From: a virus
Strand: one strand, 5' to 3'
DNA length: 26,910 nt
Virus record (IMG/VR): IMGVR_UViG_3300037296_000120
Span: 1 to 26,910 of that record
Made by a program: the position numbers and the translations under genes. Numbering within the stretch: the stretch's first letter is position 1; every line of letters begins with the position of its first letter. The notes under the pieces are model-generated. The model made no database searches. It had not been told where the DNA came from and was given only the letters and a program-made list of their open reading frames with translations. Of this stretch, positions 1 to 26,910 are shown in pieces.

Positions 1-20
1 TGTCAGTCAGCATTGCTGAA

Positions 21-332
21 ATGATGGCAAACCCAGAGCGCCGCCAGCGCCTCGTGGACGCATCGGAGCGTGCGCTCGAGGAAAAGCTGATTGAGCAATT
101 CAAGTGGAACCTGCCGGACAGCATCAGCAAGACCTGCACCGACTTCATCGAAGCCGAGATTGTCCCCGCCGTCACTGCCCACTTACAGAAAAACAAGGGT
201 GCTTTGGTTCAGTCAGCAATCGAGGCGTCAGACCTGATCGGCGAAAAGCTGGCAGAGGCAATGGTGACGAAAGCCGTTGGCAACCTGACCGGCTACCGCA
301 TGGGCACCCTCATGAAAGAACTGTTTTCCTAA
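21..332 (+). CDS. Hypothetical early protein, possibly truncated at 5' end
   Basis: A 103-residue reading from the first ATG. I do not recognise the family. The protein is mostly helical in appearance, rich in Glu, Lys and Ala, with no membrane segment or cysteine cluster apart from a single Cys. The frame stays open from the ATG back to base 3, and no ribosome binding site precedes the ATG pair at 21/24, so the true start may lie left of the window. It is the first visible member of the rightward early operon. Real coding is likely from its codon use and colinearity; function unknown. Confidence 0.6.
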   Translation: MMANPERRQRLVDASERALEEKLIEQFKWNLPDSISKTCTDFIEAEIVPAVTAHLQKNKGALVQSAIEASDLIGEKLAEAMVTKAVGNLTGYRMGTLMKELFS

Positions 333-385
333 CCCCCCCATCTGGGCGGGGCGATCCCCCGTCCCCACACATAGAGGACGATACC

Positions 386-571
386 ATGCACACCCAACTG
401 ACCACCCGCCGCAACGTGACGCCAGAGCCAGACCTTATCACGGCAGACGGCGCTGCGATCTACCTTCCCCAGCCCTCCCGCGTTCGTCCGCTGGGCAACC
501 CGTGGCAGCTTATCACGGACGCCGAGGCGATTGAATTGCCAGCTTACGTCATTGCGCAGGTGCAGTCATGA
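386..571 (+). CDS. Hypothetical small phage protein (61 aa)
   Basis: A 61-residue protein beginning MHTQLTTRR. The start is supported by an AGAGGA ribosome binding site 7-8 bases upstream. A longer in-frame reading from 104 overlaps the previous gene and is not credible. The stop overlaps the next start as ATGA, implying translational coupling. It has no recognisable domain; the repeated ITDA/ITAD-type segments around residues 18 and 43 are the only internal pattern. Function unknown. Confidence 0.6.
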   Translation: MHTQLTTRRNVTPEPDLITADGAAIYLPQPSRVRPLGNPWQLITDAEAIELPAYVIAQVQS

Positions 572-858
572 GCGCGTCAGACACATCGCCGGATTACATC
601 GCCAAGGTTTTAGCTGCGGCACCGTTTGCAGATCAAGACGCTGGCGTTCCGCAGATGGCCGAACTTATCCGAGCCTTATCTTCTGAGCGCAACGAATTGC
701 GGGATCGGTTTGCTGGTCAGGCGCTGTCTGGCCTGTGCGCAAATACATCGTGGCAGACGGCTGCATCATGGAAGGTGACTAACCTTTCCATGAGTATGGC
801 AGTTGCCGCATATATCCATGCCGACGCGATGCTTGCCGCCCGCGAGGTGCAGTCATGA
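568..858 (+). CDS. Hypothetical early protein (96 aa)
   Basis: A 96-residue protein whose first half looks like a short amphipathic helical region (MAELIRALSSERNELRDRF), the kind of helix seen in many small phage early proteins. The second half is Ala/Met-rich but not hydrophobic enough to call a membrane segment. Start and stop each overlap a neighbour through ATGA. No family recognised. Confidence 0.6.
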   Translation: MSASDTSPDYIAKVLAAAPFADQDAGVPQMAELIRALSSERNELRDRFAGQALSGLCANTSWQTAASWKVTNLSMSMAVAAYIHADAMLAAREVQS

Positions 859-980
859 TGACCGTTGAGCAATACCGCGCCGCCGTCCACGCCGAGATGA
901 TCCGTGGCGCTTACGTCCTGATCGCCGTGTGCTGCGCTATCGCCGCAGGGGCTGCGCTGGCTGCGAAGGTGATGGCATGA
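855..980 (+). CDS. Small membrane protein (41 aa)
   Basis: A 41-residue protein made of a short charged N-terminus (VEQYRAAVHAEMIRG) followed by one hydrophobic segment of about 20 residues (YVLIAVCCAIAAGAALAAKV), so a single-pass inner membrane peptide is likely. It begins at an ATG overlapping the previous stop and ends in ATGA overlap with the next gene. This tight fit in the coupled operon is the main argument that so short a frame is real. Function unknown. Confidence 0.5.
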   Translation: MMTVEQYRAAVHAEMIRGAYVLIAVCCAIAAGAALAAKVMA

Positions 981-1273
981 CCCGCGAAGATGAATGGGGG
1001 CCTTGGCTTGAGCATGACCGCAACGGATGCCCCAAAGACGTAACCCCCGGCGTATTCATCGAAGTTGAGCAACGTCGGCGTTGCGGATCGGATGAACGCA
1101 AGTCCGGTCGCGCCACCACTGCCGTATGCAAATGCCCCCAGTGGCACATGAAAGACGAGTTTGGCGAGTGGTGTCTTGTCCTGCGCTATCGGGTCCGCAA
1201 GCCCCGCGCAATGGAAATGCTCAAGCATATCGCCCGCGATGCCGTGGCCCCGTCCGGATTGGTGTTCGCATGA
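977..1273 (+). CDS. Hypothetical conserved phage protein (98 aa)
   Basis: A 98-residue soluble protein beginning MTREDEWGPWLEHDRNGCP. The pattern Trp-x-x-x-(D/E)HD-x-x-GCP followed by a PGVFIEV stretch is one I associate with a small uncharacterised protein common in alphaproteobacterial phages. Four Cys (residues 18, 37, 49, 51 and a further one near 67 by eye) could bind metal but form no classic ribbon. The ATG at 977 overlaps the upstream stop; the longer in-frame reading from 929 would run through the previous gene. Confidence 0.65.
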   Translation: MTREDEWGPWLEHDRNGCPKDVTPGVFIEVEQRRRCGSDERKSGRATTAVCKCPQWHMKDEFGEWCLVLRYRVRKPRAMEMLKHIARDAVAPSGLVFA

Positions 1274-1536
1274 CCCGCCCCGTATTTTTCTACGCCGCGC
1301 TGTTCTGCGCAACCGTGGCCCAGATAGGTTGGGTCTTGGCTGTGAACGCCCGCAGCGACTTCGCCCCCGCTGCATCGGTAGCCGCGCCTGATCCCGTCAA
1401 GACGCTATGGGACCGCGTAGAGGCGATGACCGGATGCCGCATCACAACGGACGGACCGCTGCACCCTGACGACATCATCTGCGACCCGTCCGACCCTTTC
1501 AGTATTGGCCACGGCAAACGCGGCATTGGAGACTGA
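1270..1536 (+). CDS. Hypothetical exported or membrane-anchored protein (88 aa)
   Basis: An 88-residue protein with an N-terminal hydrophobic stretch (residues about 4-23, PVFFYAALFCATVAQIGWVL) preceded by an Arg, i.e. a signal peptide or signal anchor. The rest is a small periplasm-like domain with two Cys (near residues 57 and 72) that could form a disulfide. The ATG overlaps the preceding stop. No family recognised; it might act at the cell envelope, for example in superinfection exclusion, but this is inference only. Confidence 0.6.
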   Translation: MTRPVFFYAALFCATVAQIGWVLAVNARSDFAPAASVAAPDPVKTLWDRVEAMTGCRITTDGPLHPDDIICDPSDPFSIGHGKRGIGD

Positions 1537-1537
1537 C

Positions 1538-2233
1538 ATGAACGATATGACACCCGCAGGCATCGGACACAACCGCGCCCCCGACCCTATTGAACTGGTG
1601 ACGGCGCAGTATGACGATCTAATCACAGAAGCGCAGAACTGGACTGACGGCGAACCCGTCACGACCGAAGCGCAGATGCTTTCCGTTGATGACCTTATCA
1701 AAGGCTTCAAGACATATCGCGCTGATCTGGCCAAGGCTGGCAAAGAACGCACCGACCCACTGCACAAGGCGTGGAAAGCCGAAGTTGCCGCCGTCAAAGT
1801 CTACACCGACGACGCAGACCGCATCCAAGCCGCGCTGGTGGCCACAGTCGCGCCGTTCAAGGCAAAGCTGGCAGAGGAAAAGGAATCCACCCGCAAGGCC
1901 GCATGGGAGGCATCGCAAGCCCTTGAGCGTGAAGCCCGCGCCAAAGCCGCCGCCGCAGACGCTTCTAATCTGGACGCACAGCGCGAAGCCGACGCCGCGC
2001 AGGCCGCAGCGATGGAAGCCCGCAAGGCTGCATCCGCCGCGCAAAAGGACACCGTAAAGGGGATGCGCACCGTCACGCACTTTGAGGTTGAGGATACCAG
2101 CGAAATGCTGCGGTGGATGAACAAGACGCACCGCGAGGCGCTGGATGCGTTTTGTCAGGATTATGCGCAACGGCACCACAAGCAAGGTGCGATCCCAGGC
2201 GTCCGCGTCTGGACCACAAAGGAGGCGTATTGA
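1538..2233 (+). CDS. Coiled-coil early protein next to ERF
   Basis: A 231-residue protein. Residues 1-30 carry a GIGHNRAP motif that recurs near the start of many alphaproteobacterial phage early proteins. Residues about 70-180 are a very Ala/Glu/Lys/Arg-rich helix, a long coiled coil. Residues about 180-231 form a compact basic tail (MLRWMNKTHREALDAFCQ). The start at 1538 is just after the previous stop and skips an earlier in-frame ATG inside that gene. Its position two genes upstream of the ERF annealing protein suggests a recombination or replication accessory role, but this is not proven. Confidence 0.7.
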   Translation: MNDMTPAGIGHNRAPDPIELVTAQYDDLITEAQNWTDGEPVTTEAQMLSVDDLIKGFKTYRADLAKAGKERTDPLHKAWKAEVAAVKVYTDDADRIQAALVATVAPFKAKLAEEKESTRKAAWEASQALEREARAKAAAADASNLDAQREADAAQAAAMEARKAASAAQKDTVKGMRTVTHFEVEDTSEMLRWMNKTHREALDAFCQDYAQRHHKQGAIPGVRVWTTKEAY

Positions 2234-2427
2234 TGAACGCCTACACGCCCAGCTTTGCCGCCGATGACGCCACGCGCCGCGACAACTTCGCCGCCTTCAT
2301 CGCCGCCCGAATTGCCCGCGCCCGCCGCGTTGCCGCCACGACTGAATATGTGGTGATCCGCGACGACGCCCTAGCGCAGATCGCGCACTACACGAAATTG
2401 ACCGCCATTTTGGAGACAGCACAATGA
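2233..2427 (+). CDS. Hypothetical small basic protein (64 aa)
   Basis: A 64-residue protein with an Ala/Arg-rich N-terminal helix (FAAFIAARIARARRVAATT), which could bind nucleic acid, and a short C-terminal helical tail. The ATG overlaps the upstream stop as TGATG and its own stop overlaps the ERF gene start, placing it inside the recombination cluster. No family recognised. Confidence 0.6.
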   Translation: MNAYTPSFAADDATRRDNFAAFIAARIARARRVAATTEYVVIRDDALAQIAHYTKLTAILETAQ

Positions 2428-3053
2428 CCGAAGCAACAGCCAAGAACGTTCACCAGCGCCTTGCCGAAGTGATGCGCGTTGTGACCTACATTCAGAAAGA
2501 AAAGAAAAACGGCATGAACTACACCATCACCTCGCATGACGCGGTGACGGCAAAGGTTCGCCCTGCATTGCTGGATGCTGGCATCGTTTACTACCCCGTT
2601 CGCTGCGAACACACGCACAACGGCAATCGCGCCGAATGCGGCATGACCGTCCGTTTTGTGAACATTGACGAGCCGACCGACTTCTTTGACGTGCCGACGT
2701 TTGGTTATGGCGTAGACCCGCAGGACAAGGGGCCAGGTAAGGCCATGTCGTATGCCGTCAAGTATGCGTTGCTCAAGGCGCTTGGCTTGGAAACGGGCGA
2801 CGACGCAGACCATGACAGCATCGAACACAGCCGCGAAGATCCGGCAACGCGCAAGCCAAAGCCAGTGCCGTTTGATGCCGCCAGCATCCGCGACAAGATC
2901 AAGGCCGCAATCGCCAACGCCGATGACGATGCCAAGCTAGACGCGCTGTGGAACCACGCCGCGACCAAGGACGCTATGAACAAGCTGCCCGACCCAATGC
3001 AGGGCGAACTGCGCAACGCCTATAACAACCGCATGGGCGAGGTGGCAGCATGA
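2424..3053 (+). CDS. erf: ERF-family single-strand DNA annealing protein
   Basis: A 209-residue protein of the ERF (essential recombination function) superfamily, recombinases that anneal complementary single strands during phage DNA circularisation and recombination, functionally similar to lambda Red-beta. The diagnostic core is at residues about 94-129: GYGVDPQDKGPGKAMSYAVK followed by YALLKALGLETGDDAD, the Gly-rich and lysine/tyrosine-bearing segment typical of the family. The N-terminal part (residues 8-60) matches the usual helix plus strand layout. Residues 150-209 are a separate, variable helical domain as in P22 Erf. It sits in a coupled cluster with a DUF1367 protein and a Ref-like nuclease, a common recombination module. 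Confidence 0.92.
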   Translation: MTEATAKNVHQRLAEVMRVVTYIQKEKKNGMNYTITSHDAVTAKVRPALLDAGIVYYPVRCEHTHNGNRAECGMTVRFVNIDEPTDFFDVPTFGYGVDPQDKGPGKAMSYAVKYALLKALGLETGDDADHDSIEHSREDPATRKPKPVPFDAASIRDKIKAAIANADDDAKLDALWNHAATKDAMNKLPDPMQGELRNAYNNRMGEVAA

Positions 3054-3211
3054 TTACCTCGCTTGGTCTTTGCCACGTCAAGAACAAGCTGCGCCAGCCT
3101 GACACGCGGGCTGCGCTGCAATCCACCTACGACGGGTTTGGCGACGAATACCGCGCCCATGCCGAGGTGATGGGGCTGTTCAAGTTGCGCATGGAGGAGT
3201 TGGTGAAATGA
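3050..3211 (+). CDS. Hypothetical small protein (53 aa)
   Basis: A 53-residue protein (starts MITSLGLCHVKNKLRQ, ends KLRMEELVK) between the ERF and DUF1367 genes, overlapping both through ATGA. The C-terminal half looks like one amphipathic helix. It is too short for the usual length cut-offs but its overlaps with two solid genes in the operon pattern support it. Function unknown. Confidence 0.55.
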   Translation: MITSLGLCHVKNKLRQPDTRAALQSTYDGFGDEYRAHAEVMGLFKLRMEELVK

Positions 3212-3666
3212 CAGACGTTCACCTGACCCGCACCCCGTCCGGCCTTGTGCCGGCGGATCAAGCCGCCGCTGACTGGCTGACCAAGATCAAGCTGGGCGTG
3301 CCGATCAACGCCACTGTGCGCCAGCCGCGCAATGGCAAGTTTCATCGCCGTTTTTTTGCAATGCTGGACGTGGCCTATTCCAACCACGACTGGCCGGAAA
3401 TGGAAACACGCTGGGGCAAGGTCCGCACATCGTCCGAGATGTTCCGCGACTACGTGACCGTCAAGGCGGGCCACTACCAAGCCGACATGACACCGCACGG
3501 CGAAATCCGCGTGACGCCCAAAAGCATTTCGTGGGCGCGGATGGATCAAGCCGAGTTTGAGACGCTTTATAGCGACGTGCTGGACGTGATCTTGAAGGAG
3601 TTCCTGACCAACTGGACGAGCGGCGACATGGATCACGCGGTCAATCAGATGATCGGGTTTTGCTGA
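3208..3666 (+). CDS. DUF1367 family phage protein
   Basis: A 152-residue protein matching the DUF1367 family by its characteristic opening (TRTPSGLVPADQAAADWL), the KIKLGVPINATVRQPRNGKF segment with PRN and FH at residues about 39-47, and the short RRFFAMLDVAY segment that follows. Members are small phage proteins found in recombination or late-early clusters of temperate phages; the biochemical role is unresolved, with a link to recombination suggested by gene context. Here it sits between ERF and a Ref-like nuclease, consistent with that association. Confidence 0.8.
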   Translation: MTDVHLTRTPSGLVPADQAAADWLTKIKLGVPINATVRQPRNGKFHRRFFAMLDVAYSNHDWPEMETRWGKVRTSSEMFRDYVTVKAGHYQADMTPHGEIRVTPKSISWARMDQAEFETLYSDVLDVILKEFLTNWTSGDMDHAVNQMIGFC

Positions 3667-4103
3667 TGGCTATGCAGGTCAACACACGCGGCCCGCTTGG
3701 CCTCAAGGACCGCACCCGCAAGGACGCGCCGAAGCTGCGCAAGCCCGTCCGGCGGATCAGCGCCAAGCGGGCAGCGCACCGTGCGTCGGACGCTGGCAAG
3801 GCTGGTCTGGACCACATGGCCCGCGTTGCCGCCCTGCCCTGCGTGATCTGCTGGGAATGGGACATGCGCCAGAACAGCCCGACCGAAGTGCACCACGTCA
3901 AAAGTGGGCGCTATGGATCGGCGCGAGAAGACGACACCAAGACCCTGCCCCTTTGCCACTCGCATCACAACAAGCTGCGACCATACCCCGGCGACGAAGC
4001 CAAGATCGGCTACCACAACGGCCAAGCCACTTGGGAAGCCGCATACGGACCCGACCACGACTGGCTGGCGTGGGTAGAAGCCCGCCTTGCCGTCAACCCA
4101 TAA
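3666..4103 (+). CDS. Ref-like / HNH-type nuclease
   Basis: A 145-residue protein with a basic N-terminal tail (residues 1-40, many Lys/Arg) followed by a zinc-binding nuclease fold: CVIC at 59-62, EVHH at 74-77 and LCHSHH at 96-101. This matches the RecA-dependent nuclease Ref of phage P1 and related HNH proteins, which have a basic tail plus a ββα-metal core. The histidine pair near 76-77 is the likely catalytic/metal site. The ATG shares one base with the previous stop (TGATG); an in-frame TTG six bases earlier is less likely. Likely acts with ERF in DNA recombination. Confidence 0.82.
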   Translation: MAMQVNTRGPLGLKDRTRKDAPKLRKPVRRISAKRAAHRASDAGKAGLDHMARVAALPCVICWEWDMRQNSPTEVHHVKSGRYGSAREDDTKTLPLCHSHHNKLRPYPGDEAKIGYHNGQATWEAAYGPDHDWLAWVEARLAVNP

Positions 4104-4120
4104 CCAAAAGGAACGTAACT

Positions 4121-4522
4121 ATGCTCATGGAATCCCAAGAATATAAGCGTGAACGCGAAGTGGCCGAGCAACTTGGCGTTAACCCGGTGAACGTCTGCAC
4201 TGTCGGTTCAACGCTGATCTGCGGCAAGGGCAACGATCTGGACTTGCTGTGCCTTGTCCCGAACGATGAATGCCTGACCAAGGCGGGCTTTGCGCCTGAT
4301 GTTGATACGCAATATGAATCTGAACTGCATTCATGGCGGCGTGACGGGATCAACATCATTGCCGTGCAGGACCGTGGATTTTTCTTAGCCGAGGTCGCTA
4401 TCGCCCACGGTGCGCGCGTCATCAACAGCAGCATGCTGGACATGAACGACCGCGAAGACCGGATAACGTTTCATAGCGAAATTCGCAACTCCGTATCGGT
4501 CAGACTGACCGCTGGCCTTTAA
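4121..4522 (+). CDS. Nucleotidyltransferase-like phage protein
   Basis: A 133-residue protein with the outline of a minimal nucleotidyltransferase fold: GS at residues 29-30, then NDLDLLCLV with Asp39 and Asp41 (the GS...DxD metal-binding motif), then strand DGINIIAV at 75-82. In active enzymes the last strand usually carries a third acidic residue; here that place appears to be Asn78, so activity is uncertain. Similar small proteins with INII/VNLI strands are widespread in phage genomes and uncharacterised. A ribosome binding site (AAAAGGAA) precedes the ATG at 4121. No HEPN partner gene is visible. Confidence 0.65.
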   Translation: MLMESQEYKREREVAEQLGVNPVNVCTVGSTLICGKGNDLDLLCLVPNDECLTKAGFAPDVDTQYESELHSWRRDGINIIAVQDRGFFLAEVAIAHGARVINSSMLDMNDREDRITFHSEIRNSVSVRLTAGL

Positions 4523-4540
4523 CCCCCGAAAGGACACCCC

Positions 4541-4678
4541 ATGGCCCGTGCCACCGAAGTTATCCGCCCCCGCGTTCACCTTGCGCCGCCGCTTCCCGCC
4601 CCGCGCTACCGCTACGACCACATGCGGGACGTGCCGGAGGCCGTGATCTGCGCCTTTGCCATGAAGGGGGCGCGGTGA
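4541..4678 (+). CDS. Hypothetical small protein (45 aa)
   Basis: A 45-residue protein, Arg/Pro-rich at the N-terminus (MARATEVIRPRVHLAPPLPA). It has a good ribosome binding site (GAAAGGA) ending about 7 bases before the ATG, and its stop overlaps the next ATG as TGATG. No recognisable domain. The strong initiation signal after a short untranslated gap argues that it is translated independently. Confidence 0.55.
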   Translation: MARATEVIRPRVHLAPPLPAPRYRYDHMRDVPEAVICAFAMKGAR

Positions 4679-4833
4679 TGGGCTGGCAACCGATTGAGAC
4701 CGCGCCGAAGGATGGGACGCCAGTTGACGTTTGGCACCCCACGATTGGCCGCATCCCAAATGTCACGCACTGGCAGGCATACGACAAAATTACCCACTGG
4801 ATGCCCCTGCCAGCGCCCCCGGTGTCGCCATGA
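4678..4833 (+). CDS. DUF551 family protein (51 aa)
   Basis: A 51-residue protein with the two hallmark ends of DUF551: MGWQPIETAPKDGT at the N-terminus and THWMPLPAPP at residues 39-48. These are very common short phage proteins with Trp-rich conserved ends; their function is unknown. It overlaps both neighbours (TGATG upstream, ATGA downstream). The length is slightly short for the family because the middle loop is compact. Confidence 0.82.
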   Translation: MGWQPIETAPKDGTPVDVWHPTIGRIPNVTHWQAYDKITHWMPLPAPPVSP

Positions 4834-5015
4834 CCTCCCCGCACATCGTGACCGCCTACAATTTCGCCGCCATGTTCCCCGAATACGCATGGACGGCGCA
4901 AGACGAGGCCACGCCCGCGATACCCTGCGGCTTTGGGCGCGACACTGACGAAGCCGAGCGCGATTACCTGCACAACTGGAACGAGGCACAAGATGCAACA
5001 CAACCTGCAAACTGA
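4830..5015 (+). CDS. Hypothetical small acidic protein (61 aa)
   Basis: A 61-residue acidic protein (MTSPHIVTAYNFAAMFPEYAW at the N-terminus, split here for brevity at residue 20) with aromatic residues early and an Asp/Glu-rich C-terminal half. The ATG overlaps the DUF551 stop, choosing this start over an earlier in-frame ATG. It overlaps the next gene by 23 bases. No family recognised. Confidence 0.55.
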   Translation: MTSPHIVTAYNFAAMFPEYAWTAQDEATPAIPCGFGRDTDEAERDYLHNWNEAQDATQPAN

Positions 5016-5244
5016 CCTAGCCAACGCGATCCGCGACACCATTGCGGAATGGCTGGAAGATGACCGCAACGGCACAGCCACAGCGGACACGATGAACCGC
5101 GCCGCCATTGACGCTCTGGCCGACTATCAGGACCGGACGCCCCAAGCCGCCCGCGATGCAGCGGACGAGCGCGGCGACTGGCTGCTTGAGCAACGGCGCG
5201 AGGCAATAGCACGATTTGGTCAACCGTGGGGGTTCATGCCATGA
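4993..5244 (+). CDS. Hypothetical helical protein (83 aa)
   Basis: An 83-residue, helix-rich, acidic protein (AIRDTIAEWLEDD, then AAIDALADYQ, then AARDAADERGDWLLEQRREA). No membrane segment or cysteine. The ATG at 4993 is the first start that limits overlap with the upstream gene to 23 bases. Its stop overlaps the next ATG. Function unknown. Confidence 0.6.
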   Translation: MQHNLQTDLANAIRDTIAEWLEDDRNGTATADTMNRAAIDALADYQDRTPQAARDAADERGDWLLEQRREAIARFGQPWGFMP

Positions 5245-5621
5245 ACGAGGCACGCAAAGACGCGCTGATTGCGCTGCGGGATGCTGTTGCGGCTGGCGTC
5301 AAGTATGAAACGATGGGGCACACGCGCATGTGCCAGCGCGCATTCCCTAAGCCAGATGATTTTGACGAATCCAGACAGGCATATGCCGATTCAGAAGCGA
5401 CTAAAGCCTTACTAGCATGGCGAAATGGTGACCTGAACGCGGCTAGAAAACTGCATGACTCGGTTTTGACGGGTTGGGGATGGGAGTTAGCCTGCGGAGG
5501 TCACGCCATACTGCGCAGATACAGCGCAGTCATCGATGTCAATCCTCCGCACGACAACAGCACCGCACGCGCATGGCTCATAGCCATCCTGTCCGCTCTC
5601 ATATCGGAGGCCACAGCATGA
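5241..5621 (+). CDS. Phage protein, possibly ABA-sandwich type
   Basis: A 126-residue protein. Its layout, with an N-terminal helix, a middle section rich in Ala/Asp, a GWGWELA motif near residue 77 and a C-terminal PPHDNSTARAWLIAILSALI segment, resembles small phage proteins grouped as the ABA-sandwich type (DUF2591-like), in which an N-ending ARAW/ACRA helix is typical. I give that assignment as tentative. The ATG overlaps the preceding stop. Several codons here are less GC-rich than in adjacent genes, hinting at a separate origin. Confidence 0.6.
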   Translation: MNEARKDALIALRDAVAAGVKYETMGHTRMCQRAFPKPDDFDESRQAYADSEATKALLAWRNGDLNAARKLHDSVLTGWGWELACGGHAILRRYSAVIDVNPPHDNSTARAWLIAILSALISEATA

Positions 5622-5851
5622 CCCTGCACATAGACACGCCCGCCCGCTACGCCGAACTGCACACTGGCGCTATGGCCGAGCCTGCCCCGCCGCCCGTCGT
5701 GCTAGGCGTGGCGCTGCTGACATACGGATGCGCCGCAGCTACCGTGCTAGTTATCATCGCACTGACACTGCCGCACATCACTAGCACAGTGCTATTTGCG
5801 ATGGGTCACGCGCTGGACGCCGTGCAATGCCTGAACTGCGAGGGGATGTGA
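5618..5851 (+). CDS. Small membrane protein (77 aa)
   Basis: A 77-residue protein with one or two hydrophobic segments: residues about 27-52 (VVLGVALLTYGCAAATVLVI and following IALTL) and a weaker C-terminal stretch. Residues 1-25 are hydrophilic and Pro-rich. It probably lies in the inner membrane. It overlaps the upstream stop through ATGA and the next gene through TGATG. No family recognised. Confidence 0.55.
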   Translation: MTLHIDTPARYAELHTGAMAEPAPPPVVLGVALLTYGCAAATVLVIIALTLPHITSTVLFAMGHALDAVQCLNCEGM

Positions 5852-6033
5852 TGGAACGCACGTTCAAGCCGACATACCATTATGCCTGGCCGCCAGCCTT
5901 GATGCTGTTCGCCCATCAAAGCACAGGCTTTCATTCGGCAATCTGCATTTTTGCCGCCGGAATGTGGACCGCGATACTTTTGGCATATCACCTCAACTGG
6001 CGCATCGCTGACACAAAGGAGGCCCGCCCATGA
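5851..6033 (+). CDS. Small membrane protein (60 aa)
   Basis: A 60-residue protein with two hydrophobic stretches (residues about 12-22 and 27-48, including ICIFAAGMWTAILLAYHL). It follows another small membrane protein directly, so the pair might act together at the membrane, but nothing identifies a function. The start is chosen because its ATG shares one base with the previous stop. Confidence 0.5.
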   Translation: MERTFKPTYHYAWPPALMLFAHQSTGFHSAICIFAAGMWTAILLAYHLNWRIADTKEARP

Positions 6034-6620
6034 CCGCCCAGACAGACGCCACCCCGAACAGCCGCCGCAGTCCGATGGAGCATGAGCGGGACTTGCCGGA
6101 TGCCGCCCAGACAGACGCGCCGGAACGGATTTGGGCGCAAGATGCCAAGCCAGACGAGTGCAATTTCATCGGCGGCGGCTGGTGGGACGATTCATGCGGC
6201 AACACACAATACCCGCATATCGTGGGTTACGTCCGGGCCGATCTGCACGACGCCGCGCAGAACCGCGCCTATTGGCTAGCGATTGCCATTTGCGGGGGAG
6301 AGGATGCGCCGGGATATGTCGATAGCGTCCCATTGGCTACGCTGACGGATATGCTGCGCAAGGAACGCCGCTGGCGGGACGATGCCTTAGACGCCGCGCA
6401 GGCCGAGATTGCCAAGCTGCGGGCCGAGAATGATCGGCTGCGCGGTATCGGCATCATGCCACGTTTTCACGGGGTATGGTCAGCAACCGGCGTCCATATC
6501 GGGACATGGGATGACGGATATATCGCAGCTAAAATCTTGGCGGAATATCCCAACGGCGTCATTCGCGACCTAATCGACGCCACGGTTTACCACGAAGCGC
6601 AGAAGGAGGCCCAGCCATGA
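6030..6620 (+). CDS. Hypothetical phage protein with coiled-coil
   Basis: A 196-residue protein. Residues 32-75 contain ERIWAQDAKPDECNFIGGGW and a later YVRADLHDAA segment, a pattern seen in many uncharacterised small proteins of temperate phages (ERIW...GGW...YVRADL). Residues about 108-140 form a short coiled coil (AQAEIAKLRAENDRLRGI). The C-terminal 55 residues include GTWDDGYIAAKILAEYPNG. No enzyme motif seen. It is coupled to both neighbours by ATGA overlaps. Function unknown. Confidence 0.65.
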   Translation: MTAQTDATPNSRRSPMEHERDLPDAAQTDAPERIWAQDAKPDECNFIGGGWWDDSCGNTQYPHIVGYVRADLHDAAQNRAYWLAIAICGGEDAPGYVDSVPLATLTDMLRKERRWRDDALDAAQAEIAKLRAENDRLRGIGIMPRFHGVWSATGVHIGTWDDGYIAAKILAEYPNGVIRDLIDATVYHEAQKEAQP

Positions 6621-6793
6621 ACCTGCTACTCCCCAGCCACCAGCACGAGGCCCTGCCCCGCATAGCCACCCTGCGCCGCCTGCTGGACGAACACCGCGCC
6701 GCAGTCGTGCCGTGGGGATCGCCAGAGGTGCAGGCAACGTGGGAGAGGCTAGAGCCGTTCCTAGGCGAGATATTCACAACGGGAGGGGAATGA
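6617..6793 (+). CDS. Hypothetical small protein (58 aa)
   Basis: A 58-residue protein (MNLLLPSHQHEALPRIATLR at its start; FLGEIFTTGGE at its end), helical and basic in the first half. It overlaps the previous gene by ATGA and the next by TGATG, two genes before the integrase. Not recognised. Confidence 0.55.
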   Translation: MNLLLPSHQHEALPRIATLRRLLDEHRAAVVPWGSPEVQATWERLEPFLGEIFTTGGE

Positions 6794-6972
6794 TGGGGCA
6801 GGCACAAACCAACGCAAAGCCGCGATTGTCAGCGGCCACCGTATCCAAGGCAATCCGCGCCGCCCGATCCGAAGGCGGTTGCGTTGTCGAGGTGCGTGAC
6901 GACGTGATCCGCATTGTCCCGGTTGAGGCAGAGCGCCAGACGGTCAACCCTGCCGATCTGGTGAACATCTGA
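6793..6972 (+). CDS. Small basic protein just upstream of integrase
   Basis: A 59-residue protein. Residues 10-30 (KPRLSAATVSKAIRAARSEG) are basic and helical, followed by two short strands (CVVEVRDDVIRIVP). Its size, charge and position directly before, and one base overlapping, the integrase gene invite comparison with excisionase/directionality factors, but it lacks a clear winged-helix pattern; similar small proteins before integrases are usually annotated as hypothetical. The start is fixed by overlap with the upstream stop. Confidence 0.6.
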   Translation: MGQAQTNAKPRLSAATVSKAIRAARSEGGCVVEVRDDVIRIVPVEAERQTVNPADLVNI

Positions 6973-7988
6973 TGAAGCGCGGGCAACTTCCCAGTTACAT
7001 CGTGCGCAACAGCCGGGGCGTGCTGTATTTCCGCAAGCGTGGCACACCGTGGGTGCGACTAGAGACGCAATTCCCAGCGGGTGAATCGGTGCCGTTTTCG
7101 CTGCATCAAGAGCGCGAACGCCTACTGAATGAGCCGACACCGGTGCCAAAAGGCGAAACAGTTGCCGACGTGATCCGGCAATATCACGCCAGTGAAGCCT
7201 ACCGCAAACTCGCACCGCGCACGAAGTCAGACTACGACAAGCGCATAGAGTTTTGGCGGGATGCAATCGGACACTTGCGCCCGAAAAACATCGAGAGGCG
7301 GCACGTTTTTGGCTGGCGCGATTCCAGCGAGAAAAAGGTAGGCCCGCATGAAGCAAACTACCGCGTTCGCGTCCTGCGCATCTTGATGGAGCACGCCATC
7401 TTTGTTGGGCTACTGCCGTCAGGTGGGAACCCTGTCAGCAAGGTTCCGCAGATCAAATATGAGGGGAAAGTGCGCGAACCTTGGCCCGTCGAGAAGGTTA
7501 AGGCTTTCCGCGATGCATACCCACGCGACACGGTAGAGCGGCTGATATTTGAACTGTGCATTGGCACTGGTCAGCGGATTAGCGACGTGCTCAAGATGCA
7601 ATGGGGCGATCTGGATGGCGATGCAATCCGCGTCCGGCAGAACAAGACGAAGAAGCGCCTTCACTTGCCATTCACCAGCGAACTACGCGCTACCCTAGCC
7701 GTCACCCCGCGCCGCGCCCTGTTCATCGTGCCAGCCGAGAAAGGCACGGCCCAGCGGACCTATTTCAGCGCCGCCTACGCGATGCGCCAAGCACGCGACA
7801 AGATCGACGCCCGCGCATGGGATCTGCACAGCCTGCGCTATTACGCCGCCGCAGAACTCTTGCTGGCTGGATGCACTGACGACGAAATCGCCGCCGTGAC
7901 CGGGCAGTCGCCTGAAATGGTCCGGCACTACACCGCAGCAGTCCGGCAAAAGGTCAGGGCAATCAAAGCGCAGAAGGATAGAGGATGA
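6972..7988 (+). CDS. int: Tyrosine recombinase / phage integrase
   Basis: A 338-residue site-specific recombinase that joins phage attP with bacterial attB. The N-terminal part (residues 1-60) is a basic arm-binding type region (VLYFRKRGTPWVRLET); residues 62-160 form the SAM-like core-binding domain; residues 170-338 are the catalytic domain. Catalytic residues: Arg202 in GTGQRISDV, Lys225 or Lys227 in the hairpin RQNKTKKR, His286 and Arg289 in DLHSLRYYAA, and the nucleophile Tyr320 in VRHYTAAV. The position usually His or Trp (GH) is Gln312 here. It is the distal recognisable gene of the early operon and lies immediately before the attP candidate. Confidence 0.95.
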   Translation: MKRGQLPSYIVRNSRGVLYFRKRGTPWVRLETQFPAGESVPFSLHQERERLLNEPTPVPKGETVADVIRQYHASEAYRKLAPRTKSDYDKRIEFWRDAIGHLRPKNIERRHVFGWRDSSEKKVGPHEANYRVRVLRILMEHAIFVGLLPSGGNPVSKVPQIKYEGKVREPWPVEKVKAFRDAYPRDTVERLIFELCIGTGQRISDVLKMQWGDLDGDAIRVRQNKTKKRLHLPFTSELRATLAVTPRRALFIVPAEKGTAQRTYFSAAYAMRQARDKIDARAWDLHSLRYYAAAELLLAGCTDDEIAAVTGQSPEMVRHYTAAVRQKVRAIKAQKDRG

Positions 7989-8011
7989 TGCAAAGAACAG
8001 ATCGGGGCCGA

Positions 8012-8041
8012 ATCGTGAATGTGTGCCGCAATGTGTGCCGC
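8012..8041 (+). repeat. Integrase arm-type sites, left (P arm)
   Basis: Two perfect tandem copies of the 12-mer AATGTGTGCCGC at 8018-8029 and 8030-8041. The first is part of a 16-mer, ATCGTGAATGTGTGCC at 8012-8027, which recurs exactly at 8199-8214 on the other side of the tRNA-like core. Repeated same-orientation motifs flanking a core next to int are the usual layout of arm-binding sites of the integrase N-terminal domain; that role is inferred. Confidence 0.7.
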
Positions 8042-8095
8042 CCCTCTTGCGCCTGCCGTGGCCGCGTGTCAAAAGCCCTTATCCGTAAGGACGGT

Positions 8096-8135
8096 GGCGA
8101 GTGGGCAGGTAGGTTATGCAGCGGATTGCAAATCC
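8096..8135 (+). other. attP: attP core candidate: 5' half of tRNA-Cys(GCA)
   Basis: This stretch can be laid on tRNA-Cys: acceptor-like GGCGAGT (8096-8102), D-arm GCA (8105-8107), loop GGTAGGTTA, TGC (8117-8119), base A, then anticodon stem GCGGA (8121-8125), loop TTGCAAA with anticodon GCA (8126-8132) and TCC (8133-8135). From 8112 to 8135 it equals the tRNA-Cys pattern as I know it. After 8135 the match stops: the anticodon stem is not completed and there is no T-arm. A truncated tRNA image beside int, flanked by repeats, is the expected form of an attP core. The bacterial target would be the tRNA-Cys gene. Confidence 0.75.
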
Positions 8136-8163
8136 ATAGCGTTGGTCTGATTTCATTGCAAAA

Positions 8164-8217
8164 TATGTGTGCCGACAAGCCAGACAGACCGCGAACGCAT
8201 CGTGAATGTGTGCCTGC
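8164..8217 (+). repeat. Integrase arm-type sites, right (P' arm)
   Basis: Two further copies of the arm motif lie right of the core: TATGTGTGCCG at 8164-8174 and ATCGTGAATGTGTGCC at 8199-8214, the latter identical over 16 bases to 8012-8027. A weaker TGTGTGC occurs at 8246-8252. All are in the same orientation as the left copies. Confidence 0.65.
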
Positions 8218-8268
8218 GCTGTTTACCCGCCCCACGCCGTCCGCCTGTGTGCAAGTGGGTGCGCTGTG

Positions 8269-8394
8269 ATGGGCCGCGTCGTTTCCGTTTGCTGGGTTTG
8301 CCACGGTGCAGGCCATCAACTAAAGTCCGTTGCGCCGATCCGATTTAAGCCGTGCTGGTGTTGCTACGGTCGTCGCGGGCGCATCGCCCCATGA
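8269..8394 (+). CDS. Small zinc-ribbon-like protein (41 aa)
   Basis: A 41-residue basic protein with two CxxC knuckles, CWVCHGAGH at residues 8-16 and CWCCYGRRGR at 29-38, suggesting a single zinc ribbon that could bind nucleic acid. No clear ribosome binding site precedes the ATG; it shares one base with the stop of a Cys-rich frame spanning attP, and its own stop overlaps the next ATG. Expression therefore depends on coupling that may not exist, so confidence is moderate. Confidence 0.45.
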   Translation: MGRVVSVCWVCHGAGHQLKSVAPIRFKPCWCCYGRRGRIAP

Positions 8395-8513
8395 CCCCCG
8401 CCGCGATCCTCCGCGACCTTTCCCGCGCCCGTGCGGTATTCCAGCAGCGCACCATCTTGGCCGTGATAGGCCCCCACACAGGAGATAGACCGATGACAGC
8501 ACCGACGCCCTAG
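8391..8513 (+). CDS. Hypothetical tiny protein (40 aa)
   Basis: A 40-residue frame (MTPAAILRDLSRARAVFQQR at the start) coupled by ATGA to the zinc-ribbon gene. It may be genuine, but its last seven codons coincide with the ribosome binding site and ATG of the following broken gene. In the intact ancestor it would have ended in the same place, since its stop lies in its own frame. No family recognised. Confidence 0.35.
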   Translation: MTPAAILRDLSRARAVFQQRTILAVIGPHTGDRPMTAPTP

Positions 8514-8665
8514 ACGCCGCACATGCGCGGATTGCGGCGCTTGAGGCTGCGTTGTCTCTGGTAAGGTCTGATGCCGCGCATCACTTGCAGAAATACCGAC
8601 CTCACTGCCTATCGGCAATACACGCAGTTCTCACCGATCCCCCGGCCTCTGCCACACCAGACTGA
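8493..8665 (+). pseudogene. Frameshifted small coiled-coil protein
   Basis: An AGGAG ribosome binding site at 8480-8484 precedes an ATG at 8493, but that frame stops after six codons (TAG at 8511). From 8501 another frame is open to the TGA at 8663-8665 and reads like a normal phage protein: TDALDAAHARIAALEAALSL then VRSDAAHHLQKY. The length from ATG to stop is one base short of a multiple of three, so one base lost within about 8496-8500 explains everything. The intact product would be about 57 residues. Either a real mutation or a sequencing error. The 3' end overlaps a convergent gene. Confidence 0.5.
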
Positions 8666-8843
8666 ACCGCCAGACGTTCGCCCCGCAGTCCTTGCACCGA
8701 TAGCGGGCCTGCACGTCGTCAACGGTCACGCACCCTGCAGCGATGGCGTCAACAGCACGCACGGGATTGTCGCGCCCGCACTCGAACTCTAGCCAGATTA
8801 GGTGTTGGTTAATGTCGGCGAGGATCGTGATGCGGGCGCTCAT
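8631..8843 (-). CDS. Hypothetical small protein with CxxC (70 aa)
   Basis: A 70-residue protein beginning MSARITILADINQHLIW and ending near a CKDCGANVWRF segment. A further Cys is at residue 41 and one in FECGRDN, so a zinc site is possible. The ATG at 8843 overlaps the upstream gene by 35 bases; a longer frame from 8912 is possible but overlaps more. It is the last gene of the leftward operon that starts near 9998 and converges on the early operon. Confidence 0.5.
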   Translation of the reverse strand: MSARITILADINQHLIWLEFECGRDNPVRAVDAIAAGCVTVDDVQARYRCKDCGANVWRFSLVWQRPGDR

Positions 8844-9147
8844 ATGATTGCTGTTCGGTATGCGCAAAGACGCGCCAGTCGCGTCCAGTCCCGCGCAGGA
8901 TAGCCACTGCATTTGCTGTCTGGTCTATGTCGTGCAGCGCGACATCTGCATGGCCAGTAAGGTTGTGGCCGCAGCATGACAGCCGCGTGAAAATCCCGGC
9001 CCGCCAAAGCGTCAAGATGTCATCCGCGATGCAGTCATCAACGCAGACTGTCTTAGTCGCGAAATCAAAATATGGGCGCGGATCAAGGACGCGCTCCTTC
9101 ACGTCGCCGGGGCGGTCTGGTCGATTGCTTGATTGGCAATTACACAT
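8809..9147 (-). CDS. Hypothetical Cys-rich phage protein (112 aa)
   Basis: A 112-residue protein. It opens MCNCQ and contains VCVDDCIADDILTLWRAGIF followed by LSCCGHN, a layout I associate with small uncharacterised phage proteins that have a DxxI...LxxCCGH pattern and probably bind metal. A good ribosome binding site (GAGGAG) lies 8-9 bases before the ATG. It follows a 35-residue frame in the same direction. Function unknown. Confidence 0.65.
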   Translation of the reverse strand: MCNCQSSNRPDRPGDVKERVLDPRPYFDFATKTVCVDDCIADDILTLWRAGIFTRLSCCGHNLTGHADVALHDIDQTANAVAILRGTGRDWRVFAHTEQQSYERPHHDPRRH

Positions 9148-9159
9148 GTCTCGTGCTCC

Positions 9160-9267
9160 TCAAAAGTGCTTGGAAACGAACATTTCCAATTTGAACTTGA
9201 TGCCCTCGAACCAGAACACCGGATATTCCCGCCAGTTGCGCGGCCCGAAAAGTTTGCGGTCAATCAT
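9160..9267 (-). CDS. Hypothetical tiny protein (35 aa)
   Basis: A 35-residue protein, MIDRKLFGPRNWREYPVFWF and a basic tail EGIKFKLEMFVSKHF. A strong ribosome binding site, AAGGAG, ends 8 bases before the ATG. The stop lies within the ribosome binding region of the next gene, as expected for a compact operon. Aromatic and basic; no family recognised. Confidence 0.5.
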   Translation of the reverse strand: MIDRKLFGPRNWREYPVFWFEGIKFKLEMFVSKHF

Positions 9268-9279
9268 CGGTCAGTCTCC

Positions 9280-9405
9280 TTAAATCTTCTTGTCCGAACC
9301 GTCACGCGGTCCACAAAGCCTATTCATCTACGCCCGCGAAACTGGCCTGCCCATCACGTCTTTTGCGCGTTCCAGCACATGCCCCGGCGGCAGTGAGCTA
9401 TACAT
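9280..9405 (-). other. Two tiny linked frames, possibly decayed gene
   Basis: Leftward from 9405 a frame of 25 codons (MYSSLPPGHVLERAKDVMGR at the start) stops at TAG 9330-9328, directly followed by an ATG opening 15 codons (MNRLCGPRDGSDKKI) to 9280. The first ATG overlaps the GIY-YIG stop and no other gene fills this part. They may be two peptides in a coupled chain or one gene split by a mutation; I cannot tell which. Confidence 0.25.
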
Positions 9406-9865
9406 ATGCGGCACCCTCACCCTCGACAAAGACAACATCGCCAGCGCGGGCTACTCTTTTCGCAAGGTCGATCTTGTAAGGCGTTGCAGGCGTAAAGCTA
9501 TGGTCAGCTCCCACTGCTTCGGCGTAGGCATTGCTGCCCACGGCATAACGGACCCAAGGCGCAGCAGGGCCAACCTCGACTGCACATGGCATAGGGCCTC
9601 GCGTTTTTGGCATATATTGCTGCACTGGTGCGGGGCGCATATGGACCTTGTTGTGTGCTGGCCTTTCGCGCCTAATCGCGGCCTTCTCTGCCTCTAACGC
9701 TGCCTCTCGTGTGGGGTGCGTCTCGATGGTTACGGGTGCTATATCACACGCCCAATCCGACGAGTTCATATGAGCCTTTAACCGTGTGACAGCGGAAAAT
9801 GAAATGCCAACATAAAGCAGAGCGCCATCAGCATCGAAGTGGCGATAAAGATTAGTCCTTTGCAT
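9398..9865 (-). CDS. GIY-YIG domain protein
   Basis: A 155-residue protein with an N-terminal GIY-YIG nuclease-type domain at residues 5-75: LYRHFDADGALLYVGIS supplies the paired motifs (Tyr7 and Tyr18 with Gly20), RLKAH carries Arg28, AALEAEKAAI carries the metal-binding Glu58, and RPAHN ends at Asn72. It most resembles the compact single-domain GIY-YIG proteins in phages. Residues 80-155 are an unassigned extension. The ATG at 9865 has AAGGAG upstream and overlaps the RHH gene by 14 bases; an earlier in-frame ATG lies inside that gene. It may cut DNA or be a homing-type or anti-host nuclease. Confidence 0.8.
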   Translation of the reverse strand: MQRTNLYRHFDADGALLYVGISFSAVTRLKAHMNSSDWACDIAPVTIETHPTREAALEAEKAAIRRERPAHNKVHMRPAPVQQYMPKTRGPMPCAVEVGPAAPWVRYAVGSNAYAEAVGADHSFTPATPYKIDLAKRVARAGDVVFVEGEGAAYV

Positions 9866-9998
9866 TGACTTGGCGCTCCTTCTCAAGAGCCGCCGTCTTG
9901 CAATATTGCGGCACAGTCTGGCCCAGCCGGTCGGCGGCTTTCGCCAGCCGCTCATACTGTTCATCGGTCCAGTTAATTACGGATCGTTTTTGCGTCAT
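9852..9998 (-). CDS. Ribbon-helix-helix-like small regulator (48 aa)
   Basis: A 48-residue protein whose pattern, a short basic strand (QKRSVINW), a first helix (TDEQYERLAKAADRLG), a turn (QTVP) and a second helix (QYCKTAALEKE), is that of an Arc/CopG-type ribbon-helix-helix DNA-binding protein, which works as a dimer. A GAGGTG ribosome binding site precedes the ATG. It is the first gene of its operon and next to a divergent control region, a usual place for an autoregulating repressor. The assignment rests on pattern only. Confidence 0.65.
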   Translation of the reverse strand: MTQKRSVINWTDEQYERLAKAADRLGQTVPQYCKTAALEKERQVNAKD

Positions 9999-10020
9999 TT
10001 TATCACCTCATGTTTCAAAA

Positions 10021-10050
10021 CCTATACCGCACTATATAAGGTGCCGTCAA
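10021..10050 (-). promoter_or_regulatory. Predicted promoter of RHH / GIY-YIG operon
   Basis: Read leftward: -35 TTGACG (10050-10045), 18-base spacer, -10 TATAGG (10026-10021), about 23 bases before the RHH start codon. The spacer is AT-rich (TTATATAGT). It overlaps a direct repeat, AAGGTG, on the + strand at 10039-10044 and 10050-10055, a possible regulator site. Predicted by eye. Confidence 0.45.
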
Positions 10051-10065
10051 GGTGCTGATTAAGTG

Positions 10066-10071
10066 TTGACA
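10066..10071 (+). promoter_or_regulatory. Consensus -35 element for rightward cassette
   Basis: A perfect TTGACA 60 bases before the first gene of the three-gene cassette. No TATAAT-like -10 is visible at 16-18 bases spacing (the sequence there is GCAAAAAG), so an activator-dependent or non-canonical promoter would be required. The hexamer overlaps a TTGTCAA on the other strand. Confidence 0.3.
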
Positions 10072-10131
10072 AACTGAACAGGACGCCGCAAAAAGAACAC
10101 AGAGAAACGAACAGACACAAAGGACCGAACC

Positions 10132-10377
10132 ATGCTGATACAATTCGCAACGAACGACAGGCAGACCGCCTTGCGCCACCTTAACGGGTTTAGATCGCGT
10201 GAAGTGTTCGACACCCCAGAGGACGCCGCCCCCGTTCTGGACTTGGTGGCGGAAGGTTTATTCCGCATTCCAGACCCAAAGATGCACCCGAATGGCGGAA
10301 TAATGCCCGGTGAAAAATGGGACGAAAGCCGACGCGATGAGGCAACCAAAATCCTATCAACTTGGATGAGCACTTAA
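10132..10377 (+). CDS. Unknown small protein, cassette gene 1 (81 aa)
   Basis: An 81-residue, mildly acidic, soluble protein (MLIQFATNDRQTALRHLNGF start; a central Pro-rich PDPKMHPNGGIMPGEKW). No known domain seen. It begins right after the first copy of the shared leader and is divergent from the RHH operon. Together with the next two genes it forms an isolated rightward cassette between the integration region and the lysis end of the late operon, a place where phages often keep early host-interaction or anti-defence genes; this role is inference. Confidence 0.65.
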   Translation: MLIQFATNDRQTALRHLNGFRSREVFDTPEDAAPVLDLVAEGLFRIPDPKMHPNGGIMPGEKWDESRRDEATKILSTWMST

Positions 10378-10389
10378 AGGACCGAACCA

Positions 10390-10635
10390 ATGCCGCGAAT
10401 TACCCCAAAGGATATGCAAGTCTGCTACGTTAAAATGAGGGGCCGTGAGGGCTATGAAATGGCGCTGTGGGATACAAACTATTCCATCTTTGGCGCGGGC
10501 GGTCACTTCCGTTTCGCAGACGGGTCGCAGGCTGGTTTGCCTTACGATGTTGAGGCATGGGCGGGGACACATTGGATAGCCACCGAAACGCCAGACACCG
10601 CAACCGATTGGATCGAAGTCACACCCACCATTTAA
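10390..10635 (+). CDS. Unknown small acidic protein, cassette gene 2 (81 aa)
   Basis: An 81-residue acidic protein rich in aromatic residues (YVKMRGREGYEMALWDTNYS and later VEAWAGTHWIATE), suggesting a compact beta fold. No known family. It has the second copy of the shared leader, starting within the stop of gene 1. The acidic character and small size would fit a DNA-mimic or inhibitor-type protein, but no motif shows this. Confidence 0.65.
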   Translation: MPRITPKDMQVCYVKMRGREGYEMALWDTNYSIFGAGGHFRFADGSQAGLPYDVEAWAGTHWIATETPDTATDWIEVTPTI

Positions 10636-10647
10636 AGGACCGAACCC

Positions 10648-10851
10648 ATGCAGACTAAGGACGTAACTATCACGCAGGATCAGATCGTTGTGGACCGGCA
10701 GGCGTTGCTGAACGTCGTTCGCGCCCTTGATATTGGCGCAAAGATTGACGGCCTGCCCTTGTCGCTGGACCTGCTGCGCGAGCCATTCTTTGTGGACGAA
10801 ATCAGCGGCGGGACGGCCCGCAAAGACTTCACCCTGAACGCATATTCATAA
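10648..10851 (+). CDS. Unknown small protein, cassette gene 3 (67 aa)
   Basis: A 67-residue protein (MQTKDVTITQDQIVVDRQAL at the start), beginning with two probable strands and then a helix (LLNVVRALDIG). Slightly acidic, no Cys, no membrane segment. It has the third copy of the shared leader. The stop is again followed by AAAGGACA but without an ATG. No family recognised. Confidence 0.65.
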   Translation: MQTKDVTITQDQIVVDRQALLNVVRALDIGAKIDGLPLSLDLLREPFFVDEISGGTARKDFTLNAYS

Positions 10852-10863
10852 AGGACACCCAGA

Positions 10864-10914
10864 ATTGACCGCCACCAGCCTGAACCCAAGATCCGAAAGC
10901 TAGGCGGTCGATAA
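10864..10914 (+). other. Possible non-ATG mini frame after fourth AAAGGA
   Basis: After the stop of cassette gene 3 comes AAAGGACACC at 10850-10859, the same string as the ribosome binding site of the gene at 4541. No ATG follows; reading from ATT at 10864 gives a plausible 16-residue basic peptide (IDRHQPEPKIRKLGGR), and TTG at 10865 opens 12 codons in another frame. Either may be a remnant of a deleted fourth cassette gene. Confidence 0.2.
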
Positions 10915-10955
10915 CGTGACACGGGCGGGAAGGGTTAAGGCCCGCCCGTGTCACG
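10915..10955. terminator. Perfect 15-bp hairpin between convergent operons
   Basis: CGTGACACGGGCGGG (10915-10929) is perfectly complementary to 10941-10955, with an 11-base loop. No T-run follows on either strand (AACGAAAA rightward, TTATCG leftward). It lies one base after the last possible frame of the rightward cassette, so it could stop rightward transcription in a Rho-linked way or protect transcript ends. Confidence 0.5.
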
Positions 10956-10959
10956 AACG

Positions 10960-10991
10960 AAAAAACCCGCCGCCCAATTAAGGACGACGGG
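10960..10991 (-). terminator. Rho-independent terminator of late operon
   Basis: Read leftward: CCCGTCGTCC (10991-10982), loop TTAATT, GGGCGGCGGG (10975-10966) forming a 10-bp stem with two G-T pairs, followed at once by TTTTTT (10965-10960). It is 26 bases beyond the stop of the last late gene and is a textbook intrinsic terminator for the leftward lysis/structural operon. Confidence 0.85.
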
Positions 10992-11017
10992 CATTTCTAA
11001 CTGCGGTATGGCAAGGT

Positions 11018-11212
11018 TCAACTTCGATTGTCAGCGTTAGGCACGGCATAGACAAGGATCGGCGTTAGCACGATGGCCAAGGCGTTGATCCACATATCCA
11101 CCTGATCCGGCGTCACCTCGGCGGCACCATCGGGGCGGAACGTATTCCACGCGACTACGGCCATCGGCAGCAGCGTGACGAAGAACTTGCGATATTTGGC
11201 TAGGTTTTCCAC
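11018..11212 (-). CDS. Holin-like small membrane protein (64 aa)
   Basis: A 64-residue protein with two hydrophobic segments, residues about 9-24 (KFFVTLLPMAVVAWNTF) and 43-58 (INALAIVLTPILVYAV), joined by an acidic loop. This two-helix layout and its place directly after the endolysin gene suggest a class II holin-type protein that permits endolysin release, but membrane proteins of this size cannot be assigned by sequence alone. It starts at GTG, preceded by AAAGGAA. It is the last gene of the late operon, before the terminator. Confidence 0.65.
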   Translation of the reverse strand: MENLAKYRKFFVTLLPMAVVAWNTFRPDGAAEVTPDQVDMWINALAIVLTPILVYAVPNADNRS

Positions 11213-11229
11213 GGTGTTTTCCTTTCGGG

Positions 11230-12024
11230 TTATACGCGGGGGTCGTGGTTGTCGGCCAGCAGGCGCAGGGCGTCCACTAGAGCGATTAGGCGTGCCTCTG
11301 CGGCCTTGTCGTCGTCAGAGGCAACGGGAGGCGATGCGGGGGCTGCGAGGGGCGATGGCAGGGCCGTGAGGGCCTTATGCATGGCGGCACGGGTGTTTGG
11401 CCCGCTGATACCATCCACGGCCAGCCCTGCGGCGCGTTGGAAGCCGCGCACGTCGCCTGCCTCATAGCCCAGCAACACCAGCGCGGCGCGGTCATAGAGG
11501 CGGTAGCGGTCAGCAATGCCGTTGGTCCCGCCGTTAATGGTGCGCGATACCATCTCGTTATTGCCTACATCGGCGTAGCGGTTGATGTTGCGGGTGGACC
11601 AATACCACAGCGGCCCCAGCCCTTCCCACGGGTCTGTGTTCATCAGTTCCGGCGATACAGTGAAGTCAGGAACATGCATGCCGGGGAACGTCTCAACGCA
11701 CCAGCGATAGAACGCCGTGGTGTTGCCCCGTCCGGTGATCTGCATGGCGGTATAGCCGCGAAACTTGGACCCGTCGCCGGGTTGCGTGTTGCCCAGATCG
11801 GCGCGGCCCTCGTAGCGGCGTTGCGCGGAAGATGGACCCCAGACCTCACGATCATAGCGGAACAGTGCGCTTTCGTGCGCAAGCTGCGCGATGTATTGCG
11901 CAACCCTGGCCGGGGTATCCATGCCGACCGTTGGTCCGTAGCTTTCCAGCGCCGTCAGCACTGACCGCATGTTGTCATTGATGGGCCGGTCACATATTGC
12001 GACCAGTTGCGATGCTGTAAGCAT
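11230..12024 (-). CDS. Endolysin: GH19-type muramidase/chitinase with peptidoglycan-binding domain
   Basis: A 264-residue lysis enzyme. Residues about 1-185 form a glycoside hydrolase family 19 domain, with the catalytic Glu51 in AQLAHESALF, a second acidic residue at Glu60, the RYEGRADLGNTQPGDG stretch and KFRGYTAMQITGRGNT, all hallmarks of phage GH19 endolysins that cut the peptidoglycan sugar backbone. Residues 192-218 (VRGFQRAAGLAVDGISGP) are a peptidoglycan-binding repeat, placed C-terminal to the catalytic domain. The last 45 residues are Ala/Pro-rich then helical. There is no signal peptide, so release needs a holin. AGGAG lies 8 bases before the ATG. Confidence 0.9.
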   Translation of the reverse strand: MLTASQLVAICDRPINDNMRSVLTALESYGPTVGMDTPARVAQYIAQLAHESALFRYDREVWGPSSAQRRYEGRADLGNTQPGDGSKFRGYTAMQITGRGNTTAFYRWCVETFPGMHVPDFTVSPELMNTDPWEGLGPLWYWSTRNINRYADVGNNEMVSRTINGGTNGIADRYRLYDRAALVLLGYEAGDVRGFQRAAGLAVDGISGPNTRAAMHKALTALPSPLAAPASPPVASDDDKAAEARLIALVDALRLLADNHDPRV

Positions 12025-12053
12025 GGCGGCACTCCTGCGTTGTGTCGGTTTAA

Positions 12054-13121
12054 TTATGCAATGCGAAAGCGGACGGACGGCGGCGGCGTGTTTCCAAGCC
12101 TTTCGCCCGCGTCAAACGTCCACGATGCAGGCGCTGCGGGGGCAGCACCGTATGGGACTGCCTTGCGCAGTATCGTGTATTGCGCGGTGCTGTTCGCGTT
12201 TACGATGCCGAGGTTCTTCGCGCTGCTAGTTGAAATGCCGCGTATTCTGGCCACGCTGCTGTGGTGAAACCCCATCCAATACTGCCGCCCCGCATCTAGT
12301 GTCAGGGGATCGCTGTGGAACTTGTACCCAGTGCTTGACATGTCCAGATCTTCCGCCCCGTAATACAGGAGATCTGAGGGCCAGCCATTTGCATCGCTGC
12401 CATAAACAGCAACCCGGCCAAAGCCGCCCGCCGCTGTAGTCGTCACAGAAACGCCGACCTGATCAGTCGTGAATGCCTGCGACGTGTAGAATGGGCCAAG
12501 GTCTAGCTGGCCTGCTACGCCAGTTAGCAAAGATGAAGACCCGCCAGTAAAGGCAGCATCATAGTATTGGCCGGAGATATAGCTCCCGACGTTAGGGCTG
12601 GCAAAGTTGCTGATTGTGGTGATGCGGTCGTTTAGTACTGGCCTGCCGCCGCGTGCATCTATCACTTCTTGCGGTGTTCCGCCTGCGCCCCCCGTTCCGT
12701 CAGCACCTGCTGGGCCAGTCTCACCCTGTATCCCTTGCGGGCCTTGCTCCCCTTGCGGTCCGGCGTCCCCAGTGTCGCCTTTAACCCCCTGAATGCCGTC
12801 AGCGCCATCGGCCCCGTCGTTTCCATTTGATCCGTCTGCGCCGGGGGGGCCAATGTCACCTTTCGGGCCTTGGACGCCATCGGCCCCGTCGCTACCATCA
12901 ACGCCCTGCGGGCCCTGCGCGCCAGTCTCGCCTTGAACCCCCTGCGGGCCCTCAATAACTTCACCCGTCCCACCCATGCCTGCCGGGCCTTGTGGGCCGG
13001 GGGGTCCAACTATGGCGGCAACTGCACTAGACCCACCGCGTGAAACTGCGGTCATCGTGCCAACGGTCATCCCGAACCAAGTGAACGCCTGTCTCGGCGG
13101 GTCAAACCATTCCACAATCAT
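12054..13121 (-). CDS. Collagen-like tail fibre / surface protein
   Basis: A 355-residue protein. Residues 1-38 form a leading domain with MIVEWFDPPRQAFTWFG; residues about 39-148 are Gly-X-Y collagen-like repeats (GPPGPQGPAGMGG, GPQGVQGETGAQG and so on) that should trimerise into a rod; residues 150-355 form a globular, beta-rich tip with no recognised family. Such proteins are usually phage fibres or head/tail decorations. It follows a small beta-type gene with which it overlaps by ATGA and precedes the endolysin. Because the repeat is rich in GC triplets, alternative frames are also open here. Confidence 0.8.
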   Translation of the reverse strand: MIVEWFDPPRQAFTWFGMTVGTMTAVSRGGSSAVAAIVGPPGPQGPAGMGGTGEVIEGPQGVQGETGAQGPQGVDGSDGADGVQGPKGDIGPPGADGSNGNDGADGADGIQGVKGDTGDAGPQGEQGPQGIQGETGPAGADGTGGAGGTPQEVIDARGGRPVLNDRITTISNFASPNVGSYISGQYYDAAFTGGSSSLLTGVAGQLDLGPFYTSQAFTTDQVGVSVTTTAAGGFGRVAVYGSDANGWPSDLLYYGAEDLDMSSTGYKFHSDPLTLDAGRQYWMGFHHSSVARIRGISTSSAKNLGIVNANSTAQYTILRKAVPYGAAPAAPASWTFDAGERLGNTPPPSVRFRIA

Positions 13122-13474
13122 TCTGTAACTACCTCTAACAGACGCAAAGCGATGGGCTTTGGATATACAACAGACCCAGATGCGAGCGTGATCTTTGCGT
13201 CTGTCACGTATGTTCCTGCCGCCATTGCGTCGGACTGGTCAGCCGTGACCGTGAATAGCCAATGCGCAACAGCCCCGCCGTCTGCGGCCACGAAGTTGAA
13301 CGCGGGCGACATAACTACTGCCGTGGACGCCGAAGGCACAGATGCCCCGTTTATCGCGGCCTTGATATCGCATTGAATGGATTCAGTGCCGTCAAATTCG
13401 GGGTCGATTGCACGGATGCCAAAGGTGATAGTTTCACCCCGCGCATGTTCAAAAACTGCGATTGCTGTAGACAC
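13118..13474 (-). CDS. Hypothetical tail/fibre-associated protein (118 aa)
   Basis: A 118-residue, beta-rich protein (FEHARGETITFGIRAIDPEF, then VAHWLFTVTADQSDAM and YVTDAKITLASGSVVYPKPI), resembling Ig-like or baseplate-associated domains that sit before a fibre gene. The start is chosen as GTG at 13474, since AAAGGA lies eight bases before it; an in-frame ATG at 13483 is directly after that site and too close to use it. It is coupled to the collagen-like fibre gene and may be an adaptor for it. Confidence 0.6.
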   Translation of the reverse strand: MSTAIAVFEHARGETITFGIRAIDPEFDGTESIQCDIKAAINGASVPSASTAVVMSPAFNFVAADGGAVAHWLFTVTADQSDAMAAGTYVTDAKITLASGSVVYPKPIALRLLEVVTE

Positions 13475-13486
13475 AAGAAACATCCT

Positions 13487-13705
13487 TTATTGATTGTGGT
13501 TGTAGAACCGCCAGCTTCTCTGCACATGATCCAGCACTAGCCTGCGGTCCCAAACGGCGTGCCAGACGATGCCGCCAGCGTTCAGCGCCGCCACGGCAGC
13601 GAACCACGCGGGGTGGCTGCGACGGTCCCAGCAGCAAGCGCACACCGAATGATCGGCAGGGCAACCGCGAAACATGCGGCGGTGCATACGGCGGGATAAG
13701 GACAT
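13487..13705 (-). CDS. Hypothetical small basic protein (72 aa)
   Basis: A 72-residue protein with a basic N-terminus (SLSRRMHRRMFRG), a Cys cluster (CPADHSVCACC, residues 15-25) and a moderately hydrophobic helix (AWFAAVAALNAGGIVWHAVW). AAGGGG lies about 7 bases before the ATG. An overlapping frame at 13449-13664 looks like an out-of-frame reading. Function unknown; position between membrane proteins and fibre genes suggests a lysis or envelope role, but this is weak. Confidence 0.5.
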   Translation of the reverse strand: MSLSRRMHRRMFRGCPADHSVCACCWDRRSHPAWFAAVAALNAGGIVWHAVWDRRLVLDHVQRSWRFYNHNQ

Positions 13706-13743
13706 GCGCGGCCCCTTGCTGTCACAGTTTGTGATGGGTCGGC

Positions 13744-14025
13744 TTATTCTAAGCGCAGCCGGTGCCGCCGCACTGATATTGCGGAAAACGTAAACAGCAG
13801 CCCCGCCTTACTCGTTACAGCCGTCCACGCGACAACTTGCGCCGCCGCGTCTGTGTCAATCGTTCGCGCCAGCGCCGTGACAAGCACGGAAAACCCGACG
13901 ATGGAAAACCCCACGCTAATCATGCGCCCCGGCGGCTCGTCGCGGCTGTATTGATGGGCCAGCCACCAGCACAAGAGGACAACGCCGCCAGACGTGGCGT
14001 GATTGGCAATCAGCAATGCGTTCAT
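13744..14025 (-). CDS. Membrane protein (93 aa), possible lysis-related
   Basis: A 93-residue protein with about three hydrophobic segments: residues 4-22 (LLIANHATSGGVVLLCWWL), 37-54 (ISVGFSIVGFSVLVTALA) and 62-80 (AQVVAWTAVTSKAGLLFTF), with a basic C-terminal tail (RRHRLRLE). This matches the size and layout of class I holins. It is coupled by ATGA to the holin-like gene upstream. The two may be a holin/antiholin pair. Confidence 0.55.
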   Translation of the reverse strand: MNALLIANHATSGGVVLLCWWLAHQYSRDEPPGRMISVGFSIVGFSVLVTALARTIDTDAAAQVVAWTAVTSKAGLLFTFSAISVRRHRLRLE

Positions 14026-14348
14026 GGCGTGTCATCCCCGATAAATTTGCGGCGGATGGCCTGCACTGCTACAATTCCCCCCTCGCCCATAATGAACCCG
14101 CCCGCGAGGTAGGCGTAGGTTTCGGCCCCGGTCAGCATGTCGATCAGGTGGCCCAGCACCCCGCCAAGAAAGATTGCGCTGATAGCCCCTGCGCTGCCCT
14201 CGAACGCCCGCCGCTTCCAGCTAGACTCTGGCGCGAACACGGCGCGGACGTATGCCCCAGCCGCGCCTGAGATAAACAGCGCGTTGAGGTGTTCGGGCGC
14301 ATTGCCGATCAACTCGCGGGCTTGTTGCAACAGGCTTGCGTCATTCAT
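14022..14348 (-). CDS. Putative holin-type membrane protein (108 aa)
   Basis: A 108-residue protein with an N-terminal soluble part (residues 1-20), a segment LNALFISGAAGAYVRAVF, a basic loop (ESSWKRRAFEG), then AGAISAIFLGGVLGHLIDML and YAYLAGGFIMGEGGIVAVQA, ending in basic IRRKF. This Gly-rich layout, with a basic loop after the first segment, resembles holin superfamily III (LydA-like) proteins of temperate phages. It overlaps the 93-residue membrane gene downstream and a tiny frame upstream. Assignment is by pattern. Confidence 0.6.
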   Translation of the reverse strand: MNDASLLQQARELIGNAPEHLNALFISGAAGAYVRAVFAPESSWKRRAFEGSAGAISAIFLGGVLGHLIDMLTGAETYAYLAGGFIMGEGGIVAVQAIRRKFIGDDTP

Positions 14349-14403
14349 TCGCGCGGCCCCGCTTGCAGAATCGGGACGCTTGCCCCCATGTCGGTGTCAT
14401 CAT
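14341..14403 (-). CDS. Tiny leader frame before holin-like gene (20 aa)
   Basis: A 20-codon frame (MMTPTWGQASRFCKRGRANE) with AGGAAA upstream of its ATG pair; its stop overlaps the holin-like ATG by the string ATGAATGA. The holin-like gene has no ribosome binding site of its own, so translation of this short frame may drive it by coupling, which would allow tuning of lysis timing. Confidence 0.35.
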   Translation of the reverse strand: MMTPTWGQASRFCKRGRANE

Positions 14404-14428
14404 GCCGGTTTCCTATGATCGGTGTGTA

Positions 14429-14464
14429 GGCTGGCGGGTATGGATTGCACTCCTACCGCCAGCC
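14429..14464 (-). promoter_or_regulatory. Hairpin between fibre and holin-like genes
   Basis: GGCTGGCGG (14464-14456 read leftward) pairs fully with 14437-14429 around an 18-base loop that itself can add a TA pair and a short GGA/TCC stem. No T-run follows. It sits just after the stop of the lectin-like fibre gene and before the tiny leader frame, so it may slow transcription or stabilise the upstream mRNA. Confidence 0.45.
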
Positions 14465-14471
14465 GATTGCC

Positions 14472-15242
14472 TTAGACAGGCGTCGCCCACGCCTTCGCCA
14501 AAGGCAGCGCAGACTTGATAGCGGCATAATCTGCCGCGTCTTTGGTCATGTCGCGCTTTGCGATTAGGAATGCCGCGACGTCCGAAGTCCAAGGCAGACC
14601 GAGCAGACCAGTGCCGACGGTCCAAGGCACGCCCAAAAGGGGCGACCCCGCCAGCGTTGCGGACGCCTTCGGCGTTACAAATTCATTTACAAAAAGACTA
14701 CACTGATAAGACCCCGCAGCGAGCTTTCGACACGTTGCCATGATAACCGACGGCCCTGCCGTCAACAGGCTGGACACCACCTGAAAACTCGATCCGCTGA
14801 CCAGCTGAAACGCCAGGTTTCCAGAATTGCTGATTTGCAGATAAGATTGACGCGCCCCGGAAGTGTTTTCCGTTTGCATCAAACCCTTAACTGTCCCGCC
14901 AGCGCCCGCAAGCTGATCCGCCGTTAAGTTCACGACGGCGATCAGAGTAAATTCATCCGTCGCCGCGTGACCAGTGTCGATTTTGCGACCGCCGGGAAAC
15001 CTAAATGCCGTCTGACCGAGCGCTTCACTTTGAACAACGTCGACGGACCCAACGACATTCCCGACAACGGTCATTTGCCGCAAATCCGGCCCATTCACTA
15101 AATAGGCGTTTGGAATTCCCGCCCAACCGCCAATATATGCGGTTTCGACAGGGGCTTTCCCATATAGATCTGCGTACCATTCAGGCAAAAAGAATGACGT
15201 ACCGGGCTGCGTTGCTGTGCCTTTTTCGATTTTTCCGGGCAT
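14472..15242 (-). CDS. Tail fibre with lectin-like (LamG/ConA) domain
   Basis: A 256-residue protein. Residues 1-75 form an attachment part (TSFFLPEWYADLYGKAPVET). Residues about 80-245 read like a concanavalin/laminin-G-type beta-sandwich: FRFPGGRKIDTGHAATDEFT then LIAVVNLT, YLQISNSGNLAFQLVSGS, and SLFVNEFVTPKASATLAGSP. Such domains bind sugars and serve as receptor-binding tips. AAGGA lies 6 bases before the ATG. It follows the large esterase-bearing fibre, so the two are probably parts of one receptor-binding apparatus. Confidence 0.7.
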   Translation of the reverse strand: MPGKIEKGTATQPGTSFFLPEWYADLYGKAPVETAYIGGWAGIPNAYLVNGPDLRQMTVVGNVVGSVDVVQSEALGQTAFRFPGGRKIDTGHAATDEFTLIAVVNLTADQLAGAGGTVKGLMQTENTSGARQSYLQISNSGNLAFQLVSGSSFQVVSSLLTAGPSVIMATCRKLAAGSYQCSLFVNEFVTPKASATLAGSPLLGVPWTVGTGLLGLPWTSDVAAFLIAKRDMTKDAADYAAIKSALPLAKAWATPV

Positions 15243-15251
15243 GGTTTTTCC

Positions 15252-17621
15252 TTAAACTGTGACGTTGACTAAATCGGTGTGAAGGTGGCGGCGCGGGCTA
15301 TAACTTTTGCCGTTGATCGTCAGGGTTCCGGGGGTACTGTCGCTAACCTCGCCACGCGCACCGACGACCGGTCCCTGCTCACTTTCGTTCGTGGCAGTGT
15401 CAGCTAGAGCGTAACCGATTTCCTGCCCCGTACCTGTCGGCACATCTGAAAGCGTCACGACGATCTGATCCGAGCCATTGACCGCGACGGCGGTGATCGC
15501 CACCGCGTTACCGTCGCCCGCGTCACGCCAAGAAAAGCCCTCGTTCGGTACGTCGGTGATCGCGGGCGAATTCAACGCGACCGGCATCGTCAGGTTTGCC
15601 GCCGCCGTGTTTAGTGTCAGCGTGACCGTGACCCCGGATCGCACCGCCGACAGAATTCGCAGCGGCTCCCATTTGCCGCCAGCCCGCCAACGCGCATAAG
15701 CCTCGCCCTCAAAATAGGCCCGATGCACAATACCCTCCGAGCTAATATGCGTTGTGTCGGTTTCGTTTGCGTTTACCTTTTCGTCATTCACACTCGTGAA
15801 AAGATATTCCGGCCCGACCGCCACGATATTCCGAGCAGGGTCATCAGCCATGACAAGCGCAGCGCGAGTGACGCCCATAGTCTCATTAGCTGTATTGTGA
15901 ACAGACCCGCCCACAAACATAGGGGCGGCGTGCGCGACAAAACCATGCTCGACCATCAGCGCTTGCCAAGGGTCATAATAGAGCGACGTCATTTTCGCCG
16001 CGTATTGCTCCGGGGTGTCGTTTCGGTTTGAACCGTTTCCAGTCGTGAACAGAACAGGCTGACCCATGTTAACGCCACGGATCTCGCATAGAAGACGGAA
16101 GTACCCAAGGGCGATAGATACGTTGTGCCACGGCGCGGCACCTAGCCCTAGATCCTCAATCGCAGTGCCCGAAACAGACGCATTTACCCCCATAACGCCA
16201 GTCGTCGCATCGTGCTGCGTCAGGACGCTGGCGCACAATGCGGTCATGGGACTTTCTGCGTATTTCGCATTCAGGCGGTCATAAGTTTCGCGCAGATCGA
16301 CTATGCCGCCCAGATCGGACGGCGTGAACAAATAGTCGTGCCCATGTTCTAAATCTAACGGCGATTGCACCCCCGGACGCGCACCGCCAGCGAACATTCC
16401 CAGCCGCCCCGGCACAGGGCAGACGCTGTTGATTAGACGAAAGTTAGCGCCCGCGCCCTGCGATTGGGTAAGATAAACGACGGGAATGACCGTTCTAACG
16501 CTAGGGCTAAACGACCAATTCACATCAGACGGGAAAGACACCTTGCGCGGCCCGGTCGGATAAAGCGGGTAAGGCACCTTGCGTAGCAAGTTAAGCCCGC
16601 CGTCGGCATTAGCGGCCAAAACAATCGGCCCGCCGTTGTTTGCCCCATCCGTGGCCCGCCACGACGCGCCGGAAGTTCCGACGACAGCTTCGCCAGCATT
16701 TACCCCCGCCAGTGCAAAAACAGCCTGAACAGGTTCTAGGACGTAATCCCCACTGCCACGACGAATTAGCGTGCGTGTCGTCGGCGCACCGTGGCGATAA
16801 GGTACGCGGGAAAAAATCGACCCAAACCCGTCAGGCTGACCAATCGCCTGCGTCTGCGGGGAAAAAATATAATCGCCATTTGCACGCTTCACCAAGTCAC
16901 CGACCAAAGGCGCACCATGCGAAACAGGAATGTCGCGAGGATGCACCATGGCCCGCGACGCAGTGTCAGCCACATCGCCGCCATTGATTGCCAGAATTGA
17001 CTTTGCATCCGCGCCGCTCAAATCCTGCGGCGTGCCGTCAGTGCCGAATCGCCCCTTGATGCGCCCCGCTACCATGTCAGCGAGTTTTGCGTTTGTGGCA
17101 CTCTTGTCAGCTAGTTTTGCAGTTACAACCGCCCCGTCAGCTAGATCGCCATCGCCCACGGACCCTGCGCGAACGAACTTGCGCGTAGGTGTTTCTGCCA
17201 AATCGTCCGTGGTGTAAGCCAGCAGGCTTTTTACATCACTTGGCGACAAATCCTGCGGCGTTCCATCAGTCCCAAATCGCCCCTTAATCGTGCTGGCAGG
17301 CATATCAACCAGCTTGGCGTTTGTTATTGTCTTTTGGCCTGTAAACTCCGCAGTCTCAGCCTTGCTGAAAACCCCTAAAGTAGTGCGGGCTTGCTCTACG
17401 TTAGTCAGACCAGCAAAGTTGCCAGCCTTAGTTAAAACGGACGACTCGTCGGCCACGTTTATCGCTATAGCAGATACCCAATCGCGCAAGTCTTTCTTTG
17501 TCGGGACAAACGCGCCGGATTCTGAATCGCCAATCGGCAGCGGCGCACCTACCGGCTCATTCGGGAGGCCGTCACCAGTATAGCGGTTAAAATCGCGCAT
17601 AAAAACGTCAGGGTCTGCCAT
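15252..17621 (-). CDS. Large tail fibre with SGNH-type esterase domain
   Basis: A 789-residue protein. Residues 1-90 are a tail-attachment part. Residues 95-300 hold paired repeats: IKGRFGTDGTPQDLS at 112-126 and 188-202, and HGAP...GDY at 235-251 and 277-292, typical of trimeric fibre shafts. Residues 375-645 resemble an SGNH/sialate-O-acetylesterase hydrolase: the nucleophile Ser387 in VVYLTQSQGAGAN and the Asp622/His625 pair in TDTTHISSEG. Residues 650-789 are a beta-rich tip. It probably removes acetyl groups from host surface polysaccharide during adsorption. Its ATG has GGAGG upstream and follows the tail-tip gene. Confidence 0.8.
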   Translation of the reverse strand: MADPDVFMRDFNRYTGDGLPNEPVGAPLPIGDSESGAFVPTKKDLRDWVSAIAINVADESSVLTKAGNFAGLTNVEQARTTLGVFSKAETAEFTGQKTITNAKLVDMPASTIKGRFGTDGTPQDLSPSDVKSLLAYTTDDLAETPTRKFVRAGSVGDGDLADGAVVTAKLADKSATNAKLADMVAGRIKGRFGTDGTPQDLSGADAKSILAINGGDVADTASRAMVHPRDIPVSHGAPLVGDLVKRANGDYIFSPQTQAIGQPDGFGSIFSRVPYRHGAPTTRTLIRRGSGDYVLEPVQAVFALAGVNAGEAVVGTSGASWRATDGANNGGPIVLAANADGGLNLLRKVPYPLYPTGPRKVSFPSDVNWSFSPSVRTVIPVVYLTQSQGAGANFRLINSVCPVPGRLGMFAGGARPGVQSPLDLEHGHDYLFTPSDLGGIVDLRETYDRLNAKYAESPMTALCASVLTQHDATTGVMGVNASVSGTAIEDLGLGAAPWHNVSIALGYFRLLCEIRGVNMGQPVLFTTGNGSNRNDTPEQYAAKMTSLYYDPWQALMVEHGFVAHAAPMFVGGSVHNTANETMGVTRAALVMADDPARNIVAVGPEYLFTSVNDEKVNANETDTTHISSEGIVHRAYFEGEAYARWRAGGKWEPLRILSAVRSGVTVTLTLNTAAANLTMPVALNSPAITDVPNEGFSWRDAGDGNAVAITAVAVNGSDQIVVTLSDVPTGTGQEIGYALADTATNESEQGPVVGARGEVSDSTPGTLTINGKSYSPRRHLHTDLVNVTV

Positions 17622-19421
17622 TTACGGGGCCTCCGGGTCAGTGATTGTAATGGAAGCGGGCGCAGAATAGGCACCGCCGTTGTATTTGACTTGCACGTCG
17701 TATGTGCTGCCGATTGCGCGTCCCACGCTTTCCGCGCTGAACTCGGTTGCGACCATGCCGGACCAAGCGCCAGACGGTGACAGCCGGATTTGCGCAGACA
17801 GAACAAGGTCGGGCCGGTTGATGTCCGCGACAGTGACGCGAACGCCTTGGCCTGCGCCTGCTGCGAATTGCTCTAGGACGCTGATGACCGGAACGGGGGT
17901 TCCCTCTGCCTCAAGAATTGCCGGGGCGATGGGTGCGTCACCTTCTTCGGCGATTGCGTCCCAATCGTTCCATGCGGGGTCGATGCCGGCCAGTTCGATC
18001 TGGCAGCGCCATTGCAGCACGCCGTCGCCCATATCCTCGGCGTAGGTCTTGTGGCTGATGACCTCGCATACCTCGTCAAAGCCCATGTCGGGGTTCTGCA
18101 CGCGGATGACGTGGTAGCCTTCTCCGCGTGGGAAGCGAGCCTTGATGCCGACTAGGTTTGTTGTGATCGAAAGCGTAAATGGCCGGTTGCTGCGGTTGAG
18201 GTGCAGCTTCATCAGCCGCCGCATCTGCGCGTGTTCCGGCACCATATCCGCCGCGAAGTCGATGCTGCGTTCTGGATGGGTTGCAAGTGCCGCCGTATCC
18301 TCCCAAGGCTCGGCCTCGGTGTCCTGATAGCCGTGCGGTTCGCTGGTATAGACGCCGCGCACAACGTTGGATGCGTCCAGCTTTTCGGTGCCTTCGATCA
18401 GCACGAATTTGAAGATGTCGTCTGCGGTGATCGTCACATCGGGGGCAACGTATTTGCCGCCCATGATGCCGACCTTGCCCTCTGCCGTCTGATAGACGCG
18501 GGCGTTACAAGTCGCCTCCATGCGGGCCAGCGTAGACTTGGGATCGTCCGTCAGGCTGACGACACCCCATAGGCGATACCGTGGCGACGTGCCGCCAGCG
18601 CGTAGTGTCATCGGCTCGTCGCAAAGATCGGCAAAGCCCGACCAGATCGCCGTGTCGAAGTCAGACCGCAGCATGTTCCAGCCGTCCGCATCGTCAAGGT
18701 AGGACGATATGCACAGCCCTGAATTGTCGCTGTAGCCGTTCGTTTCCGTGCGCCAGTCATAGACCCGCGCACCGCGTGCCTCCATCTGCACATCCGTCTG
18801 CGGCCCTTTAGGGAATATCTTGCCGTATTCCTCCGGCCCAGATGCGCGGAACGCGGCCCGCATTGTGGCCTGCCCCTTGAGCTCGTGCGCCGTTGTCCAC
18901 AGCGTCGGGAAAATGCTGCGAACGTCTGAATAGTCGTCGCCGTCGCCGGAACCATCGCGCCAGTCTAGGATGATGTCGCTCAGGTCAAAGATGCCGCCGA
19001 TACCGCCAACGCCGCCCGGTCCATAGTTGCGGTAGGGGTTATCCATGACAAAGCCGTCAACGTTCACCGTCACCGGCTTGCCGTCGATCCACCAGCCGAT
19101 CAGTCCGTCAATGCGACCGTGGTTCGTGACGATGATCTGATACAGGCGGTTTTCCGTGACCTCCCAAAAGGCCCGCGTGCCGCCTAGCAGCGCCTGCCCG
19201 TATAGCTTCGTGCGCGGCCCCGTCGCTTGGTTGATCGTGGCGCGGATTTGCTGCTTGGGGATGCTTGGCTTGGGCGTCAGTGCGTTCAGCACCAGCGACA
19301 CGGCCAAGGATCGCGCAAGGTTCGCCGCGCCCACGCCAATGGCCGTTGCTGTGGCCACACTTAATCCCGCCGCTGCCGATACGTAGGCAGCGCCGTAGGC
19401 GATAGCTGTGAAAACTGGCAT
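17622..19421 (-). CDS. Tail tip / host-specificity protein (J-like)
   Basis: A 599-residue protein with the outline of the central tail-tip (lambda J / Rhodobacter GTA gp15-like) proteins. Residues 1-45 are a hydrophobic leader (AAGLSVATATAIGVGAANLA). Residues 60-430 contain hub-type domains (QIRATINQATGPRTKLYGQA, GRIDGLIGWWIDGKPV, DDPKSTLARMEATCNARVY). The C-terminal 90 residues (VRVTVADINRPDLVLSAQIR) look like a fibronectin type III domain. It forms the tip and is involved in receptor contact and membrane penetration. It overlaps the upstream GNAT-like gene as TAATG. Confidence 0.8.
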   Translation of the reverse strand: MPVFTAIAYGAAYVSAAAGLSVATATAIGVGAANLARSLAVSLVLNALTPKPSIPKQQIRATINQATGPRTKLYGQALLGGTRAFWEVTENRLYQIIVTNHGRIDGLIGWWIDGKPVTVNVDGFVMDNPYRNYGPGGVGGIGGIFDLSDIILDWRDGSGDGDDYSDVRSIFPTLWTTAHELKGQATMRAAFRASGPEEYGKIFPKGPQTDVQMEARGARVYDWRTETNGYSDNSGLCISSYLDDADGWNMLRSDFDTAIWSGFADLCDEPMTLRAGGTSPRYRLWGVVSLTDDPKSTLARMEATCNARVYQTAEGKVGIMGGKYVAPDVTITADDIFKFVLIEGTEKLDASNVVRGVYTSEPHGYQDTEAEPWEDTAALATHPERSIDFAADMVPEHAQMRRLMKLHLNRSNRPFTLSITTNLVGIKARFPRGEGYHVIRVQNPDMGFDEVCEVISHKTYAEDMGDGVLQWRCQIELAGIDPAWNDWDAIAEEGDAPIAPAILEAEGTPVPVISVLEQFAAGAGQGVRVTVADINRPDLVLSAQIRLSPSGAWSGMVATEFSAESVGRAIGSTYDVQVKYNGGAYSAPASITITDPEAP

Positions 19422-19831
19422 TACTTAAACCACGCTATCTCTTGTGGGGTGTATCCGCGCCGCTCAAGGATCGTGGCGGCGGCGCTGTGTCCTGCGCGTG
19501 TGGACATTTTCACGCCCACGCAGTTCATCGTTTTCGCCCACGCCTCAAACGCAGACAGTAGGCGCAAGCCAGACCGATCGGTTGCGAACCAGCCATGTTC
19601 GATTGCCACCGGTTCGGGGCTGATAACCGTCGCCGCGACCTCGCCCGCGATAAACCCGCCAGCACTCACGTAGACGACGCCTAGTGGGCTTTGCATCAAT
19701 CGCAGCAGTCCTGCGCCAGCCTTGGCGGGATCAACCGTCTGTGGCGTCCCTATGGCCTCTGCCAGCTTAATTCCGCACCGCACCGCATGGGATATGTCTG
19801 CGGCGTCCCGCGCCAGCCTTACACGGTCCAT
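19421..19831 (-). CDS. GNAT-like protein in tail-tip operon
   Basis: A 136-residue protein with a GNAT acetyltransferase-like pattern: a central strand pair (GVVYVSAGGFIAGEVAATVI, then AIEHGWFATD), the helix RSGLRLLSAFEAWAKTMNC as motif-A-like region, strand GVKMST, and a C-terminal helix-strand AATILERRGYTPQEIAWFK, typical of the GNAT ending. The usual Q/RxxGxG/A loop is only approximate (ATDRSGLRLL), so catalytic activity is uncertain. It lies where related tail modules carry an NlpC/P60 peptidase, between the hub protein and the J-like tip. Overlaps both neighbours. Confidence 0.65.
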   Translation of the reverse strand: MDRVRLARDAADISHAVRCGIKLAEAIGTPQTVDPAKAGAGLLRLMQSPLGVVYVSAGGFIAGEVAATVISPEPVAIEHGWFATDRSGLRLLSAFEAWAKTMNCVGVKMSTRAGHSAAATILERRGYTPQEIAWFK

Positions 19832-20427
19832 ACGGGGCTATATCCGGCGTAGAGTGACATGCGCTCACACCCCTTGTCGCCGGGATAGCGGCGCTGTTGA
19901 TCTGCGTCCGTCCAGCGGCCATTTGCCGGGGCGTTGCGGTTGGTGAAAAGGCCGTAGGTCGTCAACTCGATGGTGCGCTGATAGTTCGCATCGCCGTCGC
20001 GTTCGGCGCTGTACGCCATGCGGTCCATCTTGCCCGTGTATTCCGCAAAGGCGGGGATCAGCGGCGACCAAGGTTGCACGCCTACATCGTCTGGCGTCAC
20101 GTCGAAAAACTGCTTGTAGATGATGATCGTGCGGTCCTGCACGCGGGTTTTAGACGCCCGCGCAAGTCCCTGCATTTCGCTCGTCGCGCCCTGCAACGTC
20201 AGCGTGACGCTTTCCGCCGTGGCGCTGTTCGATGCCGGTATCTCTGACACGCCGATCAGGTCGCCAACGCCCTGCCATGTGTGGCCTGCCGTTTCCAGAT
20301 TGCCCCAGCCGGTCCAGACGCGGCGCGGGGCGTCCACGAAGTCCATAAATATCAGGTAGTCCGACGCTACTTGTCCGGTGCGCAGCTTGGCGTCCGGCAC
20401 GGCGATAATGTCGTCGCGGATGGTCAT
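19819..20427 (-). CDS. Tail-tip / hub protein (DUF2163-like by position)
   Basis: A 202-residue protein (MTIRDDIIAVPDAKLRTGQV start) with PRRVWTGWGNLETAGHTWQG and later ASNSATAESVTLTLQG and FTNRNAPANGRWTDADQQ. The GW-G-xL-x-xxGxTWxGxGdLIgV pattern is found in minor tail proteins next to tape measure genes, analogous to GTA gp13 (DUF2163) hub proteins. It ends CERMSLYAGYSPVW. Overlaps both neighbours (ATGA upstream; 13 bases downstream). Likely part of the tail tip. Confidence 0.65.
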   Translation of the reverse strand: MTIRDDIIAVPDAKLRTGQVASDYLIFMDFVDAPRRVWTGWGNLETAGHTWQGVGDLIGVSEIPASNSATAESVTLTLQGATSEMQGLARASKTRVQDRTIIIYKQFFDVTPDDVGVQPWSPLIPAFAEYTGKMDRMAYSAERDGDANYQRTIELTTYGLFTNRNAPANGRWTDADQQRRYPGDKGCERMSLYAGYSPVWTV

Positions 20428-21101
20428 GGCGTGGCCTCGCGGAAATTGACCGTCACGGATTTGACCGGTGACGTGTCAAAGGGCAAATAGCCTTCATCGT
20501 CTGTGGCGAAGTGCATCCGGCATACAGGCCGATCCAAAATAACTGGCGTGTTGTTCGTGTAGGCTTGCCGCAGGACAGGCTGAACGCGAATGTCTGCCGT
20601 CCCATCGCCGCGATCCACGACGCTCAATATCTCGTGGTATCGTTCGCCCAATCCGACACGGTGGCCGGGGCGCAATCCGGTCGTGTTGTCATAGGACACG
20701 CGGAACGCGCTATCCCGCAACGCTACAGCGCCATCTAGGCGGGCGTGGACGGTATCCGTCTGCGCAAAACCCGTGTTATCGCCGAACCCAAGCTGGGGAA
20801 CGCTAACAGCCTCCTTGCGGGATAGCTGCCGCCCCTGCCCGTCACGGGGCAGATACCGCGACCATGCAGGCACCAGCGTCTCGCCTAGCATCCCCTGCAT
20901 CTGCGCCACGAACCCTTGCCACGCGAGAAAGCCTTCCTCACCTCGAATCAAGAAAGTGGCCTCGGCTTTCCAATGACCGGAATTGCTGGCAACGCGGGTC
21001 ACTGCACCCGACATGCCAGCCCCCCCACCGCCAGACATGCCAACGGGATAAAAGCGCACCGACTGAAACAGCGCCTGGTGCGGGAATGTTGCAAAGATCA
21101 T
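20424..21101 (-). CDS. Minor tail protein after tape measure (distal tail-like)
   Basis: A 225-residue protein without a strong motif. The N-terminus has FYPVGMSGGGGAGMSGAVTR, then beta-rich segments (GHWKAEATFLIRGEEGFLAW) and a C-terminal GRPVCRMHFATDDEGYLPFD-like stretch. By position, immediately after the tape measure and before the hub-like gene, it is the equivalent of the distal tail protein (GTA gp12). It overlaps the tape measure gene by ATGA. Confidence 0.6.
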   Translation of the reverse strand: MIFATFPHQALFQSVRFYPVGMSGGGGAGMSGAVTRVASNSGHWKAEATFLIRGEEGFLAWQGFVAQMQGMLGETLVPAWSRYLPRDGQGRQLSRKEAVSVPQLGFGDNTGFAQTDTVHARLDGAVALRDSAFRVSYDNTTGLRPGHRVGLGERYHEILSVVDRGDGTADIRVQPVLRQAYTNNTPVILDRPVCRMHFATDDEGYLPFDTSPVKSVTVNFREATP

Positions 21102-23653
21102 GCTGTCTCTTTCCGGTAACGGTCCATCACACCCGGCATTTCACGGCGTATTTGGCCCATGCCCTGTTGAACGCCGCGCTGCGTGACGCTCTGCACGAAT
21201 GGCATTAGGTTGCCGTTGTTGTCCGCAGACACGCCAACGGTGACGTGCATTGCACCGCCTCCACCGCCGCCGACCGATTGGCCCTTGGTGTGGTCAACGA
21301 TAGTTTCGCGGGGGTGCAGCATAGCCATGAAGCCGCCCTTGCCGTCTAGACCGCCCGAACGTGGCCCGCTGCCAGTGTTGCCGCCGCCGTCGAATGAAAA
21401 CAGCTTAGAAGCGCCAGACATCAAGCCGCCAAAGCCGCCACCTCCGCCGCCGATATTGGCAAAGGTGCCAGAACCAAATAGTGCGTATTCGATTGCCGCC
21501 CGCTTGATCGCGTTGATGACGCCTTCAAACGCGCCCTCTACGCCCATTGCCGCGTCGATCAGGCTGTCTTTCCATTGCTGGTTTAGCTGTTCAAGCGCGG
21601 CCATCTGGTCCTGCGCTTGCTCGTATTGGCCTGCCAGCGTGCCGACATGCGCGGCCTCTGCGTCTATGCGTGCGGACAATTCGTCAGTGACGACGATGCC
21701 GCGCTTTTTCGCCTCGTCCAGCAGCGCATATCGCGCCGTCAGTTCCGCGACCTCGGCCTTAGACTTGCCGACCATTTCGATCTGGCGCTCTAGGGCTGCG
21801 ATGTCGCGCTCTACCGTCTCGAAGAATGGCGTTTCCTCTTTGCCGGATTTCTTGCTCTTGGTGCCGCCGCTTTTCTTGCTGCCGGTACCGTTAGCCGCCT
21901 TGATCGCGTCCGCCGCCGCCTTTTCCGCAGCCTTGGCGTTTTCCTCAAGTTCAGCAGCCGCACGCGCCCCAGCCGCAAGGCTGTTCGTGTCGCTTTCGAT
22001 CTGCGATAGGGTCGATGTGCTGCCATTGCGGATTGCGGCATAGGCCAGTGCGCCGGTATCCTCCTGCATCTGCCCGCGCGTTTCAGCGCCAGCCAAGCCG
22101 ACAGGATCGCCCGCGTAGTCAATGCGGCGCTGCGCTGCCTGCGATGCCAAGCGGTTCGCCGTCGCGATGCCCTTAGTGATACCGGCTAACTGCGCCAGCG
22201 CCCCAGCTAGATTTCCATTAAGCCGCGCCGCCTCGTCTGCTGCGTTGCCAACTTCGCTTGTGATCCGCGTTGATGCGTCCGCTACGCCGTTCGCGTTGCC
22301 CTCTGCATCGGAAAAGCGGTTTGCAGCCTCACGGACAATATCCTCGACCTCGACAACACGGCGAAGCAAGTCATCTTCAACCGTCAAACCGGCATCTACA
22401 AGCCCGCGCCGCATACCCTCTATAGCGTCCCGCGCACCGTCGAAATCGCCAGCGGCGATAGCGTTTCGCATTGTATTCTCAAAGGCCGCAATGTCCGTCA
22501 GTAAAGCAGGGGGCAAGCGGATTTCGCCCGCAAGCGTTCCAGCGTTCGCAAGGTCGCCCTGCAACACCGCAAGTTCGTTCTTCATCAGCGCCAAGTCGTC
22601 AAGTTCAGCTTGACTGACAAAAATGCCGTTGCTCTGACGCGCTGCAATGTCTGCCTGCGCGTCCGCTATCTGACGCTTGGCATCTTCGATCTGTTCATCA
22701 GTCGCGCCAACCAAAGCCTCGCCAACCGCGCCGAATAGCTTGCCGATCTGACTGGCGTAATTGTCATCAAACAGATCATCCATGAAATTGCCGATTTCCA
22801 AACGCGCAGCACGCTTTTCAATCTCGGCCAATGCATCAGACAGTTCAGAAACGGCGACTGTGACCTCACCGTATTTTTTGCGCAAATCCTCAATGCCGCC
22901 AGCACTTGCCGAAGCCAAAGCAGCTTCGGCGCGCGATAGTGCGCCTCGCGCCATGTCCAGCTTCTCCGCGAACGTCTTTACCTTTTCGTCCGCATCCTCG
23001 GCTTCACTACCCAAAGTGAAGAACATCGCGGCCAATGGGATGCCGACAGCCGCCACAGTGCCTAGAAGGGGGGCTACAATGCCAAGTGCGCCACCAAGTG
23101 CACCGAACCCGCCGAACAACTGCGGAAGCTGCTGCGATAGGATGCGGCTGGCGCTGGTGCCCATTTCCATCTGCACGGCCATGTCACCAATCTGCGCTGC
23201 GGTGTTTTGCAGCACAAATCGCCCTGCCCCACCGATCTGAGTTACGCGACCAATCCCAGAAGCTAGGTTTGCAGCATTTGGGACAGTTTTGGCGTATTGA
23301 TCACGGACTAGGGCCAAAACCCTTGCATGTTCCCGCGCAGATATCGTCCCCGCATTCAGAGCATCGCTTAGCGTCTTTTCGCTTTGCGCCAACCTCTGCC
23401 CAGCGGCGGCAGCGGGGTCAACAGATGATGCCAGCGACTTATACTTCGCGTCAATCTTGTCAAAATGGCTGGTAAAAACTGAAGCTGAGTCAGCCGCAGA
23501 CTTCTTCATGCGGCTGCTCATAGTGTCGAACCGCTTTTCTAAGTTTGTAGCAGCTCCGGTCCCGACCTGTGTGGCCTTCGCCATTTGCTTCTCGAACTTG
23601 GAAAGTGAAGCCTCCATGCGCAGCATTAGGCCGGTGTCGATGTTCTGCGCCAT
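21098..23653 (-). CDS. Tape measure protein
   Basis: An 851-residue protein that sets tail length and is probably ejected with the DNA. The N-terminal region (residues 1-130) is helical and matches the lambda-family tape measure start (LMLRMEASLSKFEKQMAKAT). A hydrophobic, Gly-rich stretch at about 183-215 (LGGALGIVAPLLGTVAAVGI) is the expected membrane-inserting segment. Much of 220-720 is coiled coil (AKAAEKAAADAIKAANG). The end is Gly-rich (GGGGFGGLMSG, GGGGGAMHVTVGVSADNNG). By the 1.5 angstrom per residue rule, the tail would be about 125-130 nm long. It is by far the longest gene of the tail region. Confidence 0.93.
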   Translation of the reverse strand: MAQNIDTGLMLRMEASLSKFEKQMAKATQVGTGAATNLEKRFDTMSSRMKKSAADSASVFTSHFDKIDAKYKSLASSVDPAAAAGQRLAQSEKTLSDALNAGTISAREHARVLALVRDQYAKTVPNAANLASGIGRVTQIGGAGRFVLQNTAAQIGDMAVQMEMGTSASRILSQQLPQLFGGFGALGGALGIVAPLLGTVAAVGIPLAAMFFTLGSEAEDADEKVKTFAEKLDMARGALSRAEAALASASAGGIEDLRKKYGEVTVAVSELSDALAEIEKRAARLEIGNFMDDLFDDNYASQIGKLFGAVGEALVGATDEQIEDAKRQIADAQADIAARQSNGIFVSQAELDDLALMKNELAVLQGDLANAGTLAGEIRLPPALLTDIAAFENTMRNAIAAGDFDGARDAIEGMRRGLVDAGLTVEDDLLRRVVEVEDIVREAANRFSDAEGNANGVADASTRITSEVGNAADEAARLNGNLAGALAQLAGITKGIATANRLASQAAQRRIDYAGDPVGLAGAETRGQMQEDTGALAYAAIRNGSTSTLSQIESDTNSLAAGARAAAELEENAKAAEKAAADAIKAANGTGSKKSGGTKSKKSGKEETPFFETVERDIAALERQIEMVGKSKAEVAELTARYALLDEAKKRGIVVTDELSARIDAEAAHVGTLAGQYEQAQDQMAALEQLNQQWKDSLIDAAMGVEGAFEGVINAIKRAAIEYALFGSGTFANIGGGGGGFGGLMSGASKLFSFDGGGNTGSGPRSGGLDGKGGFMAMLHPRETIVDHTKGQSVGGGGGGAMHVTVGVSADNNGNLMPFVQSVTQRGVQQGMGQIRREMPGVMDRYRKETA

Positions 23654-23657
23654 GCTT

Positions 23658-24173
23658 TTAGACCTTCATGCGTTCGAGCATTTCTTCAAACTCCGCCTCA
23701 GTTGGCGGCTGGACCTTTTCACCTCCGAAGGCGCGGCACATGTGGATGAAGTCCTGATATGACATTTCGCGCAGCGCAGACGGCGCAACGCCTAACTTGG
23801 CAAATGACGCCAGCAACTCGCCTAGATTGTATGGTGTGGCAGGGTCGCCCGCTGGCTTAGTCTCGTCGGGTTCAATGCCGACCATGACCGAAATCAGGAT
23901 TTCTAAGGCCAATTCGACACGCTCCACCATCGGAACTGTGTCGAAGCGGTCTTTCATCAGCCGATCAGCTTCAACCGACGACATCCCACCGCCGATCAAG
24001 CCAAGCCTGATCGTATGGTATACATCACGGGCGAAATAGCATTGCTTTGCCAGCCGCAGGTAGATTTCACCAAAACCGACTTTTCCGCAGGCTTCTTCCA
24101 GATCCATCAGCTTGCCAAAGGGCATGTTGAACGGGCGATCTTCGCCCGCCCATTGCTTGATGATTTCCGGCAT
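23658..24173 (-). CDS. Tail assembly chaperone (GTA gp10-like)
   Basis: A 171-residue protein. Residues 1-105 match the GTA gp10-type chaperone family: FGKLMDLEEACGKVGFGEIY, followed by DVYHTIRLGLIGGGMSSVEA. Residues 110-171 (GELLASFAKLGVAPSALREM then SYQDFIHMCRAFGGEK) resemble the short second chaperone that usually follows as a separate gene (GAxP...F...), so the two may be joined here. The ATG at 24173 shares one base with the tail tube stop; an in-frame GTG at 24191 lies inside that gene. It coats and delivers the tape measure protein. Confidence 0.75.
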   Translation of the reverse strand: MPEIIKQWAGEDRPFNMPFGKLMDLEEACGKVGFGEIYLRLAKQCYFARDVYHTIRLGLIGGGMSSVEADRLMKDRFDTVPMVERVELALEILISVMVGIEPDETKPAGDPATPYNLGELLASFAKLGVAPSALREMSYQDFIHMCRAFGGEKVQPPTEAEFEEMLERMKV

Positions 24174-24622
24174 TAGGTCGCCGCCGTCCACACGCGCTGA
24201 CCTGCGCCCATGATCGAGGCGCTGAACGTCGCGGTGCTCTTGCCTTCTGCGCCGAACTCCAGCGTGTCCAGAAACGCGGGTAGCGTGTAGAATCCGCCGC
24301 CGTCAGCAGTTGATTCATCAAACATGATCTTGATGTTTTTCTTCGTGGCGTCATCGGCCCATGCACGCCACTGCGTCAGGCTATCGCCCTTCGCCACGCG
24401 GCCAGAAATGCTGACGGTCGTGTCTTGGCTTTCCAGATAACGCACGATCAGCGCAGGCAGGCCAAGCGGGTCGTCGCAGTCAAGCACGACATCTTCGCCC
24501 AGGTTGTTCTTGAGGGTCACGTTGCGAGCATTCGCGCCGCAGGGGAAAGCGAATGTTTCGGTTGGCGTAGCGCCATCACCTAACAAAATGATTAGCTTGT
24601 CGGATAGATCGGGTGCAGCCAT
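24173..24622 (-). CDS. Major tail tube protein
   Basis: A 149-residue protein with the beta-rich layout of siphovirus tail tube proteins: KLIILLGDGATPTETFAFPC at the N-terminus, central VSISGRVAKGDSLTQWRAWA, and FYTLPAFLDTLEFGAEGKST followed by ATFSASIMGAGQRVW at the end, the typical E-G-x-x-x-x-x-x-F/S-G-tube closing pattern. AAGGA precedes the ATG at 24622; an earlier in-frame start would overlap the next gene. Its stop overlaps the chaperone ATG. Confidence 0.78.
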   Translation of the reverse strand: MAAPDLSDKLIILLGDGATPTETFAFPCGANARNVTLKNNLGEDVVLDCDDPLGLPALIVRYLESQDTTVSISGRVAKGDSLTQWRAWADDATKKNIKIMFDESTADGGGFYTLPAFLDTLEFGAEGKSTATFSASIMGAGQRVWTAAT

Positions 24623-24626
24623 GGGC

Positions 24627-24785
24627 CTATTCCTTCTTTTCGGGTTCAACGGGGGTGGCGGAGCCGCTGGCAATCAATGCCTCTGCGGTTGCTTTCGGCA
24701 GGTTGTGTTCTCCACCCGCGCGAAATGCTTGAATGACTGCCGGTTTTACCCGATGGTCAACGTCTCGAATGATCCTCACCTTCAT
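24627..24785 (-). CDS. Hypothetical small protein (52 aa)
   Basis: A 52-residue protein (MKVRIIRDVDHRVKPAVIQA start, EPEKKE end) with a strong ribosome binding site, GGAGG, five bases before the ATG. Small proteins of this kind, carrying a RxxxxA..F..G pattern and a Glu/Lys tail, often sit just upstream of tail tube genes, but their role is unknown. The start codon is only 11 bases from the divergent start of the + strand gene at 24797. Confidence 0.6.
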   Translation of the reverse strand: MKVRIIRDVDHRVKPAVIQAFRAGGEHNLPKATAEALIASGSATPVEPEKKE

Positions 24786-24796
24786 GGGAACCTCCA

Positions 24797-25099
24797 ATGT
24801 TAAGAATTGCTGTTGTGCTGACCGGCCTTGCGTTGCCGTCCGTCGCGCTTGCCGACACATGCGAAGAAATCCACGCCTCAATTCAGGCTGACTTTGACGC
24901 GGCGTCCGATGATGCTGCCCGATTGATCCAGCGGCGTTTTGACCTATTCAGCCTTGCATCGAACCAAACAGACGGCCAATTAGAAGCCGTCGCGCGTCAG
25001 GCCGGGGAACAGGCCGCAGATATGATCTTGCAAGCCGAAATATCCCGCCGCAACGAACGCGCCGCAATTGATATGCTCTGCCCGATCAGATTGCCTTAA
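24797..25099 (+). CDS. Predicted exported protein, reverse-oriented accessory gene (moron)
   Basis: A 100-residue protein. Residues 1-19 form a clear Sec signal peptide (MLRIAVVLTGLALPSVALA) with an ALA cleavage site before DTCEE. The mature part of about 81 residues is mostly helical (AARLIQRRFDLFSLA, then QLEAVARQAGEQAADMILQA) with two cysteines (Cys22 and Cys95) that could pair in the periplasm. It is the only + strand gene within 15 kb of leftward late genes and fills a 300-base gap in which no leftward gene exists. The ribosome binding site is weak (GGGAA). This layout is that of a moron; envelope modification or superinfection exclusion are possible jobs, neither shown. Confidence 0.75.
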   Translation: MLRIAVVLTGLALPSVALADTCEEIHASIQADFDAASDDAARLIQRRFDLFSLASNQTDGQLEAVARQAGEQAADMILQAEISRRNERAAIDMLCPIRLP

Positions 25100-25490
25100 T
25101 CGCCTTGTTCATGGCACGGGTGATCCGGTTGCGGACGCTCTTGCGCTTGGCCCGCCACACGGGGAAAAAGAACGGGTTGGCAGGCATGTTGACCGTGCCG
25201 AACTCCTGAAACCGCGCATAGAACGCCTTGCCGCCGCCCGCGTAGATCGTGATGCGCAAAGTCGCGTATTCATTGCCCGCGACCGCTCCCAGCGTGAGAC
25301 TGCCCTTCGGCGCATCGCCCCACGTCCAGCCGATAGAACCCGCCAGATCGCCTGTCACATGCGGCGCAACCTGATACATCTGCGCGACGATTTCCTCTGC
25401 GATTTCCTCCATCGCATTGCGGACTTCCATTGCGACACGTTCGGGGATCGCGCCCCAGCGGCGCTGGAACGCGGCCAAGCCCTCAACCAT
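25086..25490 (-). CDS. HK97 gp10-like head-tail connector / tail completion protein
   Basis: A 134-residue protein with the family pattern: helix EVRNAMEEIAEEIVAQMYQV, then APHVTGDLAGSIG (P-x-x-TGDL, residues 43-49), beta strands, then FYARFQEFGTVNMPANPFFF (EFGT at 96-99 and PANPFFFPVWRA). It acts at the neck or tail end in tail attachment. It overlaps the DUF3168 gene by 8 bases. The small C-terminal basic helix (KRKSVRNRITRAMNKAIKAI) is typical. Confidence 0.85.
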   Translation of the reverse strand: MVEGLAAFQRRWGAIPERVAMEVRNAMEEIAEEIVAQMYQVAPHVTGDLAGSIGWTWGDAPKGSLTLGAVAGNEYATLRITIYAGGGKAFYARFQEFGTVNMPANPFFFPVWRAKRKSVRNRITRAMNKAIKAI

Positions 25491-25893
25491 TGCGCTGCTC
25501 GATTTCAGCGGTAACGCTAAGCCAAGCGTGCCCCGTTAAACCGTCCGGGTCCATCATCGCCCGCACGCTTTCCACATAGATGCGGGTTAGCGCGTGAACG
25601 TTCATCTGCAATGGCTGGTTATGCAGCGCGTTGTAGACCGCATCCGCCAAATCCTTCGCGGGCCGCAGCCGCTTGCTGCCGTCGCGCACCCAGCAGTCAA
25701 TCTGGATGGTTTCCTCGCGCCCGTCGATGCAATCCATATCCTCCGGCACAAAGTCGGACGGGCCAAAGCTGATTGCCGGGTAAAACGCGGGCTTGCCGTC
25801 CACTACGTTCGTGCCGACGATAGCAGACACCGCAGGATCAGCGATAAGCGCGTTGTAGATCGCCGTTTGCAATTCTGTTGATGCGGATGGCAT
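25483..25893 (-). CDS. Tail terminator-like protein (DUF3168)
   Basis: A 136-residue protein beginning MPSASTELQTAIYNALIADP and ending in SVRAMMDPDGLTGHAWLSVT, the N-terminal helix and the long strand pattern of DUF3168, proteins that end tail tube growth and join it to the connector. The middle contains DCIDGREETIQIDCWVRDGS. Start chosen at 25893 because it overlaps the upstream stop as TAATG. Confidence 0.82.
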   Translation of the reverse strand: MPSASTELQTAIYNALIADPAVSAIVGTNVVDGKPAFYPAISFGPSDFVPEDMDCIDGREETIQIDCWVRDGSKRLRPAKDLADAVYNALHNQPLQMNVHALTRIYVESVRAMMDPDGLTGHAWLSVTAEIEQRNG

Positions 25894-26228
25894 TATAGGG
25901 CAACCCCGCTTTCTACGCGCAACCAAACATATGCGCGGTCGGTGATCGCATCACACTCGCGCACGTTGTATTTCACGCCGCGCCGCACGTCTCGCATCAC
26001 ATAATCCGTCGTGATTGCCCGCGATGCCGCGCTAGACCGCAGCTTGACGCGAAACACCGCCGTGCCAGTCAATCCGCCTGCGTCAACCGCCTCTTTGCCG
26101 CGATCATATTCCAGCGATGCCCATGCTGTGAACACCTCGCCAAACGACACGTCGAAGCCGCCCGAACCGTCCGGCACTTTCGTCTCACCGTCGAACGCGA
26201 CACGTTCATCTAGCTTGCCTGCGGTCAT
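25893..26228 (-). CDS. Head-tail joining protein
   Basis: A 111-residue, beta-rich protein of the phage head-tail joining family (SPP1 gp16-like). The opening MTAGKLDERVAFDGETKVPD then GSGGFDVSFGEVFTAWASLE has the L-xxRVaF-x-x-Gg-x-x-W-a-x-l pattern of this family. The start is fixed at 26228 by TAATG overlap with the connector gene. Forms part of the neck that closes the filled head. Confidence 0.82.
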   Translation of the reverse strand: MTAGKLDERVAFDGETKVPDGSGGFDVSFGEVFTAWASLEYDRGKEAVDAGGLTGTAVFRVKLRSSAASRAITTDYVMRDVRRGVKYNVRECDAITDRAYVWLRVESGVAL

Positions 26229-26797
26229 TACATGCTGCCCCATCGGTGCGGCGCGATCAGCGCCTCATATGCGCCCGTGGGCTTGGCATTTTCTGCCATC
26301 GTTTCGCGGTATTCGTAGAGCGTCCCGACGTGCAGCAGGATCGCCGCCTTGATCGACCAAGGCACGTCTGCCGCTGTGCCGTATCCGGTTGTCAATGTCA
26401 CGCGGACAGGGGCGGGGTTATCATCCTGCAAGCTGCCCTGCGAAAAGCTTGCAGGGAAAGACACGCCAGGCCCGCCGACTGTGCCAGCGACATATGCACC
26501 GGCCACAGTCTGTGCAGTGCCTGCCGCGTCGTCATAGACTACGGACACGTCAGACGCCGTAGGGAACGGCAGGGGCAGCGTGTGATACCAGCACGGGAAG
26601 TCCTGCCGCCATGTCTGCGTGACAAGGCACCGGCCAAGAATGCCGTTGTAGCCGTCCAGATAGTCGGTTGCGGCCTGCACGATTGCCTCGATCAGCGTGT
26701 CTTCGTCGTCGTAGTCAACGCGCAGGTGATCCTTCGCCTCGGCAAGCGTGATGACCTGCTCGGCAGGTGGCGTGACAAGGACCGGGCGCAACTTCAT
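26228..26797 (-). CDS. Head-tail connector protein (HK97 gp6 / phiE125 gp8-like)
   Basis: A 189-residue protein. The start (ITLAEAKDHLRVDYDDEDTL, residues 16-35) and the helix LIEAIVQAATDYLDGYNGIL are typical of the gp6-like connector family, which stacks on the portal. The middle has TQTWRQDFPCWY and a FPTASDVSVVYDDA segment, and the C-terminal helix VPWSIKAAILLHVGTLYEYR is the family's closing motif. Both ends overlap neighbours, TGATG upstream and TAATG downstream. Confidence 0.85.
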   Translation of the reverse strand: MKLRPVLVTPPAEQVITLAEAKDHLRVDYDDEDTLIEAIVQAATDYLDGYNGILGRCLVTQTWRQDFPCWYHTLPLPFPTASDVSVVYDDAAGTAQTVAGAYVAGTVGGPGVSFPASFSQGSLQDDNPAPVRVTLTTGYGTAADVPWSIKAAILLHVGTLYEYRETMAENAKPTGAYEALIAPHRWGSM

Positions 26798-26910
26798 CAG
26801 TCAGCGGCCTTCAAGCCATAAGCGACAGGATCGACGCCAAGCGCCTTAGCCTTTTCAAGCGTCATGCCGGAAGGCGATGGCTTTTCGACAGGCTTAGCCT
26901 GCTTCGCATC
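26797..26910 (-). CDS. C-terminal part of head-region protein, cut by window edge
   Basis: The leftward frame runs from the right edge (26910) to TGA at 26799-26797, giving 37 residues: a Lys/Pro-rich segment, then MTLEKAKALGVDPVAYGLKA and AAD. The stop shares a base with the next gene's ATG (TGATG). The 5' end lies outside the window, so the protein cannot be named; its place before the connector gene suggests a small protein downstream of the major capsid gene. Confidence 0.5.
   Translation of the reverse strand, partial: DAKQAKPVEKPSPSGMTLEKAKALGVDPVAYGLKAAD

What the first reader, a model, noticed from the sequence alone, without database searches (positions are those of the whole stretch)
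24797..25099. Lone + strand exported-protein gene inserted in the late operon
A gene with a clean Sec signal peptide and a small two-Cys mature domain lies against the direction of about 20 late genes, in a gap of 300 bases with no leftward gene. This is the classic moron setting, seen for lysogenic conversion, superinfection exclusion or envelope-altering genes. I cannot place it in any family. The start codons of it and its divergent neighbour are 11 bases apart, so their expression is probably linked.
Basis: partly seen in the sequence, partly recalled or inferred. Interest (0 to 1): 0.65.

Follow-up and report, generated by a model that had tools for sequence, protein, structure and literature searches.

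The report
Swappable exported-protein slot in phage late genes
The small backward gene is real and sits in a fixed slot in the tail-gene block of phages of Rhodobacteraceae and other Alphaproteobacteria, where related phages carry either nothing or one of many unrelated small proteins predicted to be exported to the cell envelope, most likely something the sleeping phage uses to alter or protect its host; its function is untested.

Summary
ORF 24797-25099 (+) fills a 300-bp gap between a tail-completion gene and a 52-codon late gene, has an export signal and two mature Cys, and is conserved at 89% amino-acid identity in one relative, with dN/dS 0.21 and 20 of 30 changes at third positions. No Pfam, PHROG, NCBIfam, PADLOC or isolated-phage match was found. 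In related phages the two flanking late genes abut (14 empty sites) or are separated by exactly one antisense ORF (15 intact, 1 broken). Fifteen of 16 intact slot proteins, counting one phage without the right-hand gene, pass a crude export test, against 173 of 1683 other antisense ORFs. They fall into about 12 types with no mutual similarity. Seven types share one plan: signal peptide, Cys at residue 22-31, Cys 63-73 residues later near the C-terminus, and (modelled for two types) a predicted two-helix hairpin. Start-to-start spacing with the divergent late gene is 10-14 nt where measurable. A second antisense slot before the tape-measure gene exchanges a lipoprotein family with this one. Moron is supported. 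Superinfection exclusion is the best functional guess, about 0.45; the promoter and expression are not shown.

The parts
24797..25099 (+). Slot gene: 100-aa exported protein, signal peptide about 1-19, mature Cys 22 and 95, predicted helical hairpin
   Evidence: 89% aa identical homologue in L001
24627..24785 (-). Left flank of slot: 52-aa conserved late protein MKVRI..., divergent start 11 bp from the slot gene
   Evidence: weak match to phrog_2616; recognised by profile in the other loci with the same gene order
25086..25490 (-). Right flank of slot: HK97 gp10-like tail-completion/neck protein, convergent, 14-bp overlap with slot gene 3' end
   Evidence: phrog_5 6e-19; PF04883 2e-8
24786..24796 (.). 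11-bp head-to-head spacer; GGAGG on the minus strand for the late gene, weaker GGGA for the slot gene
   Evidence: sequence; spacing 10-14 bp in unrelated occupants
24173..24631 (-). Major tail (tube) protein, next late gene downstream
   Evidence: phrog_13196 1e-16, PF06199
6972..7988 (+). Tyrosine integrase, the evidence that the phage is temperate
   Evidence: PF00589 1.7e-14

Best explanation
The ORF is a moron: a small prophage gene held in a fixed antisense slot between the tail-completion gene and a 52-codon late gene of temperate siphophages of Rhodobacteraceae and other Alphaproteobacteria. Its product is exported by Sec, loses its signal peptide, and folds in the periplasm as a two-helix hairpin stapled by a disulfide between Cys22 and Cys95. 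It is probably made in the lysogen, when the late operon is off. There it most likely acts as a superinfection-exclusion protein that meets incoming phage parts in the envelope, for example the tape-measure or tail-tip conduit. Shown: the gene, its frame conservation, empty and occupied sites, replacement by unrelated proteins with export signals, the conserved two-Cys plan. Inferred: export, disulfide, expression in the lysogen, exclusion function.
For: Purifying selection on the + frame, dN/dS 0.21. Fourteen empty sites and 15 intact antisense occupants on the same gene order. 15 of 16 slot proteins (L010 included) pass the export rule vs 173 of 1683 control antisense ORFs, and 10 of 16 have the two-Cys plan vs 10 of 1683. 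Cys22 and Cys95 columns are invariant across ten very divergent members, with Cys-Cys spacing 63-73. AF2 gives a helical hairpin for the window and L122 members. Integrase present; L091 and L086 lie on bacterial contigs of 286 and 489 kb, so probably prophages. A lipoprotein family occurs in both this slot (L005) and the tape-measure slot (L171, L145, L141). Published precedents: HK97 gp15 and TP-J34 Ltp exclude phages at DNA injection and are escaped by tail tube or tape-measure changes (PMC10883804).
Against: No promoter found and no transcription data, so expression in the lysogen is unproven. No match to any known exclusion or defence protein. The exclusion role rests on setting and analogy only. 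AF2 confidence is moderate (pLDDT 73, pTM 0.47), and AF2 readily makes hairpins from helical sequences with thin alignments. The slot also takes lipoproteins and an N-terminally anchored protein, so one shared function is not required.
Confidence: 0.45

Rival explanations
1. Lysogenic-conversion protein unrelated to phage exclusion: an envelope protein that helps the lysogen under stress or in competition.
For: Same moron evidence; slot occupants are structurally mixed (hairpins, lipoproteins, N-anchored), as expected if many useful envelope proteins are accepted.
Against: No similarity to any host stress or envelope family. No close homologue in GTDB genomes by peptide scan; only the Jannaschia self-hit in two draws of 395 family members.
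Confidence: 0.27
2. Lytic-phase envelope protein, for example a periplasmic regulator of lysis (RI-like antiholin) or lysozyme inhibitor.
For: Small exported helical proteins with a disulfide play such roles in other phages (general knowledge, not tested here).
Against: It lies antisense to the late operon, far from the window's probable endolysin (PG-binding domain, 11230-12024), and related phages lack it altogether (14 empty sites).
Confidence: 0.1
3. The antisense RNA, not the protein, matters: transcription through the slot covers the late gene's ribosome site and dampens late genes in the lysogen.
For: Head-to-head starts 10-14 bp apart with overlapping ribosome sites in unrelated occupants.
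Against: The protein frame is under purifying selection, export signals are kept across unrelated types, and phages without the insert do without it.
Confidence: 0.08
4. Chance or decaying antisense ORF with no function.
For: Antisense ORFs of this size are common in G+C-rich phages (1683 controls); no promoter found.
Against: dN/dS 0.21 with third-position bias, empty sites, 15 intact occupants with export signals, invariant Cys pair.
Confidence: 0.03

Closest known systems
Phage HK97 gp15 superinfection exclusion moron
   Same: Small prophage moron of a long-tailed phage; [quoted passage not shown] Its location within the tail genes is recalled, not checked.
   Different: gp15 is predicted to be an inner-membrane protein; the window protein is predicted soluble periplasmic with a Cys pair. 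No family match of the window protein.
Streptococcus phage TP-J34 Ltp superinfection exclusion lipoprotein
   Same: Exported superinfection exclusion protein of a temperate siphophage, escaped by tape-measure changes (PMC10883804; PMC3952083).
   Different: Ltp is a lipoprotein of a Gram-positive host; the window protein has no lipobox. No family match.
Antisense hypothetical genes before the tape-measure gene in Mesorhizobium phage vB_MseS-P1 (gp43) and Rhizobium phage RHph_TM3_3_14B (EVB67_082)
   Same: Antisense small exported or membrane protein genes in the late operon of phages with a related tail-completion protein.
   Different: Different slot (tail chaperone/tape measure) and unrelated sequences.

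Membership tests
Phage moron | Extra gene between two genes that are adjacent in related phages | tested here: met
   14 empty and 15 intact occupied slots on the same gene order; close pairs L207/L203 and L119/L118
Phage moron | Own promoter and terminator | tested here: inconclusive
   No sigma-70-like promoter and terminator-like sites at chance level; alphaproteobacterial promoters are poorly covered by that scan
Phage moron | Base composition differs from neighbours | tested here: not met
   G+C 0.563 vs 0.594 for the window, a small difference; a weak, often absent criterion
Phage moron | Expressed from the prophage | not testable with these tools
   needs RNA-seq of a lysogen
Superinfection exclusion proteins (HK97 gp15, Ltp, SieA types) | Sequence membership in a described exclusion or defence family | tested here: not met
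   no PADLOC, PHROG, Pfam or NCBIfam match
Superinfection exclusion proteins (HK97 gp15, Ltp, SieA types) | Located in the cell envelope | tested here: inconclusive
   export signal predicted by a rule only
Superinfection exclusion proteins (HK97 gp15, Ltp, SieA types) | Blocks a superinfecting phage | not testable with these tools
   needs a plaque assay
Ltp-type exclusion lipoproteins | Lipobox at the cleavage site | tested here: not met
   ALA|DTC has no lipobox; other slot occupants L137, L117 and L005 do have lipobox-like motifs

The most novel reading that the evidence does not exclude
The seven two-Cys types are one fast-diverging fold family of periplasmic exclusion proteins, a disulfide-stapled hairpin aimed at incoming tail or tape-measure parts. 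It is carried in a dedicated antisense plug-in slot in which any exported ORF starting 10-14 bp from the late gene can use a promoter resident in that late gene.
Probability: 0.2. Interest if true: 0.7.

Novelty: new variant of a known kind. Interest (0 to 1): 0.5.

Why it matters
It turns a single orphan ORF into a mapped accessory slot. Anyone can look between the tail-completion gene and the MK(I/V)(R/K)I gene, or before the tape-measure gene, of these phages and read off small envelope proteins that the phages exchange. That gives a candidate list of superinfection exclusion or lysogenic-conversion proteins in Rhodobacteraceae and Rhizobiales phages, with natural empty-site controls for testing.

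Tried and rejected
Family searches in Pfam, PHROGs, NCBIfam, PADLOC and PDB sequences gave nothing credible. Foldseek against PDB and viral models gave only generic helical hairpins, no E below 0.001. tblastn to isolated phages found no homologue of the window, L119 or L122 proteins. GTDB peptide scan found none; profile searches in two draws of 395 family members found only the Jannaschia prophage already known, and such a mixed profile is insensitive. I considered a promoter inside the late gene signalled by low synonymous change, but synonymous sites are near saturation and the late gene shows the same lower divergence in empty and occupied pairs, so this is not evidence. A recurrent TTG-N17-GATGGT-like pattern upstream (read) follows from conserved codons of the late gene and was dropped. 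A minus-strand gene in the gap was rejected: all three minus frames carry stops.

Full report
The ORF at 24797-25099 is real. It runs from ATG to TAA on the + strand and encodes 100 aa. It occupies the 300-bp gap between two leftward late genes, a 52-codon gene starting at 24785 and a HK97 gp10-like tail-completion gene ending at 25086. The + frame in the gap has no stop while the other five frames have one to five. The product begins MLRIAVVLTGLALPSVALA, followed by a mature part of about 81 residues with Cys22 and Cys95. No SignalP was available, so export rests on a simple rule.

The frame is conserved. One IMG/VR contig (L001) carries an 89% identical protein at the same place. Over 300 bp, 30 bases differ, 20 of them at third codon positions (binomial p 2e-4), and dN/dS is 0.21, against 0.07 for the tail-completion gene and 0.02 for the tail tube. 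So it is a protein gene under purifying selection that changes faster than its neighbours.

Loci were collected by the tail-completion protein and by the 52-codon protein. Those with the same gene order as the window were compared. In 14 phages the two late genes abut (13 with a gap of about 30 bp or less, one with 71 bp). In 15 they are separated by one intact antisense ORF that fills the gap, and in one (L008) by a broken one. No sense-strand gene was found in an occupied gap of this gene order. Close pairs differ by presence: L207 occupied vs L203 and L204 empty (gp10 83-87%, tube 87-91% aa identity), and L119 occupied vs L118 empty (gp10 81%, tube 82%). That is the signature of a moron slot.

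The occupants are different genes. By phmmer they fall into eleven groups without detectable mutual similarity, twelve with L010, a phage in which the 52-codon gene was not recognised. Fifteen of these 16 pass the same crude signal-peptide rule, against 173 of 1683 antisense ORFs of 80-200 aa elsewhere in the same loci (Fisher p about 4e-14, not corrected for relatedness). The one that fails the rule, L117, shows a hydrophobic stretch and a lipobox-like LAAC by eye. Ten of 16 have a Cys early in the mature part and one within eight residues of the end, against 10 of 1683 controls. In these ten, which are seven groups including the window, the two Cys lie at residues 22-31 and 88-97, 63-73 apart, and they are the only invariant columns in a ten-sequence alignment. 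AF2 models of the window and L122 members are two-helix hairpins, with the Cys near the start of the mature part of helix 1 and the end of helix 2 (pLDDT 73 and 71). The remaining groups are lipobox proteins (L137, L117, L005), a secreted protein with a C-terminal Cys pair (L221, L214) and an N-terminally anchored protein (L207).

The geometry is constant. Where the late gene's start could be read, the divergent starts are 10-14 bp apart in unrelated occupants, so the ribosome sites overlap; in L122 the junction is the palindrome GGAGGCCTCC, a Shine-Dalgarno sequence on both strands. This was not shown to link expression. The window has no canonical promoter or terminator here.

There is a second antisense slot between the tail chaperone and tape-measure genes. 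Of 99 loci scanned, 19 carry an antisense signal-bearing ORF there; not every one need be a gene, but several families recur, and two isolated phages have such genes annotated. A lipoprotein family is found in both slots: L005 here, L171, L145 and L141 there (profile E 2e-12 in a 21-sequence set). Exchange between slots fits mobile accessory genes.

Hosts, where named, are mostly Rhodobacteraceae and Rhizobiales. The window is a 26.9-kb virus record with an integrase, so a temperate life style is likely.

Function is not shown. The best-supported model is a periplasmic protein made by the prophage. Among such morons of long-tailed phages, superinfection exclusion at DNA injection has precedents in HK97 gp15 and TP-J34 Ltp (PMC10883804, PMC3952083), and fast change under a kept architecture fits an arms race. 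I give this about 0.45, general lysogenic conversion 0.27, and lysis-related or antisense-RNA roles about 0.1 each. The kind of system is known; the slot, its constant head-to-head geometry and the two-Cys protein group were not found described in the libraries and papers searched here.

Noticed in passing
loci L166, L176, L076, L108, L190, L175, L132, L171, L145, L141, L113, L114 and others, tail chaperone/tape-measure junction: A second antisense slot with several unrelated small exported or membrane protein families, including TYRLVHAIGN...TCLPES proteins with two Cys.
   Followed up: partly
L042 (about -753 to -406 from the tail-completion gene end), L059: Antisense exported proteins with a conserved C...LKAP.TAEFP...YVDAQNGFGA motif in a third place upstream of the tail-completion gene.
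   Followed up: no
L001 3293-4468, at window 25896/25899: About 1.2 kb insertion in L001 relative to the window, between tail terminator and head closure genes, with three small ORFs on the late strand.
   Followed up: no
L008, downstream of 4707: Slot gene appears broken: signal peptide and C-terminal part lie in different frames.
   Followed up: partly
window 12054-13121 (-): Collagen-like Gly-Pro-Gln repeat protein among the late genes, probably fibre or virion decoration.
   Followed up: no
window 9398-9964 (-): GIY-YIG nuclease-domain ORF (PF01541, E 5e-5) in the region between integrase and lysis genes.
   Followed up: no
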